Positions 1-64,000 of a DNA stretch of 64,000 bases are shown piece after piece. Origin of the DNA: Catenulispora sp. MAP5-51. GTDB lineage: Bacteria; Actinomycetota; Actinomycetes; Streptomycetales; Catenulisporaceae. The stretch spans positions 1 to 64,000 of the forward strand of contig NZ_JBGCCH010000002.1 in assembly GCF_041261205.1 (NCBI RefSeq), in the 5' to 3' direction. Position numbers and translations under genes: made by a program. Below the pieces are notes generated by a model, which saw only the letters and a program-made list of their open reading frames with translations, was not told the DNA's origin and did no database searches. Within the stretch, counting starts at the first letter, position 1, and each line of letters opens with the position of its first letter.

Positions 1-5
1 CAGTC

Positions 6-54
6 GCGAGGGTGTCTATGTCGGTCGTCACAAGCTGACATCGGACACCCTCGC
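6..54. terminator. Hairpin downstream of mqnC
   Basis: Perfect 11-bp arms (6-16 and 44-54, GCGAGGGTGTC/GACACCCTCGC) enclose a second inner stem, ATGTC (18-22) with GACAT (37-41). It lies about 70 bp beyond the mqnC stop and is probably its terminator, or a shared one with a gene outside the window. There is no clear T-tract, as is usual in high-GC actinomycetes. I see no convincing gene in bases 1-122. Confidence 0.55.
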
Positions 55-122
55 ATCGTTCCTGCGCAGCCCATCCCTTGGATTCAGTCGTCTAGCCCGC
101 GGCGCCGCCGCCTCGCGGGGTG

Positions 123-1337
123 TTACCGCACATCCACCAGCTTCAGCTCCGGGTGCGCGGTGCCGCCCTCGATCGCGGTGGAGGCGATGTGGCTCATCAC
201 GTGGTCGTCGACCGGGTCGTTCGCCGGGTCGTCGTGCACGGTGATCAGTTCGTAGGTCGTGCTGCGCTGGGCCGGGACGCGGCCGGCGGCGCGGATCAGG
301 TGGATCAGCTCCATGCGGTTGGAGCGGTGCTTGGCGCCGGCGGAGGAGACCACGTTCTCCTCGAGCATCACCGAGCCCAGGTCGTCGGCGCCGTAGTGCA
401 GGGAGAGCTGGCCGGCCTCCTTGCCGACGGTGAGCCAGGAGCCCTGGATGTGCGCGACGTTGTACAGGTACAGGCGGGCGACGGCGATCAGGCGCAGGTA
501 CTCGAACATGGTGGCCTGCGTCTGGCCCTTCAGCTTGTTGTTCTCCGGCTGGTACGTGTACGGGATGAAGGCGCGGAAGCCGCCGGTGCGGTCCTGCACG
601 TCGCGGATCATGCGCAGGTGCTCGATGCGCTCGGCGTTGGTCTCGCCGGTGCCCATCAGCATCGTGGAGGTGCTCTCCAGGCCGAGGCCGTGGGCGGTCT
701 CCATGATCTCCAGCCAGCGCTCGCCGGACTCCTTCAGGGGCGCGATGGCGTTGCGGGGGCGGGCCGGGAGCAGTTCGGCGCCGGCGCCGGCGAAGGAGTC
801 CAGGCCCGACTCCTTCAGGCGGGTGATGGCCTCCTCGATGGTGACGCCGGAGACCTTGGCCATGTGCTGCACCTCGGAGGCGCCGAGGGAGTGGATGACC
901 AGCTGCGGGTACTCGGCCTTGATGGCGCGGAAGTTCTCCTCGTAGTACTCGACCCCGTAGTCCGGGTGGTGGCCGCCCTGGAACATGATCTGGGTACCAC
1001 CGAGGGCCACGGTCTCCGCGCAGCGGCGCAGGATGTCCTCCAGCGGACGCGTCCACACCTTGTCCGACTTCGGCGCCGCGTAGAAGGCGCAGAACTTGCA
1101 CGCCGTGACGCAGGCGTTGGTGTAGTTGATGTTCCGCTCGATGATGTACGTGGCGATCTCGCCGTTCTCGCCGTAGACGCCGGAGTAGCGCTTGCGGCGT
1201 GCGGCGTCCGCGGCGGTGCCCAGAGCGTGCAGCGGCGCGTGGCGGTACAGTTCCAGCGCTTCCTCGTGCTCGATCCGACCGCCGTCCGCGGCCCGGTCGA
1301 GGGCGTCTTGGAGCTCCGCGGAGATCTGCTTGCTCAT
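123..1337 (-). CDS. mqnC: Cyclic dehypoxanthinyl futalosine synthase MqnC
   Basis: Radical SAM enzyme of the futalosine menaquinone pathway. It cyclises dehypoxanthine futalosine to cyclic dehypoxanthinyl futalosine. The 404-residue length is typical of the family. The [4Fe-4S]-binding CX3CX2C motif is visible at C76, C80 and C83 (CVTACKFC), followed by the GGTQIMFQGG segment expected in this family. I took the ATG at 1337 (MSKQIS) because upstream codons in the same frame run into the DUF1152 gene and do not resemble the family. DUF1152 and PaaI-type genes lie upstream on the same strand with a 53-nt gap, so one transcript is likely. Mechanism is from the family; assignment is firm. Confidence 0.95.
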   Translation of the reverse strand: MSKQISAELQDALDRAADGGRIEHEEALELYRHAPLHALGTAADAARRKRYSGVYGENGEIATYIIERNINYTNACVTACKFCAFYAAPKSDKVWTRPLEDILRRCAETVALGGTQIMFQGGHHPDYGVEYYEENFRAIKAEYPQLVIHSLGASEVQHMAKVSGVTIEEAITRLKESGLDSFAGAGAELLPARPRNAIAPLKESGERWLEIMETAHGLGLESTSTMLMGTGETNAERIEHLRMIRDVQDRTGGFRAFIPYTYQPENNKLKGQTQATMFEYLRLIAVARLYLYNVAHIQGSWLTVGKEAGQLSLHYGADDLGSVMLEENVVSSAGAKHRSNRMELIHLIRAAGRVPAQRSTTYELITVHDDPANDPVDDHVMSHIASTAIEGGTAHPELKLVDVR

Positions 1338-1390
1338 CGGGCGTGCCCTTCGTCCGGGATCTTCGGTTCCCCTCCAGGGTACTTCGGTAC

Positions 1391-2353
1391 TCAGTGCGGG
1401 AACTGTCTGGGTATCCGGCGCCCGGCCAGACCGTCGCGGAAGGTCTCGATGATCGTCGGGATCTGTCCGAAGGTCTGGGTACCCTCCAATTCCGGCAAGT
1501 AGAGGTGCCGGGCGGCGAGTCCCTCGACGGTGACTGTGAAGTACATCGCCATGAGCGGATTCACAAAAAGCACACTGTTGTGTGTGCGTTGTGTGAAGTG
1601 GACATTTCCGGACACGCCGAGCATCGCCGAGGCGATCTGGCCGTGCACGATGGACGGCCGCATAGGGGTGTTCTCCTGCGCGTACGCTACGGCGTCGAGG
1701 TAGAGCGAGCCCTCGCGGCTGGAGCGCGGGATGGAGAACGCGCCGAGATAGGCGCCGTCGGCGTCCAGATCGGAGAGGTTCTCCAACACCTGCACGTGGT
1801 TCACGCCGTGGTACGCGTCGATCCCGAAGCCGACGCTGACCACCAGCCGCACCGGCACCTCGTCCAGTCCGGCCACGGCGGCCAGGCTCAGCATGTCCTC
1901 GGCCGGCGTCCCCAGCCCGGTCTCGTCCCCGCGCATCAGGATGTCGGTCCCGCCGTCGACCAGCACGATCGCGTCGATGGCGTGGTGCTCGATCAGGGCC
2001 CGGTACGCCGCGCGCAGCGGCTCGACCCCGGTCCGCTGGAAGGAGTAGACCGTCGAGGGCTCGCCCACGGTCTTCAGCCAGCGCGCCAGGGTGCGCTCCG
2101 GGAAGTACTCGGCGAACCCGCCACTGGTCGGCGTGATGGCCGCGACGTCCGGGGCCAGCCACGCGTCGAGGCTGAAGCCGGAGGCGACGAAGGTCAGGTT
2201 GGCCAGGAACACCTCGGCGCCGCGCTCCCGCAGCGCCAGGGCCAGGGGCACTCCGCCGAAGACGTCGAACCCGCCGCCGGCCCCGGCGACAAGAATGCGG
2301 TTCGAGTCGGCCAAGGCGGCGAACAGCGGAAGCTCACGCAGGCTGGTGGTCAT
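1391..2353 (-). CDS. DUF1152 family protein
   Basis: A 320-residue cytoplasmic protein of the DUF1152 family, whose function is unknown. Near the N-terminus (about residues 24-34) there is a glycine-rich GAGGGFDVFGG loop that looks like a nucleotide- or cofactor-binding Rossmann turn. A second conserved-looking stretch, VLVDGGTDILMRGDE, sits mid-protein. No signal peptide or membrane segment is seen. It lies between mqnC and a hotdog thioesterase in the same orientation, so it is probably co-expressed with menaquinone synthesis. Any catalytic role in that pathway is speculation. Confidence 0.75.
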   Translation of the reverse strand: MTTSLRELPLFAALADSNRILVAGAGGGFDVFGGVPLALALRERGAEVFLANLTFVASGFSLDAWLAPDVAAITPTSGGFAEYFPERTLARWLKTVGEPSTVYSFQRTGVEPLRAAYRALIEHHAIDAIVLVDGGTDILMRGDETGLGTPAEDMLSLAAVAGLDEVPVRLVVSVGFGIDAYHGVNHVQVLENLSDLDADGAYLGAFSIPRSSREGSLYLDAVAYAQENTPMRPSIVHGQIASAMLGVSGNVHFTQRTHNSVLFVNPLMAMYFTVTVEGLAARHLYLPELEGTQTFGQIPTIIETFRDGLAGRRIPRQFPH

Positions 2354-2423
2354 GGCAGAGGACGATAATCGGGCGCTGAGGACTGTGCGCCGCGTTCCGG
2401 GCGCGCCCGGCGCCCTGCCTCCG

Positions 2424-2981
2424 CTACTTGTCCCCGGCCCGGAAGACCATGCAGGTCGACGTGGCGGTGGCGTACAGCTTCCCGTTGCCGTCCACGATCC
2501 GCGCCTCGGCCAGCGCGGTGCGCCGCCCCATGTGCGTCACCGTGCCGATGCACTGCACCTGGCCGGTGTCCTTGGTCATGCCGCGCAGGAACTTCACCGA
2601 CAGGTCGAGCGAGGTGTAGAAGTCGCCGGCCGGCAGCAGCGACTGCACCGCGCAGCCGCAGGCCGAGTCCAGCAGGGTCGCGTAGACACCGCCGTGGACG
2701 GAGCCGATCGGGTTGTAGTGGTGCTCGGCCGGGGTCATGGTGAACACCACACGGCCCTCATCGACGTCCCCGAGGCCGTCGAAGCCCAGCGTCTGCGAGA
2801 TCGGCGGCCTGGGAATCCGCCCCTCGGCCATGGCCCGCAGGAACTCGATGCCGGACATGTCCGCGCCCTCGGCAAAGGAGGCCATCGGGTCGTTCCAGCT
2901 GTAGGTGCGGGTGCGCTCGATGTCCTCGACGACGAGGCCGGCGTTCTCCGCGCCCTCGATTCCGTCCATGGTCTCGGTCAT
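2424..2981 (-). CDS. PaaI-family hotdog thioesterase
   Basis: A 185-residue protein with a C-terminal single hotdog domain (about residues 80-180). It carries the family signature YNPIGSVHGGVYATLLDSA, in which the HGG loop and following acidic residue position the thioester and water. It would hydrolyse an acyl- or aryl-CoA thioester; the substrate cannot be read from sequence. A ~75-residue N-terminal extension precedes the fold. It appears to be the first gene of a DUF1152-mqnC transcript. The futalosine route has no CoA thioester step, so its link to the quinone genes is by location only. Confidence 0.85.
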   Translation of the reverse strand: MTETMDGIEGAENAGLVVEDIERTRTYSWNDPMASFAEGADMSGIEFLRAMAEGRIPRPPISQTLGFDGLGDVDEGRVVFTMTPAEHHYNPIGSVHGGVYATLLDSACGCAVQSLLPAGDFYTSLDLSVKFLRGMTKDTGQVQCIGTVTHMGRRTALAEARIVDGNGKLYATATSTCMVFRAGDK

Positions 2982-3092
2982 GGCCTCGTACCTCCCGGGT
3001 CCGCGTGGGCTCGACAGTTAGCTACTAATGAGTAACAACGAGTTTAGACCACGCCTGGTTCCCGGGTGGAGGTGGGAGGTCCAGTGAGCAAA

Positions 3093-3102
3093 TGTGTACA
3101 CA
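3093..3102. promoter_or_regulatory. Palindromic operator of the toxin-antitoxin pair
   Basis: TGTGTACACA is a perfect 10-bp palindrome 36 bp before the antitoxin start, in a locally AT-rich stretch. YefM-type antitoxins are known to bind palindromes with a TGTACA core, which this contains. Autoregulation is inferred. Confidence 0.55.
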
Positions 3103-3138
3103 AGTTGCAAGATATGCGCGACTCAGTACCATGGATCC

Positions 3139-3396
3139 ATGAGTGACGCCTACCCGATGACCACGGCCCGCGCCAACTTCGGCACCCTGGTCCGCCGCAC
3201 CGCCAACGGCCGTGAGCGGATCGCCATCACCGACCACGGGCACACGGCGGCGATACTGATCAACCCGAGCGAGCTCGCTGAGATCGAAGAAGCGCTCGCT
3301 GTGGCACAGTACAGACTCCGCCAGGCCAACGGCACGCCCGACACTCCGGTGCCGCACGACGAAGTCCTCCGGCTGCTCGGGATGCCGCCGGAATGA
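3139..3396 (+). CDS. Phd/YefM family antitoxin
   Basis: An 85-residue antitoxin of the Phd/YefM family. The N-terminus (MTTARANFGTLVRRTANG, then ERIAITDHGHTAAILI) is the conserved DNA-binding and dimerisation domain. The C-terminal third is the expected flexible toxin-neutralising tail. I chose the ATG at 3139 (MSDAYP), because a longer reading from 3094 would begin inside the palindromic operator. The stop overlaps the toxin start by 4 nt (ATGA), typical of translationally coupled type II modules. It should repress its own promoter and bind the RelE-like product. Confidence 0.85.
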   Translation: MSDAYPMTTARANFGTLVRRTANGRERIAITDHGHTAAILINPSELAEIEEALAVAQYRLRQANGTPDTPVPHDEVLRLLGMPPE

Positions 3397-3644
3397 CCTG
3401 GTCGATCATCTGGGAGCCTCGCGCCATCGCCGCGGCTTCCCGCTTCCTCGACGACGACTCGGAGGGCCTGAAGCAGGTTCTTGCGGCAGCGGGCCTCCTT
3501 CGCTCCGAGCCTCGCCCCGAAGGGTCCGCGCCATACGGCTCACCGGACCTTCGCCGCATCCGCATCGGCTGGTATCGCGTGGTCTACGAGATCGATGAGA
3601 CAGCCGCCACCATCACTGTCATCCACCTCGGCCGCGTTGAATAG
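3393..3644 (+). CDS. RelE/ParE-superfamily toxin
   Basis: An 83-residue, compact basic protein. It ends with the RelE/ParE-type beta-hairpin pattern (LRRIRIGWYRVVYEID, then a hydrophobic strand and HLGRVE). Family members are mostly ribosome-dependent mRNA interferases; ParE members poison gyrase. The conserved arginines and tyrosine in the RIGWYRVVYE strand favour the RelE branch. It overlaps the antitoxin by 4 nt. It is a small insertion-like module between a thioesterase gene and mqnA, plausibly horizontally acquired. Confidence 0.8.
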   Translation: MTWSIIWEPRAIAAASRFLDDDSEGLKQVLAAAGLLRSEPRPEGSAPYGSPDLRRIRIGWYRVVYEIDETAATITVIHLGRVE

Positions 3645-3704
3645 CCCCGAACAACCCCCCGGCGCCAGCTCCCCTCCGGCGCCGCCTCCGGCTCCGGCCG
3701 CGCC

Positions 3705-4604
<900 letters not shown>

Positions 4605-4697
4605 TTACGACCGCGTGATCAGGAGTCCAGTGCCGGGGCACTCGGGCGAAAGCGGCGAGCCGGACATGCGCCCCCCCGGCACGCCGCGACCGCCGTG

Positions 4698-5060
4698 TCA
4701 GTCCTCGTCCTCCATGGCCGCGTTCTCCTCGAACCGGCTCGCGAGCCGCTCGGTACGCCGGGTCACCTGCACCGACATCGCGTCGCGCTGGCGGGAGAGC
4801 AGGAAGAAGGACGCCACGCCGGAGACCAGCAGCGCGCCCATCATCAGGTACAGCACGCCGTTGCCGGTCACGATGTGCCCGGTCGCCGCGACCCCGCCCC
4901 ACAGCACCGCCAGCGACAGGATGAAGATCCCGATGCGCAGGGTGGCGTAGCGCATCGTGGCGTGCTTGCCCTGCGCCACCGCGGCGCCGGCCGCCAGAAT
5001 CTGGGACTCGGACTCAGTCGGCGCCTCGGCCTTGTCAGCCGTCTTGTTGTCGGCAGGCAT
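4698..5060 (-). CDS. DUF4229 small membrane protein
   Basis: A 120-residue protein. A charged N-terminal segment (about 35 residues) is followed by RYATLRIGIFILSLAVLW and a second hydrophobic stretch, giving two transmembrane helices. Then come the FLLSRQRDAMS motif typical of DUF4229 and an acidic C-terminus. Function is unknown. In actinomycetes these proteins are commonly found near menaquinone genes, as here beside mqnA. Family assignment rests on the helix pattern and RQRDA motif. Confidence 0.75.
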   Translation of the reverse strand: MPADNKTADKAEAPTESESQILAAGAAVAQGKHATMRYATLRIGIFILSLAVLWGGVAATGHIVTGNGVLYLMMGALLVSGVASFFLLSRQRDAMSVQVTRRTERLASRFEENAAMEDED

Positions 5061-5106
5061 CCGCCGACTCCTTCCATCGGTATGAGAGACCAGCCACAGG
5101 CGAGGT

Positions 5107-5616
5107 CTACAGGCTCATCGCCATGTGGATCTCGTCCCGGTAGTCGTCCGCGCCGACCCGCAACATGCGCGGGACGCGGCCGACCTCGGTGTATCCGCAC
5201 TTGCTGTAGAAGTGTTCCAGCCCGAGCCCGCCGCGGCAGGTGAGCAGGAGCATTTCGACACCGTCGAGGTTACGCGCCACCCTTTCGGCCTCCCGCAGCA
5301 GTTCCGCCCCGTAGCCCCGGCCCTGCTGTTTCGGGTGCACGGCCACGGTCTTGAGCAGGCGCGCGTGGTCCTTGAGCGCGAACCGGTGGTCCACGATGAC
5401 CAGGAACGCGACCGGCTCGCCGTCCTCGTAGCCGACCAGGAACAGGTCCCGGCCGACCGAGAAGGACGTGAACGCCTCGGCGTCCACGGTCTCCCGCTCC
5501 ACCGGGGCGATGTAGCCGATGGCGCCGCCGGCGTTGGTGGCGTCGGTCCAGATGTCGACGAGCCGCGAGCGCAGGTCCCCGTCGATCTCGGGGTGGGTCC
5601 GGAAGGTCAGAGCCAT
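5107..5616 (-). CDS. GNAT-family N-acetyltransferase
   Basis: A 169-residue acetyltransferase. The acetyl-CoA pyrophosphate-binding motif A is clear: VHPKQQGRGYGAELLREAERVA at about residues 92-113 (Q/R-x-x-G-x-G/A pattern). A C-terminal LEHFYSKCGYTEVGRVPRML is typical of strands beta6-beta7. The substrate is unknown. It starts 16 nt after a small membrane gene on the same strand and precedes DUF4229, so it is probably in the same operon. Confidence 0.85.
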   Translation of the reverse strand: MALTFRTHPEIDGDLRSRLVDIWTDATNAGGAIGYIAPVERETVDAEAFTSFSVGRDLFLVGYEDGEPVAFLVIVDHRFALKDHARLLKTVAVHPKQQGRGYGAELLREAERVARNLDGVEMLLLTCRGGLGLEHFYSKCGYTEVGRVPRMLRVGADDYRDEIHMAMSL

Positions 5617-5632
5617 GACGGTGCCGCCCCGC

Positions 5633-5860
5633 TCAGCGCTCGACGGCGCCGGCCCGCCGCGACCGGCGCAGGCCCACGGCGATGTTCAGCACCGCGACCG
5701 CGACCACGATCAGCGCCGCTCCCGCCACCTCGGACGGCACCACCGGCTCGGACCGGCTCAGCATCAGCGCGCCGCCGGCCACCGCGAACAGGCCGACGGC
5801 CAGCACGCGCAGCTCGGTGGCCAGGCGGAAGGGACGGCGGGGGCGATCACGGAAGTTCAC
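5633..5860 (-). CDS. Small two-helix membrane protein
   Basis: A 75-residue hypothetical protein with a basic N-terminus (RDRPRRPFR). Two predicted transmembrane helices (about residues 17-34 and 43-62) form a hairpin, followed by a basic RRSRRAG tail. It is not recognised beyond this. It begins the GNAT-DUF4229 gene run, 16 nt from the acetyltransferase. The stretch upstream (5861-6016) contains only the mqnE terminator hairpin. Confidence 0.6.
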   Translation of the reverse strand: MNFRDRPRRPFRLATELRVLAVGLFAVAGGALMLSRSEPVVPSEVAGAALIVVAVAVLNIAVGLRRSRRAGAVER

Positions 5861-5945
5861 AAGATAGGACTATGCGTCACCGGTCGGCCGATTCCCAAAT
5901 CAGGATCGGACGGCGGATGGGGGTGTTACCGGGCCGGGACACAGC

Positions 5946-5982
5946 ACAGATGGCGCACATCCTGGAGATGCGCACCATCTGT
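5946..5982 (-). terminator. Terminator of mqnE
   Basis: Arms of 16 nt (ACAGATGGCGCACATC, 5946-5961; GATGCGCACCATCTGT, 5967-5982) pair at 14 of 16 positions around a CTGGA loop. The hairpin lies 35 nt past the mqnE stop. Confidence 0.6.
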
Positions 5983-6016
5983 CACCAGCCTGCTTCTCCG
6001 AGTGATCGGCGAGATC

Positions 6017-7177
6017 TCAGAAGGTCATCAGCTGCGGCTCTTCGCGCCGCCCGAGCTCCGGCCCCTCGTACTCGCGGATGACCTCGTAGCGCGTGTTGCG
6101 CTCCACCGGCGTGAATCCGGCGTCGCGGATCAGCTCCAGCAGGTCCTCGCGGGTCATCTTGTTCGGGGTGCCGTAGTCGTCGGCGTCGTGCGTGATCTTG
6201 TACTCCACCACCGAGCCGTCCAGGTCGTCGGCGCCGTAGTTGAGCGCCAGCTGCGCGGTCGACAGGCCGTGCATGACCCAGAAGCACTTCACGTGGTCGA
6301 AGTTGTCCAGCAGCAGGCGGGACACCGCGAAGGTCTTCAGTGCCTCCACGCCGGTGGCCATCGGCTGGTTCATCAGCCGGTTGCGGACCTTGCCGTCCTT
6401 GCTGTCGTGGAAGTCGTGCTGGAAGCGCAGCGGGATGAAGACCGCGAAGCCGCCGGTCTCGTCCTGCAGCTCGCGCAGCCGCAGCACGTGGTCCACGCGG
6501 TGGCGGGGCTCCTCGATGTGGCCGTACAGCATGGTGGCCGGGGTGCGCAGGCCCTTGCCGTGCGCCAGGCGGTGGATCCGGGACCAGTCCTCCCAGTGCG
6601 TGGCGTGGTCCACGATCTGCGAGCGGACCTCCCAGTCGAAGATCTCCGCGCCGCCGCCGGTGAGGGACTCCAGACCGGCCTCGATCAGCTCGTCGAGGAT
6701 CTCGTCGGCGCTCAGGCCGGAGATCTTCTCGAACCAGTGGATCTCGGTGGCCGTGAACGCCTTGATCGACACGCCGGGCAGCACGGCCTTCAGCTCGCTG
6801 ATCGACTTCGGGTAGTACCGCCACGGCAGCGTGGGGTGCAGGCCGTTGACGATGTGCAGCTCGGTGATGCCGTCCGGCTCCATGTCCTTGGCCAGGCGGA
6901 CGGCTTCCTCAATGCGCATCGTGTAGGCGTCCTTCTCCCCCGGCTTGCGCTGGAAGGAGCAGTACGCGCACGAGGCGGAACAGACGTTCGTCATGTTCAG
7001 GTGCCGGTTGACGTTGAAGAAGACCTTGTCGCCGTTCTTGCGGGTCCGCGCTTCGTGCGCGAGCTCGCCGAGCCAGGCCACCTCATCGGTGTCGTACAGC
7101 GCCACGCCGTCCTCGAAGGACAGCCGCGAACCGCCGAGGACCTTCTCCTCGATCTCCCGCTTGAGCCCGGCGTCCAT
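6017..7177 (-). CDS. mqnE: Aminofutalosine synthase MqnE
   Basis: Radical SAM enzyme that joins the MqnA product to the adenosyl radical of SAM, giving aminofutalosine (aminodeoxyfutalosine). The cluster motif is at C66, C70 and C73 (CSASCAYC) in a 386-residue protein of standard length. The segments TELHIVNGLHP and GGGAEIFDWEVR are characteristic. I chose ATG 7177 (MDAGLK) since AAGGTGAGG lies about 5 nt upstream. A second ATG at 7201 would add eight residues. The gene is monocistronic, divergent from the membrane-protein gene at 7305, with a hairpin 3' of it. Two TGATCAC copies (7207 and 7260) lie in the divergent promoter region. Confidence 0.95.
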   Translation of the reverse strand: MDAGLKREIEEKVLGGSRLSFEDGVALYDTDEVAWLGELAHEARTRKNGDKVFFNVNRHLNMTNVCSASCAYCSFQRKPGEKDAYTMRIEEAVRLAKDMEPDGITELHIVNGLHPTLPWRYYPKSISELKAVLPGVSIKAFTATEIHWFEKISGLSADEILDELIEAGLESLTGGGAEIFDWEVRSQIVDHATHWEDWSRIHRLAHGKGLRTPATMLYGHIEEPRHRVDHVLRLRELQDETGGFAVFIPLRFQHDFHDSKDGKVRNRLMNQPMATGVEALKTFAVSRLLLDNFDHVKCFWVMHGLSTAQLALNYGADDLDGSVVEYKITHDADDYGTPNKMTREDLLELIRDAGFTPVERNTRYEVIREYEGPELGRREEPQLMTF

Positions 7178-7304
7178 GGCCTCACCTTTTCCGTCCGACA
7201 TCGTCCTGATCACACAGCAGAGTACGGCAGGCTTGCGTAACGACCTCGTCCGGATTGAGTGATCACGTTGCGGTCCGGCGCCCGGACAGCGGATAGTCGT
7301 CATC

Positions 7305-8234
7305 ATGTCCGAAACACCCTCCAGACGAGCCGCCGGCCGACCCCACCCCGGAGACGACCGGGGTGCACGCGGGCAGTACGACGGCTACGACCGCCAACCC
7401 GCAGGTCGCGGCTACGACGACGGGTACGGGCAACAGCAACCACGCTCCGGCGGCCGGGCCCGGCCCGCCGCCTACGACGACGACTACGCGGCCGCCCCCG
7501 GGCCCGCACAGGGCCGCGGCGGCAGCCGGGGCCGCGGGCCCGCGCAGGACGGCTACGAGCGCCATGACGACGACGGCTACCGCGACCCGCGCGGAGCCCG
7601 TGGCGGCCGTGAGAGCCGAGACGACTACGACGAGGACTACGACGACGCCCCGGCGCGCGGCGGCTCCCGGCGGGCCGCTCCGGGCCGCTCCGGCGGCTCG
7701 CGCCGCGCGGGCGGCGGTGGCGGTGCCAGCGGCGCCGCAGCGGCCGCCGGCGGCCCGGCCCTGGCTCTCGGCCCCCGCGTCGGCACCGCCTTCGCCATCG
7801 GCGCGATCCCGTCCCTGCTGATCGCGTTCGCCTGCGGCGCGGCCTCCAGCGGCGGCTCCTCGCGCTCGATCGCGGGCATCAGCCTGAACTCGCAGCTGCT
7901 GTCCCTGTCCGCGCTGGCGATCCCGGCGATGATCCTGATCATCGGCGGGCTGCTGCGCTGGCGCCGGCTCAACCCGCTGGGCCTGACCTGGGGCTTCACC
8001 GTGGTGGCCGGGCTGAGCTGGCTGGCCCTGCTGTTCGCCGCGCAGATGGAGAAGGTGATCCCGCACCTGACCCCGCTGCTGACCGTGCCCCTGGTGACCG
8101 GCGCCGCGGTGGCCGCCGCGGCCTACCTGACCGACGAGAACACCACGGCGACCGGGCGCTACGCGTGCCTGGCCGCGGTGATCGCCTCGCACGTCGGGAT
8201 CGTGGCGATCGTGGTGACGATCGTCCTGGCCTGA
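7305..8234 (+). CDS. Membrane protein with disordered Gly/Arg/Asp-rich N-terminus
   Basis: A 309-residue protein of unknown function. Residues 1 to about 150 are low complexity (repeated GYDR, GYDD, RGG and DDD-type runs) and probably an extended cytoplasmic tail. Residues from about 155 to the end hold five to six hydrophobic helices with short loops and no recognisable catalytic motif. It is divergent from mqnE and convergent with the Lrp gene, with a strong hairpin between. The tail's mix of charged residues, Gly and Tyr suggests a disordered interaction or condensate-forming region, but that is inference. Confidence 0.7.
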   Translation: MSETPSRRAAGRPHPGDDRGARGQYDGYDRQPAGRGYDDGYGQQQPRSGGRARPAAYDDDYAAAPGPAQGRGGSRGRGPAQDGYERHDDDGYRDPRGARGGRESRDDYDEDYDDAPARGGSRRAAPGRSGGSRRAGGGGGASGAAAAAGGPALALGPRVGTAFAIGAIPSLLIAFACGAASSGGSSRSIAGISLNSQLLSLSALAIPAMILIIGGLLRWRRLNPLGLTWGFTVVAGLSWLALLFAAQMEKVIPHLTPLLTVPLVTGAAVAAAAYLTDENTTATGRYACLAAVIASHVGIVAIVVTIVLA

Positions 8235-8280
8235 GCACCGCGACGCGGACTGCCCGAGCCGCGCACAGCCCGCGAGACAC

Positions 8281-8329
8281 CCGAGAGGGCCGCGCCGGAG
8301 GATCGAATCCTCTGGCGCGGCCCTCTCGG
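8281..8329. terminator. Strong bidirectional terminator
   Basis: A near-perfect 23-bp stem. CCGAGAGGGCCGCGCC (8281-8296) pairs with GGCGCGGCCCTCTCGG (8314-8329), and GAGGAT pairs with ATCCTC around a CGA loop, with one G:U-type step. It sits between convergent genes. Confidence 0.9.
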
Positions 8330-8359
8330 CGTGTCGGGGCCGACCCGGCCCCCTACTTG

Positions 8360-8830
8360 CTACTTGGCGTCCTCTTCCTCCAGCTCGGCCAGCGGCATCG
8401 GCCGGTCCTCCCACTTGGTCGACAGCGCGACCGTGGTCCGGGTCCGGGCCACGCCGCGGATCCGGGTGAGGCGACCGATGATGCGCTCCAGGTCCTCCGG
8501 GTGGCCGGCGCGGACCTTCAGCAGGAAGGACTCCTCGCCGGCGACGAAGAAGCAGTCCTCGATCTCCGGTACGTCGCGCAGCCGCCAGGCGACGTCGTCG
8601 AGCTCGGCCGAGTCCGACAGCAGGATGCCGATCATCGCCGTCACGTTCAGGCCCAGCTGCTCGGGGGCCACCATCGCCCGGTAGCCGGTGATGACGCCGT
8701 TGCTCTCCAGCCGGTTGATCCGGTCGGTCACCGACGGCCCGGACAGACTGACCAGGCGTCCCAGCTCCGCGTACGACATGCGGCCGTTGGTCCGCAGCGC
8801 GTCGATCAAGGCGCGGTCCACCGCGTCCAT
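8360..8830 (-). CDS. Lrp/AsnC family transcriptional regulator
   Basis: A 156-residue feast/famine regulator. The N-terminal helix-turn-helix (about residues 5-50: VDRALIDALRTNGRMSYAEL, LSGPSVTDRINRLE) is followed by a RAM ligand-binding domain with the family's GVITGYRA linker and DCFFVAGEESFLLKV core. It should form dimers or octamers and respond to an amino acid or related metabolite. The C-terminal acidic tail (LEEEDAK) is unusual but short. Its targets could include the divergent short gene at 9073, since the 240-bp intergenic region holds a palindrome. That pairing is inference. Confidence 0.9.
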   Translation of the reverse strand: MDAVDRALIDALRTNGRMSYAELGRLVSLSGPSVTDRINRLESNGVITGYRAMVAPEQLGLNVTAMIGILLSDSAELDDVAWRLRDVPEIEDCFFVAGEESFLLKVRAGHPEDLERIIGRLTRIRGVARTRTTVALSTKWEDRPMPLAELEEEDAK

Positions 8831-8996
8831 GCTTCCTGATCACCTCATCCGCATCGGTGGACGCCCGCCGGGGCGTCCGCAACACCTGCGTGCGAGGGTA
8901 TCGGCTCCCCGGGCGACCCCGGCCCCCGCGCGGGGCCGTCCGGGGACGCCGGTGGCCCCCTGTTGACGATCTGTGACCGCCTTCACCTTCAAACAA

Positions 8997-9026
8997 TTGG
9001 ACACAGAGCGTAGAACCCCTTAGAAT
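8997..9026 (+). promoter_or_regulatory. Sigma-70-type promoter for the 37-aa gene
   Basis: TTGGAC (-35) and TAGAAT (-10) are separated by 18 bp, in the most AT-rich stretch of the neighbourhood and about 45 bp upstream of the short ORF's start. It is a close match to the vegetative actinomycete consensus. Confidence 0.65.
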
Positions 9027-9032
9027 CTAAGG
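9018..9032. promoter_or_regulatory. Palindrome overlapping the -10 element
   Basis: CCTTAGA-A-TCTAAGG has perfect 7-bp arms around one base and overlies the -10 hexamer. It is a plausible repressor operator. The binding protein is unknown; the divergent Lrp regulator is a candidate. Confidence 0.5.
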
Positions 9033-9072
9033 CATAGAACAGATTAGGCCCTAGGGATCAAAGGAGTCAACG

Positions 9073-9186
9073 ATGAACTTCGCCCCGTACGAGCTGCAGG
9101 CCGCGAACCACCGCCTGGACGACCTGCGCAAGCAGGCGGCCAAGGCCCGCCTGGCGCGCAACGCGAAGGCCTCTCGCAAGGCCTGA
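9073..9186 (+). CDS. 37-residue basic/helical small protein
   Basis: A short gene with ATG start, AAAGGAG Shine-Dalgarno 7 nt upstream, a good promoter and a downstream hairpin. The product begins MNFAPYELQAANHRLDD and continues as one amphipathic helix rich in Lys, Arg and Ala, ending KASRKA. No membrane segment or cysteine is present. The strong expression signals and codon use (G/C at nearly all third positions) argue that it is real. Related short proteins beginning M-N-x-Y-E-L-Q-A occur in actinomycetes. Function is unknown; nucleic-acid or ribosome contact is conceivable given the charge. Confidence 0.7.
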   Translation: MNFAPYELQAANHRLDDLRKQAAKARLARNAKASRKA

Positions 9187-9207
9187 CCTGCGGCGATACC
9201 AACCGGC

Positions 9208-9247
9208 GCGGCTACGCGCCACCAGCACACGGGTACCGCGTAGCCGC
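9208..9247 (+). terminator. Hairpin after the 37-aa gene
   Basis: GCGGCTACGCG (9208-9218) and CGCGTAGCCGC (9237-9247) are perfect 11-bp arms with an 18-nt loop, starting 22 nt past the stop codon. Confidence 0.55.
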
Positions 9248-9394
9248 CACGCACCAACCACGCACCAACCACTCAGAGCTCCGGCCGCCGGTCGCGTTCG
9301 ATCAACTCCCCCCCGTGATCGAACGCTCGACCCCACGCGCTGATCCGACACCCCCCCGGGATCGGCGCCAGGTGATCGGCGGCCGGGAACCACG

Positions 9395-9440
9395 GGAGCG
9401 CCCCTCCAGTCCGTCCCCCCGGGACTGGAAAGGGCGCTCC
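9395..9440. terminator. Nested terminator hairpin with T-tract
   Basis: An outer stem GGAGCGCCC (9395-9403)/GGGCGCTCC (9432-9440) and an inner stem TCCAGTCC/GGACTGGA enclose a C-rich loop. TTT follows on the + strand. It lies about 50 nt from the DUF3291 stop on the opposite strand. Confidence 0.7.
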
Positions 9441-9489
9441 TTTGCTGTGCGCTCGCGTGCCTCGCGTGCCTCGTGCACTTCCCGCCGGC

Positions 9490-9984
9490 TCAGGCCTCCG
9501 GCGCGAACAGCCGCTGGAACGAGAAGGCGTGCGGCGTGGGTCCGTGCTCCCGGAAGCGCGCCAGCCGGTCGTGCGCCTCCTGGATCGTCGGGACGGTGCC
9601 GACCGGGATCCACCACAGCGTGGCGGCGGCCTCGGGCAGCTTTTGGAAGAACTCCTTGCGGCGCGCCAGGAGCGTGCGGTGCTCTCCGGAGAACGCGAAG
9701 GCCCGCAGCGCGCTCACGGACTCCCAGACGGTCAGGTTGACGAACATCTCGGGGTCGCCGGGCCAGGCGACGTCGGTGGCGCCGAGTTCGGGGTCGCTGC
9801 CCTCCAGGAGCCAGACGAACCCGGGCATCGCCTTGCCCTGGTCGTTGACGCGCGCCAGGTTCTTGGTGAAGTCCTCGATCGCCGGGTCGCCCAGCGGCGC
9901 GACCAGCCGGCCGATGTTCACCTGTGCCAGGTTGAAGCCCGGGAAGGGGCCCAGAAGAGCCTCGGGAGAGTCCATGGGCCGCAC
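9490..9984 (-). CDS. DUF3291 domain protein (monooxygenase-like fold)
   Basis: A 164-residue protein of the DUF3291 family, which adopts a dimeric ferredoxin-like alpha/beta barrel resembling antibiotic-biosynthesis monooxygenases. Family signatures are FNLAQVNIGRLVAPL near the N-terminus, NDQGKAMPGFVWLLEG, FVNLTVWESVSALRAFAF, and LWWIPVGTVPTIQEAHDRL. No cofactor motif is visible, as usual for this family. Start is uncertain: GTG at 9984 or ATG at 9975 (MDSPEA). Neither has a strong ribosome binding site. Activity is unknown. Confidence 0.8.
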   Translation of the reverse strand: MRPMDSPEALLGPFPGFNLAQVNIGRLVAPLGDPAIEDFTKNLARVNDQGKAMPGFVWLLEGSDPELGATDVAWPGDPEMFVNLTVWESVSALRAFAFSGEHRTLLARRKEFFQKLPEAAATLWWIPVGTVPTIQEAHDRLARFREHGPTPHAFSFQRLFAPEA

Positions 9985-10058
9985 GCTACTCAGAGCGCGT
10001 CCGTCTATGCGGCCGGCGTCTCGGGTCCCGGACGGCGGACCGGTTCAGCAGCCCGGTT

Positions 10059-10721
10059 TCAGCGGGCCGACCCCAGATCACCGCGCCAGCGCTGGAAGAG
10101 CGTGTGCGGGACGCCGAGCACGTCCAGGATCTTGCCCGCGACGAAGTCCACCAGCTGCTGCACGTCCTTGAGCCCGGCGTAGAACCCCGGAGCCGCGGGC
10201 AGCACCACGGCCCCGGCCTCGTCCAGCTCGACCATGTGCCGCAGCGTGCCGCGGTTCAGCGGCGTCTCCCGCACGCAGACCACGAGCGGGCGCCGCTCCT
10301 TGAGGTTCACGTCGGCGGCCCGCTGCAGCAGGTCCTTCGAAAGCCCCAGCGCGATCCCGGCGACCGCCGCGGTCGAGGCGGGCACCACCACCATCCCCTT
10401 GGCCGGATAGCTCCCGGAGGACGGCCCCGCGGCGAAGTCGCCGGCGGGCCAGTAGCGCACGGCGTCCAGCCGCGGATCCTCCGCCACCCACCCCAGCCAC
10501 TCGGCCAGGTCCTCCCGCCAGTGCCCGTCCCGGAACGCGACCCCGGTCTCGTCCAGGATCGTCAGCCGCGCCGCCCGGCTCACCACCAGGTCCACCGCCT
10601 CCCCCGCGTCGAGCAGCGCGCGGAGGGTGGCGGCGGCGTAGGGCGTGCCGGAGGCGCCGGAGACGCCGACGATCCAGGGGGTGCGGGGGGCGGTCATGGC
10701 GGGCGTGGCAGCTGGCGTCAT
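10059..10721 (-). CDS. ubiX: Flavin prenyltransferase UbiX
   Basis: Makes prenylated FMN, the cofactor of UbiD decarboxylases, from FMN and dimethylallyl phosphate. The 220-residue protein has the FMN phosphate-binding VGVSGASGTPYA near residues 18-29. It also has the VVVPASTAAVAGIALGLSKDLLQRAADVNLKERRPLV block and the RETPLNRGTLRHM motif that is diagnostic of UbiX/Pad1. It overlaps the preceding 69-codon gene by 4 nt (ATGA) and closes the ubiD-mqnP operon, which fits supply of cofactor for the UbiD protein encoded 1.2 kb upstream. Confidence 0.95.
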   Translation of the reverse strand: MTPAATPAMTAPRTPWIVGVSGASGTPYAAATLRALLDAGEAVDLVVSRAARLTILDETGVAFRDGHWREDLAEWLGWVAEDPRLDAVRYWPAGDFAAGPSSGSYPAKGMVVVPASTAAVAGIALGLSKDLLQRAADVNLKERRPLVVCVRETPLNRGTLRHMVELDEAGAVVLPAAPGFYAGLKDVQQLVDFVAGKILDVLGVPHTLFQRWRGDLGSAR

Positions 10722-10927
10722 CCGTGAACCTCGACGTCGGCTTCGGCAAGTGTCTCCGCCTCGGCCCGCATCTCGGCGAGGCGGTCGGACGACAGCCGAG
10801 CCAGGGCTGCGGAAGACTCGTGCTCGAACAACAGCGTCGCCGCCGGTGCGTCGTCAAAGTTCGCGCCGGTCGTCTCCGACGACTCGCTGGTCCGCAGCCG
10901 GTTCCGGTTCCGCTTCGTGATCTTCAC
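10718..10927 (-). CDS. 69-residue hypothetical protein within the quinone operon
   Basis: A small soluble protein of unknown function with GTG start. A basic N-terminus (KITKRNRNRLR) is followed by an acidic, helical C-terminal half (ARLSSDRLAEMRAEAETLAEADVEV) likely to form a short coiled coil. It begins 3 nt after the mqnP stop and its stop overlaps the ubiX start (ATGA), so its translation is coupled on both sides. That strongly supports it being a real gene. It could be an accessory subunit or stabiliser for one of the flanking enzymes, but there is no direct evidence. Confidence 0.7.
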   Translation of the reverse strand: MKITKRNRNRLRTSESSETTGANFDDAPAATLLFEHESSAALARLSSDRLAEMRAEAETLAEADVEVHG

Positions 10928-10930
10928 TGC

Positions 10931-11905
10931 TCAGGCCCCCAGCCCGCCCACGATCAGGTCCACCAGCGCGCAGCAGAACAGCGAGATCCCCACGAACCCG
11001 TTCGTGGTGAAGAACGCCCGGTTCACCTTCGACAGGTCGTCCGGCTTCACCAGCGAGTGCTCGTACCAGAACGCCGCCGCGACCACCGCGATGCCGATCC
11101 ACCAGAACACGCCGCCGTCCGCGACCACGCCGAACCAGACCAGCAGGCCCAGGGTGATCACGTGGGTCGCGATCGAGGCGCGCAGCGACGCGGCGATGCC
11201 GAAGCGAGCCGGGACCGACTTCACGCCGATCACCCGGTCGGCGGCGACGTCCTGGCAGGCGAAGATCAGGTCGAAGCCGCCGATCCAGAAGCCGACCGCC
11301 AGGCCCAGCAGGGTCGCCTGCCACGACCAGTGGCCGGTCACGCCGATCCAGGCGCCCATCGGGCCGATCGCCTGGGCGATGCCGAGGATGGCGTGCGGGT
11401 AGTTCGTGAAGCGCTTGCCGTAGGGGTACAGGACCAGCGGGATCACGGCGACCGGGGCCAGGAACAGCGACAGCCGGTTCAGGGAGGCCGCCGCGGCCAG
11501 GAAGACCACCAGGGCCGCGAAGGAGCCCAGGTAGGCCGTCTTCACCGACACCGCGCCGGTCACCAGTTCGCGCATCTGCGTGCGCGGGTTCCGGGCGTCG
11601 ATCTCGCGGTCGATGATGCGGTTCATCGCCATCGCGAAGGTGCGGGCGCCGACCATCGCGACGGTGATCAGCAGCAGCTTGACCCAGTTCACGTGGCCGG
11701 TGGTCTCCGACATCGCCCACAGCGCGCTGATGTAGGCGAAGGGCAGGGCGAACACCGAGTGCTCGATCAGCACCAGGCGCAGGAAGGCGCGGGTGCCGCC
11801 GACGACGCCGCGGGCGGTCTCGGGGGCCTCGTTGACCTCGCGGGTGGTGCCGGCGGGTTCGGCGGGTTCCGCGGGTTCCACAGAGGACGTAGCAGCGGCG
11901 GACAT
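10931..11905 (-). CDS. mqnP: UbiA-family prenyltransferase MqnP
   Basis: Membrane prenyltransferase that attaches the polyprenyl chain to the futalosine-derived naphthoate. The 324-residue protein has about eight to nine transmembrane helices. The two Asp-rich motifs of UbiA enzymes are present: NRIIDREIDARNPRT at residues 95-109, and CQDVAADR around residues 217-224. Residues 1-35 are a Pro/Ala/Glu-rich tail. The start ATG at 11905 overlaps the ubiD stop by one base (TGATG), indicating coupled translation. The longer reading to 11980 lies inside ubiD and is rejected. Confidence 0.93.
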   Translation of the reverse strand: MSAAATSSVEPAEPAEPAGTTREVNEAPETARGVVGGTRAFLRLVLIEHSVFALPFAYISALWAMSETTGHVNWVKLLLITVAMVGARTFAMAMNRIIDREIDARNPRTQMRELVTGAVSVKTAYLGSFAALVVFLAAAASLNRLSLFLAPVAVIPLVLYPYGKRFTNYPHAILGIAQAIGPMGAWIGVTGHWSWQATLLGLAVGFWIGGFDLIFACQDVAADRVIGVKSVPARFGIAASLRASIATHVITLGLLVWFGVVADGGVFWWIGIAVVAAAFWYEHSLVKPDDLSKVNRAFFTTNGFVGISLFCCALVDLIVGGLGA

Positions 11906-13401
11906 CAGAAGCCGTACTCCTTCCAGCGGCGGTCGACCTTCGCCGCGGTCATCGGGTCGGAGGTGATCATCTCCGGCCAACCGCGGTGATAGCCCTCCTC
12001 GGGAAGCTTACGGGTCGCGTCGATTCCCGCCTTCCCACCGTAGAACTGCTGATAGGAGGCGTGGTCCAGATGGTCCACGACGCCCTCGACCACGGTGAGG
12101 TCGCGGGAGTAGTCCACGTTGCCGAAGGCGCGCCAGGCCACCTCGGCGTAGTCGTGGACGTCGCAGTCGCTGTCCACGACGATGATCAGCTTGGTGAGGG
12201 ACATCAGGTGCGCGCCCCAGATCGCGTGCATCACCTTCTGCGCGTGCTTGGGGTACCGCTTGTCGATCGAGACGATCGCGCAGTTGTGGAACCCGCCGGC
12301 CTCGGGCAGCGCGTAGTCCACCAGGTCCGGGATGATGATCTTGAGCAGCGGCAGGAAGAAGCGCTCGGTGGCCCGGCCCAGCGGACCGTCCTCGGTCGGC
12401 GGCCGGCCGACCGCGATCGACTGGAGCATCGGGTCCTGGCGCATCGTCACGGCGCTCACGGTCAGCGCCGGGAACGGCTCGACCGGCGTGTAGAAGCCGG
12501 TGTGGTCGCCGAACGGCCCCTCCGGCAGCGTCACCCCGGGCTCCAGCCAGCCTTCCAGCACCACCTCGGCGTTCGCCGGCACCTGCAGCGGCACCGTCTT
12601 GCAGTCAACCAGCTCCACCCGCTTGCCCTGCACGAAGCCGGCGAACAGGTACTCGTCGATGTCCGAGGGCAGCGGCGCGGTGGCGGCGTAGGTGACCGCC
12701 GGCGGGCAGCCGAACGCCACCGCGACCGGCAGCCGCTCGCCGAGGCGCTGCGCGACCGCGTAGTGGTTGGTGGAGTCCTTGTGGATCTGCCAGTGCATCG
12801 AGATGGTGCGCTTGTCCTGGCGCTGCAAGCGGTACAGGCCCAGGTTCCGCCCGCCGGTCTCCGGGTGCTTGGTGTGCGTCAGTCCCAGGTTGAAGAACGA
12901 GCCGCCGTCGTCGGGCCAGGTGTGCAGGGCCGGCAGCAGGTCCAGGTCGACGTCGTCGCCGGTCAGCACCACCTCCTGCACCGGCGCCTTCTTCACGCGC
13001 TTGGGCGGCACGGACTTCAGCTGCGCGGCCTTGCCCAGCGCGTCGCGCAGGCCCGAGACGCCGTGCGGCAGCTCCGGCTTGAGCAGGTCGCCGATGCGCT
13101 CGCCGATCTCGTCCAGGTTCTTCAGGCCCAGCGCCAGGCACAAGCGCTCCTCGGTGCCGAAGACGTTCATGGCCAGCGGGATCGGCTTGCCGTCCGGCGT
13201 GCGCGCACCGCGCACGTTCTCAAACAGCAGCGCGACGTTCTTGACGGGCCCGGCCGCGTGGTGGTCCTCCCGCGGCGCCTTCTGCACCCGGTCGGTGATC
13301 TCGCCGACCTCCAGGTGCGGGTCGACCTCCGCGCGGACACGCTTGAGCTGCCCCCGCTTTTCGAGGGCCTTCAGGAAGGTGCGCAGATCGTCGTAGGCCA
13401 T
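11905..13401 (-). CDS. ubiD: UbiD-family decarboxylase (menaquinone)
   Basis: Prenylated-FMN-dependent decarboxylase of 498 residues, standard for the UbiD family. Signatures include MNVFGTEERLCLALG, FFNLGLTHTKHPETGGRNLG (Mn/prFMN-contact region), EGWLEPG and GPFGDHTGFYTP with the catalytic Glu region, and the C-terminal WGAHLMSLTKLIIVVDSDCDVHDY. In the futalosine route it would remove the carboxyl group of the prenylated 6-naphthoate. Located first in the ubiD-mqnP-orf-ubiX operon with its cofactor synthase last. Substrate assignment is from context. Confidence 0.93.
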   Translation of the reverse strand: MAYDDLRTFLKALEKRGQLKRVRAEVDPHLEVGEITDRVQKAPREDHHAAGPVKNVALLFENVRGARTPDGKPIPLAMNVFGTEERLCLALGLKNLDEIGERIGDLLKPELPHGVSGLRDALGKAAQLKSVPPKRVKKAPVQEVVLTGDDVDLDLLPALHTWPDDGGSFFNLGLTHTKHPETGGRNLGLYRLQRQDKRTISMHWQIHKDSTNHYAVAQRLGERLPVAVAFGCPPAVTYAATAPLPSDIDEYLFAGFVQGKRVELVDCKTVPLQVPANAEVVLEGWLEPGVTLPEGPFGDHTGFYTPVEPFPALTVSAVTMRQDPMLQSIAVGRPPTEDGPLGRATERFFLPLLKIIIPDLVDYALPEAGGFHNCAIVSIDKRYPKHAQKVMHAIWGAHLMSLTKLIIVVDSDCDVHDYAEVAWRAFGNVDYSRDLTVVEGVVDHLDHASYQQFYGGKAGIDATRKLPEEGYHRGWPEMITSDPMTAAKVDRRWKEYGF

Positions 13402-13511
13402 GGTGACCAGTATGTGTCAGAGGCGGGAAGACCCCCGTACCGGTCCCGCAGTGAACACTTGACCGTTACTGTTGAACATGGAAAACCCACGACTTCCCGG
13501 GAGGGTCGGCG

Positions 13512-13913
13512 TTGCTCCGTTTCGTCGTCCAGTGGCTGGTGCCGATCGCGCTGGCGATCTTCGCCTGGGTCGACTGCCTGCTCACTCCGCGGCCCTGGGT
13601 CCGCTTCCTGCCCAAGGTGGTCTGGGCGGTGCTCATCGCCGTGCCGTACGTCGGCGCGCTGCTGTGGATCTTCGGCGGCCGGACCGCGCAGCCGCGCGAC
13701 CCCCGGCGGCGGGCCACGGACAGCCATCCCGGACTGCTCAGTTCGCTGGGGCGCGGCGGGACGCACCAGGCGCGGCCGCGGATCGTCGACACGCCGGGCC
13801 GCCGGACCCGGACCGGGGCGGCGCCGAGCACGTGGACGGTCGCGCCGGACGACGATCCGGAGTTCCTGCGGCAGCTCGGCGAGCAGCTGAAGAAGGACCG
13901 GCCGGAGGGCTGA
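13512..13913 (+). CDS. PLDc_N domain membrane protein
   Basis: A 133-residue protein read from a TTG start with GGGAGGGTC 5-8 nt upstream. Residues 1-60 form the two-helix PLDc_N (cardiolipin synthase N-terminal) module: ALAIFAWVDCLLTPRPWVRFLPKVVWAVLI, then GALLWIFGGRT. The rest is a Pro/Arg-rich cytoplasmic tail ending in a charged helix. There is no phospholipase D catalytic domain. These stand-alone modules are common in actinomycetes and of unknown role. It is divergent from ubiD. Confidence 0.8.
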   Translation: MLRFVVQWLVPIALAIFAWVDCLLTPRPWVRFLPKVVWAVLIAVPYVGALLWIFGGRTAQPRDPRRRATDSHPGLLSSLGRGGTHQARPRIVDTPGRRTRTGAAPSTWTVAPDDDPEFLRQLGEQLKKDRPEG

Positions 13914-13926
13914 GGCCGGGCCCCTC

Positions 13927-13974
13927 GGTCCGTCAGTCCGTCAGTCAGTCCCGTCAGTCAGACCGTCAGTCCGC
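13927..13974. repeat. CCGTCAGT short tandem array
   Basis: Four irregular copies of (C)CGTCAGT with intervening CAGT units start 14 nt after the PLDc_N stop. They run through the stop codon of the convergent gene ending at 13966. Confidence 0.75.
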
Positions 13975-15486
13975 CGAGGACTGCATCGTGAAGCCGAACA
14001 TGTGCCGGTCCATCGTGAACACCGGGTCCGCGTAGGACTGCGGGAAGTCCTCGAAGCTCTCGCCGACCGCCTCGACCAGGTAGTCGCAGACCTGCTCGGC
14101 CAGCCCGAAGCGGCGGGTGGACCAGCGGGCCCAGGCCACGGCCGTCGGCTCCAGGAGCTCCAGCTGGGCGTCGTCGGCGTTCACCCGGGCCGGGATCAGG
14201 ACGTTGATCAGGGTGTCGAACTTCTCCGGGCCGTACAGCGGCGGATCGCCGGCGAACTCGGTCAGGCCCAGGCGGGCGAACACCTCGCCCCACTCCCGGA
14301 CGATGGCCGGATGCGGGAGGCCGCGGACCTCCTCGGCGGACGTGAACTCGTCCAGCAGGGGCGGCAGGTCGTCCAGGTCGTAGCCGAAGTCGGCGCCGCC
14401 GGGCAGTTCGGCGGGTTCGGGCAGGACCGCCAGCCGGGAGAGCATCAGGGCGCGCAGGGCGGCGAAGTCGTCGCCCTCGTCGTCCTCCTCCTCGTCCTCG
14501 CCGTAGTAGCCGTGGGGCTCGGTGCCGTCCGCGCCGTCCGCGCCGTCCGGGCCGTGCGCGCCGTCCGGGCCGTGCGCGCCGTCCGGGCCGGAGTGCTCCA
14601 GCGCGGCCAGGGCGTCCAGCTCGGCGAAGGCCTCGTCCACCGCCTCGGTCTGCAGGCTCGGGTCGTCCTTCAGGTCCTCGCCCAGCTGCTCGAGCTGGTC
14701 CAGGCCCTCGTCCTCGTCCTCACCCTCGCCGCCGTACTCGTCCTCGTCGTCGTCCTCCTCGTCGACCAGGGTCTCGCGGACGGCCGGCTCCAGACGGCGG
14801 CGCAGTTCGCCGGCGTCCAGCCGGTCCAGGGAGAAGACGCCCTCGGGGCCCTCGGAGAACTCGGCGCGGATCTCCCCCAGGATGTCGGGCAGGTCCACCG
14901 GGTCGACGAGCAGGACCTCCACCACGGTGCCCTGCGCGTTGTTGGCCACCGTCGCGGTGAAGGCGTAGCGGTCCTTGCCGCGCTTGAACGCCGCGATCAG
15001 GAGCTCCCCGTCGGCGAACACGTCGGAGACCGACCAGGCCTCCAGGAACTCCACCTGCTGCAGGGCCGCGCCGTACCAGTCCGGGCGCCGGACGCCCTTG
15101 TGGAACAGGCGCTCCGAGGCTTCCGCCGCACGCGCCGCGACCTCCGGGGAGGCCACCGACGCCAGGGCGCACAGCACCGCCTGCGTCCGGGGCGACCCGA
15201 CCAGCTCCAGGACCTCGACCAGGCCGAGCTCGGCGCCCTCGGGCTCGTCGTCCTGCTGCAGCGCCGCGGTCCACAGGCCGCCCAGGAAGGCCGAGGCCCA
15301 CAGTTCGGCGTCCAGCGGGGTGCGGACCGTCCGCGGATCGCCGTAGACCTCGTCCAGGGCGTCGAAGAGCTGCCCGAACTCCGGGGGCAGCTCCGGCTGC
15401 CGGGACGGCGAGGGCGGATGCGCCCGCCGGTTCGGGGCACCGGGACGCGAGGAGTGGTGGGGCTGACGACGCGGCTTGGGTCTCAC
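13966..15486 (-). CDS. 506-residue acidic hypothetical protein
   Basis: Large soluble protein of unknown function, GTG start with GTAGGTGAG upstream. Residues 1-30 are basic and Pro-rich. Two apparently globular halves (about 35-240 and 340-500) flank a low-complexity acidic centre. That centre contains DEEDDDEDEYGGEGEDEDEG and a repeated GPDGAH unit (three copies, then DGADGADG), followed by another acidic run. No signal peptide or membrane segment is seen. It lies 4 nt downstream of a small membrane gene. The acidic spacer with a tandem-repeat core is probably variable in length between strains. Confidence 0.65.
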   Translation of the reverse strand: MRPKPRRQPHHSSRPGAPNRRAHPPSPSRQPELPPEFGQLFDALDEVYGDPRTVRTPLDAELWASAFLGGLWTAALQQDDEPEGAELGLVEVLELVGSPRTQAVLCALASVASPEVAARAAEASERLFHKGVRRPDWYGAALQQVEFLEAWSVSDVFADGELLIAAFKRGKDRYAFTATVANNAQGTVVEVLLVDPVDLPDILGEIRAEFSEGPEGVFSLDRLDAGELRRRLEPAVRETLVDEEDDDEDEYGGEGEDEDEGLDQLEQLGEDLKDDPSLQTEAVDEAFAELDALAALEHSGPDGAHGPDGAHGPDGADGADGTEPHGYYGEDEEEDDEGDDFAALRALMLSRLAVLPEPAELPGGADFGYDLDDLPPLLDEFTSAEEVRGLPHPAIVREWGEVFARLGLTEFAGDPPLYGPEKFDTLINVLIPARVNADDAQLELLEPTAVAWARWSTRRFGLAEQVCDYLVEAVGESFEDFPQSYADPVFTMDRHMFGFTMQSSAD

Positions 15487-15490
15487 CTAC

Positions 15491-15733
15491 TCATGCTCTC
15501 AGATCGTGGAAGCCCGGATGCGGGCAATCCCCGACACAGGCCACCACAGAGCGCGCCGGCAACCCATTCGGATGGAGATGGCCTTTGTGGAAGCCGCCGA
15601 ACATCAGGGACAGCAGCAGCATGACGACGAGGAAGATCAGGGCGAACCATAAACACCCGGGCGTCCCGTACCGACGTTCTCGCCTTTCATAACGCTCCTC
15701 GCGTCTCTTTGCGCGTCCACGGGTAACGGCCAT
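15491..15733 (-). CDS. Small single-helix membrane protein
   Basis: An 80-residue protein: a strongly basic N-terminus (GRAKRREERYERRERRYG), one transmembrane helix (about residues 29-46, FALIFLVVMLLLSLMF), then a His-rich GGFHKGHLHPNG loop and two cysteines (CVGDC). The positive-inside rule places the C-terminus outside. The His/Cys content could bind a metal. It precedes the 506-residue gene by 4 nt, so both are likely one transcript. The function is unknown. Confidence 0.6.
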   Translation of the reverse strand: MAVTRGRAKRREERYERRERRYGTPGCLWFALIFLVVMLLLSLMFGGFHKGHLHPNGLPARSVVACVGDCPHPGFHDLRA

Positions 15734-15765
15734 AGGTCATAAGATAACTGTGATAGGGGGTGCCT

Positions 15766-16464
15766 GTGGCGGCCAAGGTCGAGCCTTCCGGAGAAGGCTC
15801 CAAGAACGAGACTCGCATCATCGTCCGCACCCAGGGCGGCGGACTGCGCTCAACCCTTCTGCGGTGGGGCCTGGGCGGCGTCGTCGTGGTGGTGCTGCTC
15901 GCGGTCCTCGGATCCCTGACGAACTTGATCCACTTCAGCAACCCGTTCGGCGAGACGACCACCACCCGCAGCGGACCAGTGCTTTTGAAGTCCATCACCG
16001 AACTCAAGCGGTTCGAGGCGGCCAGCGGCGAGTTCCAGGTCGTGGTCGAGGTCCAGAACTCCTCGTGGCTGCCGTCGTTCCTGGCCGGCAGCGACACGTT
16101 CTTCCTCGGCGACGGCACTGTGGACGCCTTCGTGGACTTCAGCAATCTGGACGCGAATCATGTGAAGGTGTCCCCCGATCGGCTATCGGCGACCATCACG
16201 CTGCCCAAGCCGGTGCTGGACCCGACCGCTCTGGACGTGCACAAGTCGTACGTGATCGGCCAGCAGCAGGGCGTCTTCGACCGGCTCTTCAACAGCGACC
16301 CGAACCAGGTGCAGCCGCTGCTGGTGGAGGCCACCAAGCAGATCGACGGCGCGGCCGCGAAGAGCTCGCTGGTGTCGGTCGCCGAGAAGGACACCAAGCA
16401 GATGCTGCAGAGCCTGCTGACCTCGCTCGGATTCACCGGCACGATCACGGTGAACTTCGCCTAG
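15766..16464 (+). CDS. DUF4230 membrane-anchored protein
   Basis: A 232-residue protein with a short cytoplasmic tail, one transmembrane helix (LLRWGLGGVVVVVLLAVLGSL) and an extracytoplasmic DUF4230 domain. Typical features are LLKSITELKRFEAASGEFQVVVEV, the FLAGSDTFFLGDGTVDAFVDFSNL core and a C-terminal TKQMLQSLLTSLGF. The GTG at 15766 has AGGGGG 5 nt upstream; a GTG at 15760 would add two residues. Function is unknown. It ends at a strong terminator facing ccsB. Confidence 0.8.
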   Translation: MAAKVEPSGEGSKNETRIIVRTQGGGLRSTLLRWGLGGVVVVVLLAVLGSLTNLIHFSNPFGETTTTRSGPVLLKSITELKRFEAASGEFQVVVEVQNSSWLPSFLAGSDTFFLGDGTVDAFVDFSNLDANHVKVSPDRLSATITLPKPVLDPTALDVHKSYVIGQQQGVFDRLFNSDPNQVQPLLVEATKQIDGAAAKSSLVSVAEKDTKQMLQSLLTSLGFTGTITVNFA

Positions 16465-16480
16465 GAACAGCACAAACGAA

Positions 16481-16509
16481 GCGGCGCCGGGCGGATCGCC
16501 CGGCGCCGC
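16481..16509. terminator. Bidirectional terminator
   Basis: A perfect 13-bp stem GCGGCGCCGGGCG (16481-16493)/CGCCCGGCGCCGC (16497-16509) with GAT loop, flanked by AAACG and CGTTT. It serves the convergent DUF4230 and ccsB genes. Confidence 0.9.
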
Positions 16510-16524
16510 TCCACGTTTGCGCGG

Positions 16525-17565
16525 CTACTTCACCCCGGCGTAGGAGTGCAGGCCGTTCACGAAGATCGACACCACGAAGTAGTTGAAGATGAAGCAGCCG
16601 TAGCCCAGCAGCGCGATGATCGCGGCGCCCTGGCCCTTCCAGCCGCGCGTGGCACGCGCGTGCAGATAGGCGGCGTAGACGACCCAGGTGATGAAGGCCC
16701 ACGTCTCGGTCGGGTCCCAACCCCAGTACCGGCCCCAGGCCCGCTCGGCCCAGATCGAGCCGGCGATGACCGTGAAGGTCCACACCGGGAAGGAGAACGC
16801 CAGGATCCGGTAGGCGGTGAGGTCCAGCTTCATCGCCGAGGGCACGCGCTTCCACATCGAGTTCGGGTTCGCGGTGCCCAGCTTCGCCTTGTCCTCGTAG
16901 TTCGACTTGACCAGATACAGGACCGTGGCGACCGTGGCGACGGTGAACATGCCCGAGCACAGCACCGCGGCGGCCACGTGCACCACCAGCCACGGCGAGT
17001 GCAGCGCCGGGACCAGCTGCTCGGCGTCCTTGTACAGGACTTCCATGGCCAGGCCAAGGATCGCGACGATCACGCCGGTGACGAACACCCCGAGCCAGCG
17101 CGCGTTCTTGCGGAACAGCAGGCCGACGTACAGCGCCATCGCGACCGCCGAGCCGGCGACGGTGAACTCGTACAGGTTGCCCCACGGCACCCGGTGCGCG
17201 GCCAGGCCGCGGCAGACCACGCCGATCACGTGCAGCGCGAAGCCCAGCACCGTGGTGCTGACCGCGATGCCGCCGGCGGTGATGGCGCGCACGTTGCCGC
17301 CGTCGATGGCCTGCGCCGGCTCGTCCTCGTCCGGCCGGTCGTCCAGGCCGTCCAGGTCCTCGAGATCGTCGAAGCCGTCCGCCGCCGCGCCCGCGCCGAC
17401 CAGGACCGCGGCCTGCTTCGGCACCTTGGCGGCGCTCTCGACGACGAACGTCGACTTCCGCCCGAACACCCACTCCGCCGTGTACGCGAAGAACGCGATC
17501 AAGTACACGAACATCGCGCCGTAGACGGCGTAGTTCGAGAACCGCGCCAACGACTCGTTGATCAC
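16525..17565 (-). CDS. ccsB: Cytochrome c biogenesis protein CcsB/ResC
   Basis: Part of the system II haem lyase that carries haem across the membrane with ResB and attaches it to apocytochrome c. The 346-residue protein has about eight helices. The haem-handling WWD motif is at residues 277-285 (WGRYWGWDP), and likely haem-ligand histidines are H112, H196 and H302. Start is GTG 17565, overlapping the resB stop by 4 nt (GTGA). Residues about 64-83 form an acidic insert (DDLEDLDGLDDRPDEDE) in the first loop. Last gene of the resA-ccdA-resB-ccsB operon. Confidence 0.95.
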   Translation of the reverse strand: MINESLARFSNYAVYGAMFVYLIAFFAYTAEWVFGRKSTFVVESAAKVPKQAAVLVGAGAAADGFDDLEDLDGLDDRPDEDEPAQAIDGGNVRAITAGGIAVSTTVLGFALHVIGVVCRGLAAHRVPWGNLYEFTVAGSAVAMALYVGLLFRKNARWLGVFVTGVIVAILGLAMEVLYKDAEQLVPALHSPWLVVHVAAAVLCSGMFTVATVATVLYLVKSNYEDKAKLGTANPNSMWKRVPSAMKLDLTAYRILAFSFPVWTFTVIAGSIWAERAWGRYWGWDPTETWAFITWVVYAAYLHARATRGWKGQGAAIIALLGYGCFIFNYFVVSIFVNGLHSYAGVK

Positions 17566-19289
17566 TTCTGGACTCCCGCCTTCGGAGGACGCAGACCCCT
17601 GCCCACGCCCCGCACTTCGTCCCGCAACCGCGCGTCCTCGGCCCGCGCCAAGCCGGCCACCTCGACCCGCACCGTGTTCTGGCCCCGGCCCTGCTCCTGG
17701 GACTGGACCTCGTCCAGCACCACGGGCCGGACCCGCACGAACACCCGGCGCCGCCGTATCCCCAGCGACCCGAGCAGCCCGACGATGATGCCGATGGCCG
17801 AGACGAAGACCAGCATCTTCGACGGGTCGTGGTTGAGGTCGAACTGCGCCCACTGCTTCACGCCGTCGAACTCGATGCTCCCGGTGCCGTCGGGCAGCTG
17901 GACCGTGTTCTTGCCCTTTTCCAGGGTGAGGATCACCGACGGGTTCGTCGGGTCCTGCGCGTTCGGCAGCTTCACCCGCTGGGCGTTGGTCACGTTCATC
18001 GTGTACACGCCCGGGTTCGGCCCGAGGTCGCCGCTGTAGGCGCTCAGCACCAGCGCCGGGTTCGAGGCCGTCGGGAACAGCGACACCGCGCCCATGCCCG
18101 GGACCATCTCGCCGGGGTAGTCCGGGATGAAGATGCCCGACAGGCCCAGCTGCTGCGGGCTGCCGTACTTGTCGATGTAGCCGTTCTTGACCTTGTAGAT
18201 GCCCGAGCCCAGGCCCATCGCGCCGGAGTCGAAGAACTCCACCGGCTGGTGGTCGACGATCACCTTGCCGGTCTTGTCCCGGACCGTGATGATCGGCGAG
18301 TAGCCGTGGCTGCTCAGGTAGACGCTGACCCCGTCGACGGTCAGCGGGCTGTTCTCCTTCAGCGTCGCCTTCTTCTCCGGCGACGAGGGCGAGGAGTTGT
18401 AGTGGACGTCGGCCGTGAAGGACCGGGCCTGGCCGTAGTCCGGGGCGTCGTGGTTGGGCTCGTAGGTCGCGGTGAACTTGTCCAGCGTGAGCCCGAACGG
18501 CGGCAGCTTGTCGGGGTCGACGCCGCCGCCGAAGGTGTGGTCGTCGTAGTTCATCGTGATGTTCGTGAACCCGTCGCCCTCGGTGATGACGACCTTGCCC
18601 TGGTAGCCGAAGTAGCCCTTGACCGCGAACCCGGCCAGGATGCCCACCAGCGACAGGTGGAAGATCAGGTTGCCGGCCTCGCGCAGATAGCCCTTCTCCC
18701 CCGAGACCCACCCGCCGCCGTCGGCGTCCGTCCCGCGCACGACACGGAAGCGCTTCTTCTTCAGCTCCGCTTCCGCGGCACTGAGCTTGTCCTCTATGGA
18801 GGTGCCCGTGGTGTCGTTCCAGCGGAAGTGGGCCGGCATGCGCGCCAGGTTGCGCGGAGCGGCCGGCGGCGGCTTGCGCAGCACCTTGAGATGCTGCGCG
18901 GTGCGCGGCAGGATGCAGCCGATCAGCGAGATGAACAGCAGCAGGTAGATCGCGGAGAACCAGGCCGACTTGTAGACGGTGAAGAACTGCAGGTGGTCCA
19001 GCAGCGGACCCAGCGTCTTGTGCTTGGTGATCCAGTCGGTCACCAGCGTCGGGTCGGTGTTGGCGCTGCGCTGCGGCAGCAGCGACCCGGGGATGGCCGC
19101 CAGCGACAGCAGGAACAGCAGGATCAGCGCCACGCGCATGGAGGTCAGCTGCCGCCACACCCAGCGCAGATTCTCCAGCAAGCTCAGCCGGGGCAGCGTG
19201 ACGCCACCGGTGCCGCCGCTGTCCTCTTCCCGCGGCGCCGTGGTGAGGCTGTCCGCGTCCATCTCGGGCAATTCTGTTGGCGTTGCCAT
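17562..19289 (-). CDS. resB: Cytochrome c biogenesis protein ResB
   Basis: A 575-residue membrane partner of CcsB in system II cytochrome c maturation. It has an N-terminal disordered tail (about 40 residues), then helices including MRVALILLFLLSLAAIPGSLLPQR, where the GSLLPQR motif is characteristic. A large extracytoplasmic domain (about residues 230-480) and a final helix near residue 500 follow. The last ~50 residues are basic and cytoplasmic. ATG at 19289 (MATPTE) was chosen because longer upstream reading enters ccdA. It is 20 nt from ccdA and overlaps ccsB. Confidence 0.93.
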   Translation of the reverse strand: MATPTELPEMDADSLTTAPREEDSGGTGGVTLPRLSLLENLRWVWRQLTSMRVALILLFLLSLAAIPGSLLPQRSANTDPTLVTDWITKHKTLGPLLDHLQFFTVYKSAWFSAIYLLLFISLIGCILPRTAQHLKVLRKPPPAAPRNLARMPAHFRWNDTTGTSIEDKLSAAEAELKKKRFRVVRGTDADGGGWVSGEKGYLREAGNLIFHLSLVGILAGFAVKGYFGYQGKVVITEGDGFTNITMNYDDHTFGGGVDPDKLPPFGLTLDKFTATYEPNHDAPDYGQARSFTADVHYNSSPSSPEKKATLKENSPLTVDGVSVYLSSHGYSPIITVRDKTGKVIVDHQPVEFFDSGAMGLGSGIYKVKNGYIDKYGSPQQLGLSGIFIPDYPGEMVPGMGAVSLFPTASNPALVLSAYSGDLGPNPGVYTMNVTNAQRVKLPNAQDPTNPSVILTLEKGKNTVQLPDGTGSIEFDGVKQWAQFDLNHDPSKMLVFVSAIGIIVGLLGSLGIRRRRVFVRVRPVVLDEVQSQEQGRGQNTVRVEVAGLARAEDARLRDEVRGVGRGLRPPKAGVQK

Positions 19290-19309
19290 CCGATACCGTC
19301 TCGTTCTGC

Positions 19310-20134
19310 CTAGATCGGGGACTGGAACCCGGGAGTCTGGCCCTGAAGCCAGGTCACCAGGTGGTCCCACTGCCCGGTCACCAACAGGACGCCGATCAGG
19401 ACGAGCATGCCGCCGCCGATCCGCATCACGGCCTGGTAGTGGCGCTTCACATAGCCGAACGCCCCCATCGCTTTGCGGAACGCGATCGCGGTGAGGACGA
19501 ACGGAAGACCCAGCCCCAGACAGTACGCCACTCCGATGAGAACCGAGCGCCCGGCGTTCCCGGAGTCGATGGACAGCGAGGAGACCGCCGACAGCGTCGG
19601 TCCCATGCACGGCGTCCAGCCCAGCCCGAACAGGATCCCCAGCAGCGGCGCGCCGGCCAGGCCCACCCGCGGGTCGGTGTGGAACCGGGCCTCGCGGTTG
19701 AAGACCCGGCTGATCACGCCGGGCACCACGCCGGCGAACGACAGGCCCATCAGTATCGTGATGCTGCCCAGCACGATCTGGATGGTGCGCTTGTGCACCA
19801 AAAGGAACTGCCCGCTCCAGCCGGCCAACGCCTCCAACAGCACGAACACGATGCTGAAGCCGAGGACGAACAACAACGCGCCGGCGATCATCCGGCCGCG
19901 CTTGGCCCGCGCCGCCTCGTCGAGCGTCTGCTTGCCCAGATCCACGCCGGTGAGTCCGGTCACATACGACAGGTAGCCGGGCACCAGCGGCAGCACGCAC
20001 GGCGACAGGAACGAGATGAGCCCGGCCGCCAGCGCGATGGGCACGGCGACCAGGAAGCTGCCGTACTCCACCCGCGACTCGGTGGAGGTGTAGCTGGAGG
20101 CCAGGTGCGTCAGGACGGCGGCGGTCGCGCTCAT
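19310..20134 (-). CDS. ccdA: Thiol-disulfide transporter CcdA
   Basis: Six-helix DsbD-like membrane protein that passes electrons from cytoplasmic thioredoxin to extracytoplasmic thiol reductases such as ResA. The redox cysteines are C46 in [19 protein letters not shown] and C176 in [10 protein letters not shown], both in the canonical positions. The 274-residue length fits, with a ~25-residue hydrophilic N-terminus. It lies 10 nt after resA and 20 nt before resB, a standard operon order. Confidence 0.95.
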
Positions 20135-20144
20135 CGTCGGGGAC

Positions 20145-20732
20145 TCACTGACCGGACAGGACGGTGTCGAGGGCCGCGGACAGGTCGTCGTAGTCCACGG
20201 GGCGCAGCGCGCGCCAGGCCAGGTCGCCGTTCTTGTCGATGATCAGCGTCGAGGGCACCGAGCCCAGCGAGGTGATCCCGGCCAGCTTGGTCAGCAAAGT
20301 CTCGTTGCCGTCGTCGACCAGGTTCGGGTAGCTGATCTGCTTGGCCTTGACGAACGCCTGGGCCTGCGCGGTGTTGTCGCGGGTGTCGATGCCGACGAAC
20401 TGCACGCCCTTGGCCTGGTACGCCTCGTTGGCGTGCTCCAGGTACGGCGCCTCCGCCTGGCACGGGTCGCACCAGGATCCCCAGATGTTCACGACCATGA
20501 CCTTGCCCTTGTAGGAGGACATGTCGAGCTTGGAGCCGTCGAGCGTGCTCCCGGAGAGCATGGGGAACGGCTTGCGGTCCTTGACGGAGAACGCGGCGGC
20601 GGTGCCCAGGCCGTCCTTGTTCTTCGGGCCCGACCCGCCGCAGGCGGCCAGGCCGAAGGTCAGTGCGGCGGCCGTCATCGCCGCCGCGGTCACGGCTACC
20701 GACCTGCGTGTTCCATCCGTCCTGCGCAGCAT
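20145..20732 (-). CDS. resA: ResA/TlpA-like thioredoxin lipoprotein
   Basis: Reduces the CXXCH cysteines of apocytochrome c before haem attachment. The 195-residue precursor has a signal peptide with lipobox LAAC (lipidated C31) and a thioredoxin fold. Its active site is WCDPC (W87, C88, C91), and the cis-Pro loop is SVPSTLIID. The WGSWC context is typical of TlpA/ResA. First gene of the resA-ccdA-resB-ccsB operon, anchored to the outer face of the membrane. Confidence 0.93.
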
Positions 20733-20768
20733 GTGAAAAGTTTCGCATGGGAGCCGTACGGGCTTGCG

Positions 20769-20824
20769 GCAGGGTCCCCGAATGGGACGAAGCGTCGCGC
20801 TCCGCCCATGGCGGGAGACCCTGC
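20769..20824 (-). terminator. Candidate terminator of the hemL-phosphatase transcript
   Basis: 8-bp arms GCAGGGTC (20769-20776)/GACCCTGC (20817-20824) with a long, internally structured loop lie just past the histidine phosphatase stop. The long loop makes this tentative. Confidence 0.35.
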
Positions 20825-20835
20825 GCGACGTTCTT

Positions 20836-21489
20836 CTACGCTCCGGCGACGAACTTCTTCGTGTTCTTCACCGGCAGCAGGTCCTTGGCCGGCTCGCTGT
20901 ACTTGACGCCGGTGATCCGGCCGTCGGTGATCTCGAAGGAGGTCAGCGAGGCCAGCGTGCACTCCCGCTTGCGCGGGTCGTGGAAGAAGGAGCGGTTCTC
21001 GGCGGCCAGCCGGCTGATCCAGATCGGCAGCTGGTGGCTGACCACGACCACCTCGTGGCCCGGGGCCAGCGCCGCGGCGTCTATCAGCGCCGCGTGCATC
21101 CGCGTGACCTGCTCCTTGTACGGCTCGCCCCAGGACGGCTTGAACGGGTTCCACAGCTTGAACCAGACCGCCGGCCGCTTGAGCACGCCGTCGCCGACCG
21201 AGAACTTCTTGCCCTCGAAGAAGTTCCCCGCCTCGATCAGCCGCTCGTCGGTGCCGACCGTCAGGTCGTGCCGGGCCGCGATCGGCGCCGCGGTCTCCTG
21301 CGCGCGCTGCAGCGGCGAGGCGACGACCGCCTTCACGTCGTGGTCGGCCAGGTGGTCGGCGACCCGCTCGGCCATCTTCTGCCCGAGTTCGGACAGGCGG
21401 AAGCCCGGCAGGCGGCCGTAGAGGATGCCGTCGGGGTTGTAGACCTCACCGTGGCGCATCAGGTGGACAGTCGTCGTGGTCGAGGCCAT
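20836..21489 (-). CDS. Histidine phosphatase family protein
   Basis: A 217-residue phosphoglycerate-mutase-like phosphatase. The catalytic phosphohistidine motif is LMRHGE (R12, H13, G14). The other conserved elements are SPLQRAQETA and the second histidine in VVVVSHQLPIW. The substrate is unknown. It follows hemL on the same strand with a 38-nt gap, so the two are probably co-transcribed, as seen in other actinomycetes. Confidence 0.9.
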   Translation of the reverse strand: MASTTTTVHLMRHGEVYNPDGILYGRLPGFRLSELGQKMAERVADHLADHDVKAVVASPLQRAQETAAPIAARHDLTVGTDERLIEAGNFFEGKKFSVGDGVLKRPAVWFKLWNPFKPSWGEPYKEQVTRMHAALIDAAALAPGHEVVVVSHQLPIWISRLAAENRSFFHDPRKRECTLASLTSFEITDGRITGVKYSEPAKDLLPVKNTKKFVAGA

Positions 21490-21527
21490 CTTTGTGGCGT
21501 TTCCTCTCGGGAGAAAATCGGGGGCGG

Positions 21528-22847
21528 TCAGGACTTCTCGGCCGCCGCGGCGGCCCGGGCGGCGTGCGGCAGCGCCTCGGCGACGGCCTCGACGGCCGCC
21601 TCGTCGTGCGCCGCGGAGACGAACCAGGCCTCGAAGGAGCTCGGCGGCAGGTAGACGCCGCGGTTCAGCATCGCGTGGAAGAACTCCGCGTAGGCCTTCG
21701 TGTCCTGCTTCTTGGCGTCCTCGTAGTTCTTCACCGGCTCGCCGGTGAAGAAGACGGAGAACATGGTGCCGGCGAACTGGACGGTGTGCGGGACGCCCTC
21801 CTTGGCCAGCGCCTCGGAGGCCAGGTCGGCGATGCGGTGCGCGGTGGCGTCCAGGTGGCTGTAGACCTCGGGGGTGCAGTGGCGCAGCGTGGCCAGGCCC
21901 GCGGCGGTGGCGACCGGGTTCCCGGACAGCGTGCCGGCCTGGTAGACCGGGCCGACCGGGGCCAGGTGGCCCATGACGTCCGCGCGCCCCCCGAAGGCCG
22001 CCGCCGGGAAGCCGCCGCCCATGACCTTGCCGAAGGTCATCAGGTCCGGCACCACGCCGTCGATGCCGTACACGCCCTCGCGCGAGGCCCGGAAGCCCGT
22101 CATCACCTCGTCGGAGATGAACAGCGCGCCGTGCTCGCGGCAGATGTCGGCCAGGAACTGGTTGAAGCCCGGCTGCGGCGGGACGATGCCCATGTTGCCG
22201 GGCGCGGCCTCGGTGATCAGGCAGGCGATCTCGGCGCCGTGCGCCTGGAACGCGGCCCGGACCGCCTCGACGTCGTTGTAGGGCAGCACGAGCGTGTCGC
22301 CGGCCTGCGCCCCGGTGACCCCGGGGGTGTCCGGCAGCGCGAAGGTGGCGACCCCGGAGCCGGCCGCGGCCAGCAGCGAGTCGACATGGCCGTGGTAGCA
22401 GCCGGCGAACTTCACAATCTTGGTCCGGCCGGTGAACCCGCGGGCCAGCCGGATCGCGCTCATCGTCGCCTCGGTCCCGGAGGAGACCAGCCGCACCTGC
22501 TGGAGCGGGGCGATCCGGGCCACCATCTCCTCGGCGAGCTCGACCTCCCCGGTCGAAGGCGCACCGTAGCTGGCCCCGCTCTGCAGCGCCTTGACCGCCG
22601 CCTCCGTCACCGCGGGGTGGTTGTGGCCCAGGATCAGCGGGCCCCAGGAGCAGACCATGTCGACGTAGCGGTTGCCGTCGACGTCGGTCAGGTACGCGCC
22701 GTCGCCGGAGGCCATGAACCGCGGCGTGCCCCCGACCGCGCCGAACGCCCGCACCGGAGAGTTCACACCACCCGGCGTCACGGCCCGGGCCCGGTCGAAC
22801 AGGTGCTGGGACTGGGTCTCGGGCGGCTCGTACGGATGCGCGTTCAT
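21528..22847 (-). CDS. hemL: Glutamate-1-semialdehyde 2,1-aminomutase HemL
   Basis: PLP enzyme making 5-aminolevulinate, the tetrapyrrole precursor, by the C5 route. A 439-residue class III aminotransferase fold is seen. Signatures are [13 protein letters not shown] at the N-terminus, [15 protein letters not shown], and the PLP-binding Lys274 in [11 protein letters not shown]. Alternative functions in the aminotransferase class are excluded by the [11 protein letters not shown] start. Its position next to the cytochrome c maturation operon is consistent with haem supply. Confidence 0.96.
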
Positions 22848-22899
22848 GCCGCCATGCTCTCAGATCCGGACGCCGGGCCCGCTATCGCGGTGGCCCCGC

Positions 22900-23331
22900 T
22901 CACTCGGGGGCGGGACAGGGCGCGACACGCATCGCGGCCACGGCCTCGACGAACTCCGCCGGCGGCTGGTAGCCGTGGTCGCGAACGTAGTGGACGACCA
23001 GCGTCGGCGCGGTCAGCTGCCGGCCGTCGGCGGCGACCACGCGGATCTCGGCGCTGCCGAGGTACAGGACGCGGGTGCCGTAGACGGCGCGGTACTGGTA
23101 GTCGGCCTCGAAGAGGTGGCGGAAGCGGCAGGCGTGCACGCTGCGGGTGACGGCGACGGTGTGGTCGGCGGCGAGGGCGACGAGGTTGTCCCAGAACAGC
23201 GGGTCGGGATCCCCCTCCGAAACGGCGAACTCCCGACCGGGCTCGAGCCAGCCGACCGTGAGGAGTTCCACGCCTTCCGGCACGGTGTCCGGGAGGTAGT
23301 CGTAGGGAGCCAGGTCCGGGAAGTAGGTCAT
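22900..23331 (-). CDS. DUF7919-like protein, paralogue A
   Basis: A 143-residue soluble protein starting MTYFPDLAPYDYLPD. Its C-terminal block is PTLVVHYVRDHGYQPPAEFVEAV. The same framework appears in the adjacent gene at 23350, with matches at both ends and a divergent middle, so the pair arose by tandem duplication. The pattern fits the DUF7919 family as I recall it. It lies 18 nt after its paralogue and in the same orientation as the RHS gene upstream, a position typical of immunity proteins. That role is inferred. Confidence 0.65.
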   Translation of the reverse strand: MTYFPDLAPYDYLPDTVPEGVELLTVGWLEPGREFAVSEGDPDPLFWDNLVALAADHTVAVTRSVHACRFRHLFEADYQYRAVYGTRVLYLGSAEIRVVAADGRQLTAPTLVVHYVRDHGYQPPAEFVEAVAAMRVAPCPAPE

Positions 23332-23349
23332 GTCGGGATGGTGCCCTGA

Positions 23350-23820
23350 TCAGCGGCCGCTCGGCGCGATCCGCATCGCCTTCACCGCGTCGACGAATTC
23401 CTCCGGCGGCTGATAGCCGTGGTCGCGGACGTAGTGGACGACCAGAGTCGGGGCGACGAGCCAGCGGCCGTCCGGCGTGACGACACGGATCTCGGCGTGT
23501 CCGAGGAAGAGTTCACGGTCGCCGTAGACGGCGTCGACCTGGAAATCCTCGTCCTTGTCCTCGTCCTTGTCCTCGTCCCTGTCCGCGTGCGGCAGGTCGC
23601 ACGCATGCATGCCGCGCGTGGCCTGCGAGAAGTGATCGGCGGCCAGAGTGATCAGGTTCCTCAGGAACTCCGGATCCGGCTCACCCTCGCGCGTCGGGAA
23701 GTCGTGGCCCGCTTCGAGCCAGCCGACGTTGAGCACCTCGACGCCGTCGGGGTGGGGCTGCGGACCGGTCACGTGCTGGGGCCAGTACACGTAGGGGGTC
23801 AGGTCGGGGAAATAAGTCAT
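23350..23820 (-). CDS. DUF7919-like protein, paralogue B
   Basis: A 156-residue paralogue of the next gene. It begins MTYFPDLTPYVYWPQ and shares the LNVGWLEAGHDFPT block and the HYVRDHGYQPPEEFVDAV ending. It differs by an inserted acidic run DEDKDEDKDED (about residues 90-104), encoded by an imperfect 12-nt repeat of GTCCTCGTCCTT type. It starts 15 nt from the RHS stop and is probably translated from the same mRNA. It is a candidate immunity or accessory protein for the RHS C-terminal domain, not demonstrated. Confidence 0.65.
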   Translation of the reverse strand: MTYFPDLTPYVYWPQHVTGPQPHPDGVEVLNVGWLEAGHDFPTREGEPDPEFLRNLITLAADHFSQATRGMHACDLPHADRDEDKDEDKDEDFQVDAVYGDRELFLGHAEIRVVTPDGRWLVAPTLVVHYVRDHGYQPPEEFVDAVKAMRIAPSGR

Positions 23821-23835
23821 GCGCCCGGCTCCCGC

Positions 23836-26800
23836 TCAGTAATTCGACATCCGCTGATAGCCCGCCGCGCTCACGACTTCGCGGCAGGCGGCCCAGTGCA
23901 CCGTACCCTGGTTCGGCTGCAGCAGTTCCGACAATCGGGTGGGACCGGTGACGGTGACGTTGCGCGGCGTGCCCATGATCGTGAGCCCCTTGGGCCGGAA
24001 CAGCGTGTAGTCCGGCAGTTTCTCCCCGGGGCCGTACACCTCCAACGGCGTCGGGTTCCCGGTCTCGATCGCGTGGCCCTCCGAGTCGTAGATGCTCGTG
24101 CCGTGCTCGCTGTACATCGCTATGGAGGTGCCCTCGGGCACCACGACGTAGGACCCGTCGCCGGCCTCGATGCCGCCGTGGCCGCTGAGGACCAGATCGC
24201 CGTCGGGCCGGCCGATGTTCCGCACGTCCTGGGCCCCGCTGGAGCCGACCACGAAGTCGGGGGCGCCGCGCTCCGCCCCGCCCGAGACCGGAGCCAGGCC
24301 CAGGGGGTCGGACCAGGCCAGCGGATTGAGCACGTATCCGCGGTCGTTCGGCGACGGCGCGAGGCCCAGCGGGTCCGGAGTCAGGTAGGACCCGGAACCC
24401 GGGTCGTAGTAGCGGTTCAGGTTGTACGACAGGCCGGTCTCCGCGTCGCGGTACTGGCCCGGGAAGCGCAGCGGGCAGTCGGCGCCGCCCCGGGTGGCGA
24501 CCGCGACCGCCTCGCCGAAGACCGTGGTGGCCAGGGACCATTCGACGGTGCCGTCCGGCGCGACGAGTTCGGTCGGGGTGCCGACCAGGTCGGTGACGAT
24601 GGCGTGGAAGGCCTCGTCGATCTGTGACCCGCTCTGGTCGGCCCGGCCGCCGGCGACCCGTCTGCGCTGCGCCGCCGGCCGCATGCTGTCCGGCCGGTAG
24701 TCCCAGGTGAGGACGGCGACCGTCCCGTCGGCACCGGTGCTCTCCTGCTCGATCAGGCGCGCGCCGTCCCAGCTGAAGCTCACCCGCTCGGCGACGGCAC
24801 CGCCGGCGTCCAGCCGGGACTTGCCGGTCCGGCGGCCGATGGGGTCGTAGTGATAGCGCCACCGGGTCGCGTCCGGCAGCGTGGCCTCGACGAGCCGGTC
24901 CTCGCCGTCCCAGGCGTAGCGCCACTCCCGCTGCCTGCCGTCGAGCGTGCGGCGGACGACACGGACCATGCGGCCCTGCTCGTCCTGCTCGTAGTGCGTG
25001 CGGCCGGCCCGCCGGATCGCGGTGCCGGCGAACTCGCGGTCTCCGCTGTCGTCCGGGGTGTTCGGGGTGACGGCGCGCTGGAGGTTCCCGAGCGCGTCGT
25101 AGGCGTAGGACTCGTTCCAGGCGTCACCGGTCACTGCCCTGACCCGGCCGAGGACGTCGAGCAGGTAGCGGCGGATGCCGTGCACCGAGTCGTCGATGCC
25201 GTCCGGCATCCCGTCTTCGCGGTAGGAGTAGCGGCGCCACCGGCTCGGCGCGGCCGCCGCTTCGGCCGGATCGGCTGCTTGGCCGCTCGCGGCATCGCCG
25301 GTCCACAGGTTCTGCGCGACCAGCCGTCCGGCCGTGTCGTACTCCTGCGCCAGCAACGCCCCGGGGCCCAGCACCCGCGCGACCTCGCGGCCGGCCGCGT
25401 CGTGCCGGAACACGATGTCCCCGATGCCCGTGCTCAGCGCCGCGGGCCGGCCGGCGGCATCGAACTCCCAGTCCGACCGTGCTCCGCCCGGCGTGACCCG
25501 GCTGACGGCGCGGCCCAGCACGTCGTAGCCGTGGGCCACGGTCCGGCCGTCGACCGTCTCGGCGACGATCCGGCCCAGGGGGTCGCGTTCGTAGGCCACG
25601 GTGCTGACCGCGCCGCGCGCCGCGGTCATGCGGCCCATCGCGTCGTATTCGAAGCCGAGGACACCGTCGGCGGTGTGCCGCTCGACCACCCGGCCCATCG
25701 CGTCGCGGACCAGGTCCGAGGCCTGGCCGGCGCCGTTGGTCCGGCGGGTCAGACGGCCGGCGGCGTCGTGCGCGTACGTCACGGTGCGACTGCCGAAGTC
25801 CGTCTCGGAGACGAGCCGGCCGGCGGCGTCGTGCGCGTAGCGCCACTGCGCGCCGGTGGGCGCGGTCACCGAGGTGAGCCGCAGTTCGGCGTCGTAGCCG
25901 AAGTCGTAGCGGGCACCGCCCGGCTCGGTGCGGGACGTGACACGGCCGAAGGGCCCGTACTCGAAGCCGGTGGTCCCGACCGGCCCGACGTGCTGGACCA
26001 CCTGGCCGTTGGCGTTGTAGACGTTCTTCTCGACGCTCCCGTCCGGTCCCGTCCGGGACAGCGGCCGCCCCTCGAGGGTCCAGGCCGTCGCGGTGGTCGC
26101 GCCGGAGGGGTGGAGCGTGGCGGTGATCCGGCCGAACCGGTCCCGGCGGGACCGGGTCACCGCGCCGTCCGCCGAGGTCACCGCGACCAGCAGCCCGGCG
26201 GCGTCGGCCTCGAGCCGGGTGATGTGGCCCAGGGCGTCGGTGACCGCGACGACGGCCCCGCGCCCGTCCCGGGCCAGGCGGGTCTCGGCCCCGGCGGGAT
26301 CGGTGCTGCGCACCAGGTTCCCGCGCGTGTCGTAGCCGTGTCTCCAGGTCGCGCCGTCGCGGTTGACCAGACGCGTGGTGTTGTGAAGGCCGTCGTACTC
26401 GGCGACGCTGCGCGTGCCGTCGGGGTGGTCGACGGCGACCACGTCGCCGCGCTCGTCGTAGGTGAGGAGGGTCCGATGGCCGAGGGCGTCGGTCCTGGAC
26501 AGGAGGCGGCCGTACCGATCGTGCTCGAAACGCGTCTCGGCGCCGAGTCGGTCGGTGACGCGGTCGATGTGGCCCACGGCGTCGTAGTGGTAGCCGGTGG
26601 TGTGGCCGAGGGCGTCGGTGACAGCGGTGAGACCGGCCTCCGGGTCGTAGACGAAGGTCGCCGCCAGGAACCCGCCGTTCCCGGTGGACGAAGCGACGCG
26701 TCCCGCCTCGTCGTAGGCGTACGAGTACCGGAATGCGGAGCGGTCTGTCCAAGCGGTGATCCGGTCGGCGTCGTCATAGGCGTACTCGAAGGCGCGGCCG

Positions 26801-28416
26801 GTGGAGTTGACGATGCCGGCCAAGCGGCCGCGGTCGTCGTAGCGATACTCGACCAGGGTGGTGGCGGCGCCGTCGTCGCCGGGCATCCGCAGGGCCGAGA
26901 TCCGCGGGCCCGCCGGGGTCGGCGCGATGTCGACCACGAGCCGGTATCCGCCGCTGTGCTCGACCTCGACCGGCGTTCCGTCGGCTGTGCGCCGGATGTC
27001 GATCCGGTTGTCGTTGCGGTCGTGCAGCACCGTCAGGTCGCGGATCTGGCCCGCCCCGGCGGCGAAGTGGACGGCCGGGAAGCGCCGCGTCAGACCGCTC
27101 CACGGGTCGGTGACCCGGATCTCGTCGGCGGCTCGGTCCCACACCAGCGGCCAGCGGGGACCCCGCTCCGGAAGCACTTCCTCGCCGCCGGCAGGCAGCG
27201 GGTAGTGGAGCGTCTGGGCGTCGTCGCCGGCGAAGTGGATCCCCGCGGCGTTGACGGATATCCGCTGGTCGAGTGTCGAGGACCAGCCGGGCCCGAAGCG
27301 CAGGCCGTTCGGATTTCCCGAGGCGTAGGCGCGGCGCAGGACGAGCGGGAGGATGCCCGGCAGCACGACGTCGGTGTCGGTGGCGAGCATCTGGCCCGTG
27401 ATCACGTCCACGGGGTCCGCGGCGGTGACAGCGCCCTCGTTTCCCTCCGCGCCGCGGGTCACCGAACGTTCCTCCGAGGACAGGGCCCCGGCTTCGCCCT
27501 CGGCTTCCTTTCCGAGCTTGCCGAGCAGGCGTCCGCCGGCGAACTGGAGGCCGAGCATGCCCGCGCCGATCAGGGCGTCCTTGAAGTGGCCCTGCATCGC
27601 GTCGCCGGCTGTCTCCAGGCCGGTGCCGGCGATGGCGACGATGTTGTCGGCCTCGGCCAGGGCGGCGGTGACGACGTCGACGCCGGGGATCCAGGAGGTC
27701 GCCAGGGCCAGGACGTCCAGGAACGGAGCGAGGTCGTTGGCGATCTCGGCGATCTTCCCGCCCCACTCGGACAGGGCCTCGCCGACGTGCTCCCACCAGT
27801 GCTTGTTGTGGATGCCGTCGGACTGGGCATGTCCGAGGGCTTTCGCGCAATCCTGCGCGGCGCTGATGCGGTCGTTGTAGGCGTCGTTGGCCTGCTTGGT
27901 CAACGCCGTCATCTTGGCTTTGGCGTTGTTCAGGTTGGTCTGCGCGCTGTCGTGGGCGGTCTGCGCGTCGGTGACTGCCTGCTGATCGGGGTTCGCGGCC
28001 TGGTTCTGCTGCGCCGTCTTCAGCTCCGTGGCCGCACTGGTGGCGGTGGTGGTGGCGCGTTGCAGCTCGGCGTGCGCATCCTGGGCCTGGCGCAGTGCCG
28101 TGTCGGCTTTGGTCTGCGCGGCCTGCAATCTCGGCGCGTAAGCCGACAGCGCGTCGGAGGCCTCGCTGTAGGACGTGTACAGCTTCTGCAGGCGCCCAGG
28201 AAGCGGACCGTACTGGGCCTTGAACGAGTCGGCGGTCTGGCCTGTCCACTGGATCGCTGCGGAATCGGATCCGAAGCTGTTCAGGCTCCGGTACGCCGCC
28301 TCCACGTCGTGGGCGAAATCCCCGAACTCCTTGGCCAGGGCCTGAACCGACTCCACCACGCCGGGAGTCGGATCGCCATCCAGTCCCAGGACATCCCACC
28401 CCGTCGGACGTGCCAT
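23836..28416 (-). CDS. RHS-repeat protein with Stv-like C-terminal domain
   Basis: A 1526-residue polymorphic-toxin-like protein. Residues 1-200 are helical with a central W-T-G-Q (about 57-60), resembling WXG100/T7SS-type substrates, followed by a coiled coil. Residues 225-300 are hydrophobic. From about residue 334 a DUF6531 segment (DPVDVITGQML) leads into about 1000 residues of YD/RHS repeats (YDxxGRL-type), and the shell closes with YVLNPLAWSDPLGL. The last 152 residues are a distinct domain. It contains SGHGG (1411-1415), VVVPEGT, EVYGPGEKLPDYTL, TRLSELLQP and HWAAC (1507-1511), resembling the Stv putative adhesin domain. No signal peptide is seen. Two paralogous small genes follow. Confidence 0.85.
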   Translation of the reverse strand: MARPTGWDVLGLDGDPTPGVVESVQALAKEFGDFAHDVEAAYRSLNSFGSDSAAIQWTGQTADSFKAQYGPLPGRLQKLYTSYSEASDALSAYAPRLQAAQTKADTALRQAQDAHAELQRATTTATSAATELKTAQQNQAANPDQQAVTDAQTAHDSAQTNLNNAKAKMTALTKQANDAYNDRISAAQDCAKALGHAQSDGIHNKHWWEHVGEALSEWGGKIAEIANDLAPFLDVLALATSWIPGVDVVTAALAEADNIVAIAGTGLETAGDAMQGHFKDALIGAGMLGLQFAGGRLLGKLGKEAEGEAGALSSEERSVTRGAEGNEGAVTAADPVDVITGQMLATDTDVVLPGILPLVLRRAYASGNPNGLRFGPGWSSTLDQRISVNAAGIHFAGDDAQTLHYPLPAGGEEVLPERGPRWPLVWDRAADEIRVTDPWSGLTRRFPAVHFAAGAGQIRDLTVLHDRNDNRIDIRRTADGTPVEVEHSGGYRLVVDIAPTPAGPRISALRMPGDDGAATTLVEYRYDDRGRLAGIVNSTGRAFEYAYDDADRITAWTDRSAFRYSYAYDEAGRVASSTGNGGFLAATFVYDPEAGLTAVTDALGHTTGYHYDAVGHIDRVTDRLGAETRFEHDRYGRLLSRTDALGHRTLLTYDERGDVVAVDHPDGTRSVAEYDGLHNTTRLVNRDGATWRHGYDTRGNLVRSTDPAGAETRLARDGRGAVVAVTDALGHITRLEADAAGLLVAVTSADGAVTRSRRDRFGRITATLHPSGATTATAWTLEGRPLSRTGPDGSVEKNVYNANGQVVQHVGPVGTTGFEYGPFGRVTSRTEPGGARYDFGYDAELRLTSVTAPTGAQWRYAHDAAGRLVSETDFGSRTVTYAHDAAGRLTRRTNGAGQASDLVRDAMGRVVERHTADGVLGFEYDAMGRMTAARGAVSTVAYERDPLGRIVAETVDGRTVAHGYDVLGRAVSRVTPGGARSDWEFDAAGRPAALSTGIGDIVFRHDAAGREVARVLGPGALLAQEYDTAGRLVAQNLWTGDAASGQAADPAEAAAAPSRWRRYSYREDGMPDGIDDSVHGIRRYLLDVLGRVRAVTGDAWNESYAYDALGNLQRAVTPNTPDDSGDREFAGTAIRRAGRTHYEQDEQGRMVRVVRRTLDGRQREWRYAWDGEDRLVEATLPDATRWRYHYDPIGRRTGKSRLDAGGAVAERVSFSWDGARLIEQESTGADGTVAVLTWDYRPDSMRPAAQRRRVAGGRADQSGSQIDEAFHAIVTDLVGTPTELVAPDGTVEWSLATTVFGEAVAVATRGGADCPLRFPGQYRDAETGLSYNLNRYYDPGSGSYLTPDPLGLAPSPNDRGYVLNPLAWSDPLGLAPVSGGAERGAPDFVVGSSGAQDVRNIGRPDGDLVLSGHGGIEAGDGSYVVVPEGTSIAMYSEHGTSIYDSEGHAIETGNPTPLEVYGPGEKLPDYTLFRPKGLTIMGTPRNVTVTGPTRLSELLQPNQGTVHWAACREVVSAAGYQRMSNY

Positions 28417-28468
28417 GCGCCACCCTCCCCGCGTGTGCGGCCACCGCCGGGGACGAGCGTACCGAACA

Positions 28469-29989
28469 TCAGTATTCTGCCGTAGCCCTCTGTGCCGATG
28501 CCGCCACCGCCAGCACCGCTGCCACGATGAACGCCGGCAGCAGCAGGTAGGCGGTGTGGATGCCGACGCGGTCGGACAGGAACCCGAGCGCGAACGGCGC
28601 CGTTCCCACCGCGATTCCGCTCCCGAACATGTTCACCGAGCCGGCCAGTTCCGCCTCGCCGCCGGACATCTCGATGCCGCGCGCCGACAGCAGCGGGAAC
28701 TGGAGGGACACGCCGAGGCCGGCGACGGCCAGACCCGCGAACATGAGCACCGGGTTCGCGGTCGCCCAGAAGAGGGCGAAGCCGACGAGGTTGGTGGCGA
28801 AGGAGGTGTAGATCAGGCGGTCGATCGGCACCCGCAGTGCCAGCCGGCCGCCGACCGCGCGGCCCAGGGCCATGCCCGCGACGACGGCCGTGACCCCGGT
28901 CGCCGCGACGCCGGCGGACAGGTGCGCGCGGTCGCGCAGGAGGGTCGCGCACCAGAGGGTGAGGCAGAACTCGATGGCGCCCGCACAGACGCCCGCCACC
29001 TGGTTGAGCCAGAAGCGGCGTGGGAGGTCACGGAAGGTCGCGGTCGTGGCGGCGGGAGGGTCGCCGGCGGTGCGGGGCGCGGGCACGGTCGCTTGAGTGC
29101 GCTGGCGGGAATCGGCGGCCGGCGTACTCGTTTCGACGACGAGGCCGCGCCGGCCGCGGGACTCGGCAGCGGCGGCAGCGGTAGCGGCCGTCACGGCGAC
29201 GTTTTCGGCACGACCCCGGTCGGCGAAGTCCCAGTCCGCGGAGCCTTGCCCGGCGAGGCCGTCAGCCACGCCATCGCTCTCGGTCTCGCGCTCCCCCTCA
29301 GCGCCAAGGCCTTCGCCCGAACCGGCCGTGTCCACCATCCCGAGCCCGTAAGCCTCGACGGCCTCGCCGACCGCCACCGCCTCGACCTGCGCCGCGCACC
29401 ACGCCGGCTCGCGCACGCGCCCGAGCACCACGTACAGCAGCGCGCTCAGCGGTGCCACCGACAGCAGCGCCGTGCGCCACCCGAGCCCGGCCGCGTCCGC
29501 GCCGCCGACCGCCAGCGGCGCCGCGATGCCCACGAACGCCGCGACCGCGTTGGCCTCCGTGATGGCCGCCGGGCCGGTCTCGGCGCCGTGTGCGCGGGAC
29601 AGGGCCGCGGGCACGGCTATGCACAGCAGCGAGCCGAAGATTCCGCAGATGACAGCCGCCGGAAGCGTTACCGCCAGAGACGGGACCGAGCAGAACAGGC
29701 CCACCGACAGCGCCAGGCCGACCAGGCCCCACCACAGTGCGGGGCGGAAGCCGCCGGCCTTGCGGATGTACCGGGGCGCGCTGAGGCTGCCGGCGGTGAC
29801 GCCGACGGCGTAGCAGGTGCTGTGCAGCCCGGCCACCCCGGCGGAGAGGTGGAGGTCGTCCTTGAGCAGGGCGATCGAGGGACTGAATGCGTAGAGGAAG
29901 AAGGCGAAGGCGCCGAGTTGGAGGTAGAGCAAGCGGGTCCAGCTGTCGTGCCGGACCCGCAGGACGGGCTCAGAAGGGGTGGCGCTCAC
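28469..29989 (-). CDS. MFS transporter with a long central loop
   Basis: A 506-residue major facilitator protein with about 12 helices and GMALGRAVGGRLALR-type loop motifs. Between helices 6 and 7 (about residues 195-320) lies an unusually long, Ala/Glu/Thr-rich, probably disordered cytoplasmic insert. The substrate cannot be assigned. It follows the DUF3027 gene by 17 nt and precedes the RHS gene by 52 nt on the same strand. Confidence 0.85.
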   Translation of the reverse strand: MSATPSEPVLRVRHDSWTRLLYLQLGAFAFFLYAFSPSIALLKDDLHLSAGVAGLHSTCYAVGVTAGSLSAPRYIRKAGGFRPALWWGLVGLALSVGLFCSVPSLAVTLPAAVICGIFGSLLCIAVPAALSRAHGAETGPAAITEANAVAAFVGIAAPLAVGGADAAGLGWRTALLSVAPLSALLYVVLGRVREPAWCAAQVEAVAVGEAVEAYGLGMVDTAGSGEGLGAEGERETESDGVADGLAGQGSADWDFADRGRAENVAVTAATAAAAAESRGRRGLVVETSTPAADSRQRTQATVPAPRTAGDPPAATTATFRDLPRRFWLNQVAGVCAGAIEFCLTLWCATLLRDRAHLSAGVAATGVTAVVAGMALGRAVGGRLALRVPIDRLIYTSFATNLVGFALFWATANPVLMFAGLAVAGLGVSLQFPLLSARGIEMSGGEAELAGSVNMFGSGIAVGTAPFALGFLSDRVGIHTAYLLLPAFIVAAVLAVAASAQRATAEY

Positions 29990-30006
29990 ATGTCACGCAT
30001 CGCGGG

Positions 30007-31077
30007 TCAGCTTTCATCGACGGGCTCTTCCACAGCTGCTTCGACTGCCTCAGGCTCAGCGGCCTCAACGTCCGCGGGCTTGCCGTTCGCGGGCTTGCCG
30101 TCCGCGTCCGCCGGCTTGCCGTTCGCGTTCGCGGCCTCGGCGTCCGAAGCCTCAGCCTCAGCGCCGGCGGCCTCGGCCGCGGTCGCGTCCACCACCGCGG
30201 CGGCGGCCGCCTCGGCGGCCCGCGTCGCCTCGCCGGCCGGCGGCACGACCCGCTCGCCGAAGGTCACGGTGTCGTACTGGTACTCGTCGACCACCGGCTC
30301 GGAGGTCGGGTGCGTCGCCGGGACCACAGCGGCCTCGGAGTGCGCGCCGCAGCCGAAGTCCAGGGAGACCACGCGGCCGTCGCTCGGGGCGATCTCGTTC
30401 GTGCACACGCCGAAGCCCTGGCCCAGCATGCCGGCCAGGGGCGCCAGGAATCCGCAGCCGGAGCAGCGGGCCGGGGCGGCCTGGGCCATCGGGGAGTGCG
30501 GGCCGAACTCGCCCTCGTGCCAGCGCTCGGCGGCCTCCTCGCGGCCCTCGCGGGAGAGCACGCGGGGGCGGCCCAGGCCCAGCTGGTAGGAGACCAGGGG
30601 CAGGGAGTCGCGGGCGACCTCGCGGTAGGGAAGGGGCGTCTCCTCGTCCTGGCCGGTGTAGGCCGGGACCAGGCGGGCGTCGTCCTCGGCGATCGGCAGC
30701 AGGTCGCCGGGGCCCAGGTCGCCGGGACGCAGGCGCTCGCTCCACGGCACCCAGTCCGGGGCCAGGACCGCTTCCTTGCCGGCGACCAGGACGGTCTCGT
30801 CCAGGGTGACGAACTTGGTGCGCGGGGCGCGGGTCACGGTCACGGCCCAGTTCCAGCCGCGGTAGCCCCGCTCCTTGCACTCGAACAGGTGGGTGACCAC
30901 GCGGTCGCCCTCGGCGAGCATGCCGACGTGCCGGCCGACCTCGCCGATCCCGGCGACGTCCTCGGCCGCCGCCAGGGCCAGGTCGACCGCGTCGGCGCAC
31001 ACCTGGTCGAGGACCGGCTGGCGTCCGCGCGGCCGGCTGTCTGCGGAGCGGGCTGGGGTGGCGGTCGCGGCGTTCAC
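30007..31077 (-). CDS. DUF3027 domain protein
   Basis: A 356-residue actinobacterial protein. Residues 20 to about 265 carry DUF3027: the segments HLFECKERGYRGWNWAVTVTR, LAPDWVPWSERLRPGDLGPGDLLP and the Cys-containing RCSGCGFLAPLAGMLGQGFGVCTNEIAPSDG are typical. The cysteines (CSGC, C, and FGCGAHSE) could bind a metal. The last ~70 residues are Ala/Glu-rich low complexity with repeated NGKPAD units. GTG start at 31077. Function is unknown, but the family is widely conserved in actinomycetes. Divergent from an MFS gene. Confidence 0.85.
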   Translation of the reverse strand: MNAATATPARSADSRPRGRQPVLDQVCADAVDLALAAAEDVAGIGEVGRHVGMLAEGDRVVTHLFECKERGYRGWNWAVTVTRAPRTKFVTLDETVLVAGKEAVLAPDWVPWSERLRPGDLGPGDLLPIAEDDARLVPAYTGQDEETPLPYREVARDSLPLVSYQLGLGRPRVLSREGREEAAERWHEGEFGPHSPMAQAAPARCSGCGFLAPLAGMLGQGFGVCTNEIAPSDGRVVSLDFGCGAHSEAAVVPATHPTSEPVVDEYQYDTVTFGERVVPPAGEATRAAEAAAAAVVDATAAEAAGAEAEASDAEAANANGKPADADGKPANGKPADVEAAEPEAVEAAVEEPVDES

Positions 31078-31209
31078 GCCTCGATTCTCCCCTATCCGGA
31101 GGTGTTCGTGTGACAGCGGTTCGCCTGTCGGTGCATCCGGGCCGGTCCACCGGGGTCCCAAATGAATCACCGGCTCCCCACGTTCACTTTTTCCGGGCAG
31201 GATAGGGGC

Positions 31210-33033
31210 GTGGCCAAGGATCAGACGCCGAATCGGGACGGCGAGGAACGGACGCGGGTTTTCGACGCCCCGGAGGCGACGCGGCCGTTGATCCCGCAGC
31301 CGCCGCCGCTGCCGCCGAAGCGCCCCCGCGGCGCCGCGCCGTCGGGGGATTCCGGGCTCGCCGACACGCTGCCGACCGGCGACTCCCCGGCATCCTCGGC
31401 GTCCCCGGCCCCGCACGGCGGCCACCGCGATCCGGTCCCGACCCGCACGATGGCCACCCAGCAGCCCGGTGCCGCCCAGCAATCCGGTGCCGCCCAGCAC
31501 CCCGGAGCAGCTCAGCACCCCGGCGACGTCCCGATAGCGACCATCGACCTGGCCGCGACCCTGCCGGAGCTGGCCGAAGTCGCCCCCGACCTGTCGGCGG
31601 CCGACATCGAGATGCTCACCCCGGTGGCGCCGGCGCGCCCGGAGTCCGACGCGGCGCGCATCCTGCGCCGGGTCGGCGAGGGCACCGAGGCGACCGGCCG
31701 CGCCATGGGCCGGGTCGGCGGCTTCGTGGGCCACCGCATCCGCCGCTACACCGAGGCCGGCGGCGCCCGGGAGTCCGGGCTGTCCCGCCTGATCGAGCTG
31801 CACGCCGTGAACACCGCCGGCGACCTGCTGATCACCCTGGCGCTGGCGCAGTCGGTGTTCTTCGGCGTGCAGCCGGGGCAGGCGCGCGGCAAGGTGGCGC
31901 TGTACCTGGTGGTCACGATGGTGCCGTTCGTGCTGCTGGCGCCGGTGATCGGCCCGCTGCTGGACCGCTTCGGCCACGGCCGCCGGCTGGCCATGGCGGT
32001 GACCATGGCCGCGCGCCTGGTGCTGGCCCTGATCATGGCGCGCACGGTGAGCGGGGGCGCCAACCTGGCGCTCTACCCGGCCGCGTTCGGCTGCCTGGCG
32101 GCGTCCAAGGCCTACGGCGTGACCCGCAGCGCGGTGATCCCGCGGCTGGTCCCGCGCGGCAGCACCCTGATCAAGGCGAACTCGCGCACCTCGCTGGCCA
32201 GCATCATCGCCACCTTCGCCTTCGCCCCGATCGGCGGCCTGCTGGTGCACCTCGGCGCCGCCTACTGCCTGATCGGCGCGGCGGTGGTCTTCGCCCTCGG
32301 CGCGTTCCTGGCGATCCGGCTGCCCTCGCACGTGGACTCCGCCGAGGGCGAGCAGAAGGCGCAGCTGAAGAAGAAGGACCGGAACATGGATCCCCGCCTG
32401 GAGGAGACCATGCCGAACCTGCGGCTGCGCTCGGTGGGCCCGGCGGTCATGCTGGCGCTGCGCGCCAACGCCGCCTTCCGCTGCTTCTCCGGGTTCCTGA
32501 CCATCTTCATGGCGTTCCTGGTCCGCTACCACCCGCTGGCCGGCTACAAGGACCTGGTCGCGATCGGCCTGATCGCCGGCGCCGCGGCCGTCGGCAACCT
32601 GGTGGGCACCTCGCTGGGCTCGATGCTGAAGGCGCGGGCGCCGGAGGGCGTGATCTCCGCGATGCTGGCGTTGACCACCGGCGCGGTCTTGGCGTGCGCG
32701 TTCTATTACAACCTGATCACGGTACTCACCGTAGCCGCCGTCGCCGCCATGAGCGCTGCGCTGGCCAAACTGTCCCTGGACGCCCTTTTGCAGCGCGACA
32801 CGCTCGAACGTGTGCGCACGTCGGCCTTCGCCCGGTCTGAGACACTGTTGCAGCTGGCCTGGGTGGTCGGCGGAGGCCTGGGGATCGCCATGTCGTTCCC
32901 GGGCAACGGCAACGGGACCTTCGCGTTCATCGTCGCGGCTGTGGCTTTGCTGGCGGTCTGTGTGGTGACCTTGAAGGCTCTGTCGGACTTGCGTTTCGTG
33001 GCGCCCAACCCCGCGCAGAGTCTCGGAGTCTAA
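31210..33033 (+). CDS. MFS-type membrane protein with disordered N-terminus
   Basis: A 607-residue protein. The first ~170 residues are cytoplasmic and disordered, Pro-rich, with four copies of a GAAQ(Q/H)(P/S)G unit encoded by a short tandem repeat. The rest has about 10-12 transmembrane helices of MFS type (LDRFGHGRRLAMAVTM is the loop 2-3 motif). GTG at 31210 is preferred, with GGATAGGGG immediately upstream; an ATG at 31162 would add 16 residues. The substrate is unknown. It is divergent from DUF3027 and 104 nt upstream of mqnB. Confidence 0.85.
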   Translation: MAKDQTPNRDGEERTRVFDAPEATRPLIPQPPPLPPKRPRGAAPSGDSGLADTLPTGDSPASSASPAPHGGHRDPVPTRTMATQQPGAAQQSGAAQHPGAAQHPGDVPIATIDLAATLPELAEVAPDLSAADIEMLTPVAPARPESDAARILRRVGEGTEATGRAMGRVGGFVGHRIRRYTEAGGARESGLSRLIELHAVNTAGDLLITLALAQSVFFGVQPGQARGKVALYLVVTMVPFVLLAPVIGPLLDRFGHGRRLAMAVTMAARLVLALIMARTVSGGANLALYPAAFGCLAASKAYGVTRSAVIPRLVPRGSTLIKANSRTSLASIIATFAFAPIGGLLVHLGAAYCLIGAAVVFALGAFLAIRLPSHVDSAEGEQKAQLKKKDRNMDPRLEETMPNLRLRSVGPAVMLALRANAAFRCFSGFLTIFMAFLVRYHPLAGYKDLVAIGLIAGAAAVGNLVGTSLGSMLKARAPEGVISAMLALTTGAVLACAFYYNLITVLTVAAVAAMSAALAKLSLDALLQRDTLERVRTSAFARSETLLQLAWVVGGGLGIAMSFPGNGNGTFAFIVAAVALLAVCVVTLKALSDLRFVAPNPAQSLGV

Positions 33034-33137
33034 AGACTCGGCGGACAAGTGGGGACGGAGCCCGGATGCCGGGTACGTTTCCGGCATGGCCGGACACGGA
33101 TACGCATGCAATCCATGGGACGACGGGGAGTGACCGA

Positions 33138-33785
33138 ATGTACGAGTTCTTGCTGGCGACGGCCGTCGGGGCCGAGCGCGACGCGCTCCAGCGGCGCGCC
33201 GACGGCCTGACGGTGATAGTCACCGGCGCGGGCCCCGCGGCCGCGGGCACCGGCGCGGCCTGGGTCCTGGCCTCCGAACCCTACAAACTGGCCGTCTCAG
33301 TCGGCATCGGCGGCGGCTTCGCCCCGCGCGCCCCGATCGGCTCGGTGGTGGTCTCCACCCGGGTGGTCGCCGCCGACCTCGGCGCCGGCTCCCCCGAGGG
33401 CTTCCTGCCGATCGAGGAGCTCGGCTTCGCCCCGCACGTGGAGCAGCCGGACGAGGCCTGGGCCGCGCGGATCGGCTCCGCGCTGAGCGCCGCCGGCCTG
33501 CACGTGGTCAACGGCGCCGTGCTGACCGTGGCCACCGTGACCGGCACCGCCGAGCGCACCGAAGAGCTGCTGGCACGGCACCCGGACGCGGCCGCCGAGG
33601 GCATGGAGGGCTTCGGCGTGGCCAGTGCCGCGACGATGGCCGAGCTGCCGTTCGTGGAGATCCGCGCGATCTCCAACGTGGTCGGGCCGCGGGACCGGGA
33701 ATCGTGGCGGATCGGTGAAGCCATGGACGTCCTGGCCACGGTCGGACAGACCCTGGCCGCCCTTCAGGCGCCGGGCGTCGCATAA
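33138..33785 (+). CDS. mqnB: Futalosine hydrolase MqnB
   Basis: Cleaves futalosine to dehypoxanthine futalosine and hypoxanthine. A 215-residue nucleoside-phosphorylase-like fold is seen. Markers are VTGAGPAAAGTGAAW, VSVGIGGGFAPRAPIGSVVVS, EGMEGFGVASAA (the Met/Glu sugar-binding motif) and EIRAISNVVGPRDRESW with the catalytic Asp region. ATG 33138 gives the standard length; the longer reading is not family-like. It is 8 nt upstream of mqnD, so the two form an operon. Confidence 0.95.
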   Translation: MYEFLLATAVGAERDALQRRADGLTVIVTGAGPAAAGTGAAWVLASEPYKLAVSVGIGGGFAPRAPIGSVVVSTRVVAADLGAGSPEGFLPIEELGFAPHVEQPDEAWAARIGSALSAAGLHVVNGAVLTVATVTGTAERTEELLARHPDAAAEGMEGFGVASAATMAELPFVEIRAISNVVGPRDRESWRIGEAMDVLATVGQTLAALQAPGVA

Positions 33786-33793
33786 TCGGCGCT

Positions 33794-34612
33794 ATGGCTG
33801 ACCCGCACACCGTTCTGCCCGAGAAGCTGTCCATCGCCTACTCGCCGTGCCCGAACGACACGTTCGTCTTCCACGCGCTGACGCACGGCCTGCTGGCCGG
33901 CGCGCCGGCGTTCGACGTCACCTTCGCGGACATCGACGTGACGAACTACTGGGTGCAGGAGGCGGACGCGCCGGACGTCCTGAAGATCTCCTACCCGGCC
34001 CTGCCACTGGTCCGGGACCGCTACGAGCTCCTGCACTGCGGCGGCGCGCTGGGCCGGGGCTGCGGGCCGCTGGTGCTGTCCCAGGGCACGGTCTCGGCCC
34101 AGGACCTGGCCGGCGGCACGGTCGCGGTGCCGAGCCTGCTGTCCACCGCCTACCGGCTGTTCGAGCTGTGGGCGGAGAAGAACGTGCCGGGCGGCGTGGA
34201 CATCAAGGTCCTGCCGTTCCACGAGATCATGCCCGCGGTCGCGGCCGGCGAGGTGGCCGCCGGGCTGGTGATCCACGAGGCCCGCTTCACGTACCAGAAC
34301 TTCGGCCTGACCTGCCACGCCGACCTCGGCCAGTGGTGGGAGGGCGAGACCGGGCTGCCGATCCCGCTGGGCGCGATCGTGGCCCGCAAGGATCTCGGGG
34401 CCGAGGCGCTGGCCGAGCTGAGCGGGCTGATCCGGGCGTCGGTGGATTACGCCTGGGCCGATCCGAAGGCCTCGCACGAGTACGTGATGGAGCACGCGCA
34501 GGAGATGGACCCGGAGGTCGCGCAGCAGCACATCGGGCTGTACGTGAACGAGTTCACCCGGGACCTCGGCGCGGACGGCCTCGCGGCGGTCGAGGCGCTG
34601 CTCGCGAAGTAG
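33794..34612 (+). CDS. mqnD: 1,4-dihydroxy-6-naphthoate synthase MqnD
   Basis: Converts cyclic dehypoxanthinyl futalosine to 1,4-dihydroxy-6-naphthoate. The 272-residue protein has a periplasmic-binding-protein-like fold like MqnA. Diagnostic segments are AYSPCPNDTFVFHAL near residue 15, DVLKISYPALP, and LVIHEARFTYQ with the catalytic His region, then LPIPLGAIVARKDLG. Only 8 nt follow mqnB. A strong terminator begins 9 nt after the stop. Confidence 0.95.
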   Translation: MADPHTVLPEKLSIAYSPCPNDTFVFHALTHGLLAGAPAFDVTFADIDVTNYWVQEADAPDVLKISYPALPLVRDRYELLHCGGALGRGCGPLVLSQGTVSAQDLAGGTVAVPSLLSTAYRLFELWAEKNVPGGVDIKVLPFHEIMPAVAAGEVAAGLVIHEARFTYQNFGLTCHADLGQWWEGETGLPIPLGAIVARKDLGAEALAELSGLIRASVDYAWADPKASHEYVMEHAQEMDPEVAQQHIGLYVNEFTRDLGADGLAAVEALLAK

Positions 34613-34621
34613 TTCTCCACA

Positions 34622-34661
34622 GGCTGTGGGCCCCGGCGCGATCGCGTCGGGGCCCACAGCC
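34622..34661. terminator. Terminator of mqnB-mqnD and proS
   Basis: A 13-bp perfect stem GGCTGTGGGCCCC (34622-34634)/GGGGCCCACAGCC (34649-34661) is followed by TTCTT. It lies between convergent mqnD and proS. Confidence 0.9.
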
Positions 34662-34682
34662 TTCTTCGCTGCCCAGTAGGAA

Positions 34683-36134
<1,452 letters not shown>

Positions 36135-36193
36135 CTACCGAGACGGTGCCGCGTCGAGCGATGAATTTAGGCGCGGCGGCTCGTCTGAATCAC

Positions 36194-36247
36194 CGACAGG
36201 CACCGGATTTTCGACAGGCACCGGATTATCGACAGGCACCGGATCAC
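36194..36247. repeat. Three 18-bp tandem repeats
   Basis: CGACAGGCACCGGATTTT, ...TTAT and ...TCAC are consecutive 18-bp units differing only in the last few bases. They lie in the divergent proS/DHFR-like promoter region, directly before the ribosome site of the latter. Confidence 0.9.
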
Positions 36248-36263
36248 AGCGGAGGAGCCCACC

Positions 36264-36842
36264 ATGACCGCCACCTACACCTTCGACGTCTTCACCAGCC
36301 TCGACGGCTTCGGCGCCGCCGGCGGCGACTGGACCGGCTACTGGGGCAAGCAGGGCCCGGAGCTGCTGGAACACCGGCTGGGCCTCTACGACGAGGAGCA
36401 GCGGATGGTGTTCGGAGCCGCCACGTACCGGCTGTTCACCCAGATGCTCTCGGCGAGCACCGAGGACTCCGAGGTGCGCGACCCCTGGGTGACCCGGATG
36501 GTGAACCTGCCCGCGACAGTCGTGTCGAGCACGCTGACCGGGCCCCTGGACTGGCCGGACGCGACACTCGAGAGCGGCGACGCGGTCGAGGTCGTCGCCC
36601 GGCTCAAGAAGGAGTCCGACGTGCCGCTGCGCTCGCACGGCAGCCTGTCGATGAACCGGGCGCTGATGGCCGCCGGGCTGGTCGACCGGGTCCAGGTGTC
36701 GGTCTTCCCGGTGGTCACCGGCCGGACCGGGCTGGAGCCGATCTTCGGCGGCGCGGCCGACTTCGACCTGGAGCTGCTCGAACACCGCACGCTCGACGGC
36801 CGGGTCCAGGAACTCGTCTACCGGCCCACGCTGCACGGCTGA
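36264..36842 (+). CDS. DHFR/RibD-C family oxidoreductase
   Basis: A 192-residue protein of the dihydrofolate reductase/RibD C-terminal family, with GGAGGAG 8-13 nt before the ATG. Family features are FDVFTSLDGFGA at the N-terminus, VFGAATYRLF, the NADPH-binding region SHGSLSMNRALMAAGLVDRVQVSVFPVVTGR, and a C-terminal RVQELVYRP. The substrate is unknown; most genomic paralogues are not true DHFRs. It is a single-gene transcript. Confidence 0.88.
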   Translation: MTATYTFDVFTSLDGFGAAGGDWTGYWGKQGPELLEHRLGLYDEEQRMVFGAATYRLFTQMLSASTEDSEVRDPWVTRMVNLPATVVSSTLTGPLDWPDATLESGDAVEVVARLKKESDVPLRSHGSLSMNRALMAAGLVDRVQVSVFPVVTGRTGLEPIFGGAADFDLELLEHRTLDGRVQELVYRPTLHG

Positions 36843-36851
36843 GCTCCCGGC

Positions 36852-36913
36852 TGAGTCCTGGTTGCGCCGAGCCCCGGCCTGCTGAGCCCTGGTTGTGCCG
36901 ACCCCCGGCCTGC
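36852..36913. repeat. Two 31-bp tandem repeats
   Basis: TGAGTCCTGGTTGCGCCGAG... (36852-36882) is repeated at 36883-36913 with three mismatches. The array starts 9 nt after the DHFR-like stop and ends just before the helicase-associated gene's stop. Confidence 0.9.
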
Positions 36914-36931
36914 CAAGGCCCGCGACCCCGC

Positions 36932-39259
36932 TCAGCCGCCGGCCGCCAGCTCCTCCGCCAGCCCGACCACCGCCGCCGACCCCGGCAGCGCCTGGCGCTG
37001 CACCGCGTAGGGGTGGAACGAGGTCGCGCGCCGCGCCCGCGCGGTCGCGACCACCACCGGCGCGCCGCTGCCGTCCTCGTTCTCGCCCATCGGCGCGTAG
37101 CCGTTGGTCCGCAGTCCTTCGAGCAGTTCCTCCGGCGGCAGCTCCGAGACCGCGACGCCCGGCGCGATCCGGCGCAGGCCGAGACCTCCGGTGCGCCGGT
37201 CGGCCAGCATCTCGGTCAGCGCGGCGTCGTTGTCGGCGCGGACGTAGGAGACCGCGGAGCCGACGCGGACCCGGCCGTGGCGCCGCGCGACGTCGTCGAC
37301 CAGGTAGGTCAGGGCCTGCGGGATCTCGTGCAGCGAGTGCTCGGCCAGGAAGGCGTGCAGATCGCCGGCGGCGCGCCCGGCGTCGAAGGCGCGGCGGACC
37401 GAGGCGGTGGTGAAGCGGTAGACGGTCGCGGCGCCGGCCGACTCGATGTCGGCGATCAGCGCCATCTCCCGGGCCACCTCGGGGGCCAGCGGGCCGGGGG
37501 CGATCGCGGTCAGGTCGCCCTGGATCAGCACGTGCCGCACCGGTTCGGGCAGCGCCTGGGCCAACGTCGCGGCCAGCGCGTCGCGGGACAGGCCGAGCAG
37601 CAGGCCCCGGCCGTGCGCGGCCAGGATCCCGGCGCCGCCGCGCACCGGGGCGACCAGGCCGAGCCAGACCGCCTCGCGCAGCGTCCAGTCCACCAGCTGC
37701 CGCACCGCCGGGCCGCTGCGGCGCGGGCGCTCCCAGAACAGCCGGTCCACCACGGCCTCCAGCGGGCTGGTGGCGCCGGGCGGCAGCCGGTCGAGCTCGG
37801 CGAGCAGGTCCCGGCGCAGCTCGGTGACGGCCCAGGAGGCGACCTCCGCCGACAGCGGGGCCACCTGCCGGTTCCGCTCGTCCGGCGCCCCGACCCGGCC
37901 CGCGGCCCGGTCCGAGACCAGCCACGCCGCCGCCAGCTCGGCCCAGCGGCGCTCCGGCGGCAGGTCCAGCCAGCGGTCGTAGGCCGGGGTCGGCAGCCAG
38001 AAGCCGGAGGCCAGGTCGGCGGCCACGAGTCCGGCGGCGTAGGCCAGCTCGGCCAGGAAGGCGGCCTCCTCCTCGGGCACGTCGAGCAGCGCCGCGGTGC
38101 GCCGCAGATCCCTGATCCCCGCGCCGCCGGAGCGCAGGACGCCGGGCGGCCCGGAGGCCCAGGCGTCGAGCAGTTCCTCGACGCGCCGGGGCACGGCGAT
38201 CGCCGCCGCGCCGGCCGCCGCGTCGGCGTTGCGGGCGTCGTGCTGGACCACGGCGATCGGCGGCGGTTCGGAGGCCAGATCGCGGTGCAGACCGGAGCCG
38301 AAGACGTGGCGCCGCAGGAAGAAGGCGATCTCGCGGGGCAGCACGACGGTGTCCTCGGTCCAGCGGCCGAGGATGCCGCGGGCCAGGAGCCATTCGAGGG
38401 GGGATTCGCCGCTGTCGGGGGCCTGCGCTTGAGACTGTGCTGTCTCGCCCCGTGGCTCTTCCGCCGTCTCCTCCGTTGCCTCTTCCTCATCGGCGGAGGG
38501 CTGGTTGATCCGGCCGAACGGCGGCCCCCACACCAGTTTCTCCAGCACGGCTTCCACCCCGGCCGGCGCGGAGTCCAGCACGGCGCGCATCCGCGGCGGA
38601 TCGGCGGCCAGCGCCGAGATCGAGCCGACCGCGCTCACCGGGTCCGGCGTCGCGGGCAGGCCGAGCCGGCGCAGGAACGCCTGCATCCCGGCCGGAGAGG
38701 AGTTGTTCAACGCCGAGGCCAGCGGCGGTCCGAGACCGACCGGGTTCTCGCCCAAGGCCTCGCGCGCGTTCACCAGCGGCCGCAGCCCTTCGTCGGGTCC
38801 CCACAGCAGAGCGGTGTCCCGCAGCAGCGCGACGGCCTCGGCGACCTCGCCCTGCACGGGCAGGCCGAGCAGCGCCGCGGTCGAGGAAGCCGTGACCGGT
38901 TCCGGCGAGACGGCGAGCGCTTGGAGCACCTGCAAAGTGAATGCATCAAGTCGGTCCATCGCCAGCGCCACCGAGGCGCGCTGCGAGGCCCGCTCGGCCA
39001 GCGCCGCGATCGACGCCGGGGGCGGCACCGCCAGATCCGGCCGCACCGCCAGCAGATTCGCCAGCCGGGCCACCGGCCACGACCGCAGTTCGTCGGCGAG
39101 CGAACGCCTGCGCAAGGCCGTCGTCGCGGCCGCCGCCGGACCCGAAGTGTCCGAACCCTGAGACGCGCCGCCGTTCACCGAACCCCGATCGGCGCGCGTC
39201 ACCGCCCGTGCACCTGCGGTGACGGGTCGCGCGGAATGGCCGGGGTGTTCGGTGGGCAT
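36932..39259 (-). CDS. Helicase-associated protein (XPB partner, helicase_C_3)
   Basis: A 775-residue protein of the helicase-C-terminal-domain family. In mycobacteria the equivalent gene (Rv0862c type) sits beside the XPB helicase. After a ~50-residue disordered start, repeats of winged-helix-like segments follow (SLADELRSWPVARLANLLAVRPDL, LDAFTLQVLQALAV). A C-terminal XPB/Ssl2-like domain contains VLIQGDLTAIAPGPL and YVRADNDAALTEMLADR. An acidic linker lies at about residues 250-280. No Walker motifs are seen, so it is probably non-catalytic. ATG 39259. In this window XPB is 12.7 kb away in opposite orientation. Confidence 0.85.
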   Translation of the reverse strand: MPTEHPGHSARPVTAGARAVTRADRGSVNGGASQGSDTSGPAAAATTALRRRSLADELRSWPVARLANLLAVRPDLAVPPPASIAALAERASQRASVALAMDRLDAFTLQVLQALAVSPEPVTASSTAALLGLPVQGEVAEAVALLRDTALLWGPDEGLRPLVNAREALGENPVGLGPPLASALNNSSPAGMQAFLRRLGLPATPDPVSAVGSISALAADPPRMRAVLDSAPAGVEAVLEKLVWGPPFGRINQPSADEEEATEETAEEPRGETAQSQAQAPDSGESPLEWLLARGILGRWTEDTVVLPREIAFFLRRHVFGSGLHRDLASEPPPIAVVQHDARNADAAAGAAAIAVPRRVEELLDAWASGPPGVLRSGGAGIRDLRRTAALLDVPEEEAAFLAELAYAAGLVAADLASGFWLPTPAYDRWLDLPPERRWAELAAAWLVSDRAAGRVGAPDERNRQVAPLSAEVASWAVTELRRDLLAELDRLPPGATSPLEAVVDRLFWERPRRSGPAVRQLVDWTLREAVWLGLVAPVRGGAGILAAHGRGLLLGLSRDALAATLAQALPEPVRHVLIQGDLTAIAPGPLAPEVAREMALIADIESAGAATVYRFTTASVRRAFDAGRAAGDLHAFLAEHSLHEIPQALTYLVDDVARRHGRVRVGSAVSYVRADNDAALTEMLADRRTGGLGLRRIAPGVAVSELPPEELLEGLRTNGYAPMGENEDGSGAPVVVATARARRATSFHPYAVQRQALPGSAAVVGLAEELAAGG

Positions 39260-39376
39260 CACAGACAACGGTAGTCGAGTCCCGACGATCACAGCGCCCG
39301 CATACGATACGGATGCGGGCGCCGCAGGCGGCGCACGCGCCGCTTTGGGCTCAACGGAAACAGGGGGAACGCAGGG

Positions 39377-40378
39377 GTGACGGCCGAGACCGACCAGGAG
39401 ATGTTCCGATACCTGGCCGAGCTGTCGACGCTGGCGGAGGGTCGCATGTCGCCCACGTCGCGCAACCAGCTCGTGTCCCGCACCCGCTCGGAGATCGAGT
39501 CCCGGGTCACCGACCGCAAGGCCACGCGCGCCGCGGACGTGCGCCAGATCCTGCTCGGCATGGGCCGCCCCGAGGCCCTGGTGATGGCCGAGGCGAACAA
39601 GGACCCGCTCTACGCGGCCCGCGAACGGCAACGCCGCGGCGGGAGCAGCAGCAACAACGCGTACGGCGCGGCCTCCGTCTTCTCCCCCGAGGTCGACCCG
39701 GCCATCGCCCGGTTGGTCACCCCGGAGTCGCTGACCAACCCGCCGCCCGCCGGCTTCGGCGCGTCGGACTCCGACGGCGACATCCTGCCGGGGCCGGAGA
39801 TCCCCGCCGAACCGGACCCGTTCAACGCCGGCAGCACCGACTGGTACTACAGCGGCGAACCGGAGGAAGGCGGCGAGGGCGGAGGCGGAGGCGCCGGGCC
39901 GCAGATCCCGATCGAGAGCGGCAGCAGCTTCACCCCGACGCCGGGACCGGCCCCGTCGCCCCCGCCGGCGCCGATGGCCGCCGGGCCGATGGTGCGGCGC
40001 ACGGCGCAGGGCCACGCGCAGGCGCTGGCCGCGGTGACGGTCCTGTGCGTCGGCGCGATCGTCAACGCGGTGGCCATGTCGCCGTACACGATCGCCATCG
40101 TCGTGATCGGCTACCTGCTGGCGTTGACGTCGTACTCGTACACGCCCGGCGAGAAGCGGTTCGCGCTCATCGGCGTGCCGATCACCACGTTCGTGTTCTA
40201 CGCCTTCGGGCTGTTCCTGGCCCGCGGCCGCTCCACCGGCCACGACACGCCGTTGAACTCCAGCGACACCTGGCAGGCGGCCAAGGACGGGTTCACCGCG
40301 GTGCCGACGATGCTGGGCCTGCTCGGCGCGCTCTACCTGTTGTGGCGCCTGTTCAAGGCGGTCGCTAAATCCGGCTGA
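39377..40378 (+). CDS. HAAS-like N-terminal membrane protein
   Basis: A 333-residue protein. Residues 1-70 resemble the HAAS/DUF1700 signalling module (RYLAELSTLAEGRM, RSEIESRVTDRK, ILLGMGRPEALVMAE). Residues 85-200 are a Gly/Pro/Glu-rich linker. The C-terminal third has four predicted transmembrane helices. HAAS modules often work with PadR regulators, but none is seen here. GTG start. The last 14 bases overlap the convergent sucrase/ferredoxin-like gene. Confidence 0.7.
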   Translation: MTAETDQEMFRYLAELSTLAEGRMSPTSRNQLVSRTRSEIESRVTDRKATRAADVRQILLGMGRPEALVMAEANKDPLYAARERQRRGGSSSNNAYGAASVFSPEVDPAIARLVTPESLTNPPPAGFGASDSDGDILPGPEIPAEPDPFNAGSTDWYYSGEPEEGGEGGGGGAGPQIPIESGSSFTPTPGPAPSPPPAPMAAGPMVRRTAQGHAQALAAVTVLCVGAIVNAVAMSPYTIAIVVIGYLLALTSYSYTPGEKRFALIGVPITTFVFYAFGLFLARGRSTGHDTPLNSSDTWQAAKDGFTAVPTMLGLLGALYLLWRLFKAVAKSG

Positions 40379-41039
40379 TCCCGGCGCGGCCCCGGAAGTG
40401 CGCGGCGGACACCTCGCCGCGCAGGCAGCCGAAGGCGACCTCGGCGGCGGACGCGCGGTCCAGACGGCCGTGGTAGGTCCCGTCGGGCAGGCAGACCATG
40501 TTCGCCGCGAACTGGTCGCCGCCCACGTGCGTGGTCTCCCAGACCGGCAGCCCGCGCGCGGCCAGTTCCCGGGCGACCGGGGCGCCGTAGCGGGCGCAGC
40601 AGGCGTCGCGCTTGCCGTGCGTGCACACCAGCAGGACCCGCTCGCGCAGCAGCGTGCCGAAGCCGGGCGGACCGCCGTCGGCCAGCGCCGCGAGATTCAG
40701 CTTGGCGATGTCGTCGAGGTCCTCGGTGAGGCGCCGCTCCAGCCAGCGCGCGCCGAGCGGTCCGCCGGCGACGAAGACCGCCCGCTCGCCGGTCGCGGCG
40801 CGGCCCTGGCGGTCCGGTCTGCGGATCAGCTGCGGCCGCACGGTGTAGGCCGGCGCGGCGGTGAGCACCTCGATCACGCCGGCGGGCAGGTCCGGCGGCC
40901 AGCCGAAGGCCGGCCACGGTCCGGGGTGCTCCACCGCCAGCCACGCCTTCGCCCGCGGCGGCGCGGTGTCCCCCATCGGAGCGCGCGCGGCCCGGCACAG
41001 GGCGGCGCAGCCACCGAGGGCGGAATCGCAGACGGACAC
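40365..41039 (-). CDS. Sucrase/ferredoxin-like protein
   Basis: A 224-residue thioredoxin-fold protein of the Suc_Fer-like family (PF06999 type), expected to bind a [2Fe-2S] cluster. Cysteines are in SVCDSALGGCAALC at the N-terminus and in VCTHGKRDACCARYGAPVARELA. The HVGGDQFAANMVCLPDG segment is also characteristic. I prefer GTG at 41039 (SVCDSA), since the longer reading to 41135 adds unrelated sequence. The true reaction is unknown. An iron-box-like site lies about 175 bp upstream, suggesting induction under iron limitation. Confidence 0.82.
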   Translation of the reverse strand: MSVCDSALGGCAALCRAARAPMGDTAPPRAKAWLAVEHPGPWPAFGWPPDLPAGVIEVLTAAPAYTVRPQLIRRPDRQGRAATGERAVFVAGGPLGARWLERRLTEDLDDIAKLNLAALADGGPPGFGTLLRERVLLVCTHGKRDACCARYGAPVARELAARGLPVWETTHVGGDQFAANMVCLPDGTYHGRLDRASAAEVAFGCLRGEVSAAHFRGRAGISRI

Positions 41040-41213
41040 GGGCGGGTCTTTCGAGGCGGTGCGGTCACGCCCCGGCCCGATCGGGAGAGTGGAGCCTTGG
41101 GGTGATCGGGCCGGGAGTGTCGGGGGCGGTCGCAACGGGCACGGGTCGGAAGGGGGCCGGCCGGGGCCGGGCAGGTCGCGTCGAGTCAGTCAGTCGGGGC
41201 AGCGTCAAGCTAG

Positions 41214-41232
41214 TCAGGGTAGCCTCACCTTA
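41214..41232. promoter_or_regulatory. Iron-box-like operator (IdeR/DmdR type)
   Basis: TCAGGGTAGCCTCACCTTA matches the actinobacterial iron box TTAGGTTAGCCTAACCTAA at 15 of 19 positions. It lies upstream of the sucrase/ferredoxin-like gene (minus) and of the HAD gene (plus). Confidence 0.6.
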
Positions 41233-41333
41233 CCCCCGACCCCCGGCGTCCTACCCTCCCGACCTCCTCCACTCGCCCGAACCGGTGACCGCCGTCGTCC
41301 TGTGCGTGAAAGGTTCACCGATACGCTGATCGC

Positions 41334-41951
41334 ATGATCAGCACCCCGTTGACCGTGGGCTTCGACCTTGACATGACCCTGATCGACTCGCGGCCGGGCG
41401 TGCACGCGACGATGACCGAGCTGTCCCGGCGCACCGGCGTGGCCATCGACGCCGACGCCGTGGTCTCCCGGCTCGGGCCGCCGCTGGAGGAGGAGCTGGC
41501 GTACTGGTTCCCGCAGGAGCGCATCGCCGCGGTCGGGGACGAGTACCGCGCGCTGTACCCGGACTTCGCGATCGCGCCGGTGCCGGCGATGCCCGGCGCC
41601 GCCGAGGCGTTCGCGGCGATCCGCGAGCGGGCGGGGCGGGTCATGGTGATCACCGCCAAGTACGCCCCGAGCGCGCAGCTGCACCTGGAGCACCTCGGAC
41701 TGGTCCCGGACGTCCTCGTGGGCTGGCACTGGGGCCCGAAGAAGGGCGAGGCGCTGCGGGAGCACGGCGCGAGCGTCTACGTCGGCGACCACATCGGCGA
41801 CATCCTGGGCGCGCGGGCCGGCGGCGCGGTGGCCGTCTCGGTCGCCACCGGGCCGGTCAGCGCGGCCGACCTGGCCGCCGCCGGAGCCGACGCCGTGCTG
41901 GCCGACCTGCGTGGTTTCCCCGCCTGGCTGGACGGGTATTTGGCCGCCTGA
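41334..41951 (+). CDS. HAD-family hydrolase
   Basis: A 205-residue haloacid-dehalogenase phosphatase. Motif I is FDLDMTLID (nucleophile D11, general acid D13), motif II is in MVITAK, and motif III/IV is PKKGEALREHGASVYVGDHIGDILGARAGG. A small alpha-helical cap lies between motifs I and II, as in phosphoglycolate-phosphatase-like members. The substrate is unknown. Monocistronic, upstream of the cold-shock gene by about 105 nt. Confidence 0.9.
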   Translation: MISTPLTVGFDLDMTLIDSRPGVHATMTELSRRTGVAIDADAVVSRLGPPLEEELAYWFPQERIAAVGDEYRALYPDFAIAPVPAMPGAAEAFAAIRERAGRVMVITAKYAPSAQLHLEHLGLVPDVLVGWHWGPKKGEALREHGASVYVGDHIGDILGARAGGAVAVSVATGPVSAADLAAAGADAVLADLRGFPAWLDGYLAA

Positions 41952-42058
41952 CACGGCCGGTCGAGCCCTGGGATAACCCTGCCCAAGGCGGACGTTTCCT
42001 GGTTACGCTTACCCCGCAAGAGTGAATCACCGACGACAGCAGACGCGAGGGTCCCACC

Positions 42059-42454
42059 GTGCCTACCGGCAAGATCAAGTGGTACGACACCGAAAAGGGT
42101 TTCGGCTTCATCACCCGCGACGACGGGCCCGACGTGTTCATGCACTCCTCGGCCCTGCCCGCGGACGCCGCCGAGCTCAAGAGCGGGCAGCGGGTCGAGT
42201 TCGGGGTGGCCGCCGGCAAGCGCGGCGACACCGCGATAGGCGTGCGGCTGCTGGAGACCCGGCCGAGCGTCGAGGCCGCGGTGGCGGCCCGCGACCGCAA
42301 GCCGACCGAGGAGATGGTCGTCATCGTCGAGGACGTGATGAAGCTGCTCGACGGCATGTCCGAGACCTTCCGCCGGGGCAAGTACCCGGACAAGGCCACC
42401 TCGCGCAAGCTCGCCGGGGTCCTGCGGGCGGTCGCCGACCAGCTGGAGAGCTGA
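42059..42454 (+). CDS. Cold-shock domain protein with C-terminal extension
   Basis: A 131-residue RNA/ssDNA-binding protein. The N-terminal 65 residues are a cold-shock domain with RNP-1 KGFGFI and RNP-2 DVFMH. A further ~65 residues, helical and charged (VEDVMKLLDGMSETFRRGKYPDKATSRKLAGVLRAVADQLES), follow. Ordinary CspA proteins end at about 67-70 residues, so this is the longer actinobacterial form (CspB/Rv0871 type). GTG start. Confidence 0.9.
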   Translation: MPTGKIKWYDTEKGFGFITRDDGPDVFMHSSALPADAAELKSGQRVEFGVAAGKRGDTAIGVRLLETRPSVEAAVAARDRKPTEEMVVIVEDVMKLLDGMSETFRRGKYPDKATSRKLAGVLRAVADQLES

Positions 42455-42528
42455 CCGGACGCCCCGGGCGGGCCACCACATCGTGAACGGCTATGCCGCC
42501 GAACCCGCGCACCTCGCATAATCGCAGC

Positions 42529-43728
42529 ATGAGCGCTGATCGGAACATAGCCCGGGTAACCGCCACAGCCGCAGTCCACGCGGGGCGAACCGTCACGAAC
42601 CCGACTCCGCCGATCGATCTGTCGGCGACCTACTACCTGCCCGGCGTCGATGCGGGCGGCGAGAGCTACGAGGCGCTCGTCGCCGGCGGCCCGCCCACCG
42701 CCGAGGGCGGCCTGGTCTACCAGCGGATGTGGAACCCCACGACCGCCGGTTTCGAGCGCGCGCTGGCCGAGCTGGAGGGCCTGCCCGAGGCGGTGTCCTT
42801 CGCCAGCGGCATGGCCGCGATCACCGCCTGCCTGCTGGCGGCGACGGCCACCGCGGCCGCCGAGGGCAAGCGGCACATCGTGGCGCTGCGGCCGATCTAC
42901 GGCGGCACCGACGGCCTGCTGACCAAGGGGACGCTGGGCACCGAGGTCACCTGGGTGGACGGCCCGGCGGACATCGCCCCGGCGCTGGCCGCCCGGCCGG
43001 ACACCGCGCTGGTGGTGGTCGAGACCCCGGCCAACCCGACCGCGCGGCTGGTCGACCTCGACGCGGTCGCCGCGGCCTGCGGGGACGTGCCGTACCTGGT
43101 GGACTCCACGTTCGCGACCCCGGTCCTGCAGCAGCCGGCCCGGCACGGCGCGACGCTGGTCGTGCACAGCGCCACGAAGTACCTCGGCGGGCACTGCGAC
43201 GTCCTCGGCGGCGTGGTCGCGACCACCTCGGAGTGGGCAGCACGGCTGCGGGACATCCGGATCCAGACCGGCGGCCTGCTGCACCCGCTGGCCGGCTACC
43301 TGCTGCACCGGGGCCTGCAGACGCTGCCGCTGCGCGTGAAGCGCTCCTCGGAGACCGCCGGGGCGCTCGCCTCCTGGCTGGCCGCGCACCCGGCCGTGGA
43401 GCGCGTGCACTACCCCGGCCTGCCCGGCGGCGACCCGGACGGTCTGATCGGCCCGGACAAGCAGATGCTGCTGCCCGGCGCGATGATGTCGTTCGAGATG
43501 CGCGGCGGCTACGAGGCGGCGGCGACGGTCGCCGAGAACGTCCGGCTGATCATGCACGCGGCCTCGCTGGGCGGCGCCGAGTCGCTGATCACCCATCCCG
43601 CCTCGCTGAGCCACCGGAACGTCGTGCCCGACGCCCGGCCGGACGCCGGGCTGCTGCGGTTCTCGGTGGGCCTGGAGGACGCCGAGGACCTCATCGCGGA
43701 CCTCGACGCGGCGTTCGCGAAGATCTAG
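42529..43728 (+). CDS. Trans-sulfuration PLP enzyme (cystathionine synthase/lyase family)
   Basis: A 399-residue Cys/Met-metabolism PLP enzyme. The PLP lysine is K217 in VVHSATKYLGGH. Other family segments are FASGMAAI, ETPANPTARLVDLDAVAA and SLGGAESLITHPAS. Cystathionine gamma-synthase, gamma-lyase and methionine gamma-lyase cannot be told apart safely by eye. ATG 42529 follows AATCGCAGC and has no strong ribosome site; a longer reading starts at 42493. The stop codon TAG lies inside the left end of the 196-bp inverted-repeat element. Confidence 0.88.
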   Translation: MSADRNIARVTATAAVHAGRTVTNPTPPIDLSATYYLPGVDAGGESYEALVAGGPPTAEGGLVYQRMWNPTTAGFERALAELEGLPEAVSFASGMAAITACLLAATATAAAEGKRHIVALRPIYGGTDGLLTKGTLGTEVTWVDGPADIAPALAARPDTALVVVETPANPTARLVDLDAVAAACGDVPYLVDSTFATPVLQQPARHGATLVVHSATKYLGGHCDVLGGVVATTSEWAARLRDIRIQTGGLLHPLAGYLLHRGLQTLPLRVKRSSETAGALASWLAAHPAVERVHYPGLPGGDPDGLIGPDKQMLLPGAMMSFEMRGGYEAAATVAENVRLIMHAASLGGAESLITHPASLSHRNVVPDARPDAGLLRFSVGLEDAEDLIADLDAAFAKI

Positions 43729-43920
43729 ACGATTGATTCCTGGGGGTACCGGCGGCGAAACGGTTGATCAGCGGCGCCTGGCCGCCCCGGCCGACCACCC
43801 ACAGCCAACCAGGATGAGGGAGGTCGTCCGTGACGCCCATGCTTGCTGCTGAACCGTTTCGCAAGACTGCTTGCCAGGTGCGGTGCTGCTTGCCGGAACC
43901 CCCAGAAATCAATCGTCTAG
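43725..43920. mobile_element. MITE-like 196-bp inverted-repeat element
   Basis: The ends CTAGACGATTGATTCCTGGGGGTACCGG (43725-43752) and its reverse complement (43893-43920) match at 26 of 28 positions. Inside, GCGAAACGGTT (43755-43765) and AACCGTTTCGC (43852-43862) form a second inverted repeat. CTAG at both extremes fits a 4-bp target duplication of YTAR type. There is no transposase, only about 85 bp between the inner repeats. The left CTAG contains the stop codon of the preceding gene. A miniature non-autonomous transposon is the best explanation; a structured RNA is the alternative. Confidence 0.6.
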
Positions 43921-44002
43921 TCCGGCCCGTCACCCGTTTCCCCCGTCACCCGTTTCCCCCACCCCACATGCACCACAGCGGCCCCGGGGCGATAAAGGCT
44001 CC

Positions 44003-44362
44003 ATGGACCCACTGGAGCTCACGCGGCTGGACCTGCTCTGGGCTCTGATCCGGGTCCTGCTCGGCGGGACGTTCCTGCGCAGGGCCTGGTTCCACGGCGT
44101 CTCCTCGTGGTCCGACTGGCTGCTGGTGCTCGCCCTGACCGGGGCCGGGGTGGGGCTGGTCTTCGGGATCGTCATGCGGTTCGCGGCGGTCGGCGCGGCC
44201 GTGCTGCTGATGGCGGTGCACGGCCATCCGGCCGTGGACCACCGTCTGGTCTTCGCGCTCGTCGTCGTGGGCATCGGCTTCACGACGCTGGGATGGCGGT
44301 ACGGCCTGGGACGGTGGTGGTCCGGCACCCCGCTCGTGCAGCGGCATCCTTGGCTGGCGTGA
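44003..44362 (+). CDS. Small four-helix membrane protein
   Basis: A 119-residue membrane protein. It begins MDPLELTRLDLLWALIRVLLGGTFL and has about four hydrophobic segments, with an HGHPAVDHR loop between the third and fourth. The arrangement is DoxX-like in size but lacks a clear family motif. ATG 44003 is about 80 bp after the MITE-like element, which may supply or disrupt its promoter region. It is 44 nt upstream of marC in the same direction. Confidence 0.65.
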   Translation: MDPLELTRLDLLWALIRVLLGGTFLRRAWFHGVSSWSDWLLVLALTGAGVGLVFGIVMRFAAVGAAVLLMAVHGHPAVDHRLVFALVVVGIGFTTLGWRYGLGRWWSGTPLVQRHPWLA

Positions 44363-44406
44363 ACGGACGTGGAAACAAAGTCCTTCCAGGTGATAGGTCT
44401 TCGTGC

Positions 44407-45018
44407 GTGTTCGACAGCAAGCTCTTCCTCGAGGCGTACATCACCCTGTTCGTCATCATGGACCCGCCGGGGACCCTGCCGATCTTCCTGGCGCTGACCA
44501 ACGGCCGCAGCAAGGCCGAGCGCACGAAGGCGGCGTGGCAGGCGGCGCTGGTGGCGTTCTGCGTCATCTGCGTGTTCGCGTTGTTCGGCCAGCAGATCCT
44601 GGACTACCTCGGCGTGACGCTGCCCGCGCTTCAGGCCTCCGGCGGGCTGCTGCTCCTGCTGATCGCGCTGGAACTGCTGACCGGCCGCAGCGAGGAGCCC
44701 TCGCACTCCAACGAGGCGGTGAACGTCGCCCTGGTCCCGCTGGGCACGCCGCTGCTGGCCGGGCCCGGCGCGATCGTCGCGGTGATGGTGTTCGCCAAAC
44801 GCACCGGGCACCACTGGGCCGGCATCGACGCGGTGGCCCTGGCGATCGTGGCGATCCACATCACGCTGTGGCTCACCATGCGCTTCTCGGTCCAGGTGAT
44901 CCGGGTCATCAAGGACTCCGGCGTGACCCTGGTGACGCGCATCGCCGGTCTGCTGCTGTCCGCGATCGCGGTGCAGATGGTGGCCGACGCGGTGCGGGCG
45001 TTCATCAAGGCCGGATGA
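44407..45018 (+). CDS. MarC-family membrane protein
   Basis: A 203-residue integral membrane protein with six helices of the MarC/UPF0056 family. The hallmarks FVIMDPPGTLPIFLALT, ALVPLGTPLLAGPGAI and IAGLLLSAIAVQMVADAV are all present. The link to multiple antibiotic resistance was disproved for E. coli MarC, so the function is open. GTG start at 44407 with AGG about 9 nt upstream. Confidence 0.9.
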   Translation: MFDSKLFLEAYITLFVIMDPPGTLPIFLALTNGRSKAERTKAAWQAALVAFCVICVFALFGQQILDYLGVTLPALQASGGLLLLLIALELLTGRSEEPSHSNEAVNVALVPLGTPLLAGPGAIVAVMVFAKRTGHHWAGIDAVALAIVAIHITLWLTMRFSVQVIRVIKDSGVTLVTRIAGLLLSAIAVQMVADAVRAFIKAG

Positions 45019-45047
45019 GATCGATGCCGGGTGAGATCGATGCCGGA
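45016..45047. repeat. Two 16-bp tandem repeats at the marC stop
   Basis: TGAGATCGATGCCGG(G/A) is repeated twice in direct succession. The first T-G-A is the marC stop codon. Confidence 0.85.
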
Positions 45048-45078
45048 TGACCGCCTCCCGGTGACCTAGGATTTTTCC

Positions 45079-45690
45079 GTGACCTTCGGACAGCAGTTCC
45101 TCGACCAGATCGACGCCTCGGCGCAGGACTTCACGTTCCCGTTCCTGGACCACGGCTTCTACTCCGCGATCGACGTCCGCCTGCACGTCTATCGCGACGA
45201 CAAGCACTGGGCCGTGGTCTTCGAGACGGTCGGCTTCAACCCGAAGGCGCGCAGCGTCACCGACGCCCTCACCGGCTACGGCGTCCGCGCGGGCAGCCAG
45301 CTGAACCGGGTGGAGAACATCGCGGACCTGATCGACGACGACGAGAACTACGTCGGCGGCGTCCCGATCCGCGTCCGCGGCGAGGACCTGCCGGTCGACG
45401 CCGCGCCCGGCGAGTACTTCGCCGAGGCGGTGCGCGAACTGGTCCCCGAGTACCGCGACCTCCTGCTGGCCGACGAGTCCGAACTGCGCGCCCTGATCCC
45501 GCCGGACCTGCCGGAGATCCTGCGCCTGGAGGCCTGGCACCACCCCGACGTCCTGGTCGAGCGGCCGAGCCGGGAGGAGGTGTTCCAGCTCCTGGCCAAG
45601 GTGCTGGACACCGGGAACCCGCACGAGTACCGGCCGACGCGGGCACCGAACACGCATTGGTCGAACTGGCCGGAGTCGGGGAACGCTTAG
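45079..45690 (+). CDS. DUF7003-like protein
   Basis: A 203-residue soluble protein. The N-terminal FLDQIDASAQDFTFPFLDHGFYSAIDVRLHVYRDDKHWAVVFETVGF matches the DUF7003 pattern as I recall it (buried strand pairs with aromatic residues). The middle holds YVGGVPIRVRGEDLPVD. The C-terminus contains LEAWHHPDVL and ends HWSNWPESGNA. It has no recognisable catalytic motif. The last 4 nt overlap the convergent MFS gene, so the two stops are interlocked. Confidence 0.65.
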   Translation: MTFGQQFLDQIDASAQDFTFPFLDHGFYSAIDVRLHVYRDDKHWAVVFETVGFNPKARSVTDALTGYGVRAGSQLNRVENIADLIDDDENYVGGVPIRVRGEDLPVDAAPGEYFAEAVRELVPEYRDLLLADESELRALIPPDLPEILRLEAWHHPDVLVERPSREEVFQLLAKVLDTGNPHEYRPTRAPNTHWSNWPESGNA

Positions 45691-47177
45691 GCCCTGACGG
45701 GTTCGGCGGCCTCCACAAGAACGGCAGGCTTGGCGGGCTCCGCAGCCGCCGCCAGCGCCGCCCGCATCCCCTTCGCGCCGGGCAGGAAGGCCGCCGTCAC
45801 CAGCGTCACCGCGGTGCACCCCAGCGCCCACCAGAACGTGGCGCCGTAAGCGGACGCGACGCGCGCCGGTGTCTGCGCCCCGCCGGCCAGACCCCGCACC
45901 AGGATCACGGCCAGCACCGCGGTCCCGATCGAGCCGCCGACCCGGTTCAGGATGTTGAAGGTGGTCGTGGCCTGCGGGATCGACTCGCGCCGCAGTGTGC
46001 TGTAGCCGGCGGCGATCAGCGGCGCCATCACCAGGCCGAGTCCCAGTCCGCGCAGCAGCAGCGGCAGGGCCAGCGCGGCCGCCGAGGTGTGCGCGCCGAC
46101 CAGGGCGAAGGGCACGGTCGCCGCCGTCGCCACGGCGGTGCCGGTCATCACCAGCACGCGCGGTCCGGTGCGGTTGGTCAGCCGGCCGGCGGCGAAGGTC
46201 GAGACGGCCGTCCCGAGTCCCTGCGGCGCCAGCACCAGTCCGGCCCGCAGCGGTGAGAAACCGTGTGCCTGCTGGAAGTACAGCGGCAGCATGAACATCG
46301 CGCCGAACAGCGTCGCGCCCATCAGGGCCGCGTTGAGCATCGCGACCGCGAACGCCTTGTCGCCGAACAGGCGCAGGTCGACCAGCGGCCGGATCCGGGT
46401 GCGCAGGCTGTAGACCACGAACGCCGTCACCAGCGCCAGTCCGCCGAGCACCGGGCCCCACGCGGCCGGCGAGGAGAAGCCGCCGTGGTCGCCGGCCGCC
46501 GAGCAGCCGTAGACCAGCGCCGCCAGTCCCGGGGAGATCAGGGCGAAGCCGCGCACGTCGAACCGCGCGGCGGCAGCCGATCGGGCCGCCGGGACCGAGG
46601 CCGGGACCCAGAGCCGCACCAGCACGATCGCGAGCAGGCCGATCGGCACGTTGATGAAGAAGATCCAGCGCCAGCCCCACTCGGCCAGCAGCAGCCCGCC
46701 GGCCGCCGGGCCCAGCACCGGGAGCAGCGCCAGGGGAATCGACATCACGGCCATCACCCGGGCCATGTGCCGCGGTCCGACGTTGCGTCCCAGCAGTGCC
46801 TGCCCGACCGGCTGGATCAGGCCGCCGCCGAGCGCCTGCAGCACCCGGAAGGCGATCAGGCTCGGGATCGACCACGCCGCGCCGCACAGCACCGAGCCGG
46901 CCAGGAAGGCGGTCACCCCGAGCAGCCACACCCGGCGCCCGCCGAAGCGCTCCATGCTCCAGCCGGCCAGCGGCACCACCACCGACATGGTGAGCAGGTA
47001 GGCCGTGGACACCCAGGTCACGGCGGACAGCTGCGAGCCGAACCGCTCCGCCAGGGTGCGGGTCGCGACCGCGACCACGGTCGCGTCGAGCATCGCCATG
47101 GCGGCGCCCAGGACCAGGGCGATGCCGATCTTCAGGTACTCGCGGGGCAGCCGGTCGCCGGACGGCTGAGCGTTCAT
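45687..47177 (-). CDS. DHA2-family MFS drug efflux transporter
   Basis: A 496-residue, 14-helix drug:H+ antiporter. Motifs seen are LDATVVAVATRTL (motif D1 in helix 1), GWSMERFGGRRVWLLG (motif A), RVLQALGGGLIQP (motif B), and motif C in LGPAAGGLLLAEWGWRWIFFINVP. ATG 47177 has GGGGAGGAACC directly upstream; a reading from 47225 would start within the operators. Likely exports toxic organics. It is divergent from a TetR gene with three palindromes between, so repression by TetR and induction by substrate are probable. Confidence 0.92.
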   Translation of the reverse strand: MNAQPSGDRLPREYLKIGIALVLGAAMAMLDATVVAVATRTLAERFGSQLSAVTWVSTAYLLTMSVVVPLAGWSMERFGGRRVWLLGVTAFLAGSVLCGAAWSIPSLIAFRVLQALGGGLIQPVGQALLGRNVGPRHMARVMAVMSIPLALLPVLGPAAGGLLLAEWGWRWIFFINVPIGLLAIVLVRLWVPASVPAARSAAAARFDVRGFALISPGLAALVYGCSAAGDHGGFSSPAAWGPVLGGLALVTAFVVYSLRTRIRPLVDLRLFGDKAFAVAMLNAALMGATLFGAMFMLPLYFQQAHGFSPLRAGLVLAPQGLGTAVSTFAAGRLTNRTGPRVLVMTGTAVATAATVPFALVGAHTSAAALALPLLLRGLGLGLVMAPLIAAGYSTLRRESIPQATTTFNILNRVGGSIGTAVLAVILVRGLAGGAQTPARVASAYGATFWWALGCTAVTLVTAAFLPGAKGMRAALAAAAEPAKPAVLVEAAEPVRA

Positions 47178-47193
47178 GGTTCCTCCCCAGGGA

Positions 47194-47255
47194 TTGGACT
47201 CATGAGTCCAAGGAATTAGACTCATCAGTCCAAGAGATTAGACTGATGAGTCCAA
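47194..47255. promoter_or_regulatory. Three TetR operators at 22-bp spacing
   Basis: TTGGACTCATGAGTCCAA (47194-47211, perfect palindrome), TTAGACTCATCAGTCCAA (47216-47233) and TTAGACTGATGAGTCCAA (47238-47255). Starts are exactly 22 bp apart, about two helical turns. Confidence 0.88.
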
Positions 47256-47291
47256 CTCCGCAAACAGGCCGCCGACGAGGAGAATGACCGC

Positions 47292-47960
47292 ATGACCGCG
47301 ACCGCCGACGAGCCCCAGGGCAACCCGAGGAAGCGCCGAGCGATCCTGGACGCCGCCGGCACGGTGTTCCTGCGCGAGGGCTTCACCCGCGCGAGCATCG
47401 ACGCGATCGCGGCCGAGGCGAAGGTCTCGAAGCAGACCGTCTACAACCACTTCGGGGACAAAGAGCGCCTGTTCATGGCGATGACCGACGACGTGCAGGA
47501 CCGCACCGTCGCGAACGTCATGGCGCTGATGGACCGCGACTTCCCCGACGCCTCACAGCTCGCCGGCCCCGAGGACCTGCGCGCCGCCCTGCTCCAGCTG
47601 ACCGGGGCGTGGGTCCGCGTCGTCTACACCGGACCGCTGGTGGGCCTGCGCAAGCTGGTCGACGCCGAATCCGAGCACCACCCCGACCTGCAGGAGCGCT
47701 GGTTCACCAACGGCCCCGGACGCACCATGCCGCGCCTGAACAAGCTGCTGTCCGCCCTGGCCCGGGCCGGGCTGCTCGAGGTGCCCGCCGAAGTGCTGGC
47801 CGTCCCGGACCTGCTGGCGCACCAGCTGACCTCGCCGGCCGGATCGGATGTGCGCCGGATCCCGCACGGGGCCGATTCCGAGGCGGATTTCGAGGCCGAG
47901 TTCGAGCGGCGGATCGCCCAGGGCGTGGACTTCTTCCTACGGGCCTACGCGCCGCGCTGA
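47292..47960 (+). CDS. TetR-family repressor of the DHA2 pump
   Basis: A 222-residue regulator. The N-terminal HTH is clear: RRAILDAAGTVFLREGFTRASIDAIAAEAKVSKQTVYNHFGDKERLF. A ligand-binding helical domain follows, resembling the TetR_C type with RWFTNGPGRTMPRLNKLLSALARAGLLEV. It lies 36 bp from the last operator and divergent from the efflux gene, so it presumably represses both. Confidence 0.92.
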   Translation: MTATADEPQGNPRKRRAILDAAGTVFLREGFTRASIDAIAAEAKVSKQTVYNHFGDKERLFMAMTDDVQDRTVANVMALMDRDFPDASQLAGPEDLRAALLQLTGAWVRVVYTGPLVGLRKLVDAESEHHPDLQERWFTNGPGRTMPRLNKLLSALARAGLLEVPAEVLAVPDLLAHQLTSPAGSDVRRIPHGADSEADFEAEFERRIAQGVDFFLRAYAPR

Positions 47961-48009
47961 AGCGGCCCCGAGCCGGACTCCTCCGATGGCGTCGCGGCGA
48001 GGATTCCCC

Positions 48010-48393
48010 TTACGGATGCCGGCCGATCGGCACCGACACGTCCCCGCCGAGCGGGCACGTCCACAGCGGAGCCCGCTGCCCCCGGGTGGCCATCATCGGA
48101 TGCGCGTGGCTCGGCAGACACGGCGGCCACTCGATGACCCGGCCGCCGATCGAGAGGTTCCCCTGCACCAGACGCTGGGTCTGCGCGGCCAGATAGAGCG
48201 TGCGCGAAGCCGTGTCCAGCACGGACGCACCGAGGGTCAGCCGCCCCACCTTCACCCCGGACACGATCAGGACGGCGGTGGCGCCGGCCGCGGGCTCGCC
48301 CGGATTGGGGTCCTCCGCCAGCTGGCAGTCCAGACCGGCGGCACGCAGGTCATGGGCCACCGGCTCGAAGGCCTCCAGCAGGGACACGTCCAC
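48010..48393 (-). CDS. Hypothetical 127-residue protein
   Basis: A soluble protein read from GTG 48393 (VDVSLL). The N-terminal part LLEAFEPVAHDLRAAGLDCQL suggests an alpha/beta start. The C-terminal part has WPPCLPSHAHPMMATRGQRAPLWTCPLGGDVSVPIG, with Cys and His residues that could bind metal. I do not recognise the family. Codon use supports coding. Longer reading to 48552 passes through the MarR gene's end and is rejected. It is convergent with tetR. Confidence 0.5.
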   Translation of the reverse strand: MDVSLLEAFEPVAHDLRAAGLDCQLAEDPNPGEPAAGATAVLIVSGVKVGRLTLGASVLDTASRTLYLAAQTQRLVQGNLSIGGRVIEWPPCLPSHAHPMMATRGQRAPLWTCPLGGDVSVPIGRHP

Positions 48394-48493
48394 CCTGCAC
48401 AGCGTAAGCGCCGAACCAGCAAATGCACAGACCCTTTGCACGTGCAAAACAGACCCTTGCTTCCACGGCCCGCCGCCCGGGCACGATACGCGG

Positions 48494-48994
48494 TCAGTGC
48501 ACTGTTTCGGTGATGTCAGTGTCGGAATACCCCCGGGTGATCGCATCGTCACCGGACGTCTCCGGAGGCGCGTTGTAGCGGATCAAAAGCTCGGCGAACC
48601 GGCCGATCTCCTCGTCGTCCCAGCCCGCCAGCCGTTCGGCCACGGCGGCGTACCGGCTCTCGGTCACCTGCGCCAGGATCCCGGCGCCGGCCGGCGTCAG
48701 GTGCAGCATCTGCGCGCGGTGGTCCTCCGGCGCGGGCCGGCGCTCCAGGAAGCCGAGGCGCTCCAGCGCCTGCACCTGGCGGCTGACCGTCGACTTGTCC
48801 AGGCCGTAGCGCACCGCCAGGTCCTTGGCCAGACAGCCGCCGGAGTCCTCCAGGTGCGCCAGCAGCGTGTACGACACCAGCGTCAGCTCCGGGTGCAGCC
48901 GCCCGGCGAAGGCCCGCGCGCGCCGCGCGAACACCGTCATCTCGCGCTGGATGGCGTCCACCGCCTCGCGGTGACGCGTCTCACTCCCGGTCAC
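48494..48994 (-). CDS. MarR-family regulator
   Basis: A 166-residue winged-helix regulator. The HTH region is SYTLLAHLEDSGGCLAKDLAVRYGLDKSTVSRQVQALERLGFLERRPAPEDHRAQMLHLTPAG, with the wing at RRPAPEDHR, a standard MarR layout. GTG start with GGAGGGAGTGAGG upstream. Divergent from the membrane protein at 49071; two quasi-palindromes lie in the ~75-bp gap. Confidence 0.92.
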   Translation of the reverse strand: MTGSETRHREAVDAIQREMTVFARRARAFAGRLHPELTLVSYTLLAHLEDSGGCLAKDLAVRYGLDKSTVSRQVQALERLGFLERRPAPEDHRAQMLHLTPAGAGILAQVTESRYAAVAERLAGWDDEEIGRFAELLIRYNAPPETSGDDAITRGYSDTDITETVH

Positions 48995-49013
48995 GACCTC
49001 ACTCCCTCCAGAT

Positions 49014-49053
49014 AGTTGTATAGTACATCTATGGCTAGGTTGTAGTTAGCAAC
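49014..49053. promoter_or_regulatory. Candidate MarR operators
   Basis: AGTTGTATAGTACATCT (49014-49030) has TGTA/TACA half-sites. GTTGTAGTTAGCAAC (49039-49053) has GTTG/CAAC half-sites. Both sit in an AT-rich gap between the divergent genes. Confidence 0.6.
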
Positions 49054-49070
49054 CATATTCGGAGGAGCAG

Positions 49071-50108
49071 ATGGCTCAGCAGCCCACGGCGGCGATCCCC
49101 TCGGTCCGCCACGTCCTCACGCACCTGATCACCCCGCTCCTGATGTGCATCGGGATGGGGCTGGCGTACATGAGCGCGTTCATGGTCCCCCACCCGCACC
49201 ACGTGAAGGTGGCCGTGATCGGCCAGGGCCCGCAAGTGGCCGCCGTGGCGCAGGCGATCCAGAGCAAGGGCGGCGACGCGCTCCAGGTGTCGACGCTGCC
49301 GAGCACCGAGGCCGCGGTGGCGCAGCTGCACAGCCGCGATCTGGTCGGCGCGTTCGTCCCGGACCCGGCCAAGCCCCAGCTCTATATAGCCGAGGGGAAC
49401 AGCGATTCCTCGGCCACCGTCGCCACGAAGGTCTTCACCACGGTCGCCGCGGTCGAGGACAAGCCGCTGACCGTCACCGACGTCGCCCCGACCACCGCCG
49501 ACGATCCGACCAACTCAGGGCCCTTCTTCCTGATGATCGCCGTGAGCATCGGCTCCTACAGCGCGGTCGCGGCGATCGGCGCGGGCGCCGCGGGCTGGTC
49601 CCTCAAGCGCAAGACGGTCCTGGCCCTGGGCACCGCGACCGCGGTCAGCGCGATCGGCGCGGCGCTGGCCGGCCCGGTGTTCCACCTCGCGCACCACAGC
49701 CTGGCCGCGGTGTGGGGGCTGGCGTGGCTGTACTCGGCCGCGATCCTGTTGATCGGCGTGGGGCTGCACCCGTTCCTGAAGCGGTGGACGACGCTGGTGA
49801 TGATGGTCCTGTTCGTGATGCTGAACTTCACCAGCTCCGGCGGACTGTTCCAGCCCGAGTTGCAGGACGGGTTCTTCGGCGGCCTGCACGCGTTCTGGAA
49901 CGGCGCGGGCCTCGTCGAGGGCGTGCGGAGCCTGCTGTACTTCGGCGGGAGCGGCGTCGCGCGGCACGCGTGGACGTTGGTCGGCTGGCTCGGCGTGGGC
50001 GCGCTGGCGGTCGGCGCGGCGGCGATCGCCGAGCGGCGGAACCGGATGCCGGAAGTCGAGACCGAAGCCGAGGCTGAAGAAGAAATGGAAGAGCTCGTCG
50101 CGGTCTGA
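49071..50108 (+). CDS. Multi-helix membrane protein, MarR-linked (YhgE/Pip-like)
   Basis: A 345-residue protein. After one N-terminal helix (HLITPLLMCIGMGLAYMSAFMV), residues 42-150 are outside the membrane and may bind a ligand (VAVIGQGPQVAAVAQAIQSKG...). About five to six helices follow in the C-terminal half, and an acidic tail ends the protein. This topology resembles YhgE/Pip and ABC-2-type permease halves, although no ATPase is encoded nearby. GGAGGAG precedes the ATG. The divergent MarR gene suggests an inducible export or resistance function. Confidence 0.7.
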   Translation: MAQQPTAAIPSVRHVLTHLITPLLMCIGMGLAYMSAFMVPHPHHVKVAVIGQGPQVAAVAQAIQSKGGDALQVSTLPSTEAAVAQLHSRDLVGAFVPDPAKPQLYIAEGNSDSSATVATKVFTTVAAVEDKPLTVTDVAPTTADDPTNSGPFFLMIAVSIGSYSAVAAIGAGAAGWSLKRKTVLALGTATAVSAIGAALAGPVFHLAHHSLAAVWGLAWLYSAAILLIGVGLHPFLKRWTTLVMMVLFVMLNFTSSGGLFQPELQDGFFGGLHAFWNGAGLVEGVRSLLYFGGSGVARHAWTLVGWLGVGALAVGAAAIAERRNRMPEVETEAEAEEEMEELVAV

Positions 50109-50130
50109 GCTCCGCACGGGATTCATGAAG

Positions 50131-50156
50131 GCTGACCGGCCTTTTGGCCGGTCAGC
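50131..50156 (+). terminator. Terminator
   Basis: Perfect 11-bp arms GCTGACCGGCC (50131-50141)/GGCCGGTCAGC (50146-50156) with TTTT loop, 23 nt after the membrane protein's stop. Confidence 0.85.
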
Positions 50157-50254
50157 TCGCCTCGTTTGCCCACCCGTCTCCCACCGCCACCCGTTAAGGA
50201 GCCGCTCCGCGGCGCTCCGTTTAATCGATGAACGATCCGTGAGATCTTGTCGGC

Positions 50255-51733
50255 ATGGACGCGCCCGAGATCTCCATCATCCCGAAGCCCCTGCAGATTC
50301 AGGCCGGCTCCGGCCGGCTCATGTTCGATGCCTCGACCGTCGTGAACATCGCCGACGGCCACGCCGAACTCGGCGCGGAGGGCTACCACCTCACCATCGA
50401 CGACGACGGCATCACGTTCGTCGCGGGCACCGACGCCGGCCTGTTCTACGCCGAGCAGACCCTGCGGCAGCTGCTGCCGCCCGAGGCGCTGCGCAACGAC
50501 GCCAGCCGGAAGTCGCTGCCGCTCCCCTACGTCACCGTCACCGACGTCCCGCGCTTCCGCTGGCGCGGCGCGATGCTGGACGTGGCCCGCCACTTCCTGC
50601 CCAAGCGCGACGTCCTGCGCTTCCTGGACCTGATGGCGCTGCACAAGTTGAACGTCCTGCACTTCCACCTCACCGAGGACCAGGGCTGGCGCATCGAGAT
50701 CAAGCAGTACCCCAAGCTCACCGAGGTCGGCGGCTGGCGCCGGGAGACCGTGGGCGACGGCCGGCCGCACGGCGGCTTCTACACCCAGGACGACATCCGC
50801 GAGATCGTCGCCTACGCCACCGAGCGGCACATCACGATCGTCCCGGAGATCGACATCCCCGGGCACTCCACGGCCGCCATCGCCGCCTATCCCGAGCTCG
50901 GCAACCAGGACGTGCCCAGCGCGCAGGAGCCGCGCGAGGTGTGGACGAAGTTCGGGATCGCCACCTCGGTGCTGAACGTCGAGGACGCGACCGTCGAGTT
51001 CTACAAGACCGTCATGGACGAGGTCTGCGAGCTGTTCCCGGGCGAGTTCGTCTGCCTCGGCGGCGACGAGTGCCCGAAGGACGAGTGGAAGGCCAGCGCA
51101 CGGGCCCAGGCCCGCAAGGCCGAACTGGGCCTGGCCACCGAGGAGGACCTGCAGGCCTGGTTCATGCACCAGCTCAGCGAGCACGTCGCGGCCAAGGGCC
51201 GCAAGCTGCTGGGCTGGGACGAGATCCTGGAGGGCGAGCTGTTCCCGGGCACCGTGGTGTCCTCCTGGCGCGGCACCGAGGGCGCGGTCGAGGCGGCGCG
51301 GCGCGGCCACGACACCCTGACCAGCCCCTACAACTGGGTCTACTTCGACTACCGGCAGTCCGACGCCGAGGGCGAGCCGGGCGCCCCGTGGGCCGCCCCG
51401 ACGTCGCTGGAGCGCGCCTACTCCTTCGAGCCCGTCCCCGAAGACATGCCCGAGGAACTCGCCGGACACGTCATCGGCTCCGAGGCCACGCTCTGGAGCG
51501 AGTACATCCCCGACGCCCGCGTCCACGACTACCAGGCCTGGCCGCGCCTGGCGGCGTTCAGCGAGACGGTCTGGTCGGCCGCCGGCCGCGACTTCGCGGA
51601 GTTCCTGCCCCGCCTGGAGAAGCACCTGGAGCGCCTGGACGCGCTCGGAGTGGAGTACCGGCCGCTGGACGGCCCGCACCCGTGGCAGAAGCAGCCGGCG
51701 CCGCGGTGGCGGGAGGCCCCGGACACGGAGTAG
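50255..51733 (+). CDS. GH20 beta-N-acetylhexosaminidase
   Basis: A 492-residue glycoside hydrolase family 20 enzyme removing terminal GlcNAc/GalNAc. The small alpha/beta N-terminal domain (residues 1-95) precedes the TIM barrel. Key features are RWRGAMLDVARHFLP, LNVLHFHLTEDQGWRIEI, PEIDIPGHS and the catalytic pair D271-E272 in CLGGDECPKDEW. There is no signal peptide, so it acts in the cytoplasm, for example on imported chitobiose. A GlcNAc PTS lies about 7 kb away. Confidence 0.95.
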   Translation: MDAPEISIIPKPLQIQAGSGRLMFDASTVVNIADGHAELGAEGYHLTIDDDGITFVAGTDAGLFYAEQTLRQLLPPEALRNDASRKSLPLPYVTVTDVPRFRWRGAMLDVARHFLPKRDVLRFLDLMALHKLNVLHFHLTEDQGWRIEIKQYPKLTEVGGWRRETVGDGRPHGGFYTQDDIREIVAYATERHITIVPEIDIPGHSTAAIAAYPELGNQDVPSAQEPREVWTKFGIATSVLNVEDATVEFYKTVMDEVCELFPGEFVCLGGDECPKDEWKASARAQARKAELGLATEEDLQAWFMHQLSEHVAAKGRKLLGWDEILEGELFPGTVVSSWRGTEGAVEAARRGHDTLTSPYNWVYFDYRQSDAEGEPGAPWAAPTSLERAYSFEPVPEDMPEELAGHVIGSEATLWSEYIPDARVHDYQAWPRLAAFSETVWSAAGRDFAEFLPRLEKHLERLDALGVEYRPLDGPHPWQKQPAPRWREAPDTE

Positions 51734-51776
51734 GCGCTGGGTGGGCGCTTAGCGGGCGCTGAGTGGGCGCTTAGTT
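51733..51776. repeat. Four 11-bp tandem repeats after GH20 stop
   Basis: GGCGCTGGGTG, GGCGCTTAGCG, GGCGCTGAGTG and GGCGCTTAGTT are direct repeats. The first G is the last base of the GH20 TAG stop. Confidence 0.85.
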
Positions 51777-51791
51777 CGGTCAGCGAGCGAG

Positions 51792-51821
51792 CCGGCGCGG
51801 TCGGAATCCCGACCGCGCCGG
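51792..51821 (+). terminator. Terminator of the GH20 gene
   Basis: 12-bp arms CCGGCGCGGTCG (51792-51803)/CGACCGCGCCGG (51810-51821) with loop GAATCC, followed by TCTTGTTGT. Confidence 0.88.
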
Positions 51822-51939
51822 TCTTGTTGTACGCAGTCCCCCCGTGAATCCCCCGCCTTGTGGTCATCCGAACCGCCGCGATGAGCGACACTAGAAGGAT
51901 GCCCGTCGCCCGACCGAAGCGCCGCGCCCGGAGGTATGC

Positions 51940-53586
51940 GTGACCTGCCTGATCGTCCAGTCCGACAAGACCCTCCTGCTCGAGATCGACCACCCGCAGG
52001 CCGAGGAGTGCCGGCGGGACATCGCTCCGTTCGCCGAGCTGGAGCGGTCCCCGGAGCACATTCACACCTACCGCGTCACCCCGCTGGCCTTGTGGAACGC
52101 GCGCGCCGCCGGCCATGACGCCGAGCAGGTCATCGACGCTTTGCTGCGCCACAGCCGCTATCCGGTGCCGCACTCGCTGCTGGTCGACATCGCCGACACC
52201 ATGGACCGCTATGGTCGGCTGCGGCTGCTCCAGCATCCGACCCACGGCCTGGTCCTGGAGACCACCGACGTGCCGGTGCTGGAGGAGGTGGTCCGCCACA
52301 AGAAGGTGCAGCCGCTGATCGGCGCCCGCGTCGACGAGCACACCATCAAGGTGCACCCCTCCGAGCGCGGAACCCTCAAGCAGGTGCTGCTGAAGGTCGG
52401 CTGGCCCGCCGAGGACCTGGCCGGCTACGTGGACGGCGAGCAGCACGACATCGCCCTGCGCGAGGACGGCTGGAACCTGCGCCCGTACCAGAAGGAGGCC
52501 GCCGACGGCTTCCGCCACGGCGGCTCCGGGGTGATCGTCCTGCCCTGCGGCGCGGGCAAGACCATCGTCGGCGCGGCGGCCATGGCCGGCGTCGGGGCGA
52601 CGACCCTGATCCTGGTCACCAACACGGTCAGCGTGCACCAGTGGCGCAAGGAACTCCTCAAGCGCACCACCCTCACCGAGGACGAGATCGGCGAGTATTC
52701 GGGCGCCCGCAAGGAGATCCGCCCGGTCACCATCGCCACCTACCAGGTCCTCACCCGCAAGACCAAGGGCGTCTACGCCAACCTGGAACTGTTCGACGCC
52801 CGCGACTGGGGCCTGATCGTCTACGACGAGGTCCACCTGCTGCCGGCCCCGGTCTTCCGCTTCACCGCCGACATCCAGTCCCGCCGCCGCCTCGGCCTGA
52901 CCGCGACCCTGGTCCGCGAGGACGGCCTGGAGGGCGAGGTCTTCTCCCTGATCGGCCCCAAGCGCTTCGACGCTCCCTGGAAGGACATCGAGGCCCAGGG
53001 CTACATCGCGCCGGCGGACTGCGTGGAGGTGCGCGTCACCCTCACCGACCACGAGCGCCTGCGCTACGCCAGCTCCGAACCGGAGGAGAAGTACCGCCTG
53101 GCCTCGACCACGGCGACCAAGTCGAAGCTCGTCGAGTCCCTGGTGAAGAAGCACGCCGGCGAGCCGACCCTGGTCATCGGCCAGTACCTGGAGCAGCTGG
53201 ACGACCTCGGCGCGCGCCTGAACGCCCCGGTCCTGAAGGGCAGCACGCCGGTGAAGGAGCGCGAGCGCCTGTACGAGGGCTTCCGCACCGGCGAGATCCC
53301 CACCCTGGTGGTCTCGAAGGTCGCGAACTTCTCCGTAGACCTGCCCGAGGCCAGCGTCGCGATCCAGGTGTCCGGCACGTTCGGCTCGCGCCAGGAGGAG
53401 GCCCAGCGCCTGGGCCGCGTCCTGCGCCCCAAGGCCGACGGCCGAGGCGCCCGCTTCTACGCCGTGGTCTCCCGCGACACCGTGGACCAGGAGTACGCGG
53501 CGCACCGCCAGCGGTTCCTGGCCGAACAGGGCTACGCGTACCGGATCGCCGACGCGGACGACGTGTTCGCCGGCAAGGAGATCTAG
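51940..53586 (+). CDS. DNA repair helicase XPB
   Basis: A superfamily 2 3'-5' helicase of 548 residues, the bacterial relative of eukaryotic XPB/ERCC3. Walker A is PCGAGKT (202-208), motif II DEVH (296-299), motif III TAT (321-323) followed by the RED motif of XPB proteins (326-328). Motif VI is QEEAQRLGRVLRP. The N-terminal ~170 residues are the damage-recognition-like region. GTG start at 51940. Its partner protein is encoded at 36932-39259. An 18-bp tandem array starts at the last codons. Confidence 0.95.
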   Translation: MTCLIVQSDKTLLLEIDHPQAEECRRDIAPFAELERSPEHIHTYRVTPLALWNARAAGHDAEQVIDALLRHSRYPVPHSLLVDIADTMDRYGRLRLLQHPTHGLVLETTDVPVLEEVVRHKKVQPLIGARVDEHTIKVHPSERGTLKQVLLKVGWPAEDLAGYVDGEQHDIALREDGWNLRPYQKEAADGFRHGGSGVIVLPCGAGKTIVGAAAMAGVGATTLILVTNTVSVHQWRKELLKRTTLTEDEIGEYSGARKEIRPVTIATYQVLTRKTKGVYANLELFDARDWGLIVYDEVHLLPAPVFRFTADIQSRRRLGLTATLVREDGLEGEVFSLIGPKRFDAPWKDIEAQGYIAPADCVEVRVTLTDHERLRYASSEPEEKYRLASTTATKSKLVESLVKKHAGEPTLVIGQYLEQLDDLGARLNAPVLKGSTPVKERERLYEGFRTGEIPTLVVSKVANFSVDLPEASVAIQVSGTFGSRQEEAQRLGRVLRPKADGRGARFYAVVSRDTVDQEYAAHRQRFLAEQGYAYRIADADDVFAGKEI

Positions 53587-53645
53587 GTTCCCAGGAAGAT
53601 CTAGGTTCTCAGGAAGATCTGGGTTCTCAGGAAGATCTAGGTTCT
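53579..53645. repeat. 18-bp tandem array at the XPB stop
   Basis: AGATCTAGGTTC(C/T)CAGGA is repeated 3.7 times with one to two mismatches (units at 53579, 53597, 53615, 53633). The first unit covers the final Ile codon and TAG stop. The array keeps frame, so further in-frame TAG codons follow. Confidence 0.92.
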
Positions 53646-53658
53646 AGCCGTCGGCCCT

Positions 53659-53688
53659 CCGGCGGCCGTGCCCGGGCACGGCCGCCGG
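53659..53688. terminator. Perfect 30-bp palindrome, bidirectional terminator
   Basis: CCGGCGGCCGTGCCC and its exact complement form a 15-bp stem between convergent XPB and helR, with no unpaired loop bases in the DNA palindrome. Confidence 0.85.
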
Positions 53689-53710
53689 ACCCCGGCTCAT
53701 CACCGGCTCA

Positions 53711-55912
53711 TCACCGCGCCGTCAGCTGCGCGGGCAGCGGCGCGTGGTGCACCACGTGCAACCGCGACACCGCACGGGTCAGCACCACATACAGCCGCCG
53801 CAGCCCCCGCGGCTCCGCGGCCACGATCTCCGCCGGCTCCAACACCAGCACCTGGTCGTACTCCAGGCCCTTGGCCAGCGTCGCGGGCACCACGACCAAG
53901 CGCGGGCCGGCCGTCTCGGCCAGCAGCGACTCGACCAGCTCCGCCTCGGTCTCGGTGGCGCCCTCGATCGCCGGGGCCGCGGGCTCCGATCCGAGCACGG
54001 AGTGCTCCACCCCGGCGGCGTCCAGGGCCGCCGCGACCTCGGCGGCCCGGGCGTCGGCGGTGATCAGGCCGACCGAGCCCTCCTGAACCGCCAAAGCCAG
54101 CTGCGCGGCGGTGACCATGGTGTCGACGAGGTCTGCATCACCGGCGACCGCGTCGATCTCCAACGAACCGCCCTGCTGCCGGACCGAGGTCGGCGGCAGC
54201 AGTCCCGGTGCCGCGTCGGGCAGGAGCTTCGCCGCGAAGTCGATGATCTGCCGCGGGACGCGGAAGCCGAGCGTCAGCTCCTCGATCACCGCTTCGGGTT
54301 TGCCGAGGTGCTTCAGCGTCTCCGCCCAGGACGGCGTGGCCCAGGGCGTGGTGCCCTGCGCGATGTCGCCGAGGACCGTGACGCTGCCGGTCGAGCACCG
54401 CCGTCCGACCGCGCGGTACTGCATCGCCGACAGGTCCTGCGCTTCGTCGAGGACCACGTGCGCCAGCGAGGGCAGCCGGTCGAGCTGGTCGTGCGCCTCG
54501 TCGACGAGCACCGCGTCGGCGCTGGACCACTTGGCCGTCCCCGGAGTGCGCGGCACCTTCGGACGCGTCGCGGTCCACAGGATCGCGGCCTGTTCCTCCG
54601 GCGTCAGAATGCCCTCGGCGGCACCGGCGAGCGCCTCCGGGTCGGCGTACAGCTCGAAGACCACCTTCAGCGGGTCGATCGCCGGCCAGAGCAGATCCAC
54701 GGCCTTGCGGACCTCGCTCGTCCGCGCGACAGCGTTCTGCGTCCGGTCGTCCGTGGCCTCCCCGGCGACCTCCATGCGGTACAGAACCGCGTGTGCGATG
54801 CGCGGCGCGAGCATCGCACGCCCCGCGCCGTAGCGGACGTCGCGCTCCTTGGTGCCCTCGATCAGCTCGTCGATCTCGGACGCCGGAACGCGCCAGCGCC
54901 GCGAGCCGCGCACGATCATGATCCCGTCGGGCAGCGCCTCCCGCGCCGTCCGCAGCCGGGACCAGATGGCGTTGTGCAGGACCTCGGCCATGCGCGCGTC
55001 GCCCTTGACCACGCCCGATTCCGGCGGGTCCGCCGCGGTGATCTTCACCCGCGCCACCAGGTCGTCGACCGTGGTCTGGCCGACCTCGATCTCGCCCAGG
55101 GCCGGCAGCACCTGCTCGATGTACTTCAGGAACTCCTTGTTCGGCCCCACGACCAGGGAACCGCCGCGCCGGAGCCGGTCGCGGTGCGCGTAGAGCAGGA
55201 ACGCGACGCGGTGCAGGCCGACCGCGGTCTTCCCGGTGCCGGGGGCTCCCTGGACGCAGACGCTGACGTTCACGTCGGCCCGGACGATCTCGTCCTGCTC
55301 GGGCTGGATCGTCGACACGATGTCGCGCATCGGCCCCGAGCGCGGGCGCTCGATCTCGTCGGTCAGGATGCGGCTCGCACCGGGCTGTCCGGCCGGCGCG
55401 ACGGCGGCAGCCGCACCGGTACCGGAATCCGTCTGTGCATCCGTCTGTGCATCTTTCTCCGCATCGGACAGGGGCTCGTCTTCGTACCCTGTGATGACCC
55501 CATGGCCGAAACCGAAGCGGCGGCGGCGGTCCAGCCCCATCGGCACCTTCGGCGTGGCCCGGTAGAAGGCCGTGGAGACCGGGGCGCGCCAGTCGATGAC
55601 CATGGGCTCGCCGGTCGCGTCGTGCACGTGGCGGCGGCCGATGTAGTAGTGCTCGGAGTGGAACTCGCCGGCCTCGGGGGCGTCGCCGTAGTCGAGGCGG
55701 CCGAAGAACAGCGGGACGTTCGGATCGTCCATCAGCGCCTTGGCCCGGGAGCGCAGGGCGGCCAGGAGGTTCTCGGTCGAGACGGCGTTGCCGCCCTCGG
55801 CCCGCAGGGTCAGCGCCTCGTCGCGCATCGCCTTGAGCGCCGAGCGGGACTCCTCGAGGTGGGACTGCTCGGCGACCACGACTGGATCGGCGGCGTCACT
55901 GGTTTCGGGCAT
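53711..55912 (-). CDS. helR: RNA polymerase recycling ATPase HelR
   Basis: A 733-residue UvrD/Rep-like superfamily 1 ATPase of the HelD/HelR type. In Streptomyces and mycobacteria, HelR displaces rifamycin-bound RNA polymerase and recycles stalled enzyme. Walker A is GAPGTGKT (222-229), motif II is in HVVLDEAQDLS, and there are HelR-type GDIAQGTTPWATPSW and RLYVVLTRAVSRLHVVHH motifs. The N-terminal coiled coil (about residues 10-60) and FFGRLDYG segment are typical. AGGAG 8 nt before ATG 55912. The ~200-bp upstream region has a 19-bp inverted repeat. Confidence 0.9.
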   Translation of the reverse strand: MPETSDAADPVVVAEQSHLEESRSALKAMRDEALTLRAEGGNAVSTENLLAALRSRAKALMDDPNVPLFFGRLDYGDAPEAGEFHSEHYYIGRRHVHDATGEPMVIDWRAPVSTAFYRATPKVPMGLDRRRRFGFGHGVITGYEDEPLSDAEKDAQTDAQTDSGTGAAAAVAPAGQPGASRILTDEIERPRSGPMRDIVSTIQPEQDEIVRADVNVSVCVQGAPGTGKTAVGLHRVAFLLYAHRDRLRRGGSLVVGPNKEFLKYIEQVLPALGEIEVGQTTVDDLVARVKITAADPPESGVVKGDARMAEVLHNAIWSRLRTAREALPDGIMIVRGSRRWRVPASEIDELIEGTKERDVRYGAGRAMLAPRIAHAVLYRMEVAGEATDDRTQNAVARTSEVRKAVDLLWPAIDPLKVVFELYADPEALAGAAEGILTPEEQAAILWTATRPKVPRTPGTAKWSSADAVLVDEAHDQLDRLPSLAHVVLDEAQDLSAMQYRAVGRRCSTGSVTVLGDIAQGTTPWATPSWAETLKHLGKPEAVIEELTLGFRVPRQIIDFAAKLLPDAAPGLLPPTSVRQQGGSLEIDAVAGDADLVDTMVTAAQLALAVQEGSVGLITADARAAEVAAALDAAGVEHSVLGSEPAAPAIEGATETEAELVESLLAETAGPRLVVVPATLAKGLEYDQVLVLEPAEIVAAEPRGLRRLYVVLTRAVSRLHVVHHAPLPAQLTAR

Positions 55913-56003
55913 GCCGGACTCCTGAAGAAGTAGAGGAAGGAACGCGCGCACGCCGGATCGGCGCGGGGCGCGTTGGAGGTTCTTCAGGCAGAGGTCCGCG
56001 CAG

Positions 56004-56022
56004 TTCCGTAAGGGTCGGAACG
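56004..56022. promoter_or_regulatory. 19-bp inverted repeat upstream of helR
   Basis: GTTCCG-TAAGGGT-CGGAAC lies about 92 bp before the helR start. HelR genes often carry a 19-bp rifamycin-associated element; this repeat is similar in length, but I cannot confirm the sequence matches it. Confidence 0.4.
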
Positions 56023-56116
56023 GCCGTACGTGCCGGGCAAGGCGCAGAAGCCTAGCACATGGCCGAGGGGTGAACTAACGCGCTGACCACGCCCGACCCG
56101 CCTTGGCGCACGGGTC

Positions 56117-56449
56117 TCACCGGTCCCAGCGGTAGGCCCTCTCGACCTTCCCTACGTGCAGCGCGATGTGCTGGTACCACGTCGCCCGGCCCTCGTTGCG
56201 GGCCTCGGTGTGGTCGGGGTGGACACGCCACTGCTTGATGGACTCCTCGTCGGAGAAGTACGCGACGGTGATCCCGAAGCCGTTCGCATCGCGCGCGGAA
56301 TCGGCGCCGAGATAGCCGGGCTGGCGCGCGACAAGCTCGTCCATCCGTTGCGCGGCCTCGGCGTAGCCGTTGTCGCCCTCAGTGCGCTGCGACGCGAACA
56401 CCACCATGTAGTACGGCGGCTCGGGTGTTTCCGCGGGACGAGTGGACAT
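56117..56449 (-). CDS. Antibiotic biosynthesis monooxygenase-fold protein
   Basis: A 110-residue dimeric alpha/beta-barrel protein of the ABM/EthD-like type. Core pattern: YYMVVFASQRTEGDNGYAEAAQRMDELVARQPGYLGADSARDANGFGITVAYFSDEESIKQWRVHPDHTEARNEGRATWYQHIALHVGKVERAY (read in parts from the sequence, it includes the family's PGYLG and W-x(2)-H segments). Similar small enzymes act on quinols or haem, but the substrate is unknown. ATG 56449 (MSTRPA) is preferred to an upstream start at 56473. Confidence 0.82.
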   Translation of the reverse strand: MSTRPAETPEPPYYMVVFASQRTEGDNGYAEAAQRMDELVARQPGYLGADSARDANGFGITVAYFSDEESIKQWRVHPDHTEARNEGRATWYQHIALHVGKVERAYRWDR

Positions 56450-56540
56450 CGGGCGACCCCTCCGGTCAGACACGGCGCTGGAGCGCCAGTCTGACAGAAA
56501 CGATCACTCTAGGACCGGTCCGGCATCCGTCCCGGCGGCG

Positions 56541-57239
56541 CTACCCCAGCAGCTTGCGCCAGGTGGCGACCTTCTCCACGTCCACCGGCGAATCCCACGT
56601 CCCGGAGGCCCGCACCGCGGTGCCCACGTGGAAGGCGTCTAGCCCGGCGGCCCGCAGCGCCGGCAGCGCCTCCTGCGTCAGGCCGCCGCCGACCAGCACC
56701 CGCGGCCCGCCGGCCGCCCGCTCGCGCTCGGCCTCGGCCCGAAGCACCTCGAGCCCGTCGCCGGAGGCCTTGAAGCCGCCCGAGGTGAGCATCGTGTCCA
56801 GACCCGGCATCCGGCGCACCGCGTCGTACACGGCCGCGCGGTTCGGCGCGGCGTCGATCGCTTTGTGGAACGTCCACTTCGCGCCGCCGAGGGCGTCCAG
56901 AACCGCGCCGACGGCCTCCACGTCGACCGTGCCGTCCGGATCGAGCCACCCCAGGACGAACTCCTGCGCACCGGCCCGCCGCAAGGCCTCCGCTGTGTGA
57001 ACGAGCTCTGCCACACCCTGCACACCGCCGGCCGAGAAGCCGTCCCGGCGCCGGATCATCACCCGCAGCGGGACGTCCACGGCCGCGCGGATCGCCTCGA
57101 AGGTCTCCAGGGACGGGTCGAAGCCGGAGTACTCCATCGCCGAGACCAGTTCCAGGCGGTCGGCGCCGCCGGCCACGGCGGCGCGGGCGTCGTCGGCATC
57201 GACGGCGATGACTTCGAGCAGGGGCGTCGGATCAGACAT
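56541..57239 (-). CDS. cutC: CutC family protein
   Basis: A 232-residue TIM-barrel protein of the CutC family, historically called copper homeostasis protein. Markers are LLEVIAVDADDARAAVAGGADRLELVS, VMIRRRDGFSAGG and VLVGGGLTQEALPAL. The ATG at 57239 (MSDPTP) fits the family length; an upstream GTG/ATG region at 57311 is rejected. The enzymatic role is unproven. Divergent from pbpA. Confidence 0.92.
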   Translation of the reverse strand: MSDPTPLLEVIAVDADDARAAVAGGADRLELVSAMEYSGFDPSLETFEAIRAAVDVPLRVMIRRRDGFSAGGVQGVAELVHTAEALRRAGAQEFVLGWLDPDGTVDVEAVGAVLDALGGAKWTFHKAIDAAPNRAAVYDAVRRMPGLDTMLTSGGFKASGDGLEVLRAEAERERAAGGPRVLVGGGLTQEALPALRAAGLDAFHVGTAVRASGTWDSPVDVEKVATWRKLLG

Positions 57240-57403
57240 AGGTGGCAGCCTGCCATGGATCGGTGATCGGAGACGAGCACCGGGGGCGGCCCGGGGTGTG
57301 TCGGACGACAACGGATCCGGGCCCTCGCGGCGTTCACTATGGCGAGGAGTGTCACCCTCCGAAGACGACCACTGGACGACTACTAGGCGAGCGGATACAA
57401 AAC

Positions 57404-58876
57404 GTGAACAAGCCGATCAGGCGGGTCGCCATATTCTGCTTCCTGCTCATCGGCAGCCTGCTGGTGGGTTCCAACTACCTCCAGGTGATCAACGCCGACA
57501 GCTACAAGGCCCGCGCCGGCAACCAGCGCATCAAGCTCGACCAGTACGCCTACCCGCGAGGCCGGATCCTCACGGCGGACGGCACGGTCATCGCGGACTC
57601 GGTGCCCTCCGGCGGCATCTCGTACAAGTACCAGCGCCAGTACCCGCTGAAGTCCGACTACGCCAACGTCGCCGGCTACAAGACAATGGATTACGGGGCC
57701 TCGGACATCGAGTCCATCCTCGACAAGTACCTGGCGGGCACTGACAGCTCGGAGTCCGTGGCCAACTTCATGGACACGCTGACCGGCAAGTCCAAGAAGG
57801 GCGGCGACGTCCAGCTCACGGTGCAGAACGCGGTCCAGCAGACCGCCGTCAGCAAGATGACCGGCAAGACGGGTTCGGTGGTGGCGCTGGACCCGACGAC
57901 CGGGGCGATCCTGGCGATGTACTCCAACCCGGCCTTCGACCCCAACGGGATAGCGTCGAACGACGGCGACACCGCCGCCGCCGCGGGCAAGGTCCTGGAC
58001 GGGCAGAAGGACAAGCCGAACCTGAACCACGCGATCGGCGAGAACTACCCGCCCGGCTCGGTGTTCAAGATCGTCACCGCGGCCGCCGCCCTGGACACCG
58101 GCAAGTTCACCGAGACCGGCCAGACCAACGCCCCGCGCGGCCCGCTGACCTGGTCCGGGGGCACGATGCTGCGCAACGAGGACGGCGACTGCGCGGGAAC
58201 GGACCTCAAGACCGCGCTCGCGCAGTCCTGCAACTCCGTCTACGGCTGGATCGGCGACCAACTCGGCCCGCAGATCATGGCCCAGTACGCCTCGAAGTTC
58301 GGCTTCAACACCCCGGGCCTGAAGATCCCGATGACGGTGGCCCAGTCCAACTTCCCCACCTTCAGCCAGATCGGCAGCGACTCGGTCACCCTGGCCCAGG
58401 CCTCCGTCGGCCAGAACGACACCCAGGTCACCCCCCTGCAGGCGGCGATGATCGCCGGCGCGGTGGCCGACGGCGGCACCATCATGCAGCCCTACCTGGT
58501 CGACAAGGAGACCGCCCCCAACGGCCACGTGACCTACAAGGGCTCGGACCACCGCCGCCAACTCAGCCAGGCGATGAGCCCGGCGACCGCGAGCACCCTG
58601 GACGACATGATGAAGAACGTCGTCACCGCCGGCACCGCGCAGCAGGACGCGGTCAGCGGCGTGCAGATGGGGGCCAAGACCGGCACCGCGCAGCGCGGCC
58701 AGAACCAGAACCCGCTGGCCTGGTTCGTCTGCTACGCCACGGCCAACGGCAAGCACGTCGCCGTGGCGGTGATGGTCCAGACCGACAACCCCTCGGTCCG
58801 CGACACCATCTCCGGTGCGCAGTACGCCGGCCCGGTCGCGACGGCGGTGCTGAAGGCGGCGCTGGGGGTGGGTTAG
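57404..58876 (+). CDS. pbpA: Class B penicillin-binding protein PbpA
   Basis: A 490-residue peptidoglycan transpeptidase. One N-terminal membrane anchor (residues 8-28) is followed by a dimerisation domain (PRGRILTADGTVIADS) and a C-terminal transpeptidase. The active-site SxxK is S219-K222 (PPGSVFK), SxN is S275-C-N277, and KTG is K425-T-G427 (KTGTAQ). GTG start; ribosome site AGCGGATAC is weak. RodA/FtsW partners are not in the window. It converges on the PTS permease gene. Confidence 0.93.
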   Translation: MNKPIRRVAIFCFLLIGSLLVGSNYLQVINADSYKARAGNQRIKLDQYAYPRGRILTADGTVIADSVPSGGISYKYQRQYPLKSDYANVAGYKTMDYGASDIESILDKYLAGTDSSESVANFMDTLTGKSKKGGDVQLTVQNAVQQTAVSKMTGKTGSVVALDPTTGAILAMYSNPAFDPNGIASNDGDTAAAAGKVLDGQKDKPNLNHAIGENYPPGSVFKIVTAAAALDTGKFTETGQTNAPRGPLTWSGGTMLRNEDGDCAGTDLKTALAQSCNSVYGWIGDQLGPQIMAQYASKFGFNTPGLKIPMTVAQSNFPTFSQIGSDSVTLAQASVGQNDTQVTPLQAAMIAGAVADGGTIMQPYLVDKETAPNGHVTYKGSDHRRQLSQAMSPATASTLDDMMKNVVTAGTAQQDAVSGVQMGAKTGTAQRGQNQNPLAWFVCYATANGKHVAVAVMVQTDNPSVRDTISGAQYAGPVATAVLKAALGVG

Positions 58877-58886
58877 CGGCGCATCA

Positions 58887-58912
58887 GGAGCCTTCTTCCC
58901 GCGGCGGGCTCC
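58887..58912. terminator. Candidate terminator between pbpA and nagE
   Basis: GGAGCC (58887-58892)/GGCTCC (58907-58912) with an inner CCCGC/GCGGG pairing. Short but well placed, overlapping the intergenic gap of 39 bp. Confidence 0.4.
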
Positions 58913-58915
58913 CCG

Positions 58916-60241
<1,326 letters not shown>

Positions 60242-60320
60242 CAGGTGGTCCTCTCGGTGTGCCACGTAGTGCCAGCCCCGCAGCCGCTCCCGGCGAACCG
60301 CCGGTCAGTTCCCCGCCCGG

Positions 60321-61079
60321 TCAGGGATTGCGGACGATCGGACGCGCGGCCTGCGCGAGCGGCACCCACAGCTGGTACCGGTCCGCGCGATAAGCAGACG
60401 TCGCATATTCCACTTGCACATCTTCCGCAAAAGAACGCCTGGCCATGATCAGGACTACGCCGTCAGAGCGAATTCCGAGAAGCGGCGCGTCCTCGGCGGC
60501 GGTGGTGGCGGCTTCGATCGACTGTTCACCCCAGGTGAGTACGATCCCATACTCCGCGGCCAGATACTGGTACAACGACTCAGGAGCCCCGGCTTCCACG
60601 AGCCCTGGCACGATCCGCTCCGGCAGGTGCGTGCGCTCGATGGCCATCGGGATGCCGTCGGCGTAGCGCAGCCGCACCAGGCGGACCACCGGCTCGCCGG
60701 ACTCCACCTCCAGATGGCCGGCCAGCGCGCTGGAGGCATGGATGCGCTCGAAGGACAGGGTGCGCGAGCTGGCGGTCATGCCGCGGCGGCGCATGTCCTC
60801 GGTGAAGCCGACCAGGCGGATCTGCACGTCCATCTTCGGCTGCGCGACGAAGGTCCCGCGGCCCAGGCGGCGCTCCAGGCGGCCGTCGGCGACGAGCGCG
60901 TTGATCGCCTGACGCACCGTCATCCGGCTCAGACCGTGCTGCTCGGCGAGATCGCGCTCGGAGGGGATCGGTGATCCCGGTCCCAGACCCTCCGAGATCA
61001 TCCGGCCCAACAGGTCCTTGAGCTGCAGATGCTTCGGCACGGAGCTGGTCGGGTCGATGCCCGCGGGCTCTTCGCTCAT
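60321..61079 (-). CDS. GntR/HutC regulator (DasR/NagR-like)
   Basis: A 252-residue GntR-family repressor of the HutC subgroup. The winged helix is PKHLQLKDLLGRMISEGLGPGSPIPSERDLAEQHGLSRMTVRQAINALVADGRLERRLGRGTFVA. The UTRA effector domain (about 85-240) contains VVRLVRLRYADGIPMAIERTHLP. In streptomycetes the homologue DasR senses glucosamine-6-phosphate and represses GlcNAc uptake. A dre-like site lies 4 bp upstream of the ATG, suggesting autoregulation. Located between the EIIC and EIIB genes. Confidence 0.9.
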   Translation of the reverse strand: MSEEPAGIDPTSSVPKHLQLKDLLGRMISEGLGPGSPIPSERDLAEQHGLSRMTVRQAINALVADGRLERRLGRGTFVAQPKMDVQIRLVGFTEDMRRRGMTASSRTLSFERIHASSALAGHLEVESGEPVVRLVRLRYADGIPMAIERTHLPERIVPGLVEAGAPESLYQYLAAEYGIVLTWGEQSIEAATTAAEDAPLLGIRSDGVVLIMARRSFAEDVQVEYATSAYRADRYQLWVPLAQAARPIVRNP

Positions 61080-61082
61080 GTC

Positions 61083-61098
61083 ACCGGACTAGACCACC
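61083..61098. promoter_or_regulatory. dre-like operator
   Basis: ACCGGACTAGACCACC matches the DasR responsive element ACTGGTCTAGACCACT at 13 of 16 positions. It immediately precedes the regulator gene. Confidence 0.72.
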
Positions 61099-61286
61099 GG
61101 CGCCACATCGGTGTCAACTACTGGCAGGCGTCTTACCACCACCGACCCGCGCGCCGGCCGGCTTCACAGACGGCTCAGCGGGCCGGTGGGTCATCAAGCC
61201 TTTGACTGTTTAGTGGGATAATGTCCGAGTTGTCAGCAACCCGGGCCCGCCATATGGCGGGCCCGGTGCGAGTAAGGAGAGTTGCC

Positions 61287-61517
61287 GTGAGCAAGGCCGA
61301 GCAGATCATCGCCGGACTGGGCGGCGCCGACAACATCGTCGAGCTGGAGCCCTGCATCACCCGGCTGCGCACCGAGGTACGGGACGGCTCCAAGGTCAAC
61401 GAGGCGGCCCTGCGGGCGGCCGGGGCCCACGGGGTGATGAAGGTCGGGAACAACGTGCAGGTGGTGGTCGGGCCGGAGGCGGACTCCATCGCCAACGACA
61501 TCGAGGACTTGATGTAG
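61287..61517 (+). CDS. PTS EIIB component (GlcNAc type)
   Basis: A 76-residue stand-alone EIIB domain of the glucose family. The phosphorylated cysteine is C23 in ELEPCITRLRTEV, followed by the standard LRAAGAHGVMKVGNNVQVVVGPEAD. GTG 61287 (VSKAEQ) has AAGGAG 6-11 nt upstream. It passes phosphate from EIIA to GlcNAc held by the EIIC. Equivalent to NagF of streptomycetes. First of four + strand PTS genes. Confidence 0.92.
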   Translation: MSKAEQIIAGLGGADNIVELEPCITRLRTEVRDGSKVNEAALRAAGAHGVMKVGNNVQVVVGPEADSIANDIEDLM

Positions 61518-61597
61518 CGCCCCGAGGTAAGGCACAGGCCCCCTTGCGCGTGCGCACCCATCGGCGTCCAGCGCCCCGAGTACCACGAGTGAGCACC

Positions 61598-62047
61598 ATG
61601 GACATCTACATCTCCTCCCCGCTGACCGGCACCGCGATCGGCCTGACCGAGGTCCCCGACCCGGTGTTCGCCGGATCCCTGGTGGGCCCCGGCGCCGCCG
61701 TCGACCCCGAGCGCGCGCCGCAGGTCGCCGTGGCCCCGATCGCCGGCCGGCTGGTGAAGCTCAAGCCGCACGCCTTCGTCGTGCAGTCCGCGGACGGCCG
61801 CGGCGTGCTGGTCCACCTGGGCATAGACACGGTGAACCTGGAGGGCCGCGGCTTCGAGCTGATCGCGACCGAGGGCGAGCAGTTGCGGGCCGGCCAGCCG
61901 ATCGTGACCTGGAACCCGGCCGAGGTCCAGGCCCGCGGGCTGTCCCCGGTGAGCCCGGTGATCGCGCTGGACGCCGAGTCCGCGGCCATCGACGCGATCG
62001 TCAACGGGGCCGTGAGCGCCGGCGACGAGCTGTTCCACTGGCGCTGA
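61598..62047 (+). CDS. crr: PTS EIIA component (Crr type)
   Basis: A 149-residue EIIA of the glucose family. The two active-site histidines are in KLKPHAF (H58) and VLVHLGIDTV (H73, the phosphorylated residue). The VAPIAGRLVKL and GQPIVTWNP blocks are standard. ATG 61598 is used; GTG at 61589 would add three residues. It takes phosphate from HPr and gives it to the EIIB. Confidence 0.93.
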   Translation: MDIYISSPLTGTAIGLTEVPDPVFAGSLVGPGAAVDPERAPQVAVAPIAGRLVKLKPHAFVVQSADGRGVLVHLGIDTVNLEGRGFELIATEGEQLRAGQPIVTWNPAEVQARGLSPVSPVIALDAESAAIDAIVNGAVSAGDELFHWR

Positions 62048-62080
62048 CCCGCCCGCCTTTCATTGATTAAGGACCCTTAT

Positions 62081-62350
62081 ATGCCCCAGCGCACCGTGAC
62101 CGTGGCCTCCAAGGTGGGGCTGCACGCCCGCCCGGCGGCGGTCTTCGTGAAGAAGGCCGGCGAGCAGCCGGTCCCGGTGACCCTGGCCAAGGACGGCGGC
62201 AGCCCGGTGAACGCCAAGTCGATGCTCGCGGTGATGTCCCTGGACGTGCGCGGCGGGGAGCGGGTGACGCTGGCCGCCGCCGACGGCGAGGGCGCGGCGC
62301 GGGCCGTGGACGAGCTGGCCGACCTGTTGGAGACCGACCTCGATGGCTGA
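62081..62350 (+). CDS. ptsH: Phosphocarrier HPr
   Basis: An 89-residue HPr. The phosphohistidine is H15 in VGLHARPAAVFV. The regulatory-type serine is S47 in NAKSMLAVMSL, but actinomycete HPr is not always phosphorylated there. ATG 62081 follows AAGGA about 9 nt upstream. Its stop overlaps the enzyme I start by 8 nt, implying coupled translation. Confidence 0.95.
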   Translation: MPQRTVTVASKVGLHARPAAVFVKKAGEQPVPVTLAKDGGSPVNAKSMLAVMSLDVRGGERVTLAAADGEGAARAVDELADLLETDLDG

Positions 62351-64000
62351 CGGGGCGCCGGACGCCCACAGCCCGGCGGAAGACGTGTACGAGGGGGTCG
62401 GCGTCGGCACCGCCGCGGTGGCCGGCCCGGTCGCCCGCATGGGCCAGGCCCCGCCGGAGCCGCCGGAGCCCCGGGAGCCGCCGGACGAGCCGGCCTGCCC
62501 CGATCCCGGCCGGGAGCGCGCCGCGGCCCTGGCCGCCCTGGCGGCGGTGGCCGCCGACCTGCGCGCCCGCGGCACCGCAGCCGGCGGCGCCACCGCCGAC
62601 GTGCTGGAGGCCCAGGCCATGATGGCCGAGGACCCGGAGCTGGCGGACGGCGTCACCGGCCGCACCGACGCCGGACAGAGCGCCGCCCGGGCCATCCACG
62701 AGACCTTCGCGGAGTTCCACCAGACGTTCGCCGCGCTCGGCGACTACATGGCCGGCCGGGTCGCCGACCTCGACGACATCGCGGCCCGCGCGGTCGCGGT
62801 CGCCTCCGGCGTGCCGATGCCGGGGCTGCCGTGCCGGGACGAGCCGTACGTCCTGGTCGCCGCCGACCTGGCCCCGGCCGACACCGCCCTGCTGGACCGG
62901 AACCTGGTGCTGGCGCTGGTCACCGCCGAGGGCGGCCCGACCTCGCACACCGCGATCCTGGCCCGCGCCATGGGCATCCCGGCCGTGGTCGGCGCCGCCG
63001 GCGTGCTGGCGCTGGCCGACGGCACGAAAGTCCTGGTGGACGCGGCGTCCGGGACCGTGGTCGCGCACCCCACGACCGAGGCGATGGAGGCGGCGGTGGC
63101 GCGCAGCTGCGCCGCGACGGCCGCTGCGGCGCTGACCGGGCCGGGCCGGACCTCCGACGGCACCGCGGTGAAGCTGCTGGCGAACATCGGGAGCGCCGCG
63201 GACGTGCCGGAGGCGCTGGCGGCCGGCGCGCAGGGCGTGGGCCTGTTCCGGACCGAGCTCCTGTATCTGGACTCGGACGCACCGCCCTCCTTCGAGGACC
63301 AGGTCAAGGTGTACAAGGAGGTCTTCGACGCGTTCGGCGGGGACGCACTTGTGGTGGTGCGGACCCTGGACGCCGGGGCCGACAAGCCGCTGCCGTTCGT
63401 CCCGCTCGGCGAGGAGCCGAACCCGGCGCTGGGCGTCCGCGGCCTGCGGGCCTTCCGCGCCTTCGAGGCACGCTTCGAGGCGATCCTGCGCACCCAGCTG
63501 CTGGCGGTCCGGGAGGCGGCCGGGACCAGCGCGCCGGAGGTGTGGGTGATGGCCCCGATGGTCGCCGAGCTGCCCGAGGCGGAGTGGTTCTGCGACCTGG
63601 CCGCCGCCTGCGGCCTGGACGTGGCCGCCGGCCGGGTCGGGATCATGGTCGAGACCCCGGCCGCGGCCCTGACCGCCGGCCCGATCCTGGCCGGCCGCAC
63701 CGGCTTCGTCTCCCTGGGCACCAACGACCTGACGCAGTACACGATGGCCGCCGACCGCACGCTCGGCGCGGTCGGGGCGCTGCAGGACCCGTGGCACCCG
63801 GCGGTGCTCCAGCTGATCGGCGCGGCCGGCACCGCCGGCGCGGCGGCGGGCAAGCCGGTCGGGGTGTGCGGGGAGGCCGCCGCCGACCCGCTGCTGGCCT
63901 GTGTGCTGGTGGGGCTGGGGGTGCGCTCGCTGTCGATGGCGCCCTCGGCGATCGCGGAGGTGCGCGCCGCCCTGGCGGCGCGGACACTCCAGGAGTGCGA
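62343..64000 (+). CDS. ptsI: PTS enzyme I, 3' end outside the window
   Basis: Phosphoenolpyruvate-protein phosphotransferase, 552 codons seen and truncated by the window edge near its natural end (about 560 residues). It starts in the ATG at 62343, 8 nt inside ptsH. The phosphohistidine is H202 in GGPTSHTAILAR. The PEP-binding barrel has VGLFRTELLYLD, VVVRTLDAGADKPLPF, GIMVETPAAAL, FVSLGTNDLTQYTMAADR and GVCGEAAADP with the catalytic Cys. Residues 38-58 are an unusual Pro/Glu-rich insert (PPEPPEPREPPDEP). Confidence 0.95.
   Translation, partial: MADGAPDAHSPAEDVYEGVGVGTAAVAGPVARMGQAPPEPPEPREPPDEPACPDPGRERAAALAALAAVAADLRARGTAAGGATADVLEAQAMMAEDPELADGVTGRTDAGQSAARAIHETFAEFHQTFAALGDYMAGRVADLDDIAARAVAVASGVPMPGLPCRDEPYVLVAADLAPADTALLDRNLVLALVTAEGGPTSHTAILARAMGIPAVVGAAGVLALADGTKVLVDAASGTVVAHPTTEAMEAAVARSCAATAAAALTGPGRTSDGTAVKLLANIGSAADVPEALAAGAQGVGLFRTELLYLDSDAPPSFEDQVKVYKEVFDAFGGDALVVVRTLDAGADKPLPFVPLGEEPNPALGVRGLRAFRAFEARFEAILRTQLLAVREAAGTSAPEVWVMAPMVAELPEAEWFCDLAAACGLDVAAGRVGIMVETPAAALTAGPILAGRTGFVSLGTNDLTQYTMAADRTLGAVGALQDPWHPAVLQLIGAAGTAGAAAGKPVGVCGEAAADPLLACVLVGLGVRSLSMAPSAIAEVRAALAARTLQEC

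Follow-up and report, generated by a model that had tools for sequence, protein, structure and literature searches.

Within the window, a 64,000-nucleotide stretch of DNA from Catenulispora sp. MAP5-51, the minus strand carries a single open reading frame at 28416..23836, running from ATG to TGA and translated to 1526 aa. A first-pass annotation, made from the letters alone, had correctly given this interval to an RHS polymorphic protein; it did not state the strand. An MFS transporter gene lies upstream, and two small genes of the DUF7919 family (hereafter, imm1 and imm2) and a hemL-like gene follow downstream. The features of the locus are listed here in the order of transcription.

28469..29989, minus strand: gene for an MFS transporter, bordering the probable insertion upstream (Pfam scan; synteny).
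23836..28416, minus strand: predicted RHS polymorphic toxin gene, 1526 aa (open reading frame and translation; Pfam/NCBIfam architecture).
27868..28362, minus strand: candidate export domain at the helical N-terminus, residues 19-183, matched by T7SS_signal (PF21725) at 37.9 bits (cut-off 27).
27202..27417, minus strand: DUF6531 (PF20148), residues 334-405, 67.7 bits.
24295..26874, minus strand: RHS shell (Pfam/NCBIfam), with TIGR03696 as its closing part at residues 1298-1374.
24361..24375, minus strand: first DPLGL, with the putative autoprotease aspartate D1348, 22 residues N-terminal of D1370.
24295..24309, minus strand: second DPLGL, with D1370, within PxxxxDPxGL (motif as in PMC8765631); putative cleavage site before the tip.
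23839..24294, minus strand: putative toxin tip, residues 1375-1526, 152 aa, PF21527 Stv (E 1.7e-27; model pLDDT 80.8).
24178..24180, minus strand: codon of H1413, the invariant histidine of SGHGG (27/27 sequences).
23884..23886, minus strand: codon of C1511, the invariant cysteine of HWAAC (27/27 sequences).
23350..23820, minus strand: imm1, DUF7919 (PF25535), 156 aa, 135 bits; no counterpart in the sister loci L112-L116.
22900..23331, minus strand: imm2, DUF7919 (PF25535), 143 aa, 126 bits; its orthologue is resident at this site in the sisters.
21528..22847, minus strand: hemL-like gene, downstream border (synteny; all nine genus mates have it at 88-98% identity).

A 1211-aa open reading frame on the plus strand (24850-28485) runs antisense to the RHS gene; we rejected it as a real gene and read it as most likely a GC-rich coding-strand artefact.

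The domain architecture described in the first-pass annotation was recovered by profile searches. The helical, WXG-like head corresponds to the PF21725 match, and the WXG100 profile scored under its cut-off in this part of the protein (Pfam scan). DUF6531 is followed by a long RHS shell with 18 repeats (Pfam scan), and the TIGR03696 match stops at residue 1374, exactly at NPLAWSDPLGL, where the shell had been said to close. In RhsA the catalytic aspartates D1324/D1346 free the toxin tip, and the site has the PxxxxDPxGL motif (PMC8765631). The pair D1348 and D1370 has the same spacing of 22 residues, and release of residues 1375-1526 is thus expected by analogy.

The genome encodes ESX machinery, with four EccB genes over cut-off. 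None of these lies beside the RHS gene, the nearest being about 460 kb off on the same contig, and a type VII linkage through gene neighbourhood was ruled out on this distance. In Listeria, a DUF6531-RHS toxin has been tied to type VII secretion (PMC10327511), and export of the RHS-Stv protein by an ESX/type VII system is plausible.

The tip had been called Stv-like, and a profile search of residues 1375-1526 confirmed this with a match to PF21527 ('Putative adhesin Stv domain') of 92-97 bits (cut-off 24.2) over residues 1408-1513, nearly the whole model. At 97 bits (E 1.7e-27) this likeness is not chance. The motifs SGHGG, PEGT, EVYGPGEKLPDYTL and HWAAC were all present in the 152 residues, and H1413, H1507 and C1511 had been numbered correctly.

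Using the last 245 residues of the RHS shell as a query against 60 related genomes, we obtained matches in 51. Shell ends were translated at 41 loci of the own genome and its relatives (the window itself being one of them) and were 49-65% identical to the window shell. Against the window tip, which scores 805 with itself, the tips on these shells reached 22-39, with the sole exception of L073, the tip of which scored 245 and is another Stv. A scan of seven other tips detected a Pput2613 deaminase, Tox-HNH-EHHH and Endonuclea_NS_2 over cut-off and Tox-ART-HYD1 and Deam_C below cut-off; two of the seven had no family match. A constant shell bearing unrelated tips indicates that the tip is an exchangeable module outside the shell fold, which argues against the tip being part of that fold, a possibility the first-pass annotation had set against its toxin reading. 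These comparisons support the window tip as a putative polymorphic toxin domain, occupying a slot that elsewhere holds known toxin enzymes.

When 27 divergent Stv domains were aligned, H1413 and C1511 were the only invariant positions, while E1451, Y1435, P1427 and G1429 were frequent. The position of H1507 is occupied by H, Q or D, even among closer relatives. Of the Cys-His pattern earlier suggested to be catalytic, H1413 and C1511 therefore stand, and H1507 was ruled out as a third catalytic residue because Q or D replaces it in closer relatives. An AlphaFold2 model of the tip built from 18 sequences (mean pLDDT 80.8, core above 90) places H1413 inside strand 23-32 and C1511 immediately after strand 119-125. 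The model had no fold match in the PDB, and the earlier remark that the domain has no assigned activity holds within the profile libraries and literature searched.

The order of these residues is that of clan CD enzymes, an invariant His and then an invariant Cys, each in or after a strand (27/27), and SGHG falls on the catalytic GHG of caspase-type sequences from the own genome in the best local alignment to them, the profile match being non-significant. However, hhalign comparisons with CHAT and the C14/caspase families of the same genome gave probabilities of about 1% or less. Given this and the lack of a PDB fold match, the tip was not filed in clan CD, although its motif order fits.

Because H1413 and C1511 alone are invariant, a Cys-His dyad enzyme is the most likely activity of the tip, and we consider this putative assignment reasonably probable; that the enzyme is specifically a protease has somewhat less than even chances. 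Alternatively, the tip could be a toxin that is likewise neutralised by DUF7919 and in which the His and Cys serve structure or ligand binding, with some other activity, for example a nucleotide- or membrane-directed one. The absence of a match among known enzyme folds is in keeping with this, as is the conservation, almost as strong, of the glycines and the proline that flank the motifs. Yet the His and Cys are the only residues kept in 27/27 domains, despite the loss of the flanking glycine of GHG in L044 (GHS) and of the AAC alanines in L044 (WLGC) and L045 (LATC), and both are also retained in L073, outside the 27, where LIC replaces AAC. We regard this alternative as rather unlikely and favour the dyad enzyme.

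Structural neighbours of the tip in BFVD (model of 23839-24261) were giant-virus proteins only, the best being from Indivirus (A0A1V0SD77, E 1.6e-3, prob 1.00) and Klosneuvirus (A0A1V0SLK3, prob 0.96). Further neighbours came from Harvfovirus, Catovirus and others and are uncharacterised proteins. On these model comparisons, a giant-virus kinship of the tip is a lead, short of a demonstrated relationship.

The genes downstream of the RHS gene were identified here as immunity candidates, which, together with the orphan-immunity locus described below, goes beyond the first-pass annotation. Both imm1 and imm2 match PF25535 over the full model (cut-off 27). The own genome has one Stv and two DUF7919 genes, all at the window locus. 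Among 297 genomes of the same class, five have Stv and eight have DUF7919 over cut-off; DUF7919 occurs in 4/5 Stv genomes vs 4/292 Stv-free genomes (Fisher p 1.1e-6, an optimistic value as genomes are counted as independent). In the four class genomes holding both, Stv and DUF7919 are always adjacent.

Among all the loci examined, DUF7919 lies directly 3' of Stv at 18 (the window, L008-L012, L014, the first copy of L015, L016, L023, L024, L032, L033, L045 twice, L073, L140 and L146), behind RHS, PT-HINT and CdiA-like proteins; one additional pair, in L028, is decayed. The window has two DUF7919 copies after Stv, the gap is about 440 bases in L011, and the copy in L023 is divergent (1.6e-7). 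The paired loci come from Actinomycetota, Streptomyces and Frankia among them, and from metagenome-assembled genomes named Rhizobacter and Oceanospirillaceae. No DUF7919 was found beside Stv in the RHS/WXG-type loci L013, L017, L018 and L027 or beside the eCIS-type Stv proteins of L019, L021 and L022; L020 and the second Stv copy of L015 are close to contig ends. The recurrent adjacent immunity family, together with the exchange of tips on a constant shell, supports the toxin reading of the first-pass annotation. The gene order is plain from the sequences, the neutralisation of Stv by DUF7919 is putative, and we consider it very likely that the two are a toxin-immunity pair.

Some further features of these genes were observed. 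In the Rhizobacter genome the second Stv copy (L015:2479-3341) is followed by a different 132-aa gene without a Pfam match, possibly another immunity type. At L025:6460-9232, a YD-repeat toxin whose tip has IRLVMCHGG is followed by small genes that include an orphan DUF7919 and a weak relative. In the window, imm1 has an acidic DEDKDEDKDED insertion (23520-23570, minus strand) that is not in imm2 and apparently came from a small in-frame tandem repeat. A model of DUF7919 (pLDDT 87.5) had no match in the PDB.

The same genomic site was compared in sister species of the genus. In five of them (L112-L116, in genomes G888, G884, G886, G882 and G889) the order is MFS, one DUF7919 and hemL, without an RHS gene, and the DUF7919 there is closer to imm2 (69-85% identity) than to imm1 (57-65%). 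No DUF7919 was found beside hemL at L107 and L108. Between the MFS stop codon and the DUF7919 start, L112 has TCCGGGCATCATCCCGCC; between the imm1 stop codon and the imm2 start, the window has TCAGGGCACCATCCCGAC. The dN/dS was about 0.3-0.4 for imm2 and its sister orthologues and about 0.24-0.5 among DUF7919 copies. Judged from synteny and these ratios, the DUF7919 of the five sisters is a conserved, putative orphan immunity gene under purifying selection. Immunity genes that stand alone, their toxin missing, form a recognised pattern (PMC10327511).

Given the single toxin-free DUF7919 in five sisters, RHS-Stv and imm1 were probably inserted beside a resident orphan, and the simplest reading is that they landed exactly between MFS and that gene, with imm1 probably arriving together with the toxin gene. 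A loss of RHS-Stv in the five sisters is a possible alternative. In the portion of the RHS genes of the genus that was read, two genus mates also carry an RHS-Stv (L140 in G881 and L146 in G886), each at another place in the genome and paired with a DUF7919 that is different and more distant; G886 is also one of the five sisters with the orphan.

The orphan, kept without a toxin between MFS and hemL under purifying selection, might suggest that DUF7919 is a housekeeping or accessory protein that stands beside these toxins by chance. Against this, DUF7919 is rare (over cut-off in 8/297 class genomes), tracks Stv and follows it in unrelated carriers and phyla, and toxin-less immunity genes are themselves an established pattern (PMC10327511). 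We consider a housekeeping role very unlikely, and an immunity function remains our reading of DUF7919.

Stv is carried by a range of proteins, including RHS proteins with T7SS heads (L008, L013), a PT-HINT pretoxin (L012), an SpvB-type YD protein (L017), a protein with an eCIS core domain (L022:3684-5567, plus strand), a WXG-type protein of 1190 aa (L027) and CdiA-like proteins (L045, with PT-VENN matched weakly). In every carrier Stv is at or near the C-terminus with nothing toxin-like beyond it. The proteins at L019 (763-1554) and L021 (4242-5567) have a GNAAV-like head in common with L022; the eCIS domain was not detected in them, and we read them as putative eCIS cargo. The proteins of L019, L021 and L022 are from Streptomyces and Kitasatospora. 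Stand-alone homologues lacking an immunity neighbour had been named beforehand as evidence against a toxin; such cases were limited to four distant relatives (L031 and L042-L044), which are stand-alone or fused to DUF6863 and are without DUF7919. Close to the divergent stand-alone Stv genes at L031:5575-6297 (minus strand) and L044:4138-4905 (plus strand) is a gene whose product has AHG...YSCG or CHGHG...LMCG motifs and for which no Pfam family was matched.

Sequence searches of the PDB with the tip and its profile gave no match, nor did PADLOC and PHROGs; no relatives were found in phage records and viral contigs, and among plasmids one Streptomyces record matched. In the literature searched, no paper named PF21527, PF25535 or 'adhesin Stv' or described Stv and DUF7919 as a toxin-immunity pair, and the main texts of the eCIS papers checked do not mention Stv.

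The Pfam name of PF21527 would suggest an adhesin or binding domain without toxic action. We rejected this reading on context and hold it to be extremely improbable, as the slot on the same shell is otherwise filled by toxin enzymes, a small gene dedicated to Stv repeatedly lies next to it, Stv also follows a HINT domain in one carrier and an eCIS core domain in another, and two catalytic-type residues are invariant. A role for Stv as a protease that processes its own RHS protein, in place of a toxin role, is equally improbable. Caspase-like and papain-like domains do such processing in some polymorphic toxins (PMC3482391), but processing domains sit upstream of a toxin domain, while Stv is at or near the C-terminus with no toxin after it; the DPxGL autoprotease already serves release, and Stv has its own immunity gene.

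Taken together, the locus likely encodes an RHS polymorphic toxin directed at other bacteria, along with the immunity genes that belong to it. The toxin would be a large protein that this soil bacterium probably uses for delivering poison to rival bacteria. The WXG-like head would take the protein out of the cell, probably through an ESX/type VII system, with the tip enclosed by the RHS shell. The D1348/D1370 aspartyl autoprotease would cut the tip free after L1374, and the freed 152-aa Stv would act inside the target cell through the C1511-H1413 dyad, most likely as a cysteine protease or related thiol hydrolase, while in the producer the DUF7919 proteins would bind it and keep it inactive. 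The sequences themselves show the order of the domains, the exchange of tips, the repeated pairing of Stv with DUF7919, the invariance of two residues and the site without the toxin gene in the sisters, whereas export route, cleavage, toxicity, neutralisation and catalysis are inferred.

A broader and doubtful, if conceivable, reading is that the Stv domains form a novel family of small toxins that work as Cys-His enzymes and whose fold is missing from the PDB. The family, with possible relatives in giant viruses and among stand-alone bacterial proteins, would be moved among RHS, HINT, CdiA-like, ESX-type and eCIS carriers and would act on a target conserved from bacteria to eukaryotes. DUF7919 would then be a dedicated inhibitor, kept genus-wide as an orphan against the toxins of relatives. 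As Stv occurs on carriers with immunity (RHS, CdiA-like) and without (eCIS-type), toxins aimed at bacteria could be compared with those aimed at other targets. The sister species offer a natural experiment, with a toxin gene beside an immunity gene that was probably already present.

The predicted RHS polymorphic toxin in the window belongs to a known kind; its putative toxin domain and immunity family are undescribed in the literature searched. Its shell resembles that of RhsA of Pseudomonas protegens (PMC8765631) in the PxxxxDPxGL motif with the paired Asp 22 residues upstream, and that of LrhA of Listeria (PMC10327511) in DUF6531; LrhA, too, is tied to type VII secretion. A short variable tip and adjacent immunity are common to both, whereas the protein in the window has Stv as its tip and DUF7919 as its putative immunity, without secretion genes alongside. 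Tox-Caspase and other clan CD toxins (PMC3482391) likewise have His before Cys, with a strand then [SA]GHG and a strand then AC; Stv differs in a His-Cys gap of about 97 residues with a beta-rich insert and in having no profile or fold match. Cpe1, a papain-like protease toxin that cuts GyrB/ParE (PMC12136450), has a papain fold and a Cys-His-Asp triad, in contrast to the Cys-His pair of Stv, in which His precedes Cys and no fold was matched; a small thiol-protease tip, putative in Stv, and a neighbouring immunity protein are shared by the two. The Pfam name of PF21527 implies adhesion, while context and conservation here point to a Cys-His toxin, and PF25535, named as a family of unknown function, is proposed here to provide immunity to Stv. 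The two families thereby receive a testable function together, the 'adhesin' domain as a toxin and DUF7919 as its immunity protein.
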